This document shows positions 1 through 64,000 of a stretch of DNA of 64,000 nt, one piece after another. This DNA is from Anaerolineae bacterium. Lineage in GTDB: Bacteria > Chloroflexota > Anaerolineae > Aggregatilineales > Phototrophicaceae. Numbering within the stretch: the stretch's first letter is position 1; every line of letters starts with the position of its first letter. Where the stretch lies: the NCBI GenBank assembly GCA_022826865.1, contig JAJDUC010000037.1, positions 1 to 64,000 of the forward strand. Direction: 5' to 3'. The notes under the pieces are model-generated. The model made no database searches. It saw only the letters and a list, made by a program, of their open reading frames with translations, and was not told where the DNA came from. The position numbers were made by a program, and so were the translations under genes.

Positions 1-140
1 TGTAGGGGCGTCTCGTGAGACGCCCGTTGAAAATGGCCTGCAAATTGCGGGCGTTTCAGCGAAACGCCCCTACAGATTACGAAATGTGAGGCGAAATTGT
101 CATTTGTCAGCGCAATTTCAATTTGATGCGATTGCCCTGG
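1..140. repeat. Repeat family A, copy 1 (MITE-like, two hairpins)
   Basis: This 140-base element recurs at 39199-39338 with about nine mismatches by eye. Its first 74 bases are bounded by an 11-base perfect inverted repeat (TGTAGGGGCGT at 1-11, ACGCCCCTACA at 64-74). They contain two hairpins, GGCGTCTC/GAGACGCC and GGGCGTTTC/GAAACGCCC. An AT-richer tail follows and ends in GCGATTGCCCTGG. No ORF lies inside. It sits just upstream of glgA and is best read as a non-autonomous intergenic repeat. The left boundary may lie outside the window. Confidence 0.85.
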
Positions 141-217
141 ATAATGATTGTATTCATTGCCGGGATGATAAGCTAAAATCTCCGCGTCATTAGAATTCAG
201 AGAAACCGCCTTTTACG

Positions 218-1681
218 ATGAAGGTCCTGTTGGCGAGCGCGGAGGCCCTGCCTTTTGCCAAGGTGGGTGGCTTGGCCGATGTCGTCGGCTCATTGCCGGC
301 GGCGCTGCGCCGGGCCGGCGTCGACGCGCGCGTCATTATCCCCGGATACGGTTTCATTGATCATTTCAGATATGAAATCGAAGAGCTTTTCCGCTTCGAC
401 TTTCACCATCGGCTTGGCGCGCACGAAGTCATACTGTTTCACTGCGAATACAATGGCATTTGCTTCTACCTGCTGCAGTCGCCGCCTTATTTTGGGCTGG
501 AGGGGGAAGTCTACAGCAGCTGGGATTGGGATACGCAGCGCTATATCTATTTCTGCCAGGCGCTGATGGCGACATTGCAGCAATTGAGCGAACGGGCGGG
601 CTGGCTGCCACAGGTGCTGCATGTCAACGACTGGCATACCGCTTTAGCGCCATTCCTTCTGCGCGAACATGCTGTTGACGACCGCTGGGCCGGGCTGGCG
701 ACGGTCATGAGCATTCACAATATTGCCTATCAGGGCAATCAGGCTGGCGGTTTCCTTTGGCATGCCGGTATCCACGGTCGGCATCATCCCGATCTGCAGC
801 GATTTGGATTGACCGATAACCTGCTGGGGATTGGAATCGCCCATTGCGACATGCTCAGCACAGTCAGCCCACGCTATGCCGACGAAATCACTTATCCTTA
901 TGCCGGTTACGAGCTTGCGCCGCTTATCGGCGAACGCGCCGCCGATCTGCGCGGCATCCTGAATGGACTGGATGCGGATTTGTGGGATCCGGCAACCGAT
1001 CCCGATCTTGCCGCCAATTTCAGTTTGCAAGACTTCGTTGAGAAGCGACCGAGCAACAAGCGATATTTGCAGGCATTTGCGCGCCTGCCGATCGCGCCTG
1101 ATCTTCCCCTGGTCGGCATCGTCAGTCGCCTGGCGGCGCAAAAGGGATTCGACCTGGCGCTGCCGGCTTTGCGCAGCATACTTGCCCGCCGCGACATGCA
1201 GGTCGTCGTCCTGGGAACGGGAGAACCCGAGCTTGAACAAGAATTCTGGCGCCTGGAGCAAGACTACGGCGATAAGGTCCGCGCCTTTCTCCAATACGAT
1301 GGCGCCCTGGCGCAGCAAATCTATGCTGGTTGTGATATCTTCCTGATGCCTAGCCACTTTGAACCTTGCGGCATGGGCCAGATGATGGCGATGCGTTACG
1401 GGGCGCTGCCCCTGGCGCGGGAGACCGGCGGCCTGGCCGATACTGTGGTCAATTATGACAACGCTGACGCCGACGGCGGCACGGGTTTTGTCTTCCACTG
1501 GCAGGAGGCGGGCGCGGTGGAAGGCACGCTCGATTGGGCGTTGGATACCTATCGCGATCGGCCCGACGCCTGGCGCCGGATGCAGCGGCGCGCGCTGGCT
1601 ACAGATTTTAGTTGGAACAAGAGCGCCCTCGCATACAAGCGCATTTATCTCCAGGCGCTGAGCAAACGGGTTTGGACTTAA
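218..1681 (+). CDS. glgA: Glycogen synthase (GT5)
   Basis: Transfers glucose from ADP-glucose (or UDP-glucose) to the non-reducing end of alpha-1,4-glucan, in the cytoplasm. The 487 residues match the usual length of bacterial GlgA. The N-terminal GT5 domain carries the K-V-G-G-L-A-D motif with Lys15 for the nucleotide-sugar phosphate. The C-terminal GT-B half has SRLAAQKGFD, and then EPCGMGQ and ETGGLADTV near residue 385-410, which are family signatures. The ATG at 218 gives the canonical MKVLLAS start. The ribosome-binding site is weak. glgC follows after 64 bases, so the two are probably co-transcribed as a glycogen synthesis unit. The identification is secure; the preferred donor nucleotide is inferred. 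Confidence 0.96.
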   Translation: MKVLLASAEALPFAKVGGLADVVGSLPAALRRAGVDARVIIPGYGFIDHFRYEIEELFRFDFHHRLGAHEVILFHCEYNGICFYLLQSPPYFGLEGEVYSSWDWDTQRYIYFCQALMATLQQLSERAGWLPQVLHVNDWHTALAPFLLREHAVDDRWAGLATVMSIHNIAYQGNQAGGFLWHAGIHGRHHPDLQRFGLTDNLLGIGIAHCDMLSTVSPRYADEITYPYAGYELAPLIGERAADLRGILNGLDADLWDPATDPDLAANFSLQDFVEKRPSNKRYLQAFARLPIAPDLPLVGIVSRLAAQKGFDLALPALRSILARRDMQVVVLGTGEPELEQEFWRLEQDYGDKVRAFLQYDGALAQQIYAGCDIFLMPSHFEPCGMGQMMAMRYGALPLARETGGLADTVVNYDNADADGGTGFVFHWQEAGAVEGTLDWALDTYRDRPDAWRRMQRRALATDFSWNKSALAYKRIYLQALSKRVWT

Positions 1682-1745
1682 GGATCAACTGTATCGAGGG
1701 CGAATTCAAACGCGCCAATGAGCCTCAGGCCTGAAGGAGCGGCAA

Positions 1746-3017
1746 GTGAAAGTAAAGGCAGTCATTCTTGCGGGCGGCAAGGGAACCCGGCTGGGTGTGC
1801 TCACGATTAAGCGCGCCAAACCGGCCGTTCCCTTCGGCGGCAAATACCGCATTATCGATTTCGCGCTGAGCAACTGTGTCAACTCCAATATATTTGATGT
1901 CATCGTTTTGACGCAATATCGGCCGCACAGCCTCAACGATCACATCGGCAAGGGCCGACCCTGGGACCTTGATCGCTCTTTCACCGGTGGCGTGCGCATG
2001 TTGCAACCCTATCAGGGCAGCTTTGATACCGACTGGTATGCCGGCACCGCCGACGCGGTCGCGCAGAATCTCAATTTTGTGCGGCAGGGACGTCCCGAAT
2101 ATGTGCTCATCCTTTCCGGCGATCACATTTATGAGATGGATTATGACATGCTGGTGCAATATCACCGCGATCGGGGCGCGGACGCGACCGTTTGCACGAT
2201 TCGCGTGCCACTGGACGAAGCCAGCCGCTTCGGTATTGTCGATACTGACCAGGACTACCGCGTCATCCAGTTCGTGGAAAAGCCGGCATCGCCGCCGGGG
2301 AACCTGGCCAACATGGGTGTCTATGTCTTCGATTACGAAGTGCTGGAGCGGGTGCTGCTGGAGGACCAAGCCGACCCCAATTCGGAGCGTGACTTCGGCA
2401 AGGACATTCTGCCCAAGATGGTAGCGGCCAACCGGAACATCCTGGCCTATCCTTACGGTGGCTACTGGATTGATGTAGGCACGATTGACGCTTATTGGGA
2501 AGCGCATATGGACCTGCTTTCCAGCCCGCCGTCCTTGAATCTCAATGACCGGACATGGGTCATCCACACGCGCAGCGAAGAACGGCCGCCGGTACGCGTC
2601 GGCGCCGACGCCAGGATTGTCGACAGCATGATCGCCGATGGCTCCGTGATTGGCGCCGGCGCCGTCATCGAACGCTCAATCCTTTCGCCTGGCGTCTTCA
2701 TCGGTCCGGGCGCGGTGATACGCGAGTCCGTCATTCTGAACGATGCCTATATTGAGACCGGCGTCCGCTTAGAGCGCTCGTTGGTTGACAAAATTGCTGT
2801 GATCGGCAAGAAGGCGCGAGTCGGCGCCTGGCAGGATATGGGCGACTTGCGAATCACCAGCATTGGCAAGAATGCGCGTATTCCGCCTGAGTTTACGATC
2901 GGCGCGGGATCTGTTGTCGGCTCGGACTGCACACATGAAAGTTTCGCGCGCTTCAGCAATATGACCGTGCCGGAAGGCAGCGATGTGGAATTCTCCCCGC
3001 GCATCCGCCGGGCCTAG
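1746..3017 (+). CDS. glgC: Glucose-1-phosphate adenylyltransferase
   Basis: Makes ADP-glucose and pyrophosphate from glucose-1-phosphate and ATP, the committed step of bacterial glycogen synthesis. The start is GTG at 1746 with an AAGGAG ribosome-binding site at 1734-1739. The nucleotidyltransferase domain opens with [13 protein letters not shown], followed by [20 protein letters not shown] and [11 protein letters not shown]. The C-terminal third is a left-handed beta-helix with hexapeptide-like repeats ([19 protein letters not shown] and so on). Length 423 aa is typical. It lies directly behind glgA, which supports glgA-glgC coupling. Allosteric control by glycolytic intermediates is known for the family but cannot be judged here. 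Confidence 0.96.
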
Positions 3018-3114
3018 TTTGGTCAGGCGCATGACGCGTTCAGACTTGGACGCTGCTGGTTCAAAGGGCGCTTTGTATTGGAATCGAATCTGTCAATGAA
3101 TGGAGGGTGAGCAA

Positions 3115-3894
3115 ATGGGCAAGATGAAGGTCGGCGTGCAATTGCACCCGCAGCATGTGAGCTATTCGACCTATGCGCAAGCGGTCCAGGCGAGTGAGGC
3201 GCGTGGCGTCGACACGATCTGGAATTGGGATCATTTTTTCCCCTTGTATGGCGAAGGCAATAACAATCATTTCGAAGGCTGGACGCTGCTGACGGCGATA
3301 GCCATGCTGACGACGCGGGCTCAAATCGGCACGCTGGTCACCTGCAACAGTTATCGCAATCCGGCGCTCTTGACGCAAATGGCCAACACAGTCGACCATA
3401 TCAGCGGCGGTCGCCTGATTCTTGGCATTGGCTCCGGCTGGTTCCAAAAGGATTACGACGATTTCGGCTATGAATTTGGCAGCGCCGGCAGCCGCTTGCG
3501 CGATCTTGGCGAAGCGCTGCCTGTCATCAAGAAGCGCATGAGCGAAGAATTGCCGCCGCCGCCGCGCGGACCCATCCCGATCATGATCGGCGGCGGCGGC
3601 GAAAAGGTCACTCTGAAGCTGACCGCGATGCATGCCGACCTCTGGAACGGCTTCGGCCCGCCCGAGACCTACGCGCGCAAAAACCGGGTCCTTGATCGCT
3701 GGTGCGCCGAAGTTGGGCGCGATCCGGCTTCAATCGAGCGCACGGTCTCGATCCCGTTCCAGGAAGATATGGAAGGGAATCTCGATGGCTACGCCGAGGC
3801 CGGGGCAACACATTTCATTTTGATGAGCCCGGCGCCGCCCGACTACGACAGGCTGGATTACCTGGTGGCCTGGCGCGACCGCATGAACGCCTAA
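3115..3894 (+). CDS. LLM-class flavin-dependent oxidoreductase
   Basis: A luciferase-like TIM-barrel protein, probably using F420 or FMN; the substrate cannot be told. Family features are an N-terminal KVGVQLHPQ strand, a WDHFFPLYGEGN segment, the LGIGSGWFQKDYDDFG motif and IPIMIGGGGEKVTLKL near the C-terminal third. I chose ATG 3115 rather than the upstream ATG at 3100 because GGAGG at 3102-3106 sits about eight bases before it and would lie inside the longer reading. At 259 aa it is somewhat shorter than many family members. It follows glgC by about 100 bases on the same strand, but no link to glycogen is evident. Confidence 0.85.
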   Translation: MGKMKVGVQLHPQHVSYSTYAQAVQASEARGVDTIWNWDHFFPLYGEGNNNHFEGWTLLTAIAMLTTRAQIGTLVTCNSYRNPALLTQMANTVDHISGGRLILGIGSGWFQKDYDDFGYEFGSAGSRLRDLGEALPVIKKRMSEELPPPPRGPIPIMIGGGGEKVTLKLTAMHADLWNGFGPPETYARKNRVLDRWCAEVGRDPASIERTVSIPFQEDMEGNLDGYAEAGATHFILMSPAPPDYDRLDYLVAWRDRMNA

Positions 3895-3990
3895 GCGCAT
3901 TGATTGACGCTTAACGCCGGCAGTTATGTCCTTGCAAACGTCGCCCGTTTGGATTGAACCGATCTGGCTGGCGCCGACCTGCTGCATCCC

Positions 3991-4287
3991 TCAGGTTGTG
4001 ACGACGCAGTTGTCGCTTCCGTGGGGGTTTGAAACGTATCGTTCCGCTTCCCAGTCATTGTGCCATTCTTCACCGTTGACCAGGTAGCGGAACTCGTATT
4101 CCCGGTCCGGCTCAAGTTCGAGCATAATCTTGAAACGCCCGTCCTTTAGCGGTTTCATCGGCGTGGCGCTCTCGTCCCAATCATTGAAGTCTCCGACCAG
4201 GGATACGCTTTCTGCGTTGATTGCTTCTGCTGTATAGAACGTAACCTGAACCGCGTCCCTGCTCTTTAGGTAACGCTTCTTCAGCAT
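3991..4287 (-). CDS. Stand-alone CBM48/isoamylase early-set domain protein
   Basis: A 98-residue protein that is almost entirely one glycogen-binding early-set domain of the CBM48/AMPK-beta type. It shows the hallmark VSLVGDFNDWD motif near residues 30-40, the P-L-K-D-G-R-F turn, and YEFRYLVNGEEWHNDWEAERYV with the conserved aromatic and glycine positions. There is no catalytic domain, so it probably binds alpha-glucan or regulates glycogen enzymes. GGAGAGG precedes the ATG by a few bases on the minus strand. It lies between glgC and the phosphorylase gene but on the opposite strand, so it has its own promoter or is read from the right. Confidence 0.85.
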   Translation of the reverse strand: MLKKRYLKSRDAVQVTFYTAEAINAESVSLVGDFNDWDESATPMKPLKDGRFKIMLELEPDREYEFRYLVNGEEWHNDWEAERYVSNPHGSDNCVVTT

Positions 4288-4576
4288 CTGTCCTCTCCAG
4301 TCGTTGAGTCTAGCAAGACCTAAACGATCTATCTAAACTTAATAATAGCGGAAATTACAGATTGAGCGCAATGAATGCTATCGCCAGCAAATACAAGGCT
4401 GCGCTGTAAAATATGCACAAAGACAGTTGCGCATTTCGCGCCTTATGATTAAGTGATCAGGTCGCAGCTGCGTGCGAGCGCATTTTCTGGAATTGAAGTG
4501 GATTAGAACAGAATTTTCGATACAATCTTCGATTCGACCACTGCAACAGATCACTGAATTCAGGAGAGCCAAACGC

Positions 4577-7144
4577 ATGGTACAGCCGGTAGCCAGGGTC
4601 AATGTCGCGCCGAAACTTCCGCCGCAGCTTGGCCGATTGCACGAACTGACGTACAACCTTTGCTGGGCTTGGGACCACGAAGCCATATCTCTGTTCCGGC
4701 GGCTGGACCCGGACCTCTGGGAGGAGACGCAGCACAATCCCGAATGGATGCTCGGGCGGATGAGCCAGGAACGCTTGAACGCATTGGTGAGCGACACCTC
4801 GTTCATGGCTCACTACGCCCGCGTCTGCCGTTCATTCGATGAATACATGCGCGCGGAAAACACCTGGTTTCAAGAGCAATATGGGCGCATGGAGCAACAG
4901 CCGGTCATCGCCTACTTCTCGATGGAATTCGGCTTAACCGAATGCTTGCAGAATTATTCAGGCGGTCTGGGCGTTCTTAGCGGCGACCACTTGAAGAGCG
5001 CCAGCGACCTGAATGTGCCGCTGGTGGGCGTCGGCATTCTGTATCAGGAAGGCTACTTCCAACAATACCTCAACGCTGACGGCTATCAACTGGAATCCTA
5101 CCCGTTGAATGACTATGTCAACCTGCCGGTGAAGCGGCAAATGGACGCTCAGGGCGAACCAATCATGATATCGGCGCCGCTTCCCGGCCGTGAACTGTTC
5201 GCGCAAGTCTGGAAGGTGCAGGTTGGACGGGTCTCCCTATATTTGCTGGATAGCAACATCGACAAGAACGAATTGGCGGAAGATCGCAACCTTACCGACC
5301 GTTTGTACGGCGGCGACGGGCGCACAAGAATCCGCCAGGAAATCCTCTTGGGAATCGGCGGCGTGCGCCTGCTGCGCGCGCTGAACATTGAAGCGGACAT
5401 TTTCCACATGAATGAGGGCCATTCGGCGTTTTTGCTCCTCGAGCGCATTCGGAACTTCATCTGCGATGATGGTCTGTCATTCGAGCAGGCGAAAGCGCTG
5501 ACCGCGGCGAGCAGTGTCTTCACGGTGCATACGCCGGTGCCGGCCGGTCTGGAACGATTCGGCTTTGATTTGATCGATGAACACTTCAGCGATTTGATGC
5601 CTGAATTCGGCCTCTCAAGTGAAGAATTCCACGATTTGGGCCGCGAGAACCTGGGGCATCATGAGGTATTTTCAATGTCGGTGATGGCATTGAATTTGTC
5701 GTCGGGCACAAATGGCGTGGCGAAGCTGCACGGCGAAGTCTCGCGCGAGATGTGGAAGTGGGTTTATCCCAGCGTTCCGGTGCACGAAGTGCCCATCCGC
5801 GCCATCACAAACGGCGTACACGTTCAAACCTGGGTCAGCCAGGAAATGGCGCAGCTCTTTGATCGCTACCTTGATCCGGCCTGGCGGATGGAAGAATCCC
5901 GGCAGCAGGTATGGGATGGGGTTTTGAGCATACCGGATGCCGAATTGTGGCGGACGCATGTGCGCCGGCGTGAACGCCTGGTCGCATTTGCGCGCGAGCG
6001 CCTGCGGCAGCAGCTGCAGCGGCGCGGCATGTCCCAGACCGAGATTGAAGCGGCCGACGAGGTGCTGAATCCGGATGCGCTGACGATCGGTTTCGCCCGG
6101 CGCTTCGCCACGTACAAGCGCGCCACCCTGGTCTTCCGCGATCTGGGGCGTTTGCGGCGCTTGCTGACTGACCCGGAGCGGCCGGTGCAATTCATCTTTG
6201 CCGGCAAGGCGCATCCGCATGACAACGAAGGCAAAGAGTTGATTCGCACGATCGTAAATGTCGCCCGCGACCATGACTTCCGCAATTCCATTGTCTTCCT
6301 CGAAAACTTCGATATGAATGTCGCGCGCTACATTGTGCAAGGCGTCGATGTCTGGCTGAACAATCCGCGCCGGCCGAAAGAAGCCAGCGGCACCAGCGGC
6401 ATGAAGGTCATCTACAATGGCGGCTTGAATTGCAGCATCCTGGATGGCTGGTGGGCGGAAGCTTTTGACCAGGATGTCGGCTGGTCAATCGGCCACGGGG
6501 AAGAATATCCCGAAGAGCAATGGGCGCATCAGGATTATGTCGAGAGCCAGGCCCTGTACAATCTGCTGGAGCAGGACATCGTGCCGCTTTTCTACCGCCA
6601 GTCCCGCGATGGCTTGCCGCGGGAATGGATTCGCCGCGTCAAGCGCAGCATGGCCCGGCTGGCGCCAACCTTTAACACACACCGCATGGTCCAGCAATAC
6701 ACCGACGAATTCTATCTGCCGCGCTTCAAAGTGAGCCAGGCAATGCGCTACGGGCGCTTCAGCGGGGCGCTCGATTTTGTGAATTGGCTGCAGCGCGTGG
6801 ATCGGGTTTGGCACGAAGTATCCGTATTGGACGTCGATATATGTGATGGCGATGTCGAAATCGGCAGCCAAACCGAGATCCATGCGCGGGTTGTTTTAGG
6901 GCAGCTGCGGCCGGCGGATGTGACGGTGCAATTGTATTTCGGTATGCTGGATTCGGCCGGCAACATTCGCGAAGGGCAATCGGTAGACATGCGGTTGCGC
7001 GGTGAAAACGGACAGGGCGCTTATACATTCACCGCAGACCATGTATTCCAGACGACCGGTCATGTTGGCTTCTCGGTCAGGATCCTGCCTTTCCACAACT
7101 ATCTGCACACTTCCTTCATGCCGCAGAAGATCGTCTGGGCATAA
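4577..7144 (+). CDS. glgP: Alpha-glucan phosphorylase, DUF3417 type
   Basis: Phosphorolyses alpha-1,4-glucan to glucose-1-phosphate using PLP. The start was set at ATG 4577, preceded by CAGGAGAG. An upstream in-frame ATG at 4472 would add 35 residues with no family resemblance. The N-terminal ~110 residues (LGRLHELTYNLCWAWDHEA) form the DUF3417 module found in the MalP/thermophilic GlgP subfamily. YFSMEFGLTECLQNYSGGLG and the PLP site EASGTSGMK (lysine about residue 610) follow. The 855-aa protein differs clearly from the second phosphorylase at 50.7-53.2 kb. It lies at the end of the glycogen block, 190 bases from the CBM48 gene start on the opposite strand. Confidence 0.94.
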   Translation: MVQPVARVNVAPKLPPQLGRLHELTYNLCWAWDHEAISLFRRLDPDLWEETQHNPEWMLGRMSQERLNALVSDTSFMAHYARVCRSFDEYMRAENTWFQEQYGRMEQQPVIAYFSMEFGLTECLQNYSGGLGVLSGDHLKSASDLNVPLVGVGILYQEGYFQQYLNADGYQLESYPLNDYVNLPVKRQMDAQGEPIMISAPLPGRELFAQVWKVQVGRVSLYLLDSNIDKNELAEDRNLTDRLYGGDGRTRIRQEILLGIGGVRLLRALNIEADIFHMNEGHSAFLLLERIRNFICDDGLSFEQAKALTAASSVFTVHTPVPAGLERFGFDLIDEHFSDLMPEFGLSSEEFHDLGRENLGHHEVFSMSVMALNLSSGTNGVAKLHGEVSREMWKWVYPSVPVHEVPIRAITNGVHVQTWVSQEMAQLFDRYLDPAWRMEESRQQVWDGVLSIPDAELWRTHVRRRERLVAFARERLRQQLQRRGMSQTEIEAADEVLNPDALTIGFARRFATYKRATLVFRDLGRLRRLLTDPERPVQFIFAGKAHPHDNEGKELIRTIVNVARDHDFRNSIVFLENFDMNVARYIVQGVDVWLNNPRRPKEASGTSGMKVIYNGGLNCSILDGWWAEAFDQDVGWSIGHGEEYPEEQWAHQDYVESQALYNLLEQDIVPLFYRQSRDGLPREWIRRVKRSMARLAPTFNTHRMVQQYTDEFYLPRFKVSQAMRYGRFSGALDFVNWLQRVDRVWHEVSVLDVDICDGDVEIGSQTEIHARVVLGQLRPADVTVQLYFGMLDSAGNIREGQSVDMRLRGENGQGAYTFTADHVFQTTGHVGFSVRILPFHNYLHTSFMPQKIVWA

Positions 7145-7187
7145 CGCTCGCTGAAGTGATGTATTATGTGGTGTCAAAAGAATCTTG

Positions 7188-7261
7188 CCACAAAGAACAC
7201 AAAGGACACAAAGGGCACAAGTTTTTTCTAAAAGCCTCTGTGTTCTCTGCGTTCTCTGTAG
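7188..7261. repeat. Repeat C: imperfect inverted repeat with ACAAAG/CTCTGTG units
   Basis: The left arm consists of short direct units (CCACAAAGAACACAAAGGAC and on). The right arm (CCTCTGTGTTCTCTGCG and on) is its imperfect reverse complement, separated by a T-rich spacer with TTTTTT. It lies between glgP and miaB and could form a long imperfect hairpin. Similar CACAAAG-type intergenic repeats are widespread in environmental bacteria. It may act as a terminator for glgP, since a run of six T follows the left arm, but that is inference. Confidence 0.6.
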
Positions 7262-7269
7262 ATAAAGAC

Positions 7270-7291
7270 AAAATTGAAGCGATTGCCCTGG
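7270..7291. repeat. Tail fragment of repeat family A
   Basis: These 22 bases match the last 22 bases of repeat A (119-140) at 19 positions, including an exact GCGATTGCCCTGG end. The hairpin part of repeat A is absent; repeat C lies immediately to the left. It looks like a truncated or composite copy. Confidence 0.55.
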
Positions 7292-7309
7292 CCTAGCGCC
7301 CGTCTCACG

Positions 7310-7338
7310 TTGACCGCAACTGCGGCTTCGACTAGAAT
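7310..7338 (+). promoter_or_regulatory. Sigma70-type promoter for miaB
   Basis: TTGACC at 7310-7315 and TAGAAT at 7333-7338 are separated by exactly 17 bases, 34 bases upstream of the miaB start codon. This is one of the best -35/-10 pairs in the window. Confidence 0.7.
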
Positions 7339-7372
7339 ACGACGCCAGGAATGAGCTAAGCGAAACAGTGCC

Positions 7373-8749
7373 ATGCGCTATCACATCTGGACGCTCGGCT
7401 GTCAAATGAACGTTGCCGATTCGCAATTGTTGGCATCGGAACTGGAAAAGCTCGGGCACCGCGCGGCGGCCACGGGCGACGATGCCGATATCATGGTCGT
7501 CAACACCTGCGTCGTGCGGCAAAGCGCCGAAGACAAGGGCTTGGGCCGGCTGGGCATGCTCGGCAAGATCAAGGCCGACCAACCGGACAAGGTCATCGGC
7601 GTGATGGGCTGCATGGTCGGCGTTCGCGACCCGCTTTGGATGCGGCGGCGTCTGCCTTATGTCGATGTCTTCATGCCGCCCTCGGATCCGGCGCCAATGG
7701 TCGACTTCCTCAAAGAAAGGACGGATGAGGCCGACGCGCTGGATTTGGACTTGGAGACGCGCCGGGAGCGCGACGCCCTGCAAGACGGCGATATTGTGCT
7801 GCCGCCGCATGAACGCGGGCAGTTGGTTAGCGCGCATGTGCCGGTCGTTTATGGCTGTTCCCATGCCTGTACATTCTGCATCATTCCTTTCCGCCGCGGC
7901 ATCGAGCGGAGCCGGCGCGTCGGCGAGATCCTGGCGCATATTCGCAGCCTGGCCGCGCAAGGCGTGAAGGAAGTGACGCTGCTCGGCCAAATCGTCGATC
8001 GTTATGGCAAGGACATTCCCGATGGCCCCGATCTGGCGGATTTATTGCGCGTCGCCAACGGCGTCGCCGAAGAAGTCGGCATAGAGCGCATTCGTTTCCT
8101 GACCTCGCATCCCAACTGGATGACGGAGAAGTTGCTGAAGACGGTCGCCGAATTGCCGCGTGTTATGCCCCATATCGAGGCGCCGATTCAAGCCGGCGCC
8201 GACGCTGTGCTGGCGCGCATGCGGCGCGGCTACACTGCCGATCAATATCGCCGGCTGGTGGCGAAGATCCGCGATATCATCCCTCAGGTGGCCATTCATA
8301 CCGATATCATCGTAGGCTTTCCCGGCGAGACGCATGCGCAGTTCATGCAGACCTACAAGATTTTGGAAGAGTTGAAGCTCGATAAGGCGCATTTGGCGCG
8401 CTACAGCGCTCGACCGCAGACGGTCAGCGCGCGGCGGATGCAAGACGATGTGCCGGAAGAAGAAAAGCGCGAACGGCACCGCCTGCTCGAAGAATTGCAG
8501 GCGCGCGTGGTAGCCGATATCAATGCCCAATACCTCGGTCAACGGGTTGAGGTGCTGGTTGAAGGCCGGCACAAAGGCCGCTGGCGCGCTCGCACCCCGC
8601 AGAACAAGCTGGTATTCTTTGAAGCCGAGGGGGACTGGAAGGGCAGGCTGGCCGAGGTCGAAGTCACTTGGACCGGCCCCTGGAGCATGCAGGCGCGCTT
8701 GCCACAGCTTCAGCCGGAGGCAGATCCCCTTCTGGTCGTCGCGAGTTAA
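7373..8749 (+). CDS. miaB: tRNA-2-methylthio-N6-dimethylallyladenosine synthase
   Basis: Radical-SAM methylthiotransferase that adds a methylthio group to isopentenyl-adenosine 37 of tRNAs reading UNN codons. The N-terminal domain has all three cluster cysteines: Cys10 in LGCQMN, Cys46 in NTCVVR and Cys80 in GVMGCM. The radical-SAM motif CSHACTFC uses Cys162, Cys166 and Cys169. The C-terminal ~65 residues form a TRAM RNA-binding domain (GQRVEVLVEGRHKGRWRART). The LGCQMN signature favours MiaB over RimO or MtaB. A good promoter lies at 7310-7338. The stop codon overlaps the start of the next gene (TAATG), so the two are translationally coupled. Confidence 0.93.
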   Translation: MRYHIWTLGCQMNVADSQLLASELEKLGHRAAATGDDADIMVVNTCVVRQSAEDKGLGRLGMLGKIKADQPDKVIGVMGCMVGVRDPLWMRRRLPYVDVFMPPSDPAPMVDFLKERTDEADALDLDLETRRERDALQDGDIVLPPHERGQLVSAHVPVVYGCSHACTFCIIPFRRGIERSRRVGEILAHIRSLAAQGVKEVTLLGQIVDRYGKDIPDGPDLADLLRVANGVAEEVGIERIRFLTSHPNWMTEKLLKTVAELPRVMPHIEAPIQAGADAVLARMRRGYTADQYRRLVAKIRDIIPQVAIHTDIIVGFPGETHAQFMQTYKILEELKLDKAHLARYSARPQTVSARRMQDDVPEEEKRERHRLLEELQARVVADINAQYLGQRVEVLVEGRHKGRWRARTPQNKLVFFEAEGDWKGRLAEVEVTWTGPWSMQARLPQLQPEADPLLVVAS

Positions 8750-9480
8750 TGAAAAGGCAGCCCCCTTGCAAGAGACGGCGCGCATCCCGGCGTTGGCTCT
8801 GCTTTGCCATCTGCTTCTGCCTGGCCGCCTGCAACCTGCAGGGCCGGGCTGCCGTTTCCAACCGCGCCCAGGCGACAGCCACTCCAGCGGGGCCGCCCTC
8901 AATTACGATCTCGTCGCCGAAGGCCGGTGACGAATTTGTCATCGGGGAGGAAATCCTGGTCTCGGTTCTGGCCGGCGATAGCATCGGCGTCACCCGCGTA
9001 CAACTATTCGTCAATAATCAGATCGTCCGAACGGTTTCCTCCGAATCTTTACAAGGCGAACTGGCGATGCAGGCGATTCTGGATTATGCGCCGCAACAGG
9101 TCGATCTTGGCGAGATCACTTTGCGCGCATTGGCTTATCGCGGCCCGGTGGTCAGCAGCCCCGATGAGATCACAGTTGTCGTTCGCGAATCGCATTCGCA
9201 AGTCATAGCCACTCCGGTTCAGCAGTCAAATGTGCCTTTTATCCCCAACGATGGCGTTTGCCGCGCCTTGGTCAATGTGGATTTAAATTTCCGAACGGGG
9301 CCGAGCACGAGGTACCAGATCATCTCGGTCTTGGCCAGCGGCACATTGGCGCCAATCACCGGGCGCAACAGCGAGCACAACTGGTGGCGACTCAACGTCA
9401 ACAACCAGATCGGTTGGGTTAGCGGCGACTTCACCACCGAATATGGCGATTGCAGTCGCGTGGCGGTGGTCGCCGGCTGA
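8749..9480 (+). CDS. SH3b-domain lipoprotein
   Basis: A secreted lipoprotein of 243 aa. The start chosen is ATG 8749, sharing one base with the miaB stop. It gives a classic lipoprotein signal: basic MKRQPPCKRRRASRR, a hydrophobic stretch, then lipobox L-A-A-C with Cys28. A longer in-frame reading from 8668 inside miaB would bury this signal. Residues ~50-150 look like an Ig-like or cadherin-like extracellular module (ITISSPKAGDEFVIGEEILV). The C-terminal ~65 residues are a bacterial SH3 domain (VDLNFRTGPSTRYQIISVL, then WWRLNVNNQIGWVSGDF). It probably binds cell-envelope material; the exact role is unknown. Confidence 0.85.
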   Translation: MKRQPPCKRRRASRRWLCFAICFCLAACNLQGRAAVSNRAQATATPAGPPSITISSPKAGDEFVIGEEILVSVLAGDSIGVTRVQLFVNNQIVRTVSSESLQGELAMQAILDYAPQQVDLGEITLRALAYRGPVVSSPDEITVVVRESHSQVIATPVQQSNVPFIPNDGVCRALVNVDLNFRTGPSTRYQIISVLASGTLAPITGRNSEHNWWRLNVNNQIGWVSGDFTTEYGDCSRVAVVAG

Positions 9481-9492
9481 GCGCAAATTCAT

Positions 9493-9520
9493 TTGTCGCG
9501 TCCCCCGTTTGTGATAAAAT
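9493..9520 (+). promoter_or_regulatory. Candidate sigma70-type promoter
   Basis: TTGTCG at 9493-9498 and TAAAAT at 9515-9520 are 16 bases apart, 41 bases before the start of the receiver-domain gene. The match is fair rather than strong. Confidence 0.5.
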
Positions 9521-9561
9521 CGCTGCTAGGGTCCTGAGTCACGAAAACGCGGGAAAGCGAT

Positions 9562-11502
9562 ATGGCGATTGCTTTGAAGCGGATCATGCTGGTCACGCGC
9601 AATGTTCAATTTGCAATCGATGTCAAGCGGGCTTTGGAAGCGCTGGGCGAATACAGCGTGACGACCGTAGCCGACCTGCGAAACGCGATCGAGCAGTTGC
9701 GCGATACGCCACAGCAATTGGTTCTGCTCGATACGGATGGCCTGAGCATAGCGCCGGATATCTTGCTGGAGATGATTCAGGCGCGTCAAAACGAGATCGC
9801 CATTGTGCTTGCGCCGGACCGCCCAAATGTGCATGAACTGGCGCGCCAACATGGCGCGCGCGGCGTGGTGGATATCCCCGTGATGGCCCGCGATCTGCTG
9901 CCAATCCTGGAATCGGCCCTGCAAGACAACGGTGATGCGCCTGAAGAAACAAACGGGACGGCCGCGGTCGATCTTGGCGAAGATACCATTTTCATTGAGT
10001 CTCTGGTTGATGATGCTCTCGGGCAGGACCAGGCGCTCAATTATACGCGCCGCCGCTTGCAAGCCTCTTATGAATTGCTGCATCCGCCGATCGAAACGGC
10101 AGTCGACAGCACGGCGCCGGCTGCGATGGAGTTCCTCATTGAGCCTGAAGACGAAGGTGATACCGTGCGCTTTACTTATGTTCGGGGCGTTGAGGCGACC
10201 GCCTCAACGACGCTGAACCAGGGAAGCTTTGGCGCCGGCGAGACGCCGTTGGCGGCCGGCAGCGACAGCGAAACCCTCCGCGATCTGGCGCGGTCGCTGG
10301 CTGTCGAGCGCCCGGACGATGTGCAGCCGCTCCTCAGCGTGGCGCAGCCCGACATCGACAATCGCGAACCGCAAGACAGCGCGGGCTTCCTGCAAATGCT
10401 GAATGCGGTTTTGGACGAGAGTACCGCCCTGGAAAACCTGACCCTGGAATCGCTCTTTGATACAACGCGAGAACTGCCGGACGCCCTGGGCGCGGGCGCC
10501 GTTCCGAACTGGCTGCGCGAGACCGAAAAGTTCATCAACGAGCCGAGTTTCCTGAAGGAGCATTTGCCTCCGCTGGAAGCGCAGGAGACCGTCGCCGAGA
10601 CGACATTGCCGTCTCCCGTAGATGAGCCGCCTTCTTCTGCAGGGGATTCGGACAACGCGCCATCAGCGGTCAATGGAGATGACAAGCGCGGCGCGCCCTT
10701 TGTTGAAGAGGTCTGGACGCCGCTGTCGCGGCGCGAGCGCGATCCCTATTTGGCGCAGCTTGCGGTGACGATGACGCAGCAGATGACCGAGCTGACCGCC
10801 GACGCCACTGTTTTGACCCTCGATGGGCGTATTGTCGCCTATTCCGGCGAGTTGTCGCTGGAAAAATTTCGGGATTTGCGGGCGGCGATCGGCGATGATT
10901 GGCAAGCGCCCAGCAGCCAGGCCCGTATTCGTTTTCTTCGCCTGCCGGGCGGCAAGTCAGATTATATGCTTTACTCCCGCGGCGCCGCCGGCGGCTACAC
11001 CCTTTCCATGGTCTTCGCTGGCGGGGTGCGCCTGCAAGACATCCGTCGGCAAGGCGACCGCATGCTGAGCGCGCTTGTGGCGGTACCGGATGGCCCTGCG
11101 CCTGAGGAGGCCGTCCCGGTAGATTCTAGGGATCCGGTAGTCGCGGAATCGAGGCAGCCTTTCGCCTTTGTCTGGCTGGTCGCGGATCCGGAGTTGTACT
11201 TGCGCCGGCCTGTCGCCGAGCAATTGGTGTTTTGGCTGGAAGTCCAATTGAACAGCTTGGACTGGAAGATCAATCGCCTGGATGTGCATCAAGACTTCGT
11301 CCACCTGCGCGCCGATGTGCCGGGGCGCGTGCCGCCTGAGCAATTGATGCGCACGGTCATGGAGCGATCACGTCGGATCGCCTGCTCCGAAGACCGGGCG
11401 CTGCCCGAAGATCTATGGGCCGATGCCTACCTGGTGCTGCAGCCCGGTCGCGACATAAGCGAGCGCGAGTTACAAAGTTTCTTGCAATTCGCCCGCAACT
11501 GA
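9562..11502 (+). CDS. Receiver-like / roadblock-like / IS200-fold multidomain protein
   Basis: A 646-aa cytoplasmic protein of unknown function. Residues ~5-125 resemble a response-regulator receiver fold (RIMLVTRNVQFAIDVKRAL, then LVLLDTDGLSIAPDILLEMI). A long acidic, low-complexity linker follows (~130-390). Residues ~395-505 (QQMTELTADATVLTLDGRIV, then GGYTLSMVFAGGVRLQD) look like a roadblock/LC7-type module. The last ~105 residues resemble the Y1/IS200-like transposase fold, with the helix LPEDLWADAYLVLQPGRD. The HUH motif reads Phe579-Val-His581, so the first histidine is lost and the domain is probably not a nuclease. These domain calls are by eye. Neighbours (lipoprotein, polA) do not suggest a role. 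Confidence 0.6.
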   Translation: MAIALKRIMLVTRNVQFAIDVKRALEALGEYSVTTVADLRNAIEQLRDTPQQLVLLDTDGLSIAPDILLEMIQARQNEIAIVLAPDRPNVHELARQHGARGVVDIPVMARDLLPILESALQDNGDAPEETNGTAAVDLGEDTIFIESLVDDALGQDQALNYTRRRLQASYELLHPPIETAVDSTAPAAMEFLIEPEDEGDTVRFTYVRGVEATASTTLNQGSFGAGETPLAAGSDSETLRDLARSLAVERPDDVQPLLSVAQPDIDNREPQDSAGFLQMLNAVLDESTALENLTLESLFDTTRELPDALGAGAVPNWLRETEKFINEPSFLKEHLPPLEAQETVAETTLPSPVDEPPSSAGDSDNAPSAVNGDDKRGAPFVEEVWTPLSRRERDPYLAQLAVTMTQQMTELTADATVLTLDGRIVAYSGELSLEKFRDLRAAIGDDWQAPSSQARIRFLRLPGGKSDYMLYSRGAAGGYTLSMVFAGGVRLQDIRRQGDRMLSALVAVPDGPAPEEAVPVDSRDPVVAESRQPFAFVWLVADPELYLRRPVAEQLVFWLEVQLNSLDWKINRLDVHQDFVHLRADVPGRVPPEQLMRTVMERSRRIACSEDRALPEDLWADAYLVLQPGRDISERELQSFLQFARN

Positions 11503-11641
11503 TCCCCCGCGACATATGCCAATTGCTGATTCTCTCCTGGACTGGCGCCGGTCGCGTCCTTGCCAGGGAAATCTATCACTTTTGCCGCGCATGGATTATA
11601 CTTTGCCCCACCAGGCAAAGAAGAGAGACGAAGCTAATTTC

Positions 11642-14431
11642 ATGGAAGAGCGCCCGGTACTCTATCTCATTGACGGGCATGCCTTGGCCTATCGCAGCTA
11701 TTTCGCGCTGCAGCGGGGCGGCTTCACGACATCCAGCGGCGAAAGCACCAGCGCAGTGTTCGGTTTCAGCCGGACCCTGCTGGATGTCTACGACCATTAT
11801 CAACCAAAATACCTGGCGGTCGCCTTTGACGAGGGCTTGAGCGCGCGCGAGGAGATTTATCCCGAATATAAGGCGACGCGCGAGAAGATGCCCGACGATT
11901 TGCGCGCGCAATTGGAGCGCATTCGCGAGCTGGTGGCCGCTTTCAACATCCCGCAATTGACGCTGCCGAACATGGAAGCCGACGACGTAATGGGCACAAT
12001 ATGCCAGCAGGCGGTCGCGCAGGGCCTGGATGTGCACATTGCCACGGGCGATCGCGATATTCTTCAACTGCTCGGACCGCATGTCCGTGTGCAATTGCCG
12101 CAGCGCGGCGGCGACGATGTGGTTTTTGACGAAGCCGCTTTTCGCGACAAGTATGGCATTGAACCCAGCCAGTTGATCGATTTGAAAGCCATGATGGGCG
12201 ACAGCTCGGACAATATCCCCGGCGTGGCTGGCGTCGGCGAAAAGTCGGCCACGCAGCTTCTGCGGCAATATCAGGATTTGGAAGAAATCTACGACAATCT
12301 GGATGATATCGGCACGCGCGTGCGCAACAGGCTGATTGCCGGAAAAGACATGGCTTATCTCAGCCGCAAACTGGCGACCATCATCTGCGATCTGGATATC
12401 CAGCTTGATCTGGACGCCTGCGTCGGCGGGGATTTCGCCTTGAAGACGGTGGACGATGTCTTCTCCGAACTTGAATTCAGAACCCTGCGTGAACGCCTGC
12501 ACCGCGTTTACGGTCAACTTCACGGCGAAGAAATCGAAACCGGGATCGCCAGCGCCCACGAAGTGGTTGAGACCATCGTTGTGCGCGATCCAGCCGCATT
12601 GGAGGATTTGGTCGCTGCGCTGAATTCAGCCAGCATGATTGCCTTTGACACCGAGACGACAGGCATTGATCAGATGTCGGCGGAATTGGTGGGCATCTCC
12701 CTCGCGGTGGATGAAGAACGCGGTTTCTACGTGCCGGTGGGTCACCGGTCGTCCGGCAGTCACGGGCAGTCGGATATGTTCGCCCAGCCGGTCGGCTATC
12801 AACTGCCATTGGATGGCGTAATCGACGCCTTGCGCGGGCCCATGCAAAACCCGGATATTCCCAAGACCGCCCACAATGCCGTATACGATTTGATGATTTT
12901 GCGGCGATATGGCATCGAGGTCGCGCCCATCGCCTTTGACACCATGCTTGCCGAATGGGTGACCAACCCGATCAGCAAGTTTCTCGGCTTGAAGGCATTG
13001 GTTGCGCAACTGCTTGATGTGCAAATGACGGAAATCTCTGAATTGCTGGGCAAGGGCAAAGACCAAAAGACGATGGATATGGTGGAGATCGAAGACGCCG
13101 CGCCCTACGCCGCCGCCGACGCGACCATGACTTATCGCCTGGTCGAGCCCTTAAAAGCTGAATTGCGCGACTCCGGGCTGGAGCGACTTTATAGCGAGTT
13201 GGAAGCGCCGCTGATCCCGATTATCAGCAGTATGCAATACACCGGCGTCACGCTCGATGGCGATTTCCTGCGCGAAATGAGCGTCCGCCTGGCGGATAGC
13301 ATTGGCAAACTGCAGGAGTCGATTTATGACGCCGCCGGAATCGGCAAGTTCAACATTGGAAGTCCCAAGCAATTGAACAACGTTTTATTTGAAGTGCTGG
13401 GCCTGCCAACCGTCGGGCTCAAGAAAACCAAGCTCGGATATTCGACCGACTCCACAACGCTGGACGCGCTGAAAGATGCGCACGCGATCATCAATATGAT
13501 TGTCGAGTATCGAGAGCTTTCCAAATTGAAGAGCACCTATGTTGATGCGCTTCCCAAGTTGGTCAATCCCCGTACCGGCCGCCTGCACACGAGCTACAAT
13601 CAAGCCGGGTCGGCGACCGGGCGTTTCAGTAGCAACAACCCCAATTTGCAGAATATTCCCATACGCACGGAGATGGGGCGCGAAGTGCGCCGGGCATTTG
13701 TTGCGCCGCCTGGATATGCGCTGCTCGCCGTCGATTACAATCAAATCGAGTTGCGCGTGATGGCGCATATCAGCCAGGATGAGACTTTGATTGACGCTTT
13801 CCAACGCGGGCTCGATATCCACCAGGCGACGGCGGCCGCCGTCAACGGCATTGCTCCCGGGGATGTGACCTATGAGCAGCGCAGTTTCGCCAAGCGGGTC
13901 AATTTTGGCCTGATGTATGGCATGGGCGCGTTCCGCCTGGCGCGCGACAGCGACTTGACGCTGACGGAGGCGGAAGACTTCATTTCGACCTATTTCGAGC
14001 GCATGCCCGGTGTCGAAAAGTACATCCAGCAAACGAAAGCCTGCGTCTGGGAAAACGGCTATACCGAGACGCTTTACGGCCGGCGCCGGCTATACCCGGC
14101 GATCAAGTCAAACGGCAACCGCCGCAGCACGTCCGCCGAGGAGCGCGCCGCCATCAACATGCCGATTCAAGGCACAGCCGCCGACATTCTCAAACAATCG
14201 ATGATCAATCTGCACGACCGGCTCGGCGCCGAGGGCTGCGCTGCCAGCATGATCCTGCAAGTGCACGATGAGTTGGTCCTGGAAGTCAAGGCGGACGAGT
14301 TGGCGCATGCGCGGGACCTGGTGGTCGAGACGATGGAATCGGCCTTTCCCGATGGCAAGCCGCTGAGTGTGCCCCTGCGCGCGAATGCCAGCTTCGGCAG
14401 GAATTGGCGTGATATGGAGGAAATGGACTGA
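11642..14431 (+). CDS. polA: DNA polymerase I
   Basis: Replicative gap-filling and repair polymerase with three domains. The 5'-3' flap exonuclease occupies residues 1 to ~290 (LIDGHALAYRSYFAL; MEADDVMGT; ATGDRDILQLL; GDSSDNIPGV). The 3'-5' proofreading domain (~320-500) keeps its acidic residues: Asp336 and Glu338 in FDTETTG, the H-N-x(3)-D motif and Y-A-A-A-D. The polymerase domain has motif A (LLAVDYNQIELRVMAHIS), motif B (RSFAKRVNFGLMYG) and motif C (QVHDELVLEV). ATG 11642 gives MEERPVLYLIDGHA, the normal family start. Upstream in-frame starts at 11516 and 11591 add unrelated residues. All three activities look intact. Length is 929 aa. Confidence 0.96.
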   Translation: MEERPVLYLIDGHALAYRSYFALQRGGFTTSSGESTSAVFGFSRTLLDVYDHYQPKYLAVAFDEGLSAREEIYPEYKATREKMPDDLRAQLERIRELVAAFNIPQLTLPNMEADDVMGTICQQAVAQGLDVHIATGDRDILQLLGPHVRVQLPQRGGDDVVFDEAAFRDKYGIEPSQLIDLKAMMGDSSDNIPGVAGVGEKSATQLLRQYQDLEEIYDNLDDIGTRVRNRLIAGKDMAYLSRKLATIICDLDIQLDLDACVGGDFALKTVDDVFSELEFRTLRERLHRVYGQLHGEEIETGIASAHEVVETIVVRDPAALEDLVAALNSASMIAFDTETTGIDQMSAELVGISLAVDEERGFYVPVGHRSSGSHGQSDMFAQPVGYQLPLDGVIDALRGPMQNPDIPKTAHNAVYDLMILRRYGIEVAPIAFDTMLAEWVTNPISKFLGLKALVAQLLDVQMTEISELLGKGKDQKTMDMVEIEDAAPYAAADATMTYRLVEPLKAELRDSGLERLYSELEAPLIPIISSMQYTGVTLDGDFLREMSVRLADSIGKLQESIYDAAGIGKFNIGSPKQLNNVLFEVLGLPTVGLKKTKLGYSTDSTTLDALKDAHAIINMIVEYRELSKLKSTYVDALPKLVNPRTGRLHTSYNQAGSATGRFSSNNPNLQNIPIRTEMGREVRRAFVAPPGYALLAVDYNQIELRVMAHISQDETLIDAFQRGLDIHQATAAAVNGIAPGDVTYEQRSFAKRVNFGLMYGMGAFRLARDSDLTLTEAEDFISTYFERMPGVEKYIQQTKACVWENGYTETLYGRRRLYPAIKSNGNRRSTSAEERAAINMPIQGTAADILKQSMINLHDRLGAEGCAASMILQVHDELVLEVKADELAHARDLVVETMESAFPDGKPLSVPLRANASFGRNWRDMEEMD

Positions 14432-14502
14432 AGCTGTCTCCAAAGCGATCGCGCCTTCCCATCTGTCCAACCTAAAACTGAATGGAAAGAACCGACGACC
14501 CG

Positions 14503-15420
14503 ATGAAACATTTTCTTGATTTGGCAAGCTGCTCAACGGAAGAACTCCAGGACCTGATGGACCTGGCGCTGGAATTGAAGGCCGAGTGGCGCGCGGGCGG
14601 GAACAAGCCGAGCTTGCGCGGCAAGACCCTGGGCATGATTTTCCAGAAGCCTTCCCTGCGCACGCGCGTGTCCTTCGAAATGGGCATGCGCCACCTCGGC
14701 GGCGACGCCATCATGTTGGGACCGCATGAAATCGGCTTGGGCGTGCGCGAGAGCGTTGGGGACGTGGCGCGTGTGCTTTCAAGTTATGTGCATGGCATCA
14801 TGGCCCGCGTCTTTGACCATGCCGATGTGCTGGAATTGGCGGCGCATTCGCGCGTGCCGGTCATAAACGGTTTGAGTGATGACTACCATCCCTGCCAGGC
14901 GCTGGCGGATATCTTGACGATCCGCGAGCGCTTCGGCCGCCTGGACGGCGTGAAGCTGGCATTCGTCGGCGACGGCAATAATGTGGCCGCCTCGGTGGCG
15001 CTGGCCTGCGCCCATTTTGGGGTCAGCTTCAGCATCGCCACGCCGGAGGGATATGAAATGAAAGCGCCAATCCGCGATCAAGCCTTTGAAGTTGCCAGTC
15101 GCAATGGCTCGGGGCTGACCATGCACACGCGCCCGCAAGTGGCTGTGGCTGATGCCGATGTGGTCTACACCGATACCTGGGTCAGCATGGGGCAGGAGGC
15201 GGAAGCCGCCGAACGCGCCGGTGAATTTGACGACTTTCAGATTAACGAAAGTCTGTTGCGCTGCGCCAAGCCGACGGCCATCGTCATGCACTGCCTGCCG
15301 GCTCATCGCGGCGACGAAATCACCGACGATGTAATGGATGGCGCGCAATCGATGATCTTTCTGCAAGCGGAAAACCGCATGCACGCGCAGAAGGCCATCC
15401 TCCTCCGCTTGCTTGGCTAA
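14503..15420 (+). CDS. argF: Ornithine carbamoyltransferase
   Basis: Makes citrulline from ornithine and carbamoyl phosphate in arginine synthesis. The carbamoyl-phosphate loop reads KPSLRTRVSFE, a Ser-Leu-Arg-Thr-Arg variant of the usual S-T-R-T-R. HPCQALAD, DGNNVAASVALA, YTDTWVSMGQEAE (ornithine-binding SMG loop) and MHCLPAHRG are all present. The start MKHFLDLASC at 14503 matches the family; an upstream in-frame ATG at 14482 would add seven residues. Length is 305 aa. It follows polA by 71 bases with no other arginine gene nearby, so it is an isolated biosynthetic gene. A catabolic role cannot be excluded by sequence alone. Confidence 0.95.
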   Translation: MKHFLDLASCSTEELQDLMDLALELKAEWRAGGNKPSLRGKTLGMIFQKPSLRTRVSFEMGMRHLGGDAIMLGPHEIGLGVRESVGDVARVLSSYVHGIMARVFDHADVLELAAHSRVPVINGLSDDYHPCQALADILTIRERFGRLDGVKLAFVGDGNNVAASVALACAHFGVSFSIATPEGYEMKAPIRDQAFEVASRNGSGLTMHTRPQVAVADADVVYTDTWVSMGQEAEAAERAGEFDDFQINESLLRCAKPTAIVMHCLPAHRGDEITDDVMDGAQSMIFLQAENRMHAQKAILLRLLG

Positions 15421-15529
15421 GCCGCTGCTTGCCAGCCCCGCTGCTCGCAAGCCTCCGTAAGGCTCGTCCGGTACTGGTTAATGCTACCGCGCTTTTTCTA
15501 CCCCATCCCCCAACTACCTTACCGGTAGT
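15421..15529. other. Intergenic spacer after argF
   Basis: A short non-coding stretch. AGCCT/AGGCT could pair near 15451-15466, but no T-run follows, so I do not call a terminator. Confidence 0.4.
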
Positions 15530-15696
15530 GTATCAGAATCGATTGAATTTCCTAAAATGCCGACGATTTGGTAGGGGCGACTGACGGGCTGTGTCCACGC
15601 GCCCCGGTGAGTCGCCCAATTGCGATTCTGTTCGTACCCATCGGGCGATCCGCCGGATCGCCCCTGCCAGACTATTTCAACCAAAATAGATACATT
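15530..15696. repeat. Repeat family B, copy 1 (MITE-like)
   Basis: About 167 bases shared with 25929-26094. The core starts GGTAGGGGCGAC and ends TCGCCCCTGCC, near-perfect terminal inverted repeats. Inside are two stems: GGGCGACT/AGTCGCCC around a GC-rich loop, and GGGCGATCCG/CGGATCGCCC. Less conserved flanks include GTATCA on the left and ACTATTTCAACCAAAAT on the right. The termini resemble those of family A (GTAGGGGCG), but the interior is different. Confidence 0.8.
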
Positions 15697-16160
15697 AGCC
15701 CCTTCCCTAAGGTCAGTGTAGGCGGTCAGTTTCTACGCGACCTACGTGACCCGTAGCAACGGAGAAGGGGAGCTAACGTAGCGCGAACTCGCTTGTATAC
15801 GGCAGCAATCGATGCTTGAATCATCAGAAATAAGTATCGCTGCAACGTTGAAACGAGCTTCCCCCCATTGCCATGGATCTCGTAGACACAGACCTTCGGG
15901 GGATTGAGGGGGTAGACCGAAACGAAAGCGACTTTGCCAGTGCCAGACAAGCCTCTACAAGGCGTCGACGACATATACACCTAAAGCGTGGATCTGGCGC
16001 TTCAAGGCCGGCGTCTGATTCGTCGCGCCATTGCCAGCGCGGCTGTGTAAACAGTGTTAGAATGTCGTAGCTACAATGGAAGCAAGCGGTTAATACAAAT
16101 AGCTAAACTATCCGCGCTCGGGCCGCGACGGCCGGCGCGGCGCGTGTCGAAAGAGACGCC
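15697..16160. other. Non-coding or decayed stretch before cdaA
   Basis: No convincing gene. A minus-strand reading frame of 84 codons (15726-15980) contains GLSGTGKVAFVSVYPL but has no recognisable domain, no good start and no neighbour logic. Base composition is less GC-rich than the genes around it. It could be a gene remnant. The cdaA promoter should lie near its right end, where TAGAAT occurs at 16058-16063 without a well-spaced -35. Confidence 0.35.
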
Positions 16161-17036
16161 GTGGAACAGATACTACTTATTTTGCAAAGCCTGGAGTTGA
16201 CCGATATCTTCGATATCGGCATCGTTACATTGCTCTTTTACAGCATTACATTCATGTTTCGCGGCACACAGGCGGTCGCCTTGATGCGCGGCATCGCGCT
16301 GCTCGTCATTGGCTTGATTTCCATCGCGGCGGTTTTCCGTCTCGAGGCCTTGAGTTGGCTCTTGGCCAACAGCTTGACCGCGCTCGTCATTGCGGTGCCG
16401 GTGATATTCCAGCCGGAAATTCGGCGCGTGTTGGAGCGCTTGGGGCGGGGTTCAGTATTCGGCACGCGCCTGGCGCCGCACGAGATTCGCGTCTCCGTGA
16501 TAAACGAAGTATGCGTCGCCGCCGATAAATTGTCCGAGCGCAGACATGGCGCCTTGATCGTCCTGCAGCGCAACAGCAGTCTGCAAGCTTTCATACGCAC
16601 CGGCATTCAGATGGACAGCATGGTCACTGCTGAATTGCTGGCGACGGTATTCTGGCCCCGCACCGAATTGCACGACGGCGCGGTCATTGTCGATAACACC
16701 GGGCGCATCGCGTCCGCGTCCAGCGTCTTGCCGATCACCGCCAGCCGCAATCTGCCCAATCCCAATTTGGGGACGCGGCACCGGGCGGCGGTTGGCATCA
16801 GCGAAGTCGGCGATGCCCTCTGCGTGATTGTCTCCGAAGAAACCGGCAAGATCTCTGTGACCAATGCCGGGCGCATGATCCTCGACCTGGACGCGCAGCG
16901 CTTACGGCTCATCCTCAGCGCCTATTACGGTCCCGCGGACGATGTTTCGCTATCTATGCGCGCCCGCCTGCGCGAGGCCGCCGACGAGCTTTGGCTGCGC
17001 ATGAAAACGCGCCGCCGGCAGCAGGCACAATCATGA
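16161..17036 (+). CDS. cdaA: Diadenylate cyclase CdaA
   Basis: Membrane-bound enzyme making cyclic di-AMP from two ATP. The N-terminal ~85 residues contain three transmembrane segments (VTLLFYSITFMF; IALLVIGLISIAAVF; LTALVIAVPVIF). The DisA_N catalytic domain follows, with Asp172-Gly173-Ala174 in LHDGAVIV and Arg206-His207-Arg208 in GTRHRAAVG, the nucleotide-binding signatures. The start is GTG at 16161. It overlaps the YbbR-domain gene by four bases (ATGA), the classic cdaA-cdaR arrangement. Cyclic di-AMP controls potassium and osmolyte uptake and envelope homeostasis in many bacteria. Length 291 aa is normal. Confidence 0.95.
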   Translation: MEQILLILQSLELTDIFDIGIVTLLFYSITFMFRGTQAVALMRGIALLVIGLISIAAVFRLEALSWLLANSLTALVIAVPVIFQPEIRRVLERLGRGSVFGTRLAPHEIRVSVINEVCVAADKLSERRHGALIVLQRNSSLQAFIRTGIQMDSMVTAELLATVFWPRTELHDGAVIVDNTGRIASASSVLPITASRNLPNPNLGTRHRAAVGISEVGDALCVIVSEETGKISVTNAGRMILDLDAQRLRLILSAYYGPADDVSLSMRARLREAADELWLRMKTRRRQQAQS

Positions 17037-18337
17037 TTCGCCGCTGGCTGGAAAGCGACATGGGCAGTAACTTGCTCTGGCTGGCGGTTTCGCTCTTGCT
17101 GGCGAGTGGTGTCTGGTACATAGCGGTGACTTCGGCCGACCCGATCGAACAACGCCGCTTCTATAATCGACCGATCCAGTTTGTGCCCAGTCGAACAGCG
17201 GTGATGACAGACGCCGCCGCGCGATCCGCCAATGTGACCATCCAAGGTTCGCAGACGACAGTTTCGTCGCGGCGCGCGGAAGACATTGTCGTTCGCGCCG
17301 ACTTGTCTCGCTTGGGGCCGGGCACGCATAATGTGCCGCTTGTGGCCAGCGTCGCCAGGCCGGAGACCAATGGCTTCCGTCGCCTGGTCACGCATACGCA
17401 GCCATCGCAGGTTACGGTCGAATTGGAATCAACGGCATCGCAGGAAAAGAAGATTCTGGTGGAAGTGTCGGCGTCGCCGCCGATCGGTTTCCGCCATGAT
17501 GAGCCTATTCCAGACATCGACCAAGTCATCGTGAGCGGCGCCGCCAGCCGGGTTTCCCAGGTTGTTGCTGTGCTTGGAGAATTGGACCTGTCGACGAGCC
17601 GCAATCCTATCGCCTTTGACCTGCGCCTTTACGCGGTTGACGCCGATGGCGAGCGCGTTGACGCGGTGGAATTGGAACCGGCCACGGCAACCGTCAATGT
17701 CAAGATCAAGCGGCGCGACGACATCAAGCAGATCGCCGTGCGCCCGAACATTCTCATCGGGACCCAGCCGCAGGGCTACACCTTCTACGATTTCAGTTAT
17801 GATCCGTCGTCCCTGTTCATTAGCGGAGCGCCCGATCAATTGGAGCAAATCGCCGATACCTTGTTCACGGAACCGATCAGTCTGGAAGGGCATCGGGAAG
17901 GGTTTGTTACGACCTTGCCGGTGCGGCTGCCCAACGAAGAACTCTTTGTTATGGGCGGCGACAATAACATCACCGTTTCAATTGAAATCGTGCCGATTAT
18001 CGACTCGCGCCAAATTGATGACATCAGCGTTGAGCATATTGGGCTAGGCGCGGATTACACGATTTCGATCGTGCCGACGACTGTTTCCGCCATCATCACC
18101 GGCCCGGTCGTGCAGGTCGACGCGCTCGCGGCGGCCGACATTCAAGTGATTCTCGACTTGGAAGGACTGGTCCCAGGCGTCTACGATGCGGCGCCGACAA
18201 TCTATATTACGGGCGCGGACTTGAGCGAGGACAACGTCTCGCTGTCGCCGTCCGAGCTCAACGTCGAGATCGCCGTCGCCGAAACGGAGGCGCAAACGAC
18301 CGAAGTTGACGCTTCCGCCGATTCCGCCGCTGGCTGA
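17033..18337 (+). CDS. cdaR: YbbR-domain protein, CdaA partner
   Basis: Membrane-anchored regulator of diadenylate cyclase. The start ATG 17033 overlaps the cdaA stop as ATGA; an in-frame ATG at 16991 would run deep inside cdaA. One N-terminal transmembrane helix (LLWLAVSLLLASGVWYIAV, residues ~11-29) is followed by an extracytoplasmic region of tandem YbbR repeats. These are recognisable from recurring strands such as NVTIQGSQTTV, IVSGAASRVSQV, FISGAPDQLEQI and IITGPVVQVDAL, about four units. The C-terminus is acidic and Ala-rich. Length is 434 aa. Context makes the CdaR assignment strong. Confidence 0.88.
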   Translation: MIRRWLESDMGSNLLWLAVSLLLASGVWYIAVTSADPIEQRRFYNRPIQFVPSRTAVMTDAAARSANVTIQGSQTTVSSRRAEDIVVRADLSRLGPGTHNVPLVASVARPETNGFRRLVTHTQPSQVTVELESTASQEKKILVEVSASPPIGFRHDEPIPDIDQVIVSGAASRVSQVVAVLGELDLSTSRNPIAFDLRLYAVDADGERVDAVELEPATATVNVKIKRRDDIKQIAVRPNILIGTQPQGYTFYDFSYDPSSLFISGAPDQLEQIADTLFTEPISLEGHREGFVTTLPVRLPNEELFVMGGDNNITVSIEIVPIIDSRQIDDISVEHIGLGADYTISIVPTTVSAIITGPVVQVDALAAADIQVILDLEGLVPGVYDAAPTIYITGADLSEDNVSLSPSELNVEIAVAETEAQTTEVDASADSAAG

Positions 18338-18423
18338 TCGGCGCAGCTTTTGTCTACCGCTTCGGCTGCGCGCGCACTACAATTCTCTCGCTACGCAAAT
18401 GAACCTGGGGATAGCGCCTCAAT

Positions 18424-19827
18424 ATGACCAGAAAAGCGGTCGTCGCCCTGGTCGGACGTCCGAATGTCGGCAAAAGCACCCTCTTCAACCGTCTGGTGGG
18501 CGAGCGGCAGGCCGTCACGCATGAGATTCCCGGCACAACTCGGGATCGCCTGCTCGGCGAGTCATTTTGGAACGGCGTGGCTTTTCAGGTCGTCGACACT
18601 GGTGGCATCGAAGTCTACCAGCCGGCCGGGTCCCGTGATGAATCGCCGCTGGCGGAAGGCAGCGCAGACTTCGTCGAAGAGATCATCAGCCAGGCCATGA
18701 TCGCGATCGCGGACGCCGATGTCATCGTGCAGCTCGTTGATGCGCAGTTTGGCGTAACCGCCGCGGATGAAGCCATCGCAGAGATCTTGCGCCGGTCCGA
18801 CCGGCCTGTGTTGGTGGCGGCCAACAAGATCGACGACAAGCGACAAGAACAGGAAGCCTATGACTTTTACCGGCTTGGCCTCGAGGCCGTTGTCGGCATC
18901 AGCGCGATACATGGCTTGGGCGTCGGCGATCTTCTTGATGAGGTGGTGCATGCTTTGGGAAGTCTGGCGGCGGATCTGGCGGACGATGCCGACGATGACC
19001 ATCTCAAAATCGCCATTGTGGGACGGCCGAATGCCGGAAAGAGTACCCTGCTAAACAAACTGATCGGGCATGATCGCGCGATAGTAAGCCCGGTAGCCGG
19101 CACCACGCGCGACGCCATCGATACCGATATCGTCTGGTTTGGCGAAAGGGTCACGCTGATTGATACAGCCGGCATTCGGCGCCGCGGGCGGATTCAGGCG
19201 GGCGTTGAGAAATACAGCGTCATTCGCGCGATGAAAGCCATCGCGCGGGCCGATGTCGTATTGCTGGTGATTGACGCTGAATTGGGCGTGACGGAACAAG
19301 ACGAACACATCGCCGGATACATCATCAACGAATACAAGAGCCTGGTAATTGTGGTCAACAAATGGGACGCCGTCGAAAAAGACGCCCAATCCATGCAAAC
19401 GTTTATGGCGCGCATTCGCGACCGGCTGCATTTCGTCAGTTACGCGCCCATCATATTCATCAGCGCTTTGGAAGGGCAGCGCATTCACCAGGTGCTCGAA
19501 GTGGCGCACCGCGTTTGGGAAGCGCGTTTCTTTCGCATGCCGACCGCTGATATCAATCGGCTGCTGAGACGGGCGGTTGAGAAGCATCCACCGCATGCCA
19601 AAGGCGCCAAGCGGCTGAAATTCTTGTATGCGGCTCAGGTTCGTACCGATCCGCCCGTGATCCTCTTTCACGTCAATGACCCGAAGCAGGTCCATTTTAC
19701 CTACAAGCGATATCTTGAGAATCAGTTCCGACAGGCATACGAATTCGAGGGCACGCCGATCCGCATGAGTTTTCGCGCTCGCGATGAACGCCGCGCCCGT
19801 AAAATGAAACGGGACGGGCCGGAATAG
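18424..19827 (+). CDS. der: Ribosome-assembly GTPase Der (EngA)
   Basis: Essential double-GTPase needed for 50S subunit maturation. The first G domain has GRPNVGKST (~11-19), PGTTRD, DTGG and NKID. The second has GRPNAGKST (~200), AGTTRD, DTAG and NKWD. The C-terminal KH-like domain ends with basic residues (RDERRARKMKRDG). Length 467 aa is typical. The start ATG 18424 gives MTRKAVVALVGRPNVG. It lies 86 bases after cdaR on the same strand. Confidence 0.96.
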   Translation: MTRKAVVALVGRPNVGKSTLFNRLVGERQAVTHEIPGTTRDRLLGESFWNGVAFQVVDTGGIEVYQPAGSRDESPLAEGSADFVEEIISQAMIAIADADVIVQLVDAQFGVTAADEAIAEILRRSDRPVLVAANKIDDKRQEQEAYDFYRLGLEAVVGISAIHGLGVGDLLDEVVHALGSLAADLADDADDDHLKIAIVGRPNAGKSTLLNKLIGHDRAIVSPVAGTTRDAIDTDIVWFGERVTLIDTAGIRRRGRIQAGVEKYSVIRAMKAIARADVVLLVIDAELGVTEQDEHIAGYIINEYKSLVIVVNKWDAVEKDAQSMQTFMARIRDRLHFVSYAPIIFISALEGQRIHQVLEVAHRVWEARFFRMPTADINRLLRRAVEKHPPHAKGAKRLKFLYAAQVRTDPPVILFHVNDPKQVHFTYKRYLENQFRQAYEFEGTPIRMSFRARDERRARKMKRDGPE

Positions 19828-19884
19828 TCCGACTTCTATGTTGGCTCGTAGCGCCTGCGCCGCGCGGGACGGCGACAATATGTA

Positions 19885-19913
19885 TTGCGGCGCCGGGCGC
19901 GCCACCCTATAAT
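19885..19913 (+). promoter_or_regulatory. Sigma70-type promoter for lepB
   Basis: TTGCGG at 19885-19890 and a perfect TATAAT at 19908-19913 are spaced by 17 bases, 57 bases before the lepB start. Confidence 0.7.
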
Positions 19914-19970
19914 GCGCAGCGGATTCGGCGGACACGGGCCAAGTCTGTCGACGTCGCTGAAGGAGGGGGC

Positions 19971-20543
19971 ATGTTTCGCAGTCACACCGTGAGCTTGCCG
20001 CGGCCGAAATTGCGGACGGCATCCCTGCTATACGAGTTGATCAACACTGTCGTATTTGTGATCGCCGTTACCGTCTTCTTCGACCTGGCGATACCGCGCT
20101 CGCTGGTGGATGGTCATAGCATGGAGCCAACCTTCTACGGGCAAGACCGCTTGGTCGTCAGCCGCGTCCACTATTTGCTGGCGGAACCCCAGCGCGGCGA
20201 TATCATCGTCTTCAACTCTTTGGTCCAGCATGAAATGGAGCGCGGCGTCATGTTGATCAAGCGGGTGGTCGGCATGCCGGGCGAGACGGTGGAATTGCGC
20301 AATCAGCAGGTGTATATTGACGGCCAGGCGCTGATGGAACCTTACATCAAGGAGAGTTGCCGGGTATTGCTCTGCATGGATAATTCATGGCAACTCGGCG
20401 CGGATGAATACTTCGTCATGGGTGACAACCGGAACAATAGCCGGGATTCGCGGCGCTTTGACGCGGTGCCCCTTAGCAAGATCGTCGGGCAGGTAATCTT
20501 CCGATATTTCCCGCTCAACGCAATCGGGTTCATCCCGGGCTAG
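19971..20543 (+). CDS. lepB: Signal peptidase I
   Basis: Membrane serine-lysine protease that removes signal peptides from exported proteins. One transmembrane segment (LINTVVFVIAVTVFFDLAI) precedes the catalytic domain on the outer face. Ser50 in GHSMEPT is the nucleophile and Lys97 in LIKRVVGMPGE the general base. The GDNRNNSRDSR box is near residue 150. The ribosome-binding site is very strong (AAGGAGGGGG just before ATG 19971). Length is 190 aa. It is followed after 11 bases by the small zinc-finger gene, which probably shares its transcript. Confidence 0.94.
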   Translation: MFRSHTVSLPRPKLRTASLLYELINTVVFVIAVTVFFDLAIPRSLVDGHSMEPTFYGQDRLVVSRVHYLLAEPQRGDIIVFNSLVQHEMERGVMLIKRVVGMPGETVELRNQQVYIDGQALMEPYIKESCRVLLCMDNSWQLGADEYFVMGDNRNNSRDSRRFDAVPLSKIVGQVIFRYFPLNAIGFIPG

Positions 20544-20554
20544 GCCGTAAATCC

Positions 20555-20809
20555 GTGGAAAACAATAAACGCGGTTATGCCTGTCCTCGCTGCACCGTTG
20601 GGCGCTGTCTGCCGCAAAGGACGACATTTACCGATGTCTACCACGGACAGTTGTTGAGCATTCCCAATCTCCGCGCCTTTGTCTGCGATGTCTGTCATTT
20701 TGTTGAATTCGAGCAAGAGACGATGGAAGCGCTGTGGGACGAACTCTACAGCGAAGCAGCAGCCGATGAGATTCAGCCCGCCGCGCGAAAGCAGAGCAGC
20801 TCCGGCTAA
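20555..20809 (+). CDS. YgiT-type zinc-finger protein
   Basis: An 84-residue protein with two C-x-x-C pairs (Cys10/Cys13 and Cys44/Cys47) and an extra Cys18, around a YHGQLLSIPNLRAFVCDVC segment. This is the pattern of YgiT/MqsA N-terminal zinc fingers. The DNA-binding helix-turn-helix half of MqsA is missing and no MqsR-like toxin is adjacent, so a toxin-antitoxin role is not supported. It starts with GTG at 20555, 11 bases after lepB. Function unknown. Confidence 0.7.
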   Translation: MENNKRGYACPRCTVGRCLPQRTTFTDVYHGQLLSIPNLRAFVCDVCHFVEFEQETMEALWDELYSEAAADEIQPAARKQSSSG

Positions 20810-20874
20810 GGCGAGGGTCGAAGCTGAACTTTCATCCTTGTTTACTTCCGGCCCATCCACACAGGTACCAAGCC

Positions 20875-21591
20875 ATGACCAATAACGAAAGCAATCTGCG
20901 CGAGTTGATCTGCCGCGTCGGCCGCCTGATGCGCCGGCACGGCTATATTGACGGCACAGCCGGCAACATCAGCGCCCGCCTGGACGCCGCCCGTGTTCTA
21001 GCGAGCCCGAGTGGCCTGCCGACCGGATTGCTGTCGCCGGACCAACTCATCGTCGTCAACATGCAAGGCGAGCGCGTTGATGAGCCTACCGCGGCAAACG
21101 CCGATTTGCGCCCTACATCGGAAATCGCCATGCATCTGGAATGCTACCTTCAGCGCGCTGATATCAATGGCGTAGTGCACGCTCATCCGCCGACGGCGGT
21201 CGCGCTAACCTTGGTCGGCTTTGACTTTCAGCAATGCATCATTCCCGAAATGCTGGTGCTCCTGGGTTTGGCGCCGACCGCGCCATATTCCACACCGTCC
21301 AGCCGCGAAAACCGCGACGCCATAGCCGATCTGATTCCCGAGCACGACGCGATCATGCTGTCCAATCATGGCTCGCTGACCGCCGCGAAGACGCTTTGGG
21401 AGGCCTATCTGATGCTGGAATCGCTGGAGCACAATGCGACAATCCTGCATCGGGCGCTGCAATTGAGCAGCGAACTGAAGCCGATCCCGGCCGACAAAAT
21501 TGAGCAACTCTTGGCATACCGCGCGCAGTTCGGCTTGCTTCGCCCGGGCGATCGCGAGCGGTTCCAGCGCTATATCGAGGACCAATTGTAG
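20875..21591 (+). CDS. Class II aldolase/adducin family protein
   Basis: Zinc-dependent aldolase or epimerase of the FucA/AraD family, acting on sugar phosphates. Zinc ligands are the two histidines of VVHAHPPTAVAL and the third in LSNHGSLT. GTAGNISAR (phosphate-binding) and PTSEIAMHLECY (conserved Glu) are present. The 238 aa are normal. The exact substrate cannot be assigned; fuculose-phosphate, ribulose-phosphate and rhamnulose-type substrates are all possible. It is the last GC-rich gene before the AT-rich helicase gene, which begins 30 bases after its stop. Confidence 0.88.
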   Translation: MTNNESNLRELICRVGRLMRRHGYIDGTAGNISARLDAARVLASPSGLPTGLLSPDQLIVVNMQGERVDEPTAANADLRPTSEIAMHLECYLQRADINGVVHAHPPTAVALTLVGFDFQQCIIPEMLVLLGLAPTAPYSTPSSRENRDAIADLIPEHDAIMLSNHGSLTAAKTLWEAYLMLESLEHNATILHRALQLSSELKPIPADKIEQLLAYRAQFGLLRPGDRERFQRYIEDQL

Positions 21592-21620
21592 AGTATGACT
21601 CTGCAGGGCTGCTTCCAATA

Positions 21621-24398
21621 ATGGATAAGCATGTACTTGATCATTGGGATAGGCGCTCACTTGATGCGTTATTGCCGCATTTTCAACGGGCTAAAGTATC
21701 GGTAAAGATTTCTTCTGGCTTTTTTACTGTCAGTGGATTTGATTTGATTCAATCTGCTCTGATTGGAACTAAAACATTCATATTGGTAGGCTATGATGAT
21801 ACACAAAGTGCTAATCTGGTTGGCAAATTACTTGAGGATATTCGCGTTGATTTAATGCGATGGGGACGCGCGAATAGACGCGAAGCGGTCTCTCTACTGG
21901 TAGCCAAACTTAGCAAACAGGAGATATATTTTCGAGAAAATGATGATGAACCTTATGCAGACGCCCGTGTTCGCAAAAATGATCACAGCAAAGTGTATAT
22001 TATTGATGATGAGATGGTTTGGTTAGGCTCCCTAAATCTCACAAACAAGGGTTTAATTGATAATCATGAGTCAAATGGCGCACTTACCGAACCTGAACGT
22101 GTTCAAACATGGGTTAGATTTTTCATGGAGAAATGGGATGCGCCTGACACAAAAGATTTGACCCTGGAACTATTGCAGCGACTTCGTGCTTGGCTAGAAC
22201 TTGCTGACCCATTTCATGTGTACTTGAAGTCAATTCAGGCTCTTGTTCCTCGTGAAGAACCTGAACCGCCACGCAAAGGGTATAAGCTTCCGGCTGATTA
22301 CCAGCGGGTAATCATCAAACGGATTATACGGCAATTAAAGACCTATAAGGGTGCTATGCTCGTTGCTTCAACAGGAATGGGCAAAACAGTAATGGCCACT
22401 GATGTATGTTACAAGTTACATCGAGAACGAATTATCGATTCTGTATTGGTTTTTGCTCCCAAACTTACCCATTTGAATTGGGAGGAGGATTTGGATAATG
22501 CGGGTATTAATCACCAAACTTTTAGTCGCGAAATTCTGGGGCAGAAGCGTAGTTTAGGCAAGGAAGCGAAAAGACTACAACGTTATCTCGATAAACTAGA
22601 TGACCAATACATTATTGTCATTGACGAAAGCCATTATTTTCGGAATGAAAACAAGTCCGGCGGCAAGCAAAAACTTAGCTTTTCACGTGTAATTGAGCGC
22701 GTGAACGAAAGTGGCTGCTACGTACTTCTGTTGACCGCAACACCCTATGCGAAAGGGTTCGAGGATATCAACAATCAATTGAAGCTATTGCCCCATTGTG
22801 GTCCTGAGCGGATGCAAACTACATCTGGGCAATTTGTGCTCTCCGGGATGCAAATGATAAGACATCCCAATGCCTGGGCGATTCCAAGGCATAATTTTCT
22901 TGAGTCATTCCGTCGTTTGGAAGTTGCGACACTTATCAGTACATCATGGGTGGCGAGAAACTTCGGCATACAGGCGGCTGAAGGTGATTATTTGGAGCGG
23001 CCTGACGGAGAAATGTGGATTCCGCACCTTAATTTGCTCAAGGTAAATGTACCACTTCCATTTGAAATGGAGATGAAAAATCTCATCGGCAAAGATTATT
23101 TCAAGCATGTTAAAACGTCTATTCCGACACGCGACGGTGGATTCATCACCACAGAAAGTTCAATAGAAGAAAGAGTGTCTGAAGCATGGTCGAGTTCGCC
23201 GCTGGCTTTGCAAGTAACACTGTTTCAAGTGATGGAAGACAACTACGATGTGAGCTTCAAAGTCCGCCAGGAAAAAAGAAGGGAATCAATTGAGCCCGTC
23301 TTCTCTGAATTGCAAGAAATGAGTTATCAGGACGATCCGAAACTCCAGGCATTAATACAAATAATTTCAAAACATGAGAGTGAAAAAATCATTGTATTTA
23401 CTCTGCGGCATCCGACCGCAACCTACCTAAAGACGGCCATAGAGAGACAATTACCTGACATGTCAACTGCTACACCAATTCAGCAATTAGACCAAATGAA
23501 TTACGCTACGCTTGAAGATGATGCCCTGCAAACGATGATTCAGAAATTTGCTCCAATTTCAAATAATGTAGAACCGCCTTTAGATGCTATTGATATCCTA
23601 ATTCTTACCAATGCGCACAGTACAGGGATTAATTTGCAAGATGCCAATGTAGTAATAAACTACGATCTTGCATGGACACCGGATGTAATCATTCAGCGAG
23701 CCGGCCGTATCATGCGCTTTTGGAAAGAGCCGAGGCAAGTTCACATTTATGCTTTTGTAGGTGTCTTTGAGGAAGATGATCCGATACTTACGTATGAAGC
23801 TAGTGGTGTCTCCAGGCAACTTGCATCTTTAACGGCACGAAGTAACGAGGCGCAGGAAATAATAGAGATCCCGATATTGCCTGAAGATGAGCACCAGCGG
23901 ATCACTTCTTTGGGAAGATTTAGCAGGGTGACGCTAGAAGACTTGGGAGAGTTAGAAGCCACAGAGGTAGAGGATTATTCGGGTGGCTCACCATTCCTCA
24001 AACATATCACCGCTTTGATCCAGAATCAGGATCTTGCAGATGCTCTCAGAGACGATATCAACAGTGCAAAACTATATGATGGTGAGCACGAAATTATTTA
24101 TCTCTTGATCCGCCACCAAGGCGAGTTTGAATGGCTAGTATTCAATGTATCCCTAAATCAACTCGAAGAATGGAGCAATGATAATTTGCTGGAAGCTATT
24201 GCTTGTAATGAAGATGAATCGGTAGCAGTCGTTGATAAAGAAATACTTGAAACCGTCGCTCAATCAATGCGCAACGACTGGTGCCAGCGAAACAATGTAC
24301 ATTCTAGTGAAGTCGAACGAATATGTGCAATGTACCTCAAGCCCAGGATGGTAGAAGATAACCTGAATGATTTGGTAAGAATAGACGCAGTCAATTGA
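21621..24398 (+). CDS. PLD-domain SF2 helicase (putative defence gene, AT-rich)
   Basis: A 925-aa fusion of a phospholipase-D-like nuclease domain and a superfamily 2 helicase. The PLD part (~1-180) has one HKD motif, His122-x-Lys124-x4-Asp129, followed by GSLNLTNKG. The helicase has Walker A STGMGKT (Lys255), a DEAH-type box Asp335-Glu-Ser-His338, LTATP at ~371 and QRAGR at ~691. A C-terminal region (~740-925) matches nothing I know. Composition is clearly foreign: bases 21721-21780 hold 19 G+C of 60, against 36 of 60 at 21181-21240 in the preceding gene. PLD-helicase fusions often occur in phage-defence islands. A repair role is the alternative. Confidence 0.85.
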   Translation: MDKHVLDHWDRRSLDALLPHFQRAKVSVKISSGFFTVSGFDLIQSALIGTKTFILVGYDDTQSANLVGKLLEDIRVDLMRWGRANRREAVSLLVAKLSKQEIYFRENDDEPYADARVRKNDHSKVYIIDDEMVWLGSLNLTNKGLIDNHESNGALTEPERVQTWVRFFMEKWDAPDTKDLTLELLQRLRAWLELADPFHVYLKSIQALVPREEPEPPRKGYKLPADYQRVIIKRIIRQLKTYKGAMLVASTGMGKTVMATDVCYKLHRERIIDSVLVFAPKLTHLNWEEDLDNAGINHQTFSREILGQKRSLGKEAKRLQRYLDKLDDQYIIVIDESHYFRNENKSGGKQKLSFSRVIERVNESGCYVLLLTATPYAKGFEDINNQLKLLPHCGPERMQTTSGQFVLSGMQMIRHPNAWAIPRHNFLESFRRLEVATLISTSWVARNFGIQAAEGDYLERPDGEMWIPHLNLLKVNVPLPFEMEMKNLIGKDYFKHVKTSIPTRDGGFITTESSIEERVSEAWSSSPLALQVTLFQVMEDNYDVSFKVRQEKRRESIEPVFSELQEMSYQDDPKLQALIQIISKHESEKIIVFTLRHPTATYLKTAIERQLPDMSTATPIQQLDQMNYATLEDDALQTMIQKFAPISNNVEPPLDAIDILILTNAHSTGINLQDANVVINYDLAWTPDVIIQRAGRIMRFWKEPRQVHIYAFVGVFEEDDPILTYEASGVSRQLASLTARSNEAQEIIEIPILPEDEHQRITSLGRFSRVTLEDLGELEATEVEDYSGGSPFLKHITALIQNQDLADALRDDINSAKLYDGEHEIIYLLIRHQGEFEWLVFNVSLNQLEEWSNDNLLEAIACNEDESVAVVDKEILETVAQSMRNDWCQRNNVHSSEVERICAMYLKPRMVEDNLNDLVRIDAVN

Positions 24399-24411
24399 CT
24401 TGTATTGGTGT

Positions 24412-24447
24412 GCCGTCAGGAAGTAAATCTTCATACGGCGCATTTTG
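24412..24447 (+). terminator. Possible terminator after the PLD-helicase
   Basis: GCCGT (24412-24416) can pair with ACGGC (24435-24439), with an inner GAAG/CTTC stem, followed by GCATTTTG. The stem is broken and the T-run short. Confidence 0.35.
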
Positions 24448-24505
24448 TCTAGATGATCAGACAACTTCTGCAATTTTACTTTCGTGGATTGTACGCAAAC
24501 AAATC

Positions 24506-24534
24506 TTGACTTTGCTCCGGGTTGGATGTATCCT
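24506..24534 (+). promoter_or_regulatory. Promoter for tRNA-Glu
   Basis: TTGACT at 24506-24511 and TATCCT at 24529-24534 with a 17-base spacer end 16 bases before the tRNA. This is the placement expected for a tRNA promoter. Confidence 0.6.
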
Positions 24535-24550
24535 CCTGCGCGGGCTGGAT

Positions 24551-24623
24551 GGCCCCTTCGTCTAGCGGCCTAGGATGCCACCCTTTCAAGGTGGAGACAC
24601 GGGTTCGAGTCCCGTAGGGGCTA
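24551..24623 (+). tRNA. tRNA-Glu (anticodon TTC)
   Basis: The acceptor stem GGCCCCT pairs with AGGGGCT (one G-U pair), with discriminator A at 24623. The anticodon stem CCACC/GGTGG encloses the loop CTTTCAA with anticodon TTC. The T-arm ACGGG-TTCGAGT-CCCGT is standard. CCA is not encoded (ACA follows). It has its own promoter upstream and a strong terminator downstream. Confidence 0.95.
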
Positions 24624-24646
24624 CAAGAGAGCAGAGTCTGAATGCG

Positions 24647-24673
24647 CCCTTCACCATGCCGGTGAAGGGTTTT
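24647..24673 (+). terminator. Rho-independent terminator of tRNA-Glu
   Basis: A perfect nine-base stem CCCTTCACC/GGTGAAGGG with a five-base loop is followed directly by TTTT. Confidence 0.85.
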
Positions 24674-24733
24674 ATGTTTATGGTGCGCATAGCGTCGGAC
24701 ACGCAAAATCTAGGCAGCATCGTTGGCTGCCAA

Positions 24734-25792
24734 TTAGCTGCGCAAATCGACCGCGAATTTGATTAACTCGTTGGGATCTTCCAGGATGTGCTGGAAGACT
24801 TGCGTCGCATCGTCCAAGCCCTCATAAACTCGGTTGATAAGACCATGCGCTTTCAGTCGGTCCTGCCGCATCATCGACAAGATGGTTTCGCCAACGCGCC
24901 GGTTGTTCCAATGCGGATAATCCCGCGTTTCGTGCCAGCCCCCGCAGCCATTTGGCACGATCATCTGGAGGTTGTTCATATGCCATTCTCTGCCCAGGAA
25001 AAGATGGTGCGCTTCGCCTTGGTAGAAGCCGGCGGAGCAAATTGTCCCATTGAAACGCACGCTGGAGATGGCGGTACTCAAGCCCGGGTAAACGCCGGTC
25101 AACTCGATGCAGATATCGACACCCTTGTTGTCGGTCAAGTCGCGGATGGCTAAGGCGACATCGCCGTCGCTGGGGTCGAGGGTATGGTCCGCCCCATATT
25201 CGCGGGCCATCGCCCGGCGCTGTGGCAAGAAGTCTACGGCGACCAGAGTTTCCGCGCCAGCCGCTTTAGCGATACTCACTGCCAGCAAGCCCAGAGCGCC
25301 CAACCCGATGACAGCGACGCGGTCGCCATAACGAATTCTCGAATCGCGAACGCAGTGAATGGACACTTGCGCCGGCTCCATGCACAGCGCAATCAAAGGC
25401 TCGAGATCGCCCGGGTCCCAGAGCCAGTCTTCATGCACAACATTGGTTTCGCGGATGTCCATCAGCCCGACCACCGTATCGCCGACGGCGAAGCGCGTTA
25501 CGCCCGCGCCCACCGCTTCGACCAGGCCATATCCGCTGGTGCCTGTCCCCCAGGGTGTTTCGAGGCTGGGGCGCTGCCCCCAACCATCGTCATCCGAGTC
25601 TATGAATAGCCTGCGTTCGCCATCATAGCGCTTGCCTTCAAAGTTGCGTCCATCAAACATAGCGAAGGTGGTCCCGTGTTTGCCGGAGGCGATTTCGGTT
25701 CGCACCAGAACTTCCTGCTCGCCAAGCGCGCCATCCTCATATTCCAGGACGCTCGCCTCGTGCATTCCAGTTACTGCTAGCCGCCGTGGCAT
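24734..25792 (-). CDS. Zinc-type medium-chain dehydrogenase
   Basis: A 352-aa MDR-superfamily oxidoreductase, probably acting on a sugar or polyol alcohol with NAD(P). The Rossmann domain contains VIGLGALGLLAVSIAKAAGA. The N-terminal catalytic domain has GYGLVEAVGAGVTRFAVGDTVVG, the usual GroES-like core. The four-cysteine structural zinc lobe is missing, as in several glucose- or sorbitol-dehydrogenase relatives. The start ATG 25792 is preceded by AAAGGA on the minus strand. It is convergent with the tRNA and lies downstream of the BNR-repeat gene on the same strand, so it may belong to the carbohydrate locus. Substrate unknown. Confidence 0.85.
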   Translation of the reverse strand: MPRRLAVTGMHEASVLEYEDGALGEQEVLVRTEIASGKHGTTFAMFDGRNFEGKRYDGERRLFIDSDDDGWGQRPSLETPWGTGTSGYGLVEAVGAGVTRFAVGDTVVGLMDIRETNVVHEDWLWDPGDLEPLIALCMEPAQVSIHCVRDSRIRYGDRVAVIGLGALGLLAVSIAKAAGAETLVAVDFLPQRRAMAREYGADHTLDPSDGDVALAIRDLTDNKGVDICIELTGVYPGLSTAISSVRFNGTICSAGFYQGEAHHLFLGREWHMNNLQMIVPNGCGGWHETRDYPHWNNRRVGETILSMMRQDRLKAHGLINRVYEGLDDATQVFQHILEDPNELIKFAVDLRS

Positions 25793-25928
25793 TGTGTGTA
25801 TTCCTTTCCCATGTTTATGGCGCGGCGGGCCGATCGTTCCCGATCGGCGCAGAACGCCACATGATCATTAAACTGAAGATTATAGAATTTGAAAGCGCAA
25901 AAGCCAAAAAGTCCTCAGGCGAGGTACT

Positions 25929-26094
25929 GTATCAAAGGCGGTTGAGTTTCTTCAAATATCGATGATTTGGTAGGGGCGACTGACGGGCTGTGTCCACGCG
26001 CCCCGGTGAGTCGCCCAATTTCAATTCTGTTTCATCCATCGGGCGATCCGCCGGATCGCCTCTACCAGACTATTTCAACCAAAATGGATACATT
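25929..26094. repeat. Repeat family B, copy 2 (MITE-like)
   Basis: Second copy of the element at 15530-15696, in the same orientation. The central ~60 bases from GGTAGGGGCGAC to GAGTCGCCCAATT are identical apart from the last few positions. The terminus reads TCGCCTCTACC, which together with copy 1 (TCGCCCCTGCC) implies an ancestral perfect inverted repeat. It ends four bases before the stop codon of the BNR-repeat gene. Confidence 0.8.
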
Positions 26095-26097
26095 GCC

Positions 26098-27696
26098 TCA
26101 GGCGATGTCAGAGGGTTCAAGCTCGACGCCGACCAAGTGGGCCGTGTCGGCGACATCGCCAGCATTGGTATAGTCCACAAGATAGATGCTCCCGTCTACG
26201 CGCTGAATCCAGGATGAATAGCCGTGATCGGGCCAGGGCAACTGGGCCGGATAGTTCGCGTGAATTTGAATCATCCTATCCCGTTGATATTGATCGGGAT
26301 ACTTGCCCGAGCCGGCTGACCAGGACCAGCTGAAGTCATCAAGCTTCGGATTGCCCAGGCGATAAGAAACTGTCCGCCAATAGCTGCGTCCGCTAGCGCT
26401 GACCTGCCCGAATTGCGTCCGGCGCAGCGGATCGCCCCCGTGAAAGTCATTCGCCGGTGTCTCTTCCCGAAAGATACAGGCATGCAGTACGGTTTCGCCG
26501 TCCAGTGTAACTCGCAGCCAGCCGCGACGGTGCTTCAGCCCGACGGTATGGAAGGCGGTCATATCAACCGCCCGCCGCGCTTCGTGCCGTCCGCGTCTGA
26601 TGCTGATGTATCCTGGCGCGATGATCAGAAACTGCCCCAAGCGGGAAATCGACATAAAAGCCACGGGCGCATCCCCGGCCGAGGCTTCAACTTGCAGATC
26701 CGCCTCGAAATCAACATCGCTGAAAGGTGATTCCGGCGGCAGCAAAGTATAGCGGCATTCATGTTCCGGCCGGTTGTGAATGACAAGCGCGCCATCTTTC
26801 AATTCAGCGGCGTACTTGCGGCGCGGTCCGCCCACGGCATAATGGCCGGATTCCTTTTCCAGGTCGCCCGCCCAGGCATAGGTCCCCAGCCCGCCATTTA
26901 CATGCCGCCCGGTGACGAGGACGCGGCCGTCGGCGAGCTGCTTGGCGTAGGGCCGGTGCAAGGCGAAGGGCAGCATCTGCGGGTCCGACCAGGTATACCC
27001 ACAGTCTTCCGAGAAGGCGACGAAGCTGGGAATCCCGCCCGAGTGATTTTCGCGCATGACACAGGCCAGGCGCCGCCCGCGGTCTAGGATGACAAGCGCG
27101 CCTTCACAGAAGCGGTGATAGCCGTCATGCGCGATCGTGCTGCGCTCGCGCCAGCTTCGGCCCCCATCCGTCGATGTCCATAGAACCTGGGCGAATTCCT
27201 GGGTCTTGCCGCGCATGAGATGCGAGCTCACGCCCAGCGACCCGTCCGGCAGATCGATTATGCGATCGGGTTCGAAGCCTCCTATGCCCGCGTCTTTGTA
27301 AGCGGGAGACCAGGTTTTACCCTGATCCGCGCTCCAATAAAGCCAGTTGCCGGGCGGCTGATCCTCGTGGAAATGTCCATCATCATCGTGGTCGACGATG
27401 ACCACCAACCTGCCGTCATTGAGCAAGCTCAAGCGCGGCGTCACCAGTCGTTCTTCTCCCCGCGTCAAATCGGCCTGATCAACTTCGCCGAACTCGCGCC
27501 AACTGGCGCCACCGTCATCGCTCGCCAGCAGGGTCAAGACCTGGTTCTGCTGGGACCAGTGCGCGTCAACATCGCTATAAACCAGCAGTAGGCGTCCGCC
27601 CGGCATTTGCACGATATCCGGATTCTTGGTGAAACGCCCGGGGCTGCGCCAGATATCGAAAACTTTGTGCGCGACGGAACGCTTGTGTATGAGCAT
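26098..27696 (-). CDS. BNR/Asp-box sialidase-like protein
   Basis: A 532-aa protein whose N-terminal ~300 residues form a sialidase-type beta-propeller with four Asp boxes (SDDGGASW, SADQGKTW, STDGGRSW, SEDCGYTW). The C-terminal ~200 residues resemble a concanavalin-like sandwich (DVDFEADLQVEASAG) with no confident family. No signal peptide is visible, so it is probably cytoplasmic. True sialidase activity is unproven; many such proteins cleave other glycosides. It is divergent from the GH127 gene, with the shared control region between 27697 and 27889. AAAGGG lies before ATG 27696. Confidence 0.75.
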   Translation of the reverse strand: MLIHKRSVAHKVFDIWRSPGRFTKNPDIVQMPGGRLLLVYSDVDAHWSQQNQVLTLLASDDGGASWREFGEVDQADLTRGEERLVTPRLSLLNDGRLVVIVDHDDDGHFHEDQPPGNWLYWSADQGKTWSPAYKDAGIGGFEPDRIIDLPDGSLGVSSHLMRGKTQEFAQVLWTSTDGGRSWRERSTIAHDGYHRFCEGALVILDRGRRLACVMRENHSGGIPSFVAFSEDCGYTWSDPQMLPFALHRPYAKQLADGRVLVTGRHVNGGLGTYAWAGDLEKESGHYAVGGPRRKYAAELKDGALVIHNRPEHECRYTLLPPESPFSDVDFEADLQVEASAGDAPVAFMSISRLGQFLIIAPGYISIRRGRHEARRAVDMTAFHTVGLKHRRGWLRVTLDGETVLHACIFREETPANDFHGGDPLRRTQFGQVSASGRSYWRTVSYRLGNPKLDDFSWSWSAGSGKYPDQYQRDRMIQIHANYPAQLPWPDHGYSSWIQRVDGSIYLVDYTNAGDVADTAHLVGVELEPSDIA

Positions 27697-27736
27697 TGCG
27701 CTGCCCTTTCTCCGTATGCAACATCATTCTGGATTC

Positions 27737-27765
27737 TTGCGTTGGAATTGCCTGTACAATATAAT
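27737..27765 (+). promoter_or_regulatory. Sigma70-type promoter for the GH127 operon
   Basis: TTGCGT at 27737-27742 and a perfect TATAAT at 27760-27765 are 17 bases apart. The leader to the GH127 start (27890) would be about 120 bases. The site lies in the divergent region with the BNR-repeat gene. Confidence 0.65.
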
Positions 27766-27889
27766 TTTCACGTTGCTCATATCTGATGACAAAAGCCGTG
27801 TCTGGGCGACCAATCTAAACAAGCGTCGGGGCAGTTGCAAGCCAATATTTGGCAATCGACATGCGGCTGATTATCTTGGGAGATTTCAA

Positions 27890-29845
27890 GTGACGACAAG
27901 TAATGGTAATCGTCTCGCGCCGGTTTCTCTGCGGCAAGTTTCTATCGACGCCGGTTTCTGGGGCGAGCGTCAAGCGGTGAACCGCGATGTGACGATTCCA
28001 GCGATTTATCAGAAGCTGGAAGAAACTGGACGCATTGCTTCCTGGGCGATGGCGGGCCCGGCAAATCCGCCGCCATCGCATGAGCGCATCGGTGTGCGCG
28101 TTTTTTGGGACTCGGATTCGGGCAAATGGCTGGAGTCTGCCGCCTACAGCCTGGCCACTCATCCCGACGCGGAGCTTGAAGCGACCGCCGATGCTCTTAT
28201 TGACGCCATCGAAGGCGCTCAATTCGATGACGGCTATCTCAATACCTATTTCCCAGTGCACTTCCCGGAAGGGCAATGGGCAAATCTTCGCGACAATCAC
28301 GAGATGTACAATGCCGGGCATCTGATGGAAGCGGCCGTGGCCTACCATCAAGCGACTGGAAAACGCAAGCTGCTTGATGTGCTCGCGCGATTTTCCGACC
28401 ATATCGCTGCTACTTTCGGAACTGAAGAAGGCAAACGGCGCGGTTACCCCGGTCACCCGGAGATCGAGCTGGCGCTTGTCAAGATGTACCGCGAGACTGG
28501 CGAGAAGCGCTTTCTCGATCTGGCGTCATACTTGGTCGACGAACGCGGACAAGCGCCGCATTATTATGATAAAGAGTCGCTCGATCGCGGCGAGAGCCCG
28601 GAAAATTACTGGGCGCAAACCTATCGTTATTGTCAGGCGCATTTGCCCCTGCGCGAGCACACGGAGGCGAATGGCCACTCGGTGCGCGCCTGCTACCTCT
28701 ACGCCGGCATCGCCGATGTTGCGCTGGAGACCGGCGACGAAGACTTGCTGCGGCTGTCGCGCGTACTCTGGGACGACCTGACGCGGCATCAAATGTATGT
28801 GCATGGCGGTGTGGGGCCGTCGCACCATAATGAAGGTTTCACCTTCGCCTATGATATGCCGACCGAGACCGCTTACTGCGAGACTTGCGCCGCCATCGCC
28901 CTGGCATTTTGGGCGCATCGCATGTTCCACCTCGATCCGGACAGCCGCTACATCGATGTCATGGAACGCGCCATATACAACTCGTCACTGAGCGGGCTTT
29001 CCCATTCCGGCGACCATTTCTTTTACGCCAATCCGCTGGCGGCCTATCCTGGAATAAATCCGCAAGGCCGCTGGCACGAAGACATGGATGGTGGGCATCA
29101 TCGCCGAACGCCCTGGTTTCATTGCCCCTGCTGCCCGCCGAATATCTCGCGCTTGATCGCCAGCATCGGCGAGTACGCTTATTCGCAGGCCGGCGATCGC
29201 ATCTACGTGCAGATGTACCAGGACAATTCCGTGGATTTGAACATCGGCGGTTCGGAAGCGCGACTCGTGCAAGAGACGCAATACCCTTGGGACGGTTCGG
29301 TGCGGATTACCACGAACATGGCGCAGAACACGAATTTCGAACTGGCGCTGCGCATTCCCGACTGGTGTTACGATCATCAGCTGTCGGTCAATGGCGAGGC
29401 GCAGATGGCAGCGACTGAGCGGGGCTACCTGATCCTGTCGCGTGAGTGGACCGACGGCGACAAGGTGGAGTTGACGCTGGCCATGCCGGTTGAGCGCGTG
29501 ATGCCGCATCCGAGCATCCGGCAGACCGCCGGGCAGATCGCCTTGCAGCGCGGGCCCGTCCTCTATTGTCTGGAAGAGGTCGATAATGGCCCGCGCCTGG
29601 CCAATGTCTGTATTTCGGATGCTGCGGCGCTGCACGCGGCTTTCGACGCGGACTTGTTCGGCGGGGTATCCGTTATCACGGGCGAAGCGCGGCGCATCGA
29701 ACCGGCCGAAGAAAGTTCGGCGCTCTACCGTCATCACAGTCGCGCGTCTTACAAAGCGTCGGAATTCGCATTCAAGGCGGTTCCATATTATTTGTGGGCG
29801 AATCGTGATCGCGGCGAGATGCGCGTCTGGATTCGTTCAAGCTAG
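27890..29845 (+). CDS. GH127 beta-L-arabinofuranosidase family enzyme
   Basis: A retaining glycosidase of family GH127 (formerly DUF1680), typically releasing beta-L-arabinofuranose, 651 aa and cytoplasmic. The catalytic zinc-thiolate set known from Bifidobacterium HypBA1 is conserved: Glu331-Thr-Cys333 and the Cys-Pro-Cys414-Cys415 motif (nucleophile Cys414). Glu315 sits exactly where the acid/base residue belongs. The start is GTG 27890 with GGGAG eight bases upstream. A longer in-frame reading from 27626 would cross the divergent control region and add unrelated residues. The sugar-transport operon follows, 73 bases downstream. Specificity within GH127 is not certain. Confidence 0.9.
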   Translation: MTTSNGNRLAPVSLRQVSIDAGFWGERQAVNRDVTIPAIYQKLEETGRIASWAMAGPANPPPSHERIGVRVFWDSDSGKWLESAAYSLATHPDAELEATADALIDAIEGAQFDDGYLNTYFPVHFPEGQWANLRDNHEMYNAGHLMEAAVAYHQATGKRKLLDVLARFSDHIAATFGTEEGKRRGYPGHPEIELALVKMYRETGEKRFLDLASYLVDERGQAPHYYDKESLDRGESPENYWAQTYRYCQAHLPLREHTEANGHSVRACYLYAGIADVALETGDEDLLRLSRVLWDDLTRHQMYVHGGVGPSHHNEGFTFAYDMPTETAYCETCAAIALAFWAHRMFHLDPDSRYIDVMERAIYNSSLSGLSHSGDHFFYANPLAAYPGINPQGRWHEDMDGGHHRRTPWFHCPCCPPNISRLIASIGEYAYSQAGDRIYVQMYQDNSVDLNIGGSEARLVQETQYPWDGSVRITTNMAQNTNFELALRIPDWCYDHQLSVNGEAQMAATERGYLILSREWTDGDKVELTLAMPVERVMPHPSIRQTAGQIALQRGPVLYCLEEVDNGPRLANVCISDAAALHAAFDADLFGGVSVITGEARRIEPAEESSALYRHHSRASYKASEFAFKAVPYYLWANRDRGEMRVWIRSS

Positions 29846-29918
29846 TTTGGTGTAGCTCGGGTGTCGCAACCCGGATGAAAGTCCATTTGTTTTCACAAGT
29901 CCTAAAAGGAGCATAATC

Positions 29919-31292
29919 ATGAGTATCTCGCGCAGGGAGTTCTTGAAGTTGACCGGCGGGTCGGCGACCGCAGCGGCTATGCTGGCGCAGCTTGGCTATC
30001 TGCCGCCGGCGCTGGCGCAAGATGTCACCAACATCACCTTCGGCGGCTGGGGCGGCGTCGCTGAAGACGAAGGCGTTAAGGCAGCGATTGAAGTCTTCGA
30101 GGCGGAAAACGAAGACATTGATGTCGAATGGCTGCACACGCCGAGCGCCGGTGATTACGGACGTGTCTTGCTGTCGAGCATCGCCGCCGGCACCGCGCCC
30201 GATACCGGCTTTATCTTGTCGGACAATTACGAGACTCTGGCCGTCGGCGGCGCCTTGATGGACATCACCGATTTGGTCAAGAATGATCCGCTTCTGGGCC
30301 AACCCGGCTACTTCCTCGAGCCGCAGGAAGCCAATCGCTGTGAGGTCAATGGACGCTGGTACGGCATCGGCTCAACCTGGGTCGCCCATCATTTCTACTA
30401 CAATGCTGAAATGTTTGAGGCGGAAGGCATTACCCCGCCCGGTTTCCAAGACGACGAAATCTGGGAGTGGGACGAATTCCTTGAAGTCTGCCGCGCCTTC
30501 ACCAAAGACAGCGCCGGCCGTCATCCCGGCGATGCCGGTTTCGACAGCGATGATATCGTGCAGTGGGGCGTCGATTGGCCCTTCTGGTGGATGCCGCTTG
30601 GTTTGGCGGCTCATGCCAATGGCGGCGAATTTCTCACCGAAGACGGTTTGATCGGTCTCGACAGTCCGGAAGCGATGGAGGGCTTGCAGCGCATCACGGA
30701 CTTGGTGCACGAACACCACGTCGCGCCGCGGGGCGCTGCCTTGGCCAGCCTGGGCATGAACAACACGCAGATGGTCGACAGCGGTCGCCTGGCGATGGCG
30801 GTGGACGGCTCCTGGGCGCTTTCCTGGATGAATCCGTCGCTGATGAGTGTGGCGATGGGCACGGGCGCGCTGCCCAAGATGCAGAAGCCGGCCAGCATCA
30901 TGCAGGCGCATTTCCACTCCGTGCTCGCGGGTACCGAGCATCCGGAAGAGGCCTGGCGCTGGGTGCGCTTCCTGGCGACTCCCTTCTATCAAGAGCATTT
31001 CTGCAAGATCGGTCTCTGGATTCCCAATCAGCAAGCCATGCTGACGGAAGAGGGCTTGAAGGGTTGGATCCGCGAAGGCATCCATCCGCCGAATTACTCG
31101 CAGTTCGCGACCGATTATCTGCCGAAGCACGGCGTCGCCGTGGCGATCCCGCCCGGGTATATTGAAGCGGCCAATGACTATATCAACCCGGCCTTCGAAG
31201 GTCTGGCGAACGGCGAACGGGCTGAAGACATCATGCCCGATGCGGTGCGCGCGGCGAACGAAGTCTTGACGGCGGCAAAGGAAGATATGTAG
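29919..31292 (+). CDS. Sugar ABC transporter binding protein (Tat-exported)
   Basis: Extracellular solute-binding protein family 1, capturing oligosaccharides for the CUT1 permeases that follow. The N-terminus carries a twin-arginine signal S-R-R-E-F-L-K (Arg5, Arg6) with a hydrophobic stretch and cleavage near ALAQ. The body has the family pattern FGGWGGVAEDEGVKAAIEVF and AGTAPDTGFI. AAAAGGAGC precedes ATG 29919. Length is 457 aa. A stem-loop lies after its stop (31343-31372) before the permease genes. The ligand is inferred from the neighbouring GH127 gene as an arabinose-containing saccharide, without direct proof. Confidence 0.92.
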   Translation: MSISRREFLKLTGGSATAAAMLAQLGYLPPALAQDVTNITFGGWGGVAEDEGVKAAIEVFEAENEDIDVEWLHTPSAGDYGRVLLSSIAAGTAPDTGFILSDNYETLAVGGALMDITDLVKNDPLLGQPGYFLEPQEANRCEVNGRWYGIGSTWVAHHFYYNAEMFEAEGITPPGFQDDEIWEWDEFLEVCRAFTKDSAGRHPGDAGFDSDDIVQWGVDWPFWWMPLGLAAHANGGEFLTEDGLIGLDSPEAMEGLQRITDLVHEHHVAPRGAALASLGMNNTQMVDSGRLAMAVDGSWALSWMNPSLMSVAMGTGALPKMQKPASIMQAHFHSVLAGTEHPEEAWRWVRFLATPFYQEHFCKIGLWIPNQQAMLTEEGLKGWIREGIHPPNYSQFATDYLPKHGVAVAIPPGYIEAANDYINPAFEGLANGERAEDIMPDAVRAANEVLTAAKEDM

Positions 31293-31309
31293 CTGCCGAA
31301 GACTGGGAC

Positions 31310-31322
31310 GCGGGAACCGCGC
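31310..31322. promoter_or_regulatory. Inverted repeat CGCGG-GAA-CCGCG
   Basis: A short perfect inverted repeat around GAA. Its core GCGGGAACCGC is also found in the glgP2 control region (53210-53222). It could be an operator or simply part of the intercistronic structure. Confidence 0.3.
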
Positions 31323-31342
31323 AAAGCAAAGTGAAAACTCGT

Positions 31343-31372
31343 GAGCGGGAGACTTGTAACGTTCTCCCGCTC
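31343..31372 (+). promoter_or_regulatory. Intercistronic stem-loop after the sugar-binding gene
   Basis: GAGCGGGAGA and TCTCCCGCTC form a perfect ten-base stem with a ten-base loop. No T-run follows, so it is more likely an mRNA-stabilising or attenuating hairpin than a full terminator. Confidence 0.6.
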
Positions 31373-31408
31373 TACACGCCAATAGCGCAGGGAAATGATT
31401 AACTTGAT

Positions 31409-32359
31409 ATGAGCTTGGCGACCGAGCCTAAAGCGGCCGAGCAAGGCTTCTGGCTCATTCGGCAATACAACCGATTGACCCTGCGGCAGCGCCGCACGCT
31501 GATGGGTTATGTCTTCATCGCGCCATTCATCCTGGGCTTCTTGTTCTGGTGGCTGGGGCCGGCGGCGGTCGCGGGTTATCTCACATTCCACAAATGGAAT
31601 TTCCTGGCGGCGCCAAAATTCGTCGGCATGGCCCACTTCAGCAAGATGGTGGGCGACCCGATTCTGGCGCAGAGCCTCAAGGTCACGATTGTCTTCTCCG
31701 CGATTTCAGTGCCGCTGAGTCTGGTTTTCGCGTTTTTCCTCGCCAATCTGATTAACGCCAAGTTCCGCTTCATCGCCGTATTCCGCACGATATATTTTCT
31801 GCCCAGCATCGTGCCCGCGGTGGCCAACGCGATTCTTTGGGCCTGGCTATTCAATACGGAATTCGGCTTGATCAATTTTGTCATTCGCTTCTTTGGCGGG
31901 CCCAAGATCGGCTGGCTGCAAGATCCCAGTTGGGTGATGCTGGCATTTGTCATCTTGACCGTCTGGGGCGTCGGCGGCTCGATGATCATCTTCCTGGCCG
32001 GTTTGCAAGGCATCCCGCAGATTTTCTATGAGGCGGCGGAAATCGATGGGGCGGGTCGCTGGCAGCGCCTGCTTTATGTGACGCTGCCCATGATGTCGCC
32101 GATTATTTTCTTCAACCTCGTCATCGGCTTCATCAATTCATTTCAGGTTTTTGTCAGCGCCTTGTTGATCACCAATGGCGGCCCGCAGAGGGCGACCCTT
32201 TTCCTTGTGCTGCACATCTGGCGCACCGCCTTCAGCAGCCAGAAGATGGGTTATGCATCCGTGCTTTCCTGGCTGCTCTTCCTCATCCTGATGGTGCTTT
32301 CGTTTATCGTTTTCCGTTATATCGGCTCGCGCGTCTATTATGAGAATCCGGATGATTAG
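31409..32359 (+). CDS. CUT1 sugar permease, MalF type
   Basis: First membrane subunit of a carbohydrate ABC importer, 316 aa with about six transmembrane helices ([20 protein letters not shown] onward). The cytoplasmic EAA loop reads [21 protein letters not shown], the docking site for the ATPase. The next gene starts 11 bases downstream. The ATPase subunit itself is not encoded in the window. Confidence 0.93.
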
Positions 32360-32370
32360 GAGAGCGCGTC

Positions 32371-33255
32371 GTGGGCTTTAGCGAGAAGTCGGCCGATTTC
32401 GTCGAATCCAGGCGCAGTCCGAAGTCCTATGGGGATATCTTCTTCCATTGGCTGACGGTATTCCTGCTGGTGTTCTTCGCCGTCGTCATGGTCACGCCCT
32501 TCATCTGGCTGCTTTCCAGTTCGCTGAAAACCCAGATCAACATCTTCCAGTATCCGCCGCAGTTGATTCCCGATCCCTTCGTGCCCGAGAATTATGTCTA
32601 CGCCCTGACCTACAAGCCTTTCGGCATTTACTTCCGGAACACGGTTCTTGTCGCCGGATTGAATGTTGTCGCCGTGGTCTTCACATCGTCATTTTGCGCC
32701 TATGGCTTCGCGCGCATGCGCTTCCCTGGGCGCGATTTCTGGTTCGGCATCGTCATGGCGACACTCTTCTTGCCTTATGCGGTGCTGCTGGTACCGAGTT
32801 TCATCGTATTCTCCCGGCTGGGATGGGTGGATACCTTCTTGCCCCTGGTTGTGCCGCCGTTCTTTGGGGGAGGCGCCTTCAACATCTTCCTCATGCGCCA
32901 ATTCTTCCGGACGATTCCCGAGGAAATCGCCGATGCCGCGCGCATTGACGGCTGCAGTGAATTCGGCGTTTATTGGCGCGTCATGCTACCCTTGTCCAAG
33001 CCGGCGCTGATCACCATCGGCATCTTCACCTTCCTCTTCGCCTGGAACGACTTGATCGGCCCGATCACCTACCTGCGCTCGCCCGACAACTTCACGATCG
33101 CCGTCGGCTTGGCCTCATTCCGCAGCCAGACGGACATCAGCTGGGATTTGCAACTGGCGGCCTCCACAGCCGTGACCCTGCCGGTGATCGTGCTCTTCTT
33201 CTTTGCGCAGCGTTACTTTATTCAGGGTGTGGTGATGACGGGGCTGAAGGGCTAG
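32371..33255 (+). CDS. CUT1 sugar permease, MalG type
   Basis: Second membrane subunit, 294 aa, with about six helices and the EAA loop [20 protein letters not shown]. It starts with GTG 32371 behind AGGAGAGC. The C-terminus [12 protein letters not shown] is characteristic of MalG-like proteins. It ends 15 bases before the stop of the oppositely oriented livF, so the two operons converge with almost no spacer. Confidence 0.93.
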
Positions 33256-33270
33256 CCGGCGCGCGCTGGC

Positions 33271-33972
33271 TTAAGTCCAGAAGGCTTTCTCCAAGTCGTC
33301 GAAGTCGGCCGGCGGACCTTCAAACTTATTGCGTCCCAATTCGAGGACATAAACATAATCCGCGATCTTCAACGCTTCGCGAATCTCTTGATCGACCAGC
33401 AGAATGGTCAAGCCTTCTTCATCGCGCAAGGCGACCAGCATGCGATAGACTTCTTCGCTCAGCAGTTTCGCCAGGCCGGCGGTCGGCTCGTCGACGAGGA
33501 TCACCTCGGGGTCGGTCATCAAGGTGCGACCAATCTCGACCATGCGCTGCTGACCGCCGGACAGGCTGCCGGCGTGATCGAATTGTTTTTCACGCAAGAT
33601 TGGGAAGCGCTCGAAGTTCTCTTCAATCTTCTCTTCCATGCGCGCTTTGTCATTCTTGAATGTCCATGCGCCCATCATCAGGTTTTCGCGCACAGTCATG
33701 TGCTTGAAGACGCCGGGCTGCTGCGGAATGTAGCTGATGCCGAGATCGATCAATTCGTGTGTGGGCGTTCCCGTGACGTCATCGCCATTGAGCAGAACTT
33801 GGCCGCTGTGGGGCTTGAGGAAACCGTAGGCCGCTTTCAGGAGTGTCGATTTGCCGACGCCGTTCGCGCCCAGAATCGTGGTTAGCTTGCCCGTCTCCGC
33901 CTTAAGGCTGAGCCCGCGCAGAATGTGCAAATCTTCATAATAGCCGACGTAGAGGTCCCTAATCTCAAGCAT
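33271..33972 (-). CDS. livF: Branched-chain amino acid-type ABC ATPase LivF
   Basis: Energising subunit of a HAAT/Liv importer, 233 aa. Walker A is GANGVGKSTL, the signature LSGGQQRMVEIG, Walker B VILVDEPTAGL, and the C-terminus holds the LivF-type LLVDQEIREAL. It lies three bases after livG, in the operon livK-livH-livM-livG-livF. The true substrate may be amino acids, short amides or urea; LivFGMHK sets cannot be separated by sequence alone. Confidence 0.93.
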   Translation of the reverse strand: MLEIRDLYVGYYEDLHILRGLSLKAETGKLTTILGANGVGKSTLLKAAYGFLKPHSGQVLLNGDDVTGTPTHELIDLGISYIPQQPGVFKHMTVRENLMMGAWTFKNDKARMEEKIEENFERFPILREKQFDHAGSLSGGQQRMVEIGRTLMTDPEVILVDEPTAGLAKLLSEEVYRMLVALRDEEGLTILLVDQEIREALKIADYVYVLELGRNKFEGPPADFDDLEKAFWT

Positions 33973-33975
33973 AAG

Positions 33976-34713
33976 CTAGTCATCCTCATCGTGGCCGAGA
34001 TAGGCGTCAATCACAGCCGGATCATTCTTGACTTGCTGAGGCGCGCCATCGGCAATGAGCGCGCCGTAATTCAGCACGATCAGCCGTTCGCTCAATTCGA
34101 AGACGGCGCCCATGTCGTGGCTGATCAAGATGATGGCTGTGCCGTCATCATGCACGCGATGGATGTACCCGTAGATCGTCTCTTGCAGGCGCGGATGCAC
34201 ACCGGCGAAAGGCTCATCCAGAATCACGACGGCCGGATCCAGCATCAGCAGCCGGCCCAACTCAAGCAGTTTGCGCTGGCCGCCGCTCAATGCCCGGCTG
34301 TATTCGTAGGTGAGATGGTCGATGGTCAGCAGGTCGAGAATCTCATGCGCGCGTTCCTCCAATTCTGCTTGCTGCATGCCCGGATGCAGCGCCAGGCCGG
34401 GCACCATCATATTTTCCATGACCGTCATGCGGCTCAGCGCGCGTGTAATCTGGAAAGTTCTGCCCAGGCCGGCGCGGGTGACATCATAAGGCGCAAGGCC
34501 GTCGATGCGCCGGCCGTTGAGGTAGATTGTGCCGCTGCTCGGCTTGAGCATGCCGCTCATCAGATTGGTCAGAGTTGTTTTCCCGGCGCCGTTCGGGCCG
34601 ATCAAACCGATGAGTTCCGGCTTTGTGACGCTAAAGGAAACATGGTCAACCGCCTGGTTGCCGCCGAAGCGCTTGGAAACATTATTCAGTTCCAGATGGA
34701 TTGCGCTACTCAT
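33976..34713 (-). CDS. livG: Branched-chain amino acid-type ABC ATPase LivG
   Basis: Second ATPase of the importer, 245 aa. Walker A GPNGAGKTTL, signature LSGGQRKLLELG and Walker B VVILDEPFAGV are present, with the LivG-specific stretch LGRTFQITRALSRMTV. It overlaps the end of livM by eight bases. A GGAGGG ribosome-binding site lies inside livM. Confidence 0.93.
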   Translation of the reverse strand: MSSAIHLELNNVSKRFGGNQAVDHVSFSVTKPELIGLIGPNGAGKTTLTNLMSGMLKPSSGTIYLNGRRIDGLAPYDVTRAGLGRTFQITRALSRMTVMENMMVPGLALHPGMQQAELEERAHEILDLLTIDHLTYEYSRALSGGQRKLLELGRLLMLDPAVVILDEPFAGVHPRLQETIYGYIHRVHDDGTAIILISHDMGAVFELSERLIVLNYGALIADGAPQQVKNDPAVIDAYLGHDEDD

Positions 34714-35872
34714 CCCGGCCCTCCAGCTGCGCCGGGTCGTCGTCCCAATCGTGTCGCTTGGAAACCGTCTTTTTCATAACCAGGTCGCGACCGCTAAACC
34801 AGTTGATGATGGGGTAGAGCAGTCCGTTTCGCATGTAACGCAAGGTGAAGACCATGACCAGGCCGAACAAGGCGAAGCGCCAGGCGCCCGTCTCCCAGGT
34901 GAAGGCGTCGGAGCCATCGGCCATGGTCAAACCAAAGGGCAGGGTGATCACAACTTCGCGCATGGCTTCCAGCATGTAACGCGAGATGAAGGCGCCGGCG
35001 GCCGCGCCGATCAAGCTCTCCATGCCGCCAATGACGGCATAAGCGATAATCAGCGACATTTGCAGGACTTCAAGCTGTTCGGGGATGATGCGCTCCGAAC
35101 CGACATCGCTGTAAAAGATGGCCCCGGCCAAACCGACAATCATGCTGGTGAATACGAAGACGAGGATCTTATAACGGACGACATTGACGCCAAGCGCCGA
35201 AGCGGCGTCTTCATCTTCGCGCATCGCCCGCAGGAACATGCCTATAGGGGAATTCACCACGCGATACATCAACAAAAGGCAGACGATCAAAAGCGCAAAC
35301 ATCAAATAGTATTCGATTTGCCGCGCGGTATCGACCTCGGCCACTTCGATCAGAGGCCGTAAGGACAGGCCGTTGGAACCACCGGTATAGTCGTACTCGG
35401 TCAACATGGCGATTCGGAAAAGCTCGGCAAAGGCGATCGTGAACAGAGCCAGATAGGCCGCCCGCAGACGCAGCAGCAGCCATCCGATGACCAAACCCAC
35501 CAGGCCGGCCACAACCGTCCCGACGATGATGGCGCCGATCGCCGATATCGATTCCGGCGTGATCTGTATGCCGAGCCCGGCAATGATGAAACCGTCGCGG
35601 GCGATCAAACCGGCCACGTAGGCGCCGATTCCCATGAATGCCATATGTCCAAATGAGAATTGCCCGGCGATGCCCGCGAGCAGCGCCCAACTCGAAGCCA
35701 TGATGGCGTAAAAGAAGCCGCTGATGAAAACGGTCTTGGCGTAATTGGATTGTGAGGCGTCGTTGGGAAACCAAAGAAAGAAGAGCAGGACCAAACCCAG
35801 CAACAGGTAGCCAAGCCTTCGGCGGCCGATGCCGGCGTCAATCGCCGTTTCGAAGCGGTTGAAGACAGCCAT
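34706..35872 (-). CDS. livM: Branched-chain amino acid-type permease LivM
   Basis: Membrane subunit of 388 aa with eight or more hydrophobic segments (LGYLLLGLVLLFFLWF; SWALLAGIAGQFSFGHMAFMGIGAYVAG, the family hallmark, abbreviated here). The loop FLRAMREDEDAASALGVNVV is the ATPase-docking element. The C-terminal ~30 residues are a charged cytoplasmic tail (KKTVSKRHDWDDDPAQLEG). The start lies two bases after the livH stop. Confidence 0.92.
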   Translation of the reverse strand: MAVFNRFETAIDAGIGRRRLGYLLLGLVLLFFLWFPNDASQSNYAKTVFISGFFYAIMASSWALLAGIAGQFSFGHMAFMGIGAYVAGLIARDGFIIAGLGIQITPESISAIGAIIVGTVVAGLVGLVIGWLLLRLRAAYLALFTIAFAELFRIAMLTEYDYTGGSNGLSLRPLIEVAEVDTARQIEYYLMFALLIVCLLLMYRVVNSPIGMFLRAMREDEDAASALGVNVVRYKILVFVFTSMIVGLAGAIFYSDVGSERIIPEQLEVLQMSLIIAYAVIGGMESLIGAAAGAFISRYMLEAMREVVITLPFGLTMADGSDAFTWETGAWRFALFGLVMVFTLRYMRNGLLYPIINWFSGRDLVMKKTVSKRHDWDDDPAQLEGRDE

Positions 35873-35874
35873 GC

Positions 35875-37422
35875 TTAATTGTGCTCCCTTCCGAAGAGGC
35901 CGGTTGGTTTCAGGAGCAGGACCAAGGCAAAAATAACCAGGGCGAAGGCTTCCTTATATGCGGCGCCACGGCTGGGATCGGGGTGGCAGCCGGCGCCAAG
36001 GGCCTCCACAATGCCCACGATGATGCCGCCAAACAGCGCGCCGGGCACGGAACCCAGTCCGCCCAGAACAACAATCACGTAAGAACGACCGACCATCTCC
36101 GCGCCTACCCAGGGCACCCAGGCGAAAATCGGGATCAAAGCGGCGCCGGACATTGCCGCCAGCATTGAACCGAGCGCGAATGACAACGTGTTCATGTTGG
36201 TGGGGTTGATGCCGGTGACCGCGGCCGCTTGCCGGTCCTGGCTGGTTGCGCGCAAGGCGCGGCCGGTCCAGGTGCGCTGCAAGAAATACAGCAGCGCAAA
36301 TATCAGCACGATGCCTACAACCATCGCAAAGGCGCGGTCTCCTATGATGTTGATTGGCCCAAAAGCGAAGTCTTCAGTGATCGTCGTCCGCTGCAGCGTG
36401 AAGCGGCGTATCTCGATAAAGCGATCGGTCCGCTGGGGGAAGGGCCCGGCGACCGCCAAAGTTGTGTATTCAATGACGAAGCCAAAACCGAATGTGATCA
36501 GAATGGCGTACTCGGCGGCGCGTTCGATCAGCCCTTCGTGCATTGGCTTGAGAAAGGTCCGTTCGAAGAGGGCGCCCATCACAAAAACAATAACCGCCGC
36601 CACCGGGATTCCCCAGATGGGGTTGATGCTGACCTCCGTGCCGGTCAAGTCACTGAGGACATTGCCGCCATGCAGCAAAAAGTAGAATGAAAAATAACCG
36701 CCGACCATATACAACTGGCCGTGGGCGAAACTTACGATTCCCTGTACGGAATAGATCAGCGTCAAGCCGACCGCCATTAATGAATAGATGCTGCCGATGA
36801 CAACGCCATTTGCCGTCTGCTGCGTCAGATAGGTCAATGAAAACGGGGCTAGTACACAGGGATTGTCCGGGTTTTGGATGGCGAAAAGCGTATAAATCTG
36901 CCAGGCGCCCAGCGATCCAAGTGTAATCATCCAGTCGCGGTTGATCTTCGGCGTGCTTTTCCACATCAGTCCGATGATGAGCGGACCGATGGCGAAGCCG
37001 CCCAGAGCGGCCGCCGTCAGCACATTTTGGTCGTCCGCTTCAAGTTCGCGGTAGTGCCTTGGCAGGATATAAGCCGCGATCGCCGCCCAGAGCGGTCCGG
37101 CCAGAATCAGCCACAGCGCTGACGGCAGATTGGGATCGACAACGCGCACTAAAACCTGGGATGTCGCAAAGACCGTGACAATGACGCCGACCATCATGGT
37201 GGTGCGCCGAATCATAGCCGGTTCAAAATAAAGCAGCGCTACGCCAATTGGTCCCAAAGCAAAACCGCCAATGACGCCGGCAATTTGCAGAGTCGTCTTG
37301 GAAATCTGATCTTCCTTGGGCTGGTCCTGGTTCACTCCGGGCATCACGAACAAGCCGACGGTCGCCCAGAGCGGTCCGGCCACCATGAGCCAGAGAATAA
37401 AGAGGGTGTCTTCAATAACCAT
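35875..37422 (-). CDS. livH: Branched-chain amino acid-type permease LivH with extra N-terminal domain
   Basis: Residues ~205-515 are a normal LivH permease (NGVVIGSIYSLMAVGLTLIY; VSFAHGQLYMVGGYF; ATSQDRQAAAVTGINPTNMN). Before it lie about 200 residues of extra membrane sequence made of two similar halves. LWLMVAGPLWATVGLFVMP with GGFALGPIGVALLY in the first half matches LWLILAGPLWAAIAAYILP with GGFAIGPLIIGLMW in the second. Normal LivH is about 290-300 aa, so this one is far longer. No strong ribosome-binding site precedes ATG 37422. The extension is in frame and coding-like, so I keep it. Its role is unknown. Confidence 0.88.
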   Translation of the reverse strand: MVIEDTLFILWLMVAGPLWATVGLFVMPGVNQDQPKEDQISKTTLQIAGVIGGFALGPIGVALLYFEPAMIRRTTMMVGVIVTVFATSQVLVRVVDPNLPSALWLILAGPLWAAIAAYILPRHYRELEADDQNVLTAAALGGFAIGPLIIGLMWKSTPKINRDWMITLGSLGAWQIYTLFAIQNPDNPCVLAPFSLTYLTQQTANGVVIGSIYSLMAVGLTLIYSVQGIVSFAHGQLYMVGGYFSFYFLLHGGNVLSDLTGTEVSINPIWGIPVAAVIVFVMGALFERTFLKPMHEGLIERAAEYAILITFGFGFVIEYTTLAVAGPFPQRTDRFIEIRRFTLQRTTITEDFAFGPINIIGDRAFAMVVGIVLIFALLYFLQRTWTGRALRATSQDRQAAAVTGINPTNMNTLSFALGSMLAAMSGAALIPIFAWVPWVGAEMVGRSYVIVVLGGLGSVPGALFGGIIVGIVEALGAGCHPDPSRGAAYKEAFALVIFALVLLLKPTGLFGREHN

Positions 37423-37482
37423 AGGCAGTGCCCTGCTGTATTGGTCCCGTGGGAGCGCGCCGCTTTGACATTGCTGGTAACG

Positions 37483-37512
37483 AAAAAGAGGGCGGCTTAG
37501 GCAGCCGCCCTC
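37483..37512 (-). terminator. Terminator between livK and livH
   Basis: On the minus strand a perfect ten-base stem GAGGGCGGCT/AGCCGCCCTC with a five-base loop is followed by TTTTT. It lies 17 bases after the livK stop and upstream of livH. It should reduce transcription of the permease and ATPase genes relative to the binding protein. Confidence 0.85.
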
Positions 37513-37528
37513 AATTCACGCTCAGTCC

Positions 37529-38866
37529 TTAGGGAGATGTCCCGGGCACGATATAGGAAGTGCCATGCGTCTGATACACCTCCGGATATATCACAGCCGC
37601 ATCCAATCCGCTTTGACCGGGCTCAAAGTATTGCATGACGGTCACAATCGGATCGGGCCACTGGTGCCACATGAATTCCGGCGTGCCTTCCGGCAAATCC
37701 GGATTGTGGCCGCCAAAGCGGAAGTAGTAGCGACCCTGCGACAAGTCAAGATCGGTCGCCTCGATGGCCCCGACTATGGCGGCGGCATCAGTATAGCTGC
37801 CGGCGCGCTCCATAGCGTCCGCAATGATGTAAACCGCGTCATAAGTCGCCATGGCAAAACTCGGCACGATATCCCCGAATTCCATCTCGTACTTGGCGTT
37901 CAAGGCGACCGCCGCGTCACTGAATAGGCTGGGAATGATCCCTACGCGATTGAAGGCGCAATAGTTGCCATCCGGCACCGTCGCCCAGTATTGTTCCGAC
38001 TGGAAGGCAAACTGATTGGTCACGCAAATCGTATCGGCGGACGGCGCCACGCCCAGCTCGGACATCTGCTGGGTGAGATTGAAAGAAGTCTCCCCCGTCA
38101 CGATGATGCGGATGACGTCCGGCGCCTCGGCCCGGGCCTGGATACGACTAAGGATCGGGACAAAGTCCTCCGTGCCCAATTCGACATCAATTTGCGACAC
38201 TGTGGCGCCGGCGGCCTCAAATCGAGCTTTCTCGTCCGCCGCGGCCGGCTGGCCGTAATCGGTGTTTTCGACGATCAATACGACATCGTCCACGCCCAAA
38301 CTGAGCAGCCAATCGACGACAACGCTGCCGACCATGGAGCTCGCGGGCGAAATCCGGAAGATATGGTCGATGCCATCTTCGAAGCGAGGCGGCGCGCCAT
38401 CAAACTCACGAATGCCGTTGGCGCTGACATTGTCGTTCCAAGGTTCAGAGAATACCGTGGGAATCTGATTCGCTTCCATGATGCCCATGGTCGCCAAACC
38501 GACGGCGCTATGGTAGACGCCGAGCATCGCGTCCACTTCGTCTTCCAGAATCAGGCGTTCGGCAACCGCCTGGCCACGTTCCGGGCTACCTTCGGAATCG
38601 CCCGTGACCACCGCAACTTGATGATTTACACCATCAATTTGGATGCCGCAATCAGCGTTGATATCGGCCGCCGCCTGCTTGGCCGCCCAATCCATCGCTA
38701 TGCCGCCGGCGACCGCGCCGGGCGCGGACAGCGGCGCCAAATTACCCAACGTGATAGTGTAATCGGCGAATTCGCAATGGCCGTCCGCCTGCGCCATGCC
38801 AATCGGCAGAAGGGCAAATATCGCCAGAAGCGCGACGCAATTCATGAACATTCTTCTGCGTTTCAT
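37529..38866 (-). CDS. livK: Liv-type ABC substrate-binding protein
   Basis: Receptor of the Liv importer, 445 aa, type I periplasmic-binding fold. A Sec signal peptide (MKRRRMFMNCVALLAIFALLPIGMAQA) precedes the mature chain. Family features include ITLGNLAPLSAPG, VDAMLGVYHSAVGLATM and VDDVVLIVENTDYGQPAA. A GGAGG ribosome-binding site precedes ATG 38866. It is the first gene of the operon and is separated from livH by a strong terminator. Confidence 0.92.
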   Translation of the reverse strand: MKRRRMFMNCVALLAIFALLPIGMAQADGHCEFADYTITLGNLAPLSAPGAVAGGIAMDWAAKQAAADINADCGIQIDGVNHQVAVVTGDSEGSPERGQAVAERLILEDEVDAMLGVYHSAVGLATMGIMEANQIPTVFSEPWNDNVSANGIREFDGAPPRFEDGIDHIFRISPASSMVGSVVVDWLLSLGVDDVVLIVENTDYGQPAAADEKARFEAAGATVSQIDVELGTEDFVPILSRIQARAEAPDVIRIIVTGETSFNLTQQMSELGVAPSADTICVTNQFAFQSEQYWATVPDGNYCAFNRVGIIPSLFSDAAVALNAKYEMEFGDIVPSFAMATYDAVYIIADAMERAGSYTDAAAIVGAIEATDLDLSQGRYYFRFGGHNPDLPEGTPEFMWHQWPDPIVTVMQYFEPGQSGLDAAVIYPEVYQTHGTSYIVPGTSP

Positions 38867-39198
38867 TTCGTTGTCCTCCAGATGATTTGATAAACGTTCC
38901 TGCCGCTACTTGCGGGCGCGGCGCGCTGCCATGGAAATTCTTTGCCTAATATGCAATACGGCCTGAAAACGGCGCCTCGTCCGGAAGTCCAAGTAGACAA
39001 TGGCGCGGAGCAGGTTTTGCGCGCTCCACGCTCCAGGACGGAAAGCAAACGAATGCCAGATGCGACACTTTTTTCCGTCCTTATTCCAAAAGAGTAACGA
39101 CTGCGTATGCTAATGTCAAGCAAGTAGGTTTCGCGAGGGCGGCCCAGGGCAATCGCATCAAAATCATAATGAGCGGTTCGCTACGAAAATTGCGAAAA
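38867..39198. other. Upstream control region of livK, otherwise non-coding
   Basis: No gene is visible. This region must carry the livK promoter on the minus strand, but I found no well-spaced -35/-10 pair. Confidence 0.4.
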
Positions 39199-39338
39199 TG
39201 TAGGGGCGTCTCGTGAGACGCCCGTTGAAAATGGCCTGCAAATTGCGGGCGTTTCGGCGAAACGCCCCTACAGATTACATAATTTGAGGGGAAAATGTCA
39301 TTTATCGGCGCAATTTAAATTTGATGCGATTGCCCTGG
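39199..39338. repeat. Repeat family A, copy 2 (MITE-like)
   Basis: Exactly 140 bases and in the same orientation as 1-140. The inverted termini TGTAGGGGCGT and ACGCCCCTACA and both internal hairpins are retained. Most of the roughly nine differences fall in the tail after the second terminus. Confidence 0.85.
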
Positions 39339-39571
39339 AGGGTGGCCAAGGCATTTGACAAGCCAGGGGCGAATTTGTATATTGGCAAGTCATTGAGTGT
39401 GCGCAGTCCGCGCCGTCTGTTTTGGAATTGTCGCTGCTTGATTCAGGCGCCGGGCGCGTTTGCCAGGGCCGATGACGCATATGGAAGGGAGGCCAATCTG
39501 ACCAATTCTATCGTTATCGTATTGATTTCTGTCTTGACAGATTGCCAAGTCTTGGGAGGGCTTAAATTCAG
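39339..39571. other. Upstream region of dppA
   Basis: Non-coding. A perfect -35 hexamer TTGACA occurs at 39534-39539 but has no -10 at the right distance. GGGAGGG at 39554-39560 is the probable ribosome-binding site of dppA, at a rather long distance. Confidence 0.4.
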
Positions 39572-41092
39572 ATGAACAGAAACAGAATCGCATTGCTTAT
39601 CTTATTGCTGGTCGCCTCTGTTCTCGGCGTCAGCATGTTGACATCGGCGCAAATGTCGGAAAGCGTGCTGCGTTCCGCGCATGACGCCGAATGGACCGGT
39701 TTGGATCCGCACGTTGCCAGCACCGTTTCCAGTTTCTACGTGCTGGCGAATGTGGTCGAATCCTTGACTACGAATGACGACAACATCGAGTTGACGCCGC
39801 TGCTTGCGACAGATTGGTCACAATCGGAAGATGGCTTGACCTGGACCTTCAACCTGCGGGAAGGCGTGCACTTCTCCAACGGCGTGGAAATGACGTCGGA
39901 ACATGTCGTCTTTTCGATGAACCGGATCATCAATCCGGATACCGGTTCCGGACGCGTCGCTTCGGTCGGCGGACCGGACGCGGTTTGGGAGGCGATGGAC
40001 ACATACAGCGTGAGCGTGACGACGCCTCAGCCCAACGCCATCCTGCCGGTCTTGCTGGCGAGCCGCGCGACCGCTGTCGTGCATCCCGACAGCGTGGACG
40101 AGAATGGCGTAATCGTCGTGCCGATCGGCACCGGTCCGTTCATCATCGAAGATCTCGATGGCACAATCAGCATGACGCTGGCCAAGAACGAGAATTACTG
40201 GATGGAAGGCATGCCGCTGCTCGACGCTGTGGAGATCACCGTCATTCAGGAAGATGCGGCGCGCGAGGCGGCGCTGCTGGGCGGCGAGGTCGACTTTGTG
40301 ACGAGCGTCGCGCCGCAAGCCGTACAAGCGCTGCAAGACAACTCGGAAGTCGTCGTCCTGGTTTCGCCGGCTCTGGCTTACAAATACATCGGCTTGAACC
40401 TGATGCGCGAGCCGCTCAATGATGTGCGCGTGCGCCAGGCGATCGCTTATGCCATCAATCGCGACGACTTGTGCGCGGCCGGCGATTTCGGTTTGTGCAC
40501 GCCCCTTTACGGCGGCCCGATCGATACCGGCAGCCCCTGGCACTTTGAATACGCGCCTTACTCGCAGGATCTGGACAAAGCGCGCGCCTTGCTGGCCGAA
40601 GCCGGCTATGCGGACGGATTCGAGATGGAGTTAATGCCGACATCGACCTATCAAGACACGGTACGGCAGGCGCAGGTGCTGCAGGCGCAATTGGGCGCAG
40701 TCGGGATAACGACGACGATCAACGCGCCGGAATGGGCCGAATGGCTCGAGCTCGAGGGCAATTTCCGCTATGACGGCTACATCTGCAGTTGGAATGGCTT
40801 GGTTGATGTCGAGCACTACTTCTATCTGCAGCATCGCACGGACGAAGTTTTCAACTTCACCGGCTACAGCAATCCGGACTTTGACGCCCTGGTGGAAAAA
40901 GGACGCACGGTTTCCGATTTCGACGAACGCTACGCTATCTATGCAGAAGCAAACCGCATTCTTGTGGATGCCGTTCCCTACGTCTACTTCTACAACCCGG
41001 CCTTCGTACGCGCTATGAGCCCGCGCGTTCAGGGTTATGTCCTGCGTTCGGACAACGCCAATCTCTACATGAACACCTATCTCGAAGGTTAA
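39572..41092 (+). CDS. dppA: Peptide/nickel-type ABC binding protein
   Basis: Family 5 extracellular solute-binding protein, 506 aa, normally binding di- or oligopeptides or, in related members, other solutes. A Sec signal sequence (IALLILLLVASVLGVSMLTSAQ) is present, with no lipobox. Typical motifs are LTWTFNLREGVHFSNG, MTSEHVVFSMNRI and VRQAIAYAINRDDL. The permeases dppB and dppC follow. A strong terminator-like palindrome lies ten bases after its stop. The symbol reflects family and operon; the ligand is unknown. Confidence 0.9.
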   Translation: MNRNRIALLILLLVASVLGVSMLTSAQMSESVLRSAHDAEWTGLDPHVASTVSSFYVLANVVESLTTNDDNIELTPLLATDWSQSEDGLTWTFNLREGVHFSNGVEMTSEHVVFSMNRIINPDTGSGRVASVGGPDAVWEAMDTYSVSVTTPQPNAILPVLLASRATAVVHPDSVDENGVIVVPIGTGPFIIEDLDGTISMTLAKNENYWMEGMPLLDAVEITVIQEDAAREAALLGGEVDFVTSVAPQAVQALQDNSEVVVLVSPALAYKYIGLNLMREPLNDVRVRQAIAYAINRDDLCAAGDFGLCTPLYGGPIDTGSPWHFEYAPYSQDLDKARALLAEAGYADGFEMELMPTSTYQDTVRQAQVLQAQLGAVGITTTINAPEWAEWLELEGNFRYDGYICSWNGLVDVEHYFYLQHRTDEVFNFTGYSNPDFDALVEKGRTVSDFDERYAIYAEANRILVDAVPYVYFYNPAFVRAMSPRVQGYVLRSDNANLYMNTYLEG

Positions 41093-41101
41093 TCTTGCTA
41101 T

Positions 41102-41133
41102 GGGCGCGAGCGGCCGCTCGCGCCCGCATTTTT
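41102..41133 (+). terminator. Terminator between dppA and dppB
   Basis: A perfect 24-base palindrome (arms GGGCGCGAGCGG/CCGCTCGCGCCC) at 41102-41125 is followed by GCA and TTTTT. It should limit read-through into the permease genes. Confidence 0.8.
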
Positions 41134-41174
41134 CTCTGCAATGCTGTGAAAATAGCGTTGAGGGCAGGTAGAGC

Positions 41175-42122
41175 TTGAATTACCAGTACATTGCGCAGCG
41201 CCTGCTCCTGGCTGTGATCGTCATCCTCGGTGTGACCTTCGTGGTCTTTATGATCATGCAGATAGTCCCGGGGGATCCGGCGCGCGTCGTTCTCGGCCCC
41301 TACGCCAGCGATGAATCGGTCCAGGGCTTGCGCGAGCGTTTGGGGCTCAACCGCCCCTTCATCGAGCAGTACATCTCCTGGCTTGGCAACGCAATACGCG
41401 GCGACTTCGGCCAAAGCCTGCTCAACGGGCAAGATGTGGCGCCACAATTGATCAGCCGCATGGGGCCGTCTTTCGAACTGGCTATGGTTTCGCTGCTCTT
41501 CGGCCTCGCCATAGCCTTCCCGGTTGGCATGATATCGGCGCTCAAGCCGGGCAGCGCTATCGATGTGGTCGCGACTTTGTTCAGCCAAATCGGCGTCTCC
41601 GTGCCTTCATTCTGGATGGGCATCCTTCTCATCATCTTTCTCTCGTTGCATCTGAACCTGTTCCCGCCCAGCGGCTACACGCCAATCTGGGAAAATGTAA
41701 GCGACTGGTTCCACCATATCTTTTTGCCCGCCTTCACCGCCGGCTTCGTCAGCGCGTCCATTCAGACGCGTTTCATTCGCAGCGCCATGCTTGATGTCCT
41801 CAACGCCAACTATGTACAGACCGCGCGCGCCAAAGGCTTGGCTGAGCGCGCCGTCGTCCTGAATCATGCGCTGCGCAACGCCTTGATCAATATCGTGACG
41901 ATTATCGGTTTGCAGATTACGGCGCTCTTCAGCGGCGTCGTCATCGTCGAGGTCGTTTTCTCCTGGCCCGGTCTGGGCCGGCTGGCGCTCAACGCCGTTG
42001 AGGAAAGGGACTATCCGCTTTTGCAAGGCACCGTTTTTGTTGTGGCTGTCATGGTAACTATGGTCAATCTCTTTGTAGATCTGCTTTATTTCTTGCTCGA
42101 TCCGCGCATCGAGTACGCCTGA
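41175..42122 (+). CDS. dppB: Peptide/nickel-type ABC permease DppB
   Basis: Membrane subunit of 315 aa with six helices. It has the family N-terminus YIAQRLLLAVIVILGVTFVV, then IVPGDPARVVLGPYA and the EAA loop YVQTARAKGLAERAVVLNHALRN (first part). It begins with TTG at 41175, a weak start. dppC follows after 12 bases. Confidence 0.93.
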   Translation: MNYQYIAQRLLLAVIVILGVTFVVFMIMQIVPGDPARVVLGPYASDESVQGLRERLGLNRPFIEQYISWLGNAIRGDFGQSLLNGQDVAPQLISRMGPSFELAMVSLLFGLAIAFPVGMISALKPGSAIDVVATLFSQIGVSVPSFWMGILLIIFLSLHLNLFPPSGYTPIWENVSDWFHHIFLPAFTAGFVSASIQTRFIRSAMLDVLNANYVQTARAKGLAERAVVLNHALRNALINIVTIIGLQITALFSGVVIVEVVFSWPGLGRLALNAVEERDYPLLQGTVFVVAVMVTMVNLFVDLLYFLLDPRIEYA

Positions 42123-42134
42123 GGTCAGCGTCTA

Positions 42135-43037
42135 GTGGACCTTCAGGATCGGTCGGCCGGGCGCCAGGCGTATATGGACGATTCTTTGGGCCCGGCGAAT
42201 ACGCTGTGGCGCGATGCGCTCCGTCGCCTGCTTCGTCATCGGTTGGCAATGTTCGGCGCAGTTGTGCTGACGCTCGTCGCCATCATGGGCGTATTCGGCA
42301 CAGCGATTGCGCCATACGACCCCAATGGCATGGACTTCGCCAATCGCTTCGCCAGCCCCTCTTTCGCGCATTGGATGGGCACGGACGACTTTGGGCGCGA
42401 TATCTTTTCGCGCATAATCGTCGGCGCGCGCGTCTCATTGCTTTCTGGCGTGGTGGCCGTCAGCGTCGCGACCGCCGTAGGCACATCACTCGGCTTGATC
42501 GCCGGTTACAGCACCCGCTTGACGGACGAAGTTATCATGCGGGCGATGGATGTGCTGTACGCCTTTCCGGCTATCCTCTTGGCGATCGCGGTTTTGGCGG
42601 CTTTGGGCAAAGGAATTGAAAACGCCATGATCGCCATCGGCGTCGTCTACATTCCGATTTTCGCCCGAATTGCGCGCGCGGCCGTGCTCGGCATCCGCAA
42701 CGAAGAGTTCATCATTGCGGCGCGCGCCCTGGGCGCGGGCAATATCAGAATCCTGGCGACGCATGTCTTGCCCAATGTGCTTTCACCGATCATCGTGGAA
42801 ATCACGCTGAGTTTGGCATTTGCCATTCTGGCCGAGGCCGCGCTGAGTTTCTTCGGTTTGGGCACACAGCCGCCGGATCCCAGTTGGGGACGGATGCTTT
42901 CCGAAGGGCGCGATTTCTTCCGGCAATCCGGTTGGATGGGTGTATTCCCGGGCCTGGCGATTTTCTTCACAGTGATGGGATTCAACTTCCTCGGCGATGG
43001 GCTCAGAGATGCGCTGGATCCCAAGCTTCGCCGTTAA
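42135..43037 (+). CDS. dppC: Peptide/nickel-type ABC permease DppC
   Basis: Second membrane subunit, 300 aa. Hallmarks are FASPSFAHWMGTDDFGRDIF, RVSLLSGVVAVSVATAVG and the EAA loop ALGAGNIRILATHVLPNVL. The start used is GTG 42135 after GAGGTC; an ATG at 42174 is a possible shorter start. The gene ends inside the next one (overlap of up to 41 bases). DppD and DppF ATPase genes are missing nearby. Confidence 0.92.
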   Translation: MDLQDRSAGRQAYMDDSLGPANTLWRDALRRLLRHRLAMFGAVVLTLVAIMGVFGTAIAPYDPNGMDFANRFASPSFAHWMGTDDFGRDIFSRIIVGARVSLLSGVVAVSVATAVGTSLGLIAGYSTRLTDEVIMRAMDVLYAFPAILLAIAVLAALGKGIENAMIAIGVVYIPIFARIARAAVLGIRNEEFIIAARALGAGNIRILATHVLPNVLSPIIVEITLSLAFAILAEAALSFFGLGTQPPDPSWGRMLSEGRDFFRQSGWMGVFPGLAIFFTVMGFNFLGDGLRDALDPKLRR

Positions 43038-45279
43038 TCTCGGGGACATCCGCGCGCGCCGTCTTCTGGGCACGGCGATTCTCTCTGGCAGCGCGCTTAG
43101 CCTCGAGATCGCGCTGACCCGCGTATTCTCCCTCCTCTATTATCCGCCTTATGTGTTTTTCATCATCTCCGTCGCCATCCTGGGCATCGGCATCGGGGCG
43201 GCGATTCCCGCGCTGCGCCCGGCGCTAGCCCAGCGGGCGCGGCTGACGCTATTTTGCGGCGGCGCCGTCTTGGCGACCTTGCTTCCCATGCTCTTTGTCG
43301 CGCTGGCGGGCAGCCTGGATATTCAGATTGTTCTTTTTGCTCTGCTCGTGCTGCCGTATACATTCTTCGGTTTGACGCTGTCATGCCTGTTTGTTGAACG
43401 GGCGGAATCCAGCCGAGTCTTGTACATGAGCGATCTGGTCGGCGCCGGGCTTGGCGCCCTGTTTGCGATCCCGCTGCTAAACGCTTTCGGCGCGATCAAT
43501 GTGGCGCTTCTGGCGGCATTCGGTTTCTCGCTCGCCGGTTTATGCTTCGCGCAGCGGCGCGGCCTGCCCCTTGCTTCCGCCTTCATCGCTATCGCCGCAC
43601 TCGTCGTCGCCCTCAATGCGCTGACCAATTTTCTGGACGTCAATGTACATTCTCTGCCGACCCAGAAGCCGATAGTGAGCGCGCTGGAGCGGGGCGGACG
43701 GGTTTTGGAAAGCCGCTGGGATGCCTTCGCCCACACCGACCTGGTGGACCCCGGCGGCGGACGTCCCTGGCGCATTTATGTCGATGGCGGTGCCGCTTCC
43801 GTCATGCCAACGGCGTCCGCCCGCGCCGATTTGATGCGCGACATCGGGTTTTTCCCCTTCGCCACCAATCAGCCAGAGACCGTATTCATCATAGGTCCTG
43901 GCGCCGGGCTGGATGTCTGGTTCGCTCGGCAAGGCAATGCCCAGCGCATCCGTGCCGTCGAGGTTAACGCGGCCAGCGTGGACATGGCGCAAGCGCGGCG
44001 CGCCTACCACGGCGACGTCTACAACGCGCCCGGCGTCGAGATCGTGGTGGACGACGGGCGCAGCGTCCTTAGGCGATCAGCTGCGAAATACGACTTGATC
44101 TACTTGTCACAGGTCGTCACTTTGGCGGCGGAACGCGGCGGCTACGCGCTTTCGGAGAATTCGATTTATACTGTGGAGGCTTTCAGCGAATACTTGGCGC
44201 ATCTTAAACCAGGCGGACAGATCGCCCTGAAGCTCTACGATGAGATCACCTTGACCCGGGCCTTGTCGACCGCGATTGCCGCCCTGCGCCGCGCTGGCTT
44301 GAGCGATCAGCAGGCGCTGCAGCATTTGATGGCTTTCGTCGATGACAGGAGCGATCCGGCGATTCCCATCCTGCTCGTGGCTGAAAGCGCCTTCAGCGAA
44401 GACGATTCCCTGGTTCTGGGCGCGATCGCGCGGCAGGTTGGCTTCAGACCACTGCTTCTGCCGCAAGTCCTCGTGCAGCCGCCTTTGGACGCGATCGCCA
44501 GCGGCAACTCGTCAATGGATGCGATCATCGCTGCATCCGATGTCGATATTTCACCTCCCACGGACGACCGGCCCTATTTCTTTCAATTCGAAAGCGGCAT
44601 TCCCACAAGCTTGATTCCGCTTTGTCTTATCGCGCTCGCCGTCAGCGGCGTCGTCCTGCTATTGATTGCAAACGAAAGGCGGCGCGCGGATGACGGCGCT
44701 CACCGCTACCTGCCGGCCTATTTTGCGCTCTTGGGCGTCGGTTTCATCGCGGTCGAAATCTTTGCGATTCAACAGACGCGCCTTTTCCTCGGCCACCCGA
44801 CGGCGGCGGTCACGCTGGCGCTCGTGACCTTCCTGGTAGGCGGCGGCATCGGCAGTGGTTTAAGCTATAACCTGCTTAAGGCTTCGTTCGAGCGCCGGCC
44901 ACAAGCCGTGACGGCCGCAATTGCGCTGCTATTGGCCGGTTGGAGCCTGCTTTGGAGCTTGCTAAGCCGCGAGTTTCTCGCCGCTGCTTTCGCGGTTCGC
45001 GCATTGCTTGTCGTACTTTCCCTGTCCCCGCTGGCGCTATGCATGGGCATTCCCTTTCCGCAGGCGCTCTCGACAATTGGGCGCGCGAACCGGCGCGGCA
45101 TCGCTCTGGCCTGGTCGCTCAATGGACTGATGACTGTGGTTGGCACAATTGTGTCGGTGCTGCTTTCGATAACGATTGGCTTTGGCGCCGTGATGTTCCT
45201 GGGAGGCGGCGCTTACCTGTTGGCAACGACGGTCCTGATAGCTGGCCGGCGGCGGAGGGAAAATGAATACTCAAACTGA
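42997..45279 (+). CDS. Membrane-bound spermidine-synthase-like protein
   Basis: A 760-aa integral membrane protein with a central Rossmann methyltransferase/spermidine-synthase fold. Several helices at the N-terminus (LLYYPPYVFFIISVAILGI and on) precede the soluble domain (~210-510). Its nucleotide-binding motif is VFIIGPGAGLDVWFARQG with acidic residue in RAVEVN, and VVDDGRSVLR follows. About seven further helices follow. ATG 42997 lies inside dppC; ATG 43012 is an alternative. Polyamine synthesis is not assured, since such fused proteins are mostly uncharacterised. The 17-base overlap with the next gene suggests coupling. Confidence 0.8.
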   Translation: MGSEMRWIPSFAVNLGDIRARRLLGTAILSGSALSLEIALTRVFSLLYYPPYVFFIISVAILGIGIGAAIPALRPALAQRARLTLFCGGAVLATLLPMLFVALAGSLDIQIVLFALLVLPYTFFGLTLSCLFVERAESSRVLYMSDLVGAGLGALFAIPLLNAFGAINVALLAAFGFSLAGLCFAQRRGLPLASAFIAIAALVVALNALTNFLDVNVHSLPTQKPIVSALERGGRVLESRWDAFAHTDLVDPGGGRPWRIYVDGGAASVMPTASARADLMRDIGFFPFATNQPETVFIIGPGAGLDVWFARQGNAQRIRAVEVNAASVDMAQARRAYHGDVYNAPGVEIVVDDGRSVLRRSAAKYDLIYLSQVVTLAAERGGYALSENSIYTVEAFSEYLAHLKPGGQIALKLYDEITLTRALSTAIAALRRAGLSDQQALQHLMAFVDDRSDPAIPILLVAESAFSEDDSLVLGAIARQVGFRPLLLPQVLVQPPLDAIASGNSSMDAIIAASDVDISPPTDDRPYFFQFESGIPTSLIPLCLIALAVSGVVLLLIANERRRADDGAHRYLPAYFALLGVGFIAVEIFAIQQTRLFLGHPTAAVTLALVTFLVGGGIGSGLSYNLLKASFERRPQAVTAAIALLLAGWSLLWSLLSREFLAAAFAVRALLVVLSLSPLALCMGIPFPQALSTIGRANRRGIALAWSLNGLMTVVGTIVSVLLSITIGFGAVMFLGGGAYLLATTVLIAGRRRRENEYSN

Positions 45280-47083
45280 CCTGGCGATCGGCGAAGCAAT
45301 AGCGCGGATGGCGAAGGTGGGGCGTTGCTGGTCGCCTAGTTTTGCGCCCGATGGCGGGCAGTTGGCCTTCGTCAGCAATCTCAATGGGCGACCGCAAGTC
45401 TGGCGGATGCCGACTTCGGGCGGTTTCCCCCGCGCCGTCACCGCCTTTGACGAGCAAGTCGCCAGCGTCGCCTGGTCGCCGGACGGTGAATGGCTGGCGG
45501 TGGAGTCGGCGCCGGGCGGGGGGATGAATACTCAAATCGACATCCTGCGGCCAGAGGGCGGCGAGCGACGCCGCTTGACGGCGAGCGGCCTCAGCAACAA
45601 TTGGCTGGGCTGCTGGACGAAGGATGGCCGCCATCTGTTGTTTTCGTCGAACGCCGAGCAGCCGGATGCCATGAATTGCTATCGCATCGAAATCGCCACG
45701 AGCCGGACGGAGAGGCTGACGCGCGGCGTCGGAACGGCGCTGGTCGAGGATGTTTCGGCAAATGGCGAAGATATTCTGCTCAAGCGCGTTGTATATCGAG
45801 GCGACAGCGATGTATATCTTATCGATGCGAATGGCGCTGGGGAAAATCTGCTGACCGAGCATGTCCCGCCGGCGCGCTTTGACAATGCGCGCTTTTCTCC
45901 CGCTGAGCGCGCCCTCTATGCCGTCTCCGACCGCGACCGGGACCGAGCTTGTTTCTGCAGGCTGAGCCTCGATAAAAGCGGAAAGTGGAGCGTGCTTCGG
46001 GCGCGCGCGGATGCCGAATTGGACGAATTCGCGCTGGCGCGCTCTGGAGACATGGCGGCGCTCGTCTGGAATATCGCCGGCCGTCATGAACTCGAACTGA
46101 TAAACCCGACAAATGGAAAGAACCTGGGCTCGGTTGATCTGCCCGGGGAGATCGCTCATTCCCCCCGATTTTCGCCCGATGGCGCGGCCCTGGCTCTCTG
46201 CCTCAGCGGCGCCCGCCTTCCGCAGGATATCTGGATTCTTGATATTGACTCCATGAGCCTGCGCCAACTGACGCACAGCCCTCATGTCGGCGTCGATCTG
46301 GACAGACTCGCCCCCGGGCAGCTACTGACATACGAGGCGCACGATGGCTTGGAGCTTTCGGGCTGGTATTACGTGCCCCCCGGAATTGCGCCTCCACACC
46401 CGACTGTTCTGAGTTTTCATGGAGGACCCGAAGGCCAGGAACAGCCCATTTTCCGCTACGATTATCAGGCCTTGCTGGCGCAAGGCATCGCTGTCTTCGC
46501 GCCGAATGTGCGCGGCTCCTCAGGTTTCGGCAAACGCTTTGTCAATCTGGATAACGGCGCGCTGCGCATTCATGCGATTCGAGACATCGAGTCGAGCGCG
46601 CTGCGCGTTATCGAACGGGGAATCGCCGAAGCGGGGCGCATCGGAATCATGGGCGGCTCTTATGGCGGCTATATGACCATGGCCGGCTTGACCGAATTCC
46701 CGAGGCTTTTTTCGGCGGGCGTCAATCTTTATGGTCTGGTCAACTTCAAGACCTTTTTCGAAGGGACCGAGCCCTGGATGGCCAGCATTTCAAAAGTGGA
46801 ATATGGGGACCCCGATACGGAAGGCGATATGCTCGATGCCCTTTCGCCCATTCACAAGTTGGACCGCGTACAGGCGCCGACGCTGGTCTTGCATGGCGCC
46901 AACGATACCAATGTACCCGTATTTGAAGCCGAGCAAGTCGTAGACGCGCTGCGCGGGAGCGGCGTGCCGGTGGAATACATCCTTTACCCGGACGAAGGGC
47001 ATGGCTTCCAATTGGAAGTAAACCGCATCCACGCCGCAACCGCCATTGTCAAGTGGTTCAGGACACATCTTTTGAATAGTTGA
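45263..47083 (+). CDS. S9 family peptidase (prolyl oligopeptidase type)
   Basis: Cytoplasmic serine peptidase of 606 aa. The N-terminal ~340 residues form a WD/TolB-like beta-propeller (LAFVSNLNGRPQVWRMPTSG; VASVAWSPDGEWLAV). The alpha/beta-hydrolase domain carries Ser466 in GGSYGGY, Asp548 in HGANDTNVP and His580 in DEGHGF. It probably degrades short peptides, which fits its position behind the dpp permease genes. No signal peptide is seen. It overlaps the preceding gene by 17 bases. Confidence 0.9.
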   Translation: MNTQTDLAIGEAIARMAKVGRCWSPSFAPDGGQLAFVSNLNGRPQVWRMPTSGGFPRAVTAFDEQVASVAWSPDGEWLAVESAPGGGMNTQIDILRPEGGERRRLTASGLSNNWLGCWTKDGRHLLFSSNAEQPDAMNCYRIEIATSRTERLTRGVGTALVEDVSANGEDILLKRVVYRGDSDVYLIDANGAGENLLTEHVPPARFDNARFSPAERALYAVSDRDRDRACFCRLSLDKSGKWSVLRARADAELDEFALARSGDMAALVWNIAGRHELELINPTNGKNLGSVDLPGEIAHSPRFSPDGAALALCLSGARLPQDIWILDIDSMSLRQLTHSPHVGVDLDRLAPGQLLTYEAHDGLELSGWYYVPPGIAPPHPTVLSFHGGPEGQEQPIFRYDYQALLAQGIAVFAPNVRGSSGFGKRFVNLDNGALRIHAIRDIESSALRVIERGIAEAGRIGIMGGSYGGYMTMAGLTEFPRLFSAGVNLYGLVNFKTFFEGTEPWMASISKVEYGDPDTEGDMLDALSPIHKLDRVQAPTLVLHGANDTNVPVFEAEQVVDALRGSGVPVEYILYPDEGHGFQLEVNRIHAATAIVKWFRTHLLNS

Positions 47084-47156
47084 ACCGGTCAAGACGGCTG
47101 ACCGCGGGTCTGAGATTTGCTAACATATTTGAAAGATATCGTCAGCAGGAGATGAG

Positions 47157-47999
47157 GTGGAAGAGATGAGTCAGATGACGATCGGCTGCGCGCTCTGGAC
47201 TTTGGGACCAACGCCAACTGTCTCGGCGTTGGCGCGGCAAATGGAAGTCGCCGCCGAAACCGGCTGTGCATCGGTGCAACCCTGGATCGTAAACGTGGAA
47301 TACGACCCCTGCATCCTCGATCCGGAAGTCGGTTCAGCGGCCGACCGGCGCGAGGCGGTCAAGATAGCCGCGTCGCTCGGCTTGAGCTTCAGCGGCTTCT
47401 GCGCGCAGCTGCAAGGCGCAGTGACCTGGGGCGGCCTGGAGGAGAGCGAAGGTTTGCGCTGGCGCATCGAAAAGACCAAGCAGGCACTGGACACGACGGC
47501 CGAGTTAGGCGGAAATATCGTGACCACACACGCCGGCGTTCTGCCCGAGGACAAGTCCGATCCCTCCTACCAGATCCTGCTGGGCTCCGTCGCCGAAATC
47601 GCTGAACATGGTGAGAAGACTGGCGTATACTTTGCGCTGGAGACGGGTCAGGAATCGCCGCAAGCGCTGGGCGACTTCATCGACGAAATTGGCAATCCCT
47701 GGCTCCGCGTGAATTACGATCCCTGCAATCTGCTCCGTTTTGGCTCCGAAGCTGGAACGATCCAGGGTGTCCGCATCCTGGGCGACAAAATCATTCACAC
47801 ACATGCCAAAGATTGGAATCCGGAAACGATGCAAGCGACTTGCGGCGAAGGCCTTGTGCCTTGGGACGGCTACATTCAAGCGCTGCGGGAAATCGGCTAC
47901 AGCGGCGCGCTTGCAATTGAAGACGAGACGGGCAATGAAGACATGATCGATTCCATTGGCCGCAGTTACAAATTCCTGCGGGCTTGCCTCAATGATTAA
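47157..47999 (+). CDS. Sugar phosphate isomerase/epimerase family protein
   Basis: An AP-endonuclease-2-type TIM barrel of 280 aa, the fold of xylose isomerase-like and inosose or tagatose epimerase-like enzymes. Metal-ligand candidates include Glu in ALETGQE, Asp in NYDPCNLL, His in IIHTHAKD and Glu in LAIEDETG. The start is GTG 47157 with AGGAG five bases upstream; ATG 47166 (MSQMTIGCALW) with GAGG is an equally good choice. It overlaps the oxidoreductase gene by eight bases, a common pairing in sugar and cyclitol catabolism. Substrate unknown. Confidence 0.85.
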   Translation: MEEMSQMTIGCALWTLGPTPTVSALARQMEVAAETGCASVQPWIVNVEYDPCILDPEVGSAADRREAVKIAASLGLSFSGFCAQLQGAVTWGGLEESEGLRWRIEKTKQALDTTAELGGNIVTTHAGVLPEDKSDPSYQILLGSVAEIAEHGEKTGVYFALETGQESPQALGDFIDEIGNPWLRVNYDPCNLLRFGSEAGTIQGVRILGDKIIHTHAKDWNPETMQATCGEGLVPWDGYIQALREIGYSGALAIEDETGNEDMIDSIGRSYKFLRACLND

Positions 48000-49038
48000 T
48001 ATCGGCATATTGGGCGCCGGCGGCATCGCCGCGCTAAGCCACTTGCCGGAGATCGCGCAAGTCCCGGGCCTGCGTGTGACTCACATCTGCGGGCGGCGGG
48101 AAAAGCGGCTGCGCTTGCTCTGCGATCGTTATGATGTTCCCCGCTTTTCCACGGCATGGTCGGACCTGCTAAATGATGAGAGCCTGGATGGTGTGATCGT
48201 CGCGCTGCCACACCCGCTGCATGCGGAAGCCGGGCTGGCCGCGCTTGAGCGCGGCCTGCACCTCTTCATGCAGAAACCGCTGTGCACGACCATCGGCGAA
48301 GCGGATCAATTGCTGGCGGCGAGCGCATCCCGTCCCGGGCAGATTGTTTATTGCCGGCCCTCGTTTGACGCGGTCGTCTATGAGATGCGGCGGCAATTGG
48401 CGGCCGAGGCAATCGGAACGGTGTCCGGCGCCTTCGCGCGGCACAGCCACGGCGGGCCGGAGATCTATTACGCCGAGGTCTCAGATAGCTTCAACGAAGC
48501 GCGCGTCGACGATTTGTGGTTCTTCGATGCGGAGACGACCGACGGCGGCGCGCTGATCGATATGGGGGTCTATTCCATTGCCAATATCGTAGCGCTCTTG
48601 GGCAAGGTGGATTATGTGACCGCGCGCATGTCCACCGTCGCCAAACCAACCGCTCTGGAAGACACCGCGACCCTGATTCTGGAAATGGCGAATGGCGCGC
48701 TGGCCACGGCCGAAACCGGCTGGTGCGATCCGGCGCGTTCGTCTTACCTGCGTGTGCATGGCAGCGCCGGCAAGTTGGTCCAGCAGGGCAATGCCGTCGC
48801 CTGTATTCGTCCCAGCTCCTACGAACGCGAGTGGGCGCCGCCGCTCGTGGATGAAATCGCGCCCGAACCAGTCGTCAATCAGCACGAGGAATGGCTGCGC
48901 TGCATCGAAAATGGCGCGCAGCCGGCGCTATCCAATCTGTGGACGGCTCGACATATCATGGAGATTATGCTGGCCGCGGTCGCCTCCAACCGGGATGGCA
49001 GCCGCGTCCCCATCCGGTCGCATCCGCAAGCAGTCTAA
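47992..49038 (+). CDS. Gfo/Idh/MocA family oxidoreductase
   Basis: NAD(P)-dependent sugar or cyclitol dehydrogenase, 348 aa. ATG 47992 gives MINIGILGAGGIAALSHLPEIA, the Rossmann start of the family; an earlier ATG at 47956 would lie inside the upstream gene. The conserved E-K/Q-P equivalent appears as LFMQKPLCTT and the C-terminal domain has GGALIDMGVYSIANIVALLG, with Asp and His-region residues of the active site. It is coupled by overlap with the isomerase gene. Confidence 0.9.
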   Translation: MINIGILGAGGIAALSHLPEIAQVPGLRVTHICGRREKRLRLLCDRYDVPRFSTAWSDLLNDESLDGVIVALPHPLHAEAGLAALERGLHLFMQKPLCTTIGEADQLLAASASRPGQIVYCRPSFDAVVYEMRRQLAAEAIGTVSGAFARHSHGGPEIYYAEVSDSFNEARVDDLWFFDAETTDGGALIDMGVYSIANIVALLGKVDYVTARMSTVAKPTALEDTATLILEMANGALATAETGWCDPARSSYLRVHGSAGKLVQQGNAVACIRPSSYEREWAPPLVDEIAPEPVVNQHEEWLRCIENGAQPALSNLWTARHIMEIMLAAVASNRDGSRVPIRSHPQAV

Positions 49039-49048
49039 CGACGCGGAT

Positions 49049-50557
49049 TTACAATTCCACACCAAGCGCGGTGAACGACAGCGGCGGCAGACTCAATTCG
49101 GCGACGCCATCGATAATTCTGGGCGCGTAAATCGCCTGCGCTGTAATCTGCTTTGGATTATCCCAACTATTGTGGGCTTTGGGATCGCTGCCCGTCAGTT
49201 GCTGGGCCGATGTGACGCGCTTAGGCTTGACATCCTGCCAATGAATCTCAAGCGGCATTCTTTCCGTCAGACTGCGGTTGACGATGAAAATGGTGTTGGC
49301 GCCGGCCCCGGCGTCATGCGCGGACGAGACATCCAAAAGCGGCATATCGCCAAACTTCTTCGTCTCATAACGAGGCGACTCCACCAACAGGTCGAGTGAA
49401 TTCCCGCTCGCCATCTGGCTGAACATCAACAGAGGATAATAGATCGTCTGTTTGAGCAAGTCGTCGGCCGAAGTCAACATCGGCGCGATCACATTGACAA
49501 TCTGCGCGATACAGGCGATTTTTACGACATTGGATTTGCGCAGGAAGACATTCAGCCACTGCGCCACCACCAAGGCGTCTTCCAGGTTGTAGACTTCTTC
49601 GAGCAGATGCGGAGCTTCCTTCCAATCGCCGCGCCGGTCCGCCTCTTCGCGAGCTTTGTACCAAACATTCCACTCGTCCCAGGACAGATAAACATCGTGC
49701 CTGGAACGCGTCTTGGCTTTGACATAGCGCAGAACAGCCGCAACCGTGTCGACATAATCTTCCAATGCGGCGCTGAGACCCAGGTAGCTGGGCGTATCCT
49801 TTTCAAGGTTGTCGGCGTAATAATGCATCGAGTGATATTGCACCAGCTCCCAACACTCTTCCAGGCCGATGCGGTCCCAATCAGGATAGCTGGGCATCTT
49901 CGAGCTTGAAGAGCCGCAGAGCACAAGCTCTATCGAATCATCGTGCAGTTTCATCATTTTGGCGGCTTCGCGCGCTTTCACAGCATACCCGGCCGCATCG
50001 AGATGTCCGATCTGCCAGAGCCCGTCCATCTCATTTCCCAGGCACCAGTACTTGACGCCATAGGGCTCCTTCTGCCCGTTTTCGGCGCGCAGATCGGCAT
50101 ACTGGCTGCCGGGCGGCGCATTGCAATACTCAACCAGGTTGGCGGCGTCTTGTATGCTGCCGGCGCCCAGATTCACGGCGAGCATCGCTTCCGCGCCAAT
50201 CTCGCGGCAGAAGCGCATGAATTCATCGGTGCCGAATTGATTGCTTTCGAGTGATTGCCAAGCGAGCTCGCGCCGCCGTGGTCGCTGGTCTTTTGGCCCG
50301 ATGCCGTCTTCCCAGCGGTAGCCGCTGACGAAATTGCCGCCCGGGTAACGCATGGAGCGGAAGTTCAACTCTCGCAGCGCCGCCAGTACATCTTTCCGCA
50401 AGCCCTGTTCATCTGCCTGGGGCGAAGCTGGGTCGTAGATGCCTTCATATATGCATCGGCCCAGATGTTCAGCGAATCCACTGAAAAGCAGAGGCGAAAT
50501 CTCGCTGATGACGCGCTTGGTATCGATATAGATGCGGGCTGTCTTATCCGTGCTCAT
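49049..50557 (-). CDS. Alpha-L-arabinofuranosidase (GH51)
   Basis: Retaining exo-arabinofuranosidase of 502 aa, cytoplasmic. Family motifs are [39 protein letters not shown] and the acid/base Glu176 in WCLGNEMDG. The nucleophile is Glu295 in [16 protein letters not shown] precedes ATG 50557. It faces the oxidoreductase gene tail to tail. With the GH127 enzyme it gives the cell both alpha- and beta-specific arabinofuranosidases. Confidence 0.93.
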
Positions 50558-50703
50558 TGCGAATCTCTCTACTCGAGTTGCTTGGATATAAAGACGTAAT
50601 GACGACGATCTGCCGAGCGCAAATATATTCTAGCGCAGGCAAATCGAGCTGCAATGATTCAACTTCCGCCCTTTGATCAACCAAGCGCCGACCTGGGCCG
50701 GCC

Positions 50704-53172
50704 TTATTGCGACAAATCGAGAATGGAAGCGCGCCAGATATCGCGATTGTATTCGGCAATCGTCCGATCCGACGAGAAAAAGCCGGAGCGAGCGGCATTG
50801 AGAATCGACATTGTTGTCCAGCCTTCCTGGTCCGCATAAGCTGCCGCCACCTGCTCTTGGGCGGCGATGTAGCTTTCAAAATCGGCGCAGAGCATATATT
50901 CATCGTGATACAAAAGGGAATCGACTATCGGGCGATACAGGTTGGTGTCGCCGCCGGAGAATTGGCCATTGGCGATCCAATCGATCGCTTCGCGCAGCGC
51001 CGCGTTCGATTCGTAATAATCGCGAGGGTTGTATCCGCTCTCCCGAGTCGCAAAGACTTCTTCCGTGGTTAAGCCGAAGAGGAAAAAATTCCCGGCGCCG
51101 ACGCGTTCGCGTATCTCAATATTTGCGCCGTCCAGCGTGCCCAGCGTCAGGGCGCCGTTAAGGGCGAATTTCATGTTGCCGGTACCGGAGGCCTCTTTGC
51201 CCGCCAGCGAGATCTGTTCGGAAATGTCCGCCGCCGGATAAATCAGGTGGCCGGACGTGACATTGAAATTCGGGATGAAAACCACAGTCAGCCGATCGGC
51301 CGAGACCGGATCCCGATTGACAGCTTCGGCGACCGCGTTGATCAGCTTAATGATCAGTTTCGCCATGTAATAACCGGGCGCCGCCTTGGCGCCGAAGATG
51401 AATGTCGTCGGCGCTTGTTCCGCTTCCGGATTCGCCTTCAGCTTTTGATAGAGGTGGATGATGTGCAGGGTCTTCAAGAGCTGTCGTTTATATTCGTGGA
51501 GGCGCTTGACCATAACATCAAACATGGAATCGGCGCGCAGGCTCAGCCCAAGCCTGTCGCTAACATAATCCGCCAATTGCGCTTTGTTCGCCTGCTTCAT
51601 CGCGCGCCAGGCGCTCCGGAATTCGGGATCATCGACGTAATCTTCCAATTGCGCCAATTCCTCCAGATCTGTCAGCCAGCCGGCGCCAATCCGCTCGGTG
51701 ATGAGTTCCGCCAGAATCGGATTGGCGAGACGCATGAAGCGGCGCGGCGTGACGCCATTTGTTTTATTGCCGAACTTCTCCGGCCACATCGCCGCGAAAT
51801 CCGGGAAGACGCGCGTCCGCAGCAATTCTGATTGCAGCTCGGCCACGCCATTGACCGAATAACTGCCGACGCAGGCGAGGTTGGCCATACGCACCTGTTT
51901 TTCCCGGCCTTCTTCAATGATCGACATTCGTTCGACGCGGCCGATATCGCCGGGGAAGGTCATACGCACATCGTCCAGGAAACGGCGATTGATCTCGAAA
52001 ATGATTTCCAGATGACGCGGCAGCACTTTTTCCATCAGCCAGACCGGCCATTTCTCGAGCGCTTCCGGCAGCAAGGTATGCTGGGTTGCGGCGAAAGCGC
52101 GCGTCGTAATATCCCAGGCGCGCTCCCAAGACAAATGATATGTATCAACCATCAGTCGCATGAACTCGGCGATGGCGATCACCGGATGCGAATCGTTGAG
52201 GTGAATCACCGCCACATCGGGCAATTCCTCCCAATCGACATTCTTGATCATGAAGCGTTTGATGATGTTGTTCAGCGAGCAGGCCACAAAAAAGTACTGC
52301 TGCTTCAGGCGCAATTCCTTTCCCTGCGGCGTATTGTCGTTGGGGTAGAGCACCTTGGTCACATTTTCGGAGCTCGTCTTCTGCTCAACGGCGCGCGAAT
52401 AATCGCCCACATCAAAAAGCTGTAAATCGAATTCGCGCGTGGCGCGGGCGCTCCAGAGCCGCAGCATATTAACGGTCTTGGTTTTGTAGCCCGGCACCAG
52501 CGTATGGTAAGGTTGGCCCATAATGGTCTGGGCGGGATGCCAGCGCACGCGATAGTCGCCATCGGCGTCTTCATAACTTTCGGTCCAGCCCCCAAAGCCG
52601 ACCTCCACCATGTCGTCCGGCTGTGGAAACTCCCAGGGATTGCCGTAATAGAGCCATTCATCCGGGCTTTCCACCTGCCAGCCGTCGCGGAACGATTGAC
52701 GGAAGATGCCGTATTCATAGCGAATGCCATAACCGACCGCGGGAATATTCAGAGTCGCCAGCGAATCCATGAAACAGGCGGACAGACGCCCCAGCCCGCC
52801 GTTGCCCAAGCCGGGCTCAATATCCAGATTGATCAGATCAGCGAGGTTGATGCCTTGCTGCAGAGTGGTCTGCCTGGCGAGTTCATAGGTATCGGTGTAA
52901 AGCAGGTTCTTTTCCAACTGCTGGCCGATCAGATATTCGGCCGACAGGTAATAGACAAACTTGGGATTCTGGCGGAAGTAGCAATCGACATTTTGCTGCC
53001 AGTTATACATCATATAATCGCGCACGGTGTGGGCGAGCGCGGTGTACAGATCATGTCCCGTCGCCGTATATATCGCTTGCCCGCGCGTGTAATAGAGATT
53101 GTCTCGAAAAGCCTGGTCAAAGGCTTCTTGTGAGCGTTCCACTTGCGTGATGTTCTCGAAATTTGCGATCAC
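50704..53172 (-). CDS. glgP: Glycogen phosphorylase, classical GT35 type
   Basis: A second PLP-dependent phosphorylase, 822 aa, of the E. coli/muscle type. It has [54 protein letters not shown] and the PLP site [14 protein letters not shown] with Lys668. No DUF3417 domain is present. It starts with GTG 53172 after AGGACGG. A promoter-like pair with an inverted repeat in its spacer lies upstream (53205-53232). Having both phosphorylase types suggests separate control or substrate length preference. Confidence 0.95.
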
Positions 53173-53204
53173 AGCGCACCGTCCTGTAGATTCCAGCCGA
53201 GTGA

Positions 53205-53232
53205 CTTTTAGCGGGAACCGCTATATTCTCAA
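53205..53232 (-). promoter_or_regulatory. Candidate promoter with embedded operator for the second glgP
   Basis: On the minus strand TTGAGA (53232-53227) and TAAAAG (53210-53205) are 16 bases apart. A perfect inverted repeat TAGCGG-GAA-CCGCTA (53209-53223, plus-strand reading) fills the spacer. A repressor bound there would block RNA polymerase. The regulator is unknown. Confidence 0.45.
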
Positions 53233-53370
53233 AACCATCGCTTGTCCGATAGTATGAACTCGTCAAAATAATAGTCCGGCAACTGTCGTTCTGGCAACAG
53301 CGTCTCCTATATCTGTGAATAAATTGCCGTTCGCGCGGGCCGGGCGCTGAATTGTCGGGGAGCCCAATTG

Positions 53371-54786
53371 ATGAAACGACCGAACATTCTGATTCTATAC
53401 ACAGATCAGCAGCGTTGGGATGCCCTCGGCGCCAATGGCAACGCGGAAATCATCACGCCGAATCTTGACGCGCTGGCGGCCCGCGGCCTGAATTGCGCAC
53501 GCCATTTTGTGCAGAATCCGGTCTGCATGCCAAGCCGCATCAGCATGCTCTCCGGCCGCTATCCATCATCGCTTGGCATCACGCACATGGGTGTGCCTGT
53601 GCCGGAAGACACAATTACCCTGCCGGGCATCCTCAAGCAGTACGGCTACCGAACGGCGAATATCGGCAAGCTCCATTTTCTGCCCCACGCCAACCGCGAC
53701 CATCGCCTGCCGCATCCGTCCTATGGCTTCGATCACTTGGAAATCGCCGATGAACCCGGGGTCTACGAAGACGCCTATCGCGCCTGGGCGCGCAGCCAGG
53801 CGCCGGAGCAGATGGACGGCATCAGCGCCGGTTTGCCGCCGGGTACGCGCGTTTGGCAGCAAACCATGGGCATAGACGACGGCGTGACCCATCGGGGCGA
53901 GCCGGAAGGACGGCATGACCATAAGGGCGCGATTCCATTTGCCGCGGACGATCACTTGACGCACAGCGCTTTCGTCGGCGAAAGGACGATCGATTATATC
54001 CAGCGCGGGGGCGACGCGCCCTTCTTGTGCATCTCCGGGTTCTATTCGCCGCACGCGCCCTGGATCGCTCCGCAAAAATACCTCGATCTCTACGACCCGG
54101 CGCAGCTTTCGCTCCCAAGCTTCCCGCCAGCGACGGACGCGCAGCGACCGGCCGATCCCGATGCGGCCTTCTCCAATGAGCAGTTGCGCGGCGCCAGGCA
54201 GGGTTACTACGCCATGGTCAGCGAAGTCGATCATTATGTCGGGCGGATCCTGGAGGCGCTCGACGCCAGCGGAAAGCGCGATGATACCATCGTCATCTTC
54301 ACATCGGATCACGGAGAGTGGCTGGGCGATCATCTGCGCTTCGGCAAGGGATATCCCGCTGATGATGCGGTGAGCCGCGTTCCGCTGATCATTGACGCGC
54401 CGGGCCAAGCCGAGGGCCTTCGCTATGACGGCGTGGTCGAAGCCCTGGACATCGTTCCGACATTGCTCGATCTTGCCGCGATTCAGATCCCGCCTTTCAT
54501 GCAGGGCGAGAGCCTGGCCGGTGTTTTAGCCGGAACTGGATCGCGAAGGAAAGAGCTGGCTCTCACCGAAGGGGTGGGCTGGAAGTGCCTGCGCAGCGGG
54601 CAGTTCCGTTATCTTGTGCATGCGGATGGACGGGAAAACCTCTGGGACCTGCGCGCCGATCCTGGCGAATACGAAGATGTATCCCGCAGTGATTCTTACC
54701 GCAATGCCCTGGCCGAATGTCGACGCGCCCTGCTCCAGCGGCTGCTCGAAGCCGAACGGCCGCTGCCACGAACCTGGGCCTACTGA
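53371..54786 (+). CDS. Sulfatase, formylglycine type
   Basis: Sulfate-ester hydrolase of 471 aa. Cys52 in the motif Cys-Met-Pro-Ser-Arg is the residue converted to formylglycine. Metal ligands sit in LYTDQQRWD and TSDHGEWLGDH. ATG 53371 lies behind GGGAG; a TTG at 53368 is also possible. There is no signal peptide, so the substrate is probably taken up first. The gene is divergent from glgP2 and convergent with the DapA-like gene. The sulfated substrate (sugar or small molecule) is unknown, and the maturing enzyme is not in the window. Confidence 0.92.
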   Translation: MKRPNILILYTDQQRWDALGANGNAEIITPNLDALAARGLNCARHFVQNPVCMPSRISMLSGRYPSSLGITHMGVPVPEDTITLPGILKQYGYRTANIGKLHFLPHANRDHRLPHPSYGFDHLEIADEPGVYEDAYRAWARSQAPEQMDGISAGLPPGTRVWQQTMGIDDGVTHRGEPEGRHDHKGAIPFAADDHLTHSAFVGERTIDYIQRGGDAPFLCISGFYSPHAPWIAPQKYLDLYDPAQLSLPSFPPATDAQRPADPDAAFSNEQLRGARQGYYAMVSEVDHYVGRILEALDASGKRDDTIVIFTSDHGEWLGDHLRFGKGYPADDAVSRVPLIIDAPGQAEGLRYDGVVEALDIVPTLLDLAAIQIPPFMQGESLAGVLAGTGSRRKELALTEGVGWKCLRSGQFRYLVHADGRENLWDLRADPGEYEDVSRSDSYRNALAECRRALLQRLLEAERPLPRTWAY

Positions 54787-54804
54787 TATAAGTGTGTTTC
54801 GGCG

Positions 54805-55710
54805 CTAGAGCAGGGGATAGCCGTCAACGGCGTCAGACGCGACCCGAGACCACAGCGCTTCCACAGCGCGAATGTCGTCAGCGTTCAGGCCGATCTTTTG
54901 CGGGTCTCGCGCAAAGTCCGAGCGAATGACGCCGCGCCGCCATAGCAAGTATTTGTGCAGCGAGACGCCGTATACCATCGCATAATTGAGAAGCGGCAGC
55001 AGATTGAAACTGATGCGCTCGGCCTCCTCCAGGTTGCCCGCGCGATAACTGTTGTAAATCTTGACTTGCAGATCAACAAAGCCGCCGGCCGGCATGTTGC
55101 CGCAAGCGCCTCGCTCCAACTCGTCGACCAGGTAGATGCCATTGGCGCCGCCGAAGACGCCCGCGCAGTTGCCTTGATCCAGTTCCAGGATTTGATTGAT
55201 GTGCTGCAAGATCGGGATTGTCTCTTCCTTGATATACAGAATGTTCGCTTCGGCCGCCAGTAGCTCCACCAGTTCTTGCGGCGCGAGCGGCGTACCGATG
55301 GGAGCGGGCGCATTCTGGACGATCAGCGGACGCGCGTATTGCGCCAGACCGCGGAAATAAGCTTTTACAGCCGCCTTTGGCGCCTTGCGCAAGTAAGGCG
55401 GCATCGCCATCAGGGCGGTCGCCTCATGCTCGCTGGCATGCCGCGCAAATTCCTGGGCCAGGCGCAGATTGATGCCCTGTACGCCGACAACGAATGGCGC
55501 CCGCCCGGCGATCTCTCGCGCGCAAAACTCGACTATCTGCATTCGCTCGGCATCGCTCAATGTGAAGAATTCGCTGGCGAGCGCGGGTACGACCAGGCCA
55601 TGTACGCCGGCGGCCATACAGAATTCGATTTGGCTTGCGAGACTGTCCCAGTCGATTTCGCCTTCCTCGTCGAAAGGCGTCTGCAGTATCTGATAGATGC
55701 CAGCTAGCAC
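54805..55710 (-). CDS. DapA-like aldolase/lyase family protein
   Basis: A DHDPS/NAL-type TIM barrel of 301 aa. The Schiff-base lysine is Lys161 in YIKEET. The catalytic tyrosine of true DapA, normally in Y-N-x-P, is replaced by glutamine in IVQNAPAPIG (Gln132), so dihydrodipicolinate synthesis is unlikely. I set the start at GTG 55710, seven bases after GGAGGA, giving MLAGIYQILQTPFDEEGEID. The reading from TTG 55725 would swallow that ribosome-binding site. Its position 103 bases from a divergent sugar-acid-dehydratase-like gene suggests a keto-deoxy sugar acid lyase, as inference. Confidence 0.8.
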   Translation of the reverse strand: MLAGIYQILQTPFDEEGEIDWDSLASQIEFCMAAGVHGLVVPALASEFFTLSDAERMQIVEFCAREIAGRAPFVVGVQGINLRLAQEFARHASEHEATALMAMPPYLRKAPKAAVKAYFRGLAQYARPLIVQNAPAPIGTPLAPQELVELLAAEANILYIKEETIPILQHINQILELDQGNCAGVFGGANGIYLVDELERGACGNMPAGGFVDLQVKIYNSYRAGNLEEAERISFNLLPLLNYAMVYGVSLHKYLLWRRGVIRSDFARDPQKIGLNADDIRAVEALWSRVASDAVDGYPLL

Positions 55711-55813
55711 AGGCAATTCCTCCAATTCATTCCGGCGCTTTGCGGAACGATGACCGATCTCCTAAACTATAGCCGTCCCATAGGATTGTATCCAGCGCTC
55801 GACGAGGCAAAGC

Positions 55814-56968
55814 ATGCTTATCACCCAGGTTGAAGCCATCCCGGTTCGCATCAAGCGCGAAGAGAGCTATTTGGGCGGCATTCCCAAAGGCGCGGATGCC
55901 GCGGCCTACTTCCTCCGTCCGCCATACCGAGCGCTGTATTCCGCTTACTTCGAGACCGCATTCGTCAAAATCAAGACAGACGATGGGCTTATTGGCTGGG
56001 GCGAGGCGCTGGCGCCGGTGGCGCCGGAGGTCGTCTGCGAGGTCATTCAGCAGCTCCTGGCGCCGGCGCTCATCGGGCGCGATCCGCTGGATGGCAACGT
56101 GCTTTGGAATGTTATGTACGACCTCATGCGCGAACGGGGCTACTACGGCGGATTCATGCTGGACGCGATCAGCGCCTGTGATGTCGCTCTCTGGGACCTG
56201 CGCGGCAAGACGCTGGGTCAGGCCGTTCACAAAATCCTGGGCGGCGCGTTTTCTAAACGCGTGCCCTGTTATGTTTCCGGCTTACCGCGCCCAACCGCGG
56301 AAGAGCGCGTCGATTTGGCGCTGGAATATGCCGAAAGTGGTTTTACGGCCTTCAAGCTTGCCGCTGGCCATGGCGCGCGGGCGGACGCGGCCAGCGTAAA
56401 AGCGCTGCGCGACGCCCTTGGCGACGACGCGACGATACTGCTGGATGCGCATTGGGTCTACGCGCTCGATGAGGCGATGCAATTGGGTCAGCGCCTGGCG
56501 GATTTGGGCGTCGGTTTTTTTGAAGCGCCAATGAATCCCGAGGACATCGAATCACACGCGCTCTTGGCTCAGGCCGTCGCCGTGCCTATCGCCATCGGCG
56601 AGACAGAACGCACGCGCTTTCAGTTCCGCCCCTGGCTGATGCAGAAGGCGGCCGATATCTTGCAACCCGATGTCGGGCGCGCCGGCATCAGCGAAGTCTT
56701 CAAAATCGCGGCGATGGCGGAGGCCTTCAATGTGAAGATGGCGCCGCATTTGAGCGTCGGCCTGGGCATCTGCATCGCGGCGTCTCTGCAGGTCGCGGCC
56801 GCCATGCCCAATCTGTATATGCTGGAATACCAGCCGCCGGTTTTTGAAATCGCCAATCTATTGCTGGAAACACCTTTGGTCTGCGAGAAGGGCTTCTATG
56901 AAATGCCGGAAGGCGCCGGCCTCGGTGTGCAATTGGATGAGGCGCGCCTGCGGGATTTGCAGGCTTGA
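55814..56968 (+). CDS. Mandelate racemase/muconate lactonising family enzyme
   Basis: Enolase-superfamily enzyme of 384 aa. Magnesium ligands are Asp211, Glu237 (FFEAPM) and Glu263 (IGETE). His213 in DAHWVY (a D-x-H pattern, as in galactonate- and mannonate-type dehydratases) and His312 in APHLSVG are likely acid and base. The K-x-K motif is reduced to Lys181-Leu-Ala, so one lysine is gone. This favours a sugar-acid dehydratase over a racemase, though substrate is not assignable. It ends 10 bases before the convergent PhyH gene stop. Confidence 0.85.
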   Translation: MLITQVEAIPVRIKREESYLGGIPKGADAAAYFLRPPYRALYSAYFETAFVKIKTDDGLIGWGEALAPVAPEVVCEVIQQLLAPALIGRDPLDGNVLWNVMYDLMRERGYYGGFMLDAISACDVALWDLRGKTLGQAVHKILGGAFSKRVPCYVSGLPRPTAEERVDLALEYAESGFTAFKLAAGHGARADAASVKALRDALGDDATILLDAHWVYALDEAMQLGQRLADLGVGFFEAPMNPEDIESHALLAQAVAVPIAIGETERTRFQFRPWLMQKAADILQPDVGRAGISEVFKIAAMAEAFNVKMAPHLSVGLGICIAASLQVAAAMPNLYMLEYQPPVFEIANLLLETPLVCEKGFYEMPEGAGLGVQLDEARLRDLQA

Positions 56969-56978
56969 GCGATTCCGC

Positions 56979-57791
56979 TTAACTCGGCCGCAATGGCGTC
57001 TGAGGGCGGACAATTTGCAGACGCTCCGGGGTCAAACGCGCGGTCAACTCATCCGATACCTGGTAACCGTAACGGAAGTTGCCCCAGGATGGTCCATAGC
57101 GGAATACGATGATCCGCCGCTCGCCCGAGTTGATCCGTTCAGCCGATCCATGGCTGAGCGCATCGACAAAGAGCAGCGCATCGCCGGCATCCATGTAGAT
57201 ATTGACCGCCCCTTCCACGTTGTCGACGGACGCGATTTCAGCTTTCATGGCATGACGATGCCTATCGGGATGGGGAAAATGGGCTTTATGGCTGGCGGGC
57301 ACGATCATTGTGCTGCCATCGCCCGGGCCTATATCGGTCAGCGCCATCAAGATGTTGATTTGCCCGCATTGGAATCGGCCATTGTAGAAACGGAATTGAT
57401 TGCGTTTCGTGCCCTCGTGGCCGCCGGAATGCAAGCCTATCGCCTCGCCTGGCCCCCGAATATTCGCGAAGTTTTCATCGATGAATAAGGGACCATGATT
57501 GTAATCGAATGTATCAGCGCCGCCGACAAAGTACTTTACTTTTTCGATCCAGGACGGGTGGTCAATCAGCTTTTCAAATGCTTCGCCGCCTTCGTAGATT
57601 TGCTGCAAGTTGATTCCGTCGTCATCGGCATAGTTGTGGCCATGCACGTAGCCTCTCCATTGGCCGGGTTGTATCGGCAAAAGCGAGTCAATGGCGGCGT
57701 TGATGTCGCTAACCTCGTCGCGGGACAAGGCGCCTTTCAACAGCAGGTAGCCGTTCAGGTCAAAAAAGTAGCGTTCGCGTTCCGTTGCCAT
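56979..57791 (-). CDS. PhyH-family Fe/2OG-like protein with H-x-G motif
   Basis: Phytanoyl-CoA-dioxygenase-like jelly-roll protein of 270 aa. The distal iron ligand appears to be His214 (ALSHGSA) and the 2-oxoglutarate arginine Arg225 or Arg226 (SGERRIIVF). The proximal motif, normally H-x-D, reads His121-Ser-Gly123, so the carboxylate ligand is missing. Loss of that aspartate is known from Fe/2OG halogenases such as SyrB2 and WelO5, where halide takes its place. Other explanations are a degenerate or non-iron protein. It is the last gene of the leftward operon, 27 bases after the FAD oxidoreductase gene. Confidence 0.8.
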   Translation of the reverse strand: MATERERYFFDLNGYLLLKGALSRDEVSDINAAIDSLLPIQPGQWRGYVHGHNYADDDGINLQQIYEGGEAFEKLIDHPSWIEKVKYFVGGADTFDYNHGPLFIDENFANIRGPGEAIGLHSGGHEGTKRNQFRFYNGRFQCGQINILMALTDIGPGDGSTMIVPASHKAHFPHPDRHRHAMKAEIASVDNVEGAVNIYMDAGDALLFVDALSHGSAERINSGERRIIVFRYGPSWGNFRYGYQVSDELTARLTPERLQIVRPQTPLRPS

Positions 57792-57818
57792 TGCTCGTCC
57801 CTGTTTCGCTTCATTTAA

Positions 57819-60107
57819 CTATTCGTAGCAATTTACCCCGAATATCGCCGCCGGCGCATCGCCCTGGCTCTCAAATACCTGGACTTGCAGGCGGTCGGTC
57901 TCGACCGGCTCGTCAAACTCGATCACGTTAACCGTCTGGTGATTGTCGCGGACCTCCGCCAAAGTCTTGCCATTGCCGTTTGTCAGGCGATAATGCTTGA
58001 CGACAAATGGCATGACATCTTCCGGATGGCCGCGCTGCGTGGTCTCCATGGCATGATCGAAATCGCTGTCGAACATCAGCGTCACCTGGCTGATGCTCTG
58101 CGGCAGGACCCACTTGATATCCAGCTTCGGCTCAGGGTCATCCGGGTCAGCGAGCCAAGCGTTGGCCGCCGATGTCGGGCGGGCGACGCCGTTGCAGATA
58201 TTCTGCGGATCGAAACCATTGATGGGCGGTGTGAATGTCATCGCCACATTGTGGCCTTCCGGGCGGCGTGGCGGCGTCCAAAACTCGAAACTTTCCACAC
58301 CGATATCGTGCACGGGCTCTTGCGTCCGCCAGTGCTGCAAGGCCACCAGACCGGTGGCGCGCATGGCGCTCATATGCAAATCCAGCGCCGGATTCTCCAT
58401 CAGGCAAACGAAGGCATAACGCGCGTCATCGATCAATTGGTCGAAATCCAGATCGATGTGCAGATTATCTCCGGCGGGCAGGTCGAATTTGAGCGACTCC
58501 AGCGTCACATCGGGCGTATGATTGTCGCGCTTTGAACTGATGCGCAGTTGGACTTCAAGTTCGGTCGCTTCGGCCGCGTCAACGGAGATCGTCATGCGCG
58601 GTACGCGGCCGCGCTGTAAGGGCAGCATCTGGGCATAGGAACGCGCCAAGCGCTGGCGGGGTCCATCAGCGGGCAAGCGCTCCAGGCAAAGTTTGCTGGA
58701 GGCGGTGACACGGGCCTGGCGCACCAGATTGTCTTCGTCTTCCAGCTTGAATTGCGGGATGTATTGCCCGACGCGCTGCAGGTCCCGCTGCAGCAGTTTC
58801 ACATTGTCCGCCGAGGCGATATCCCGTGGCAGCAACTTGCGCTGAATGCAGTGCGCGGCCGCTATGCCGACCGATTGCGCCGCCGATGCCAAAGTCAGCA
58901 TGACGCGGGTCGATCCGAAGGCGACATGGGAAGCGCTCATGATACGCCCGGTAATAAAAAGATTGCGAATATTCTTGCTGTATTGCGTGCGGTAGGGAAT
59001 CTGGTAGACGCCTTTGGCGTGCCATTGGTCGCAGCCCGGGCGCTCGCTGAAAATGCCGTCGGCCGGGTGCAGGTCGATCGACCAACCGCCGAAGGAAATG
59101 GCATCGTAATGCTGCCGCTGCTCGATAAGGTCTTGCTGAATCATCATGTAGTCGCCTTCAAAGCGGCGGCTCTCGCGTTTGCCGGGGATTTGCCCGACCC
59201 ATTCCAGCGTCAGTGTCTCGGCATCGGGGAATTTGCCGGAATTCTTGATGTAATCCCAGACGCCGTATACGACTTTCCAGAGCTGCCATTTAATGGTTTC
59301 GGTCTCGTGTACCGTATCCAGCCGCCCGCCATACTCGATCCACCACAGGCGGCAGCCGTCGATAGCGGTGTTAAAACTGCGGAAGCGCGGAATCTGCGTG
59401 ATGTCCTCCAGCGCATAGCTCGGCGGCACAAACTTGACCGGTACGCCGACATCTTTGCTGTAAAAATAAATCGAATGACCCAGCAGGTAGCCGTATTCTT
59501 CGCTGGGCGCGAATTTCTCGCCGAATTCGTCGCTGGCTTCCGCGCCCATGCGGAAAGCGGCGCCGGCTTGAAAGGCGACGATGCCGTCGCCGGAGGCGTC
59601 GCAGAATAGCGGGGCGTACAACTCGTATTGGGTTGAATTCTGGCTGCAGAAGGCGGTCACGGATTCGATCGTCTCGCCGTCAGACTTGCTGACCCTGATG
59701 GCAGCCGTATTGAGCAAGAGCGTGATGTTCGCTTCTTGCATCGCCATTTCCAGCAGAACGGTATCAAATATCAGCGCATTGCCTTCTTTGTTGCGGTACA
59801 CATTCTCGACCAGGATCTCGTCAATTACGCCGCCTTCGCGCGCCCAACGATTGTTGTTCATCATGTGAGAGGTGGCGCCCAGCGCCCACAAACGCACTTC
59901 GCTGCTGGCGTTGCCGCCCAACACGGGACGATCCTGCGCCAGCGTCACTTTGATGCCGGCGCGCGCCGCAGTTATGGCGGCGCAAGTGCCGGCCAAGCCC
60001 CCGCCGACGATGACGAGGTCGCTGTCCAGGCGCACCGTCTTTGGCGGCCGCGCCTCGGGCGAGAAGGGCAGTTGGGTCATCCGCGGGATCTGATTGTCCT
60101 GTTTCAT
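57819..60107 (-). CDS. FAD-dependent oxidoreductase with C-terminal sandwich domain
   Basis: A 762-aa protein. Residues ~28-470 are an FAD-dependent dehydrogenase domain (FAD_oxidored type), with the dinucleotide motif LVIVGGGLAGTCAA (~31-44), LGGNASSEVRLWALG and a C-terminal FITGRIMSASHVAFGSTRV. Residues ~490-762 include two beta-sandwich-like parts; the last ~130 resemble an F5/8-type C (discoidin-like) carbohydrate-binding domain (FDEPVETDRLQVQVFES). No signal peptide is seen. It overlaps the sulfatase gene by four bases (ATGA), so the products are translationally coupled. Substrate unknown; a carbohydrate is likely from the context. Confidence 0.85.
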   Translation of the reverse strand: MKQDNQIPRMTQLPFSPEARPPKTVRLDSDLVIVGGGLAGTCAAITAARAGIKVTLAQDRPVLGGNASSEVRLWALGATSHMMNNNRWAREGGVIDEILVENVYRNKEGNALIFDTVLLEMAMQEANITLLLNTAAIRVSKSDGETIESVTAFCSQNSTQYELYAPLFCDASGDGIVAFQAGAAFRMGAEASDEFGEKFAPSEEYGYLLGHSIYFYSKDVGVPVKFVPPSYALEDITQIPRFRSFNTAIDGCRLWWIEYGGRLDTVHETETIKWQLWKVVYGVWDYIKNSGKFPDAETLTLEWVGQIPGKRESRRFEGDYMMIQQDLIEQRQHYDAISFGGWSIDLHPADGIFSERPGCDQWHAKGVYQIPYRTQYSKNIRNLFITGRIMSASHVAFGSTRVMLTLASAAQSVGIAAAHCIQRKLLPRDIASADNVKLLQRDLQRVGQYIPQFKLEDEDNLVRQARVTASSKLCLERLPADGPRQRLARSYAQMLPLQRGRVPRMTISVDAAEATELEVQLRISSKRDNHTPDVTLESLKFDLPAGDNLHIDLDFDQLIDDARYAFVCLMENPALDLHMSAMRATGLVALQHWRTQEPVHDIGVESFEFWTPPRRPEGHNVAMTFTPPINGFDPQNICNGVARPTSAANAWLADPDDPEPKLDIKWVLPQSISQVTLMFDSDFDHAMETTQRGHPEDVMPFVVKHYRLTNGNGKTLAEVRDNHQTVNVIEFDEPVETDRLQVQVFESQGDAPAAIFGVNCYE

Positions 60108-61525
60108 TTACTTTCCCCTTGGCCTATCTGCGAGATCCAGTTCGCTAGCGCCAATTGTAGTTCCTTCCGAATGTCTTTGTAATGCGGATTATCCCACAAG
60201 TTGCTCAACTCATGTGGGTCATTTCGCATATCGTATAGCTCGCCGGCGCCGTTTTCTTCGGCGATCAGCTTCCAACTGTGATTGCGAAGCATCCGGATTC
60301 GCCCTGCTAGCGAAACCGGATTGCCCTCCCAGGGCAGGCTGTCGTGAGCCGGGTTCCGAAACAGCGCATTTTGCAGGCCCTCCCTGTTCAAGCGCTGTTC
60401 ATCGTATGGCTGGCCCGGAACCCCATACTCGCTGAAAGCGAAAGGGCGCAGCGGCGGGCCGTCACCGCCATCGCGCAATGCGGGCAGCAGATCGACTCCC
60501 TGCGCCTGCGTCGGGGCTGGAAGTCCTGCGGCCGCGGCAAAACTTGGCATCAGGTCAACATGGGACGCGAAGCGATCGTCCCGGCGGCCGGCCTCTATGT
60601 GTCCCGGCCAGCGCAAGATGAATGGCACACGCACAAGCGCGTCGTATAGCGCCGGGCTCTTGGCCATTAATCCATGGTCGCCCTGATAATCGCCGTGGTC
60701 GCTGGTGAACACCAGCAGCGTGTTCTCGTTCAAGCCGCGCCGATCTAGAAAGTCCAGAATCTTGCCGATCTCGCCATCGATCAGCGTGATCATGCCATAG
60801 TATACGCGCCGCATCAGCGCGATCTGCTCGGCGCTGAACGGGATGATGGCGTCATTGTTCCCCTGATGAAATCGCTGTCTATAGGGCTTGTTTGCAAGCC
60901 CATCCTTTTCGATATGCGGCGGCGGGAGGTCATCATAGAGGGAGAAGAATGGTTCTGGCGCTTCATAAGGCGTATGGGGATAAAGATAGGACAGCCAGAG
61001 GAAGAAGGGGCGGTCCTCGTCCGCGTGTCGATCCATGAAGCGAAGAGCGGACTGTGTTTTGGCATGTTCGCCGGTGACAGCGGTCCAGACCGGCTCTTCG
61101 GCCAGGCGCGCGTAATTCTCGGCGCGGTAACGCCGCCATTCCAGGTACTCATCCCACTCGGGATGATCGGGCAGCGCCGGATTCTCGTCCCAGACGTCGA
61201 AGTCGTCCGCGCCCAGGAATGAGTGATTCTTCCCGCTCAAGCCGGTCACATAACCGGCTTCGCGCAGCATCGTCGGGATGTCTGTCTGGGGCCGCTCGCC
61301 GGGATGGTGATTTGAGTAGCAGCGGTGCATGCTGGTCCATTGACCGCTATGCAGGCTCCAGCGGTTGGCCATACAGACGGGCGCTGGCGTCGTCGCCTGA
61401 CTGAAGGCGACGCCCTCGCGCGCCAGCCGATCGAGATTCGGCGTCTGAATTTGCGAACAGCCCAACGCGTGAATGGTGTCGAAACGCTGCTGATCAGTAT
61501 AAATCAGCAGGATATTCGGTTTCAC
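60104..61525 (-). CDS. Sulfatase, formylglycine type (C-x-A-x-R)
   Basis: A 473-aa sulfatase. Cys51 in Cys-Met-Ala-Asn-Arg is the expected formylglycine site, using the allowed Ala in place of Pro. Metal-site motifs are LLIYTDQQRFD and FTSDHGDYQGDHG. It starts with GTG 61525 only three bases after the PhyH stop and is coupled by ATGA to the FAD oxidoreductase gene. No signal peptide is present. Its C-terminus has the family's ELYDMRNDPHELSNL. Confidence 0.92.
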   Translation of the reverse strand: MKPNILLIYTDQQRFDTIHALGCSQIQTPNLDRLAREGVAFSQATTPAPVCMANRWSLHSGQWTSMHRCYSNHHPGERPQTDIPTMLREAGYVTGLSGKNHSFLGADDFDVWDENPALPDHPEWDEYLEWRRYRAENYARLAEEPVWTAVTGEHAKTQSALRFMDRHADEDRPFFLWLSYLYPHTPYEAPEPFFSLYDDLPPPHIEKDGLANKPYRQRFHQGNNDAIIPFSAEQIALMRRVYYGMITLIDGEIGKILDFLDRRGLNENTLLVFTSDHGDYQGDHGLMAKSPALYDALVRVPFILRWPGHIEAGRRDDRFASHVDLMPSFAAAAGLPAPTQAQGVDLLPALRDGGDGPPLRPFAFSEYGVPGQPYDEQRLNREGLQNALFRNPAHDSLPWEGNPVSLAGRIRMLRNHSWKLIAEENGAGELYDMRNDPHELSNLWDNPHYKDIRKELQLALANWISQIGQGESK

Positions 61526-61528
61526 GCG

Positions 61529-62377
61529 CTACAGGCCTTGGCGATCTTTCTCGACGCCGTGCCGATCGCACCACTCGTTCAGCGGATTGTAGCCGCCGGT
61601 CGGCTGAAACTCGCGCGTGTCGTCCACCTCTTCGCCGACCAAGTATTTCTCAATATCACTAAGTTTTTCCAGCAAGGCCAAGTCCTGCTTGATGTAATCC
61701 ATCGGCTTCAACCAGCGGTAGCAATATCCGATCATGACCGCTTTGCGCGTCCAGGTTGTGAAATTAGGCGCGCCGGCATGCCAGGTGCGGTATTCGAAGA
61801 TGACGCAATCGCCAGGATTCAGCAGCGGCTCAATCGCATTTGCCGGATCGACTTTGCCTTCCGGGATATCGACTCCCACCTTGAGCTGATTGCTTCCCGG
61901 CGCCAGCATGGTCACGCCCGAATTGGGCTCGCTCAAATCCGTGAGATAGAAAGCGCACTTCAAGCCGACGCGGGGATAATTGGCCGGACCCAGGTCCATC
62001 GATGTGCGCCCGTTGTCACGATGCCAGCCCGGCCGCCTGAAGGTATCGGGCGTCCCCGGCGGATCCGGATGCCGGTGTATCAGGTGGCTGGTGGAAAGCT
62101 GGACGTTGGATCCCAGCAACTGAATCACCAGCGGCAGCGTGACTTCGTTAGTCACCAGCGGTATGTAGGCATCGTCCATGGTGATGCAATTGCGGTAGCC
62201 ATCATAAAATTCGCTGGTCTTTTGTCGATTGAGGCTTTCCTCCGAAGCGATTAATCGGTCGCCCGCCGCGATCAAATTGCTGATCGTCGCCTCATCGAGC
62301 ACATTGCGTACGATTAGATAGCCCTCGTTGTGAAACTGCGCGCGCTGATCTTCTGTCAGTTTCGTAAAGCCAAGCAT
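61529..62377 (-). CDS. PhyH-family Fe(II)/2-oxoglutarate dioxygenase
   Basis: A 282-aa phytanoyl-CoA-dioxygenase-like enzyme with an intact iron triad: His119-Arg-Asp121 in PGWHRDNG and His200 in YRTWHAGAP. The 2-oxoglutarate arginine lies in WTRKAVMIGY. It probably hydroxylates or oxidatively opens a small molecule made by the pathway; the substrate is unknown. GGAGAGAG precedes ATG 62377. The gene lies 33 bases after the unknown protein gene and three bases before the sulfatase. Confidence 0.88.
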   Translation of the reverse strand: MLGFTKLTEDQRAQFHNEGYLIVRNVLDEATISNLIAAGDRLIASEESLNRQKTSEFYDGYRNCITMDDAYIPLVTNEVTLPLVIQLLGSNVQLSTSHLIHRHPDPPGTPDTFRRPGWHRDNGRTSMDLGPANYPRVGLKCAFYLTDLSEPNSGVTMLAPGSNQLKVGVDIPEGKVDPANAIEPLLNPGDCVIFEYRTWHAGAPNFTTWTRKAVMIGYCYRWLKPMDYIKQDLALLEKLSDIEKYLVGEEVDDTREFQPTGGYNPLNEWCDRHGVEKDRQGL

Positions 62378-62410
62378 ATGGTCTCTCTCCCGGAATCAAT
62401 TATGCCGTCT

Positions 62411-63796
62411 CTAAGTATAGCTGAAGTAGGCGGTGACCACACCTGCGTCCCGGCAGCGAATGCGCGCCCAGTGGGCGCTGTAGCCGCTTGGAAACTCGTA
62501 ATGCCGGTAGCCCTCGGCGTCTACACAGAATCTGTCGTAATGCTTCCACTTGCCGTTGCCAAGGAAATCGACCTCAAGGTCGAAAGCGACGGCGCTGCCG
62601 CCCTCATTGCAGAGGTGCAGGACTTTTTTGTCGAAGCCGGTCATCAGGTAAGGATCGGACAAGGCGTCCGCCGCGACTTCATCCTCCCACCAGACGCCGC
62701 CCCAGCCGGATGGCTTTCCGAACTGCCACAGATCGTCGGTCTTCCCGAAATAGAGACCGGATTGCGGCTCGCCCGCCAGCTGATTGGCGCCGCCATGCGG
62801 GCTCGCGTTGTCCGCGCCGAGCACCAGCATGCCGCGATACGCGCAGAAATCGCCATGCGCCCAGAGATGCGTCGAGATCGGTCGGATACCCCAGACCCGG
62901 TTTTCGTAAGCCCAGGGCGAAAGCTCGTAAAACATGCCATGACAATCCATCAGGAAGCGTTCATGGTCAACTTCGCGGATGCGCGGCCATTCCGTTTGCC
63001 ACATGTGGTCGAAACAGTGGCTGGCTTTGGGCAGGCGGTAGCGCGTCCAGGCATCGTTTGCCAATGTATAAACTTGCAAAATCGCCGAGCGCTTGTCCCA
63101 GCCGGCCGCGAATATCGTGCCGGCAAAGTCGCCGCGCCCGTTGACCTCAATGAAGGGGTTGCGCTCGATGATTGTCCAGCGGTCGCCATCCCATTCAGCC
63201 AAGCGGCCGGCCGCCTCTGCTCCCGTAAAATCTCTTTCGTCATAGCTGTTGTTGGCCACGACCACCCGGCCGAAGTTGCTGTATCCCGCTTTGAAGTGAC
63301 AATATTCATGGTCGGGTATGCCCAGTTCAGCGACCAGGTCGGCCAGAAACGTAGTCCGAAGGCTGCGCAGATCCAGCTCGTAGAATTCGCCTTCCATACC
63401 AAGCATATACACCTTGTTGTCCGGGTCATGCAGGTGGCGCATGGTCGCGCAAATGCGGACTTCAAGCAAATCTTCAATTGTGCGGACCTGTCCCTGCGCA
63501 TCGATGACATGCGGGCCGATGATCAACTGATTCGATTGCCAATGGACCATGCGGTTGGTGTAGGTGCCTACCGCGCTGGCCGGATGTTTGGTGATCTCCA
63601 GCCGCTCGTCGATCATGTAGAGACCGGTGCCGACGCCGCTGCCGGACTTGTGCGAAACATAGGTGACGAGCCAGAGCTTGCCCGCCCAGGCCATCATCGC
63701 GCCGACGCCGCATTCCGTGCGCGGCGGCCCCAAACCCGCCGTCAAGGCAAGGTGCGGGTATACACCGCTTGCATTCAGGTATTGATTTGAGGCCAT
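62411..63796 (-). CDS. Uncharacterised beta-propeller-like protein
   Basis: A 461-aa protein I cannot assign to a family. It is rich in short beta-strand and Trp/Tyr/Gly repeats (LWLVTYVSHKSGSGVG; RLAEWDGDRWTIIERN; VWGIRPISTHLWAHGD; LYFGKTDDLWQFGKPSGWGG). This suggests a beta-propeller of about six or seven blades. No signal peptide and no catalytic motif are visible. It sits between two sulfatase genes in a tight operon (24 bases after one, 33 before the PhyH gene), so a role in binding or processing the same substrate is likely. Function unknown. Confidence 0.75.
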   Translation of the reverse strand: MASNQYLNASGVYPHLALTAGLGPPRTECGVGAMMAWAGKLWLVTYVSHKSGSGVGTGLYMIDERLEITKHPASAVGTYTNRMVHWQSNQLIIGPHVIDAQGQVRTIEDLLEVRICATMRHLHDPDNKVYMLGMEGEFYELDLRSLRTTFLADLVAELGIPDHEYCHFKAGYSNFGRVVVANNSYDERDFTGAEAAGRLAEWDGDRWTIIERNPFIEVNGRGDFAGTIFAAGWDKRSAILQVYTLANDAWTRYRLPKASHCFDHMWQTEWPRIREVDHERFLMDCHGMFYELSPWAYENRVWGIRPISTHLWAHGDFCAYRGMLVLGADNASPHGGANQLAGEPQSGLYFGKTDDLWQFGKPSGWGGVWWEDEVAADALSDPYLMTGFDKKVLHLCNEGGSAVAFDLEVDFLGNGKWKHYDRFCVDAEGYRHYEFPSGYSAHWARIRCRDAGVVTAYFSYT

Positions 63797-63820
63797 GCCT
63801 TCTCGCTTTCTCGCGCGCCT

Positions 63821-64000
63821 TCAGACGCTTTCGGGGCGCATATCGGCGCTTGTGACGCGCTCCCGCCAGTGGACAAGCTCCTCAGTGAGCAGCGACTGGA
63901 TCTCCGCGCAGGCCGGGTCATTCAGGCGGTTCCGCAATTCATAAGCGTCATCAGCGATGTTATACAGCCCGGCAAGCTCCAGGTTTCGCCCTCGCGTGAT
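63821..64000 (-). CDS. Sulfatase C-terminus (partial, runs off the window)
   Basis: The last 59 codons of a minus-strand gene that continues past the right edge. The translation includes LELAGLYNIADDAYELRNRL, the standard sulfatase C-terminal 'eLYnl..D..E..N' pattern, and ends VHWRERVTSADMRPESV. It would be the third sulfatase and the first visible gene of the leftward operon. The active site is not in the window. Confidence 0.7.
   Translation of the reverse strand: MTRGRNLELAGLYNIADDAYELRNRLNDPACAEIQSLLTEELVHWRERVTSADMRPESV

Follow-up and report, generated by a model that had tools for sequence, protein, structure and literature searches.

A receiver–roadblock protein with a catalytically dead TnpA-fold domain, usually encoded directly upstream of polA in Anaerolineae

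TnpA transposases of the IS200/IS605 type are standalone proteins of ~130–150 aa, often multi-copy and mobile. In IS608 and ISDra2, the TnpA fold recognises hairpins of single-stranded DNA, and both the TnpA fold and the roadblock fold form dimers in characterised proteins. A 2018 survey of TnpA-Y1 proteins delineated non-IS subclasses with extra domains and treated the HuH/Y core as shared (PMC6006769); the words fused, roadblock, and response regulator are absent from its main text. On the side of roadblock proteins, MglA/MglB systems have already been linked to response regulators, and in Group 3 MglA systems a receiver–linker–winged-helix protein is encoded beside mglA/mglB (PMC4316618, a survey of prokaryotic Ras/MglB proteins). 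No description of a receiver–roadblock–Y1 architecture was found in the open-licence literature searched, which agrees with a preliminary description of the present locus that knew of no such system.

The DNA analysed here (the window) is a stretch of 64,000 nucleotides from an Anaerolineae bacterium (contig JAJDUC010000037.1). The open reading frame at issue is real, and its 646-aa product consists of a receiver domain, a long linker, a roadblock domain, and an IS200/IS605 TnpA-fold (Y1) domain (Table 1). We consider this three-domain anatomy, together with the loss of catalysis in the Y1 domain, to be near certain. We class the protein as an atypical receiver protein whose Y1 domain is domesticated and dead.

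Table 1. Coordinates of the fusion gene, its domains and key sites, and the adjacent polA gene in the window.
Feature	Position	Strand	Basis
Promoter-like site TTGTCG-16-TAAAAT, TG before −10; weak	9493..9520	+	1 site against a chance expectation of 0.6
Receiver / roadblock / dead-Y1 fusion gene, 646 aa	9562..11502	+	ORF and genus orthologs
Receiver domain, residues 1–123	9562..9930	+	AF2, Foldseek 3crn, Pfam on relatives, site table
Acidic low-conservation linker, residues 126–386	9937..10719	+	Conservation profile, charge
Divergent roadblock/LC7 domain, residues ~394–511	10741..11094	+	AF2; VIA to MglB
IS200/IS605 TnpA-fold (Y1) domain, residues ~527–646, catalytically dead	11140..11499	+	PF01797, VIA, profile
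HUH position F579-V580-H581, HxH lost	11296..11304	+	Alignment to TnpA
Catalytic Tyr position, here Phe640	11479..11481	+	Alignment to TnpA
polA, DNA polymerase I	11642..14431	+	NF004397 E 0; conserved neighbour

The N-terminal region had been described as receiver-like, and the AlphaFold2 (AF2) model of residues 1–135, built like the other model from alignments of the window and locus proteins, indeed has this fold (mean pLDDT 82.8, pTM 0.75) and matches receiver domains of the PDB such as 3crn (Foldseek, E 4.6e-9). The Pfam model Response_reg reaches only E 0.0064 in the window protein but matches 20 of the 31 relatives aligned (best E 9e-12); Y1_Tnp is found in 21 of the same 31 (best 3.4e-10). 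Since Pfam matches occur at both ends of the relatives, the receiver and Y1 parts are homologous domains, and chance resemblance is ruled out by these matches together with the fold search and the profile match to the PDB given below. The phosphoacceptor Asp57 (window codon 9730–9732) is kept in 33/33 genus receivers. The rest of the pocket is degenerate in the genus, with Thr12-Arg13 at the acidic pair, Ala84 at the Thr/Ser position, and Ile105 at the Lys position, so that phosphorylation signalling is doubtful there; the pocket is partly kept in families outside the genus. The earlier term signalling protein should therefore be used with care. The linker is as acidic as had been noted, with 52 Asp and Glu against 15 Lys and Arg residues (net −37). 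Within it, residues 277–335 (window 10390–10566) contain a short conserved stretch, ..DEST..P.WL...EP.FL, that is present in other proteins of the window's family (f1; f-numbers denote families and G-numbers genomes) and is a possible docking motif.

The segment described as roadblock/LC7-like has no Pfam match, including to the Robl_LC7 model, and belongs to the family by fold only. In the AF2 model of residues 388–646, its elements follow the order helix, two strands, helix, three strands, helix, and the VIA alignment places it close to MglB (6hjm, Z 11.5; 6h5b, Z 11.4) and to other roadblock chains of the Mon1/Rag type (Z about 11). The Foldseek RMSD values for the roadblock–Y1 model are large, and those of the second alignment (VIA) are 2.3–2.8 Å. 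Given the nearness to MglB in solved structures and the interface between MglA systems and response regulators (PMC4316618), the protein might be an MglB-like regulator whose roadblock modulates a small Ras-like GTPase, with the receiver and TnpA domains only controlling the roadblock. Such a role is weakened by the window's genome, which has no MglA-sized Arf-family match (PF00025 being the sole model tried), its only two matches lying in frames of 491 and 622 aa, and no small-GTPase gene stands directly beside the fusion gene, the neighbour being polA. MglA-sized PF00025 matches are present in some relatives, and standalone Robl_LC7 proteins are present in the window's genome. On this evidence, an MglB-like function appears unlikely.

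The C-terminal resemblance to Y1 (IS200) transposases is borne out by sequence and fold. Residues 523–646 match PF01797 with an E-value of 3.5e-6 (27.6 bits, cut-off 23 bits), and the NCBIfam IS200 model gives E 1.4e-4, short of its equivalog cut-off. The comparison of the predicted structure with TnpA proteins that the preliminary description had proposed yields a ferredoxin-like Y1 fold with the order β-α-β-β-α-β-α, in which the last helix is of moderate confidence (block pLDDT 71–76). This model aligns with Sulfolobus tokodaii TnpA (2ec2) with a Z value of 14.3 and 2.5 Å over 105 residues, and with Deinococcus radiodurans DR_0177 (2fyx) with a Z value of 14.1 over 121 residues (VIA); the TnpA structures of ISHp608 (2vhg) and ISDra2 (2xma) are among its Foldseek matches. 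A profile of the roadblock–Y1 family finds 2f4f in the PDB by sequence alone (E 5.7e-9), and in this alignment HIH faces D-F-V-Y-L and the catalytic Tyr faces Phe.

The replacement of H-x-H by Phe579-Val-His581, reported for this protein, is correct, and the HUH motif is broken family-wide: both histidines are kept in 0/69 fusion-family sequences (59 + 8 + 2). In the alignment to TnpA proteins of the same class, 50 of the 59 sequences from the window's order have Phe or Tyr at the first position; at the second, 39 have Tyr and only two have His. Because residue 581 varies among relatives, with Tyr or other residues in most of them, His581 is ruled out as a remnant of the motif under selection. 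The catalytic Tyr, which the preliminary description had missed, is lost as well, being Phe640 in the window and Phe in 55/59 order sequences. In family f34, counted with one standalone relative, the HUH position reads YxQ and the Tyr is kept in 5/8. An active HUH nuclease or the gene of a mobile element would fit the PF01797 homology. However, the two histidines never occur together in relatives, the Tyr is absent in most, and the gene is single-copy with conserved synteny and without flanking repeats of the element type; a repeat search of positions 9300–11800 returned only two-copy, chance-like repeats and no REP-type or element-end pattern. On these residues, copy number, synteny, and missing repeats, this explanation is dismissed, its probability being close to nil, and the fusion gene is an inherited host gene.

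Whether a dead TnpA domain may have kept its affinity for nucleic acids is a separate matter. Over the same alignment columns, the Y1 domain of the window's order has a median net charge of −6 (range −14 to −1, 59 sequences), whereas canonical TnpA of the class has +8.5, family f34 +2, and the shorter TnpA type +2; as a guide to DNA binding, net charge is only approximate. Basic residues number 10 in the Y1 domain of the order versus 20 in canonical TnpA. Since the domain is acidic throughout the order, retained DNA binding is less likely there. The preliminary description had proposed a transposase domain recruited as a nucleic-acid-binding module: a conserved, dead domain of transposase type within a signalling protein is upheld, but its binding function is weakened by the acidity. 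In the main rival to the scaffold reading developed below, the dead domain would still bind single-stranded nucleic acid in folded form, such as hairpins, flaps, or possibly RNA. The protein would then be a nucleic-acid-binding regulator under receiver control that perhaps recruits PolA to such sites or controls the polA operon. The hairpin-recognising TnpA structures matched by the model (2vhg and 2xma) and the linkage to polA speak for this, and DNA-hairpin binding seems most credible in f34, judged from its mildly basic charge and mostly kept Tyr. Yet the net charge is negative in 59/59 order sequences, their basic residues are halved relative to canonical TnpA, and the locus shows no repeat or element-end pattern, so we hold this rival to be rather unlikely.

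The distribution of the architecture, whose survey had also been suggested, extends through the genus and several families of the class Anaerolineae. The fusion gene is present in one copy in 33/34 genus genomes, including the window's own, where it is the sole Y1 match. The exception, G012, also lacks a polA match; probably the locus is missing from this assembly, with no real loss. Three-domain relatives occur in families f3, f4, f6, f7, and f8 of the order and in f34, f41, and f58 outside it, while f17 and f61 have two-domain receiver–roadblock relatives without Y1. In family f2 of the same order, the fusion protein was not found, although polA is present. When 301 genomes from the phylum were searched with a roadblock profile, 26 matches were obtained, 24 of them in the class Anaerolineae. 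The named relatives are Chloroflexota/Anaerolineae MAGs, and the gene occurs in marine and other Anaerolineae.

A tree was built from 34 fusion Y1 domains and 30 Y1 transposases, the latter taken from the class Anaerolineae only, findable by the family profile and mainly of the IS200 type and short TnpA. In it, a single branch with support of 100/98, present in 200/200 bootstrap trees, separates the fusion domains from the transposases. This single branch is most simply explained by one capture, followed by inheritance and loss. The family Y1 profile did not pick up the longer RAYT-type proteins (RAYT, REP-associated tyrosine transposase), and the captured domain could conceivably have come from a RAYT. 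The proteins L101–L105, L180, L184, L187, and L192, which are two-domain receiver–roadblock proteins or consist of a receiver and an unrecognised C-terminal part, resemble the form that lacks the captured domain, and some of them abut polA. An f34 genome also encodes a standalone 194-aa dead-Y1 relative (L163, G087:C1:2408000-2409700) with YLQ at the HUH position, which groups with the f34 fusion domains in the tree. G042 carries the fusion gene on contig C5 and, besides it, a broken copy (L117, G042:C1:1456876-1458873) whose match contains 11 in-frame stops. Separately, RAYT-like Y1 domains in which HxH is intact lie in frame inside three long DNA methyltransferase ORFs: L170:1385-5332 (−) of the Eco57I type, with Y1 at 650–750 between two Eco57I stretches; L171:739-4359 (−) of the DUF1156 type; and L172:1362-5168 (+) of the N6_N4 type. 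The start of the Y1 insert is common to L171 and L172.

The position of the fusion gene directly upstream of polA is new here. In the window, polA starts 143 nt past the fusion gene's last codon, and no terminator-like site was found between the two genes. The same arrangement, in the same direction and with gaps of 64–355 nt, is present in 30/33 genus genomes; of the remaining three, two are cut by contig ends and G014 is unlinked (6 kb examined). Outside the genus, the adjacency recurs in f1 (gap down to 15 nt), f4, f34, and f58, and a TPR-protein gene then follows polA in f1 (G033), f4, f34, and f58. The two-domain receiver–roadblock genes reach polA without a gap in f17 (0 nt) and overlap it in f61 (−1), and receiver ORFs end 3 to 76 nt before the polA homology in f16 and f35. 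When 60 class genomes were scanned starting from polA, receiver or roadblock ORFs were found upstream in f16, f35, f12, and f42, and unrelated genes in most other families. Upstream of the fusion gene in the window are a miaB-family gene and a gene for an SH3/Ig-domain protein. Past polA, positions 14482–19827 (+) hold genes for ornithine carbamoyltransferase, CdaA (c-di-AMP synthase), an ORF without an NCBIfam match, and the Der GTPase.

The linkage to polA is therefore old and repeatedly kept, yet it could be inherited gene order. If so, the protein would act elsewhere and the link would have no functional meaning, as is suggested by the finding that polA is preceded by unrelated genes in most families. 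The adjacency is also absent in f3, f6, f7, f8, f41, and G014, so that the protein can work unlinked, and a functional tie has against it that f2 has polA but no such protein. Against mere inheritance, the order is kept between families of different orders, and the two-domain forms abut or overlap polA as well. We regard order without function as quite possible, if short of probable, and a functional tie of the fusion protein to PolA as an even chance.

Our best reading, which we hold somewhat below even probability, is that of a pseudo-receiver scaffold, linked to polA, in which a dead TnpA fold serves dimerisation and docking; the mechanism taken alone is a shade more tentative. On this view, the protein would act as a scaffold akin to an atypical response regulator and would have a functional tie to DNA polymerase I. 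As roadblock and TnpA folds are dimeric elsewhere, the dead TnpA domain may provide a dimerisation and docking surface instead of a nuclease, and its contacts in the window's order would be with proteins more than with DNA. The protein has a conserved LWADxY...PGR...F..R surface. The genus receiver would be an interaction domain mostly independent of phosphorylation, and the acidic linker with its short conserved motifs would tether a partner, proposed to be the PolA repair/replication machinery. The f34 members, mildly basic and mostly with the Tyr retained, make it possible that the family does not share a single mechanism. In a bolder version, the scaffold would be co-transcribed with polA and its dead TnpA domain would sense lagging-strand or repair intermediates (hairpins, flaps), thereby controlling the recruitment of DNA polymerase I. 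We think this improbable; if true, a transposase that once exploited single-stranded DNA at replication forks would have become a host regulator of replication and repair.

The HUH/Tyr core is retained in the non-IS Y1 proteins (RAYTs and relatives) as described to date. Here, the TnpA fold is kept and its chemistry lost within a signalling protein, beside polA and across families of one class. This makes the family a clean case for uses of the TnpA fold without catalysis, such as dimerisation or hairpin recognition, and hints that DNA polymerase I may have an uncharacterised partner in Chloroflexota.

Compared with known systems, the fusion protein shares with atypical (pseudo-receiver) response regulators a receiver fold with a degenerate pocket, but its output end is a dead transposase domain. 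Its roadblock has the fold of MglB and other roadblock/LC7 proteins (6hjm, 3t1r), although it is missed by the Robl_LC7 model and has no MglA-sized partner in the window's genome. The Group 3 MglA partner resembles it in having an N-terminal receiver-like domain, a long variable linker, and a C-terminal putative DNA-binding domain; in that protein, however, the C-terminus is a winged helix, the same chain carries no roadblock, and the gene lies beside mglA/mglB rather than polA. Like the TnpA-Y1/RAYT superfamily (PMC6006769), which includes non-IS Y1 proteins with extra domains, the fusion family combines Y1 with other modules, but it has lost the conserved HuH/Y core of that superfamily. RAYTs have this core and flanking REP-type repeats, whereas the fusion gene has neither. 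With IS200/IS605 TnpA, to which it is homologous by profile, the fusion Y1 domain shares the fold and the LW..xY core motif. Yet it has no HxH, its Tyr is mostly Phe, and it is acidic in the window's order; unlike TnpA, it stands behind a receiver and a roadblock in a 646-aa protein, encoded by a single-copy gene in a conserved position.
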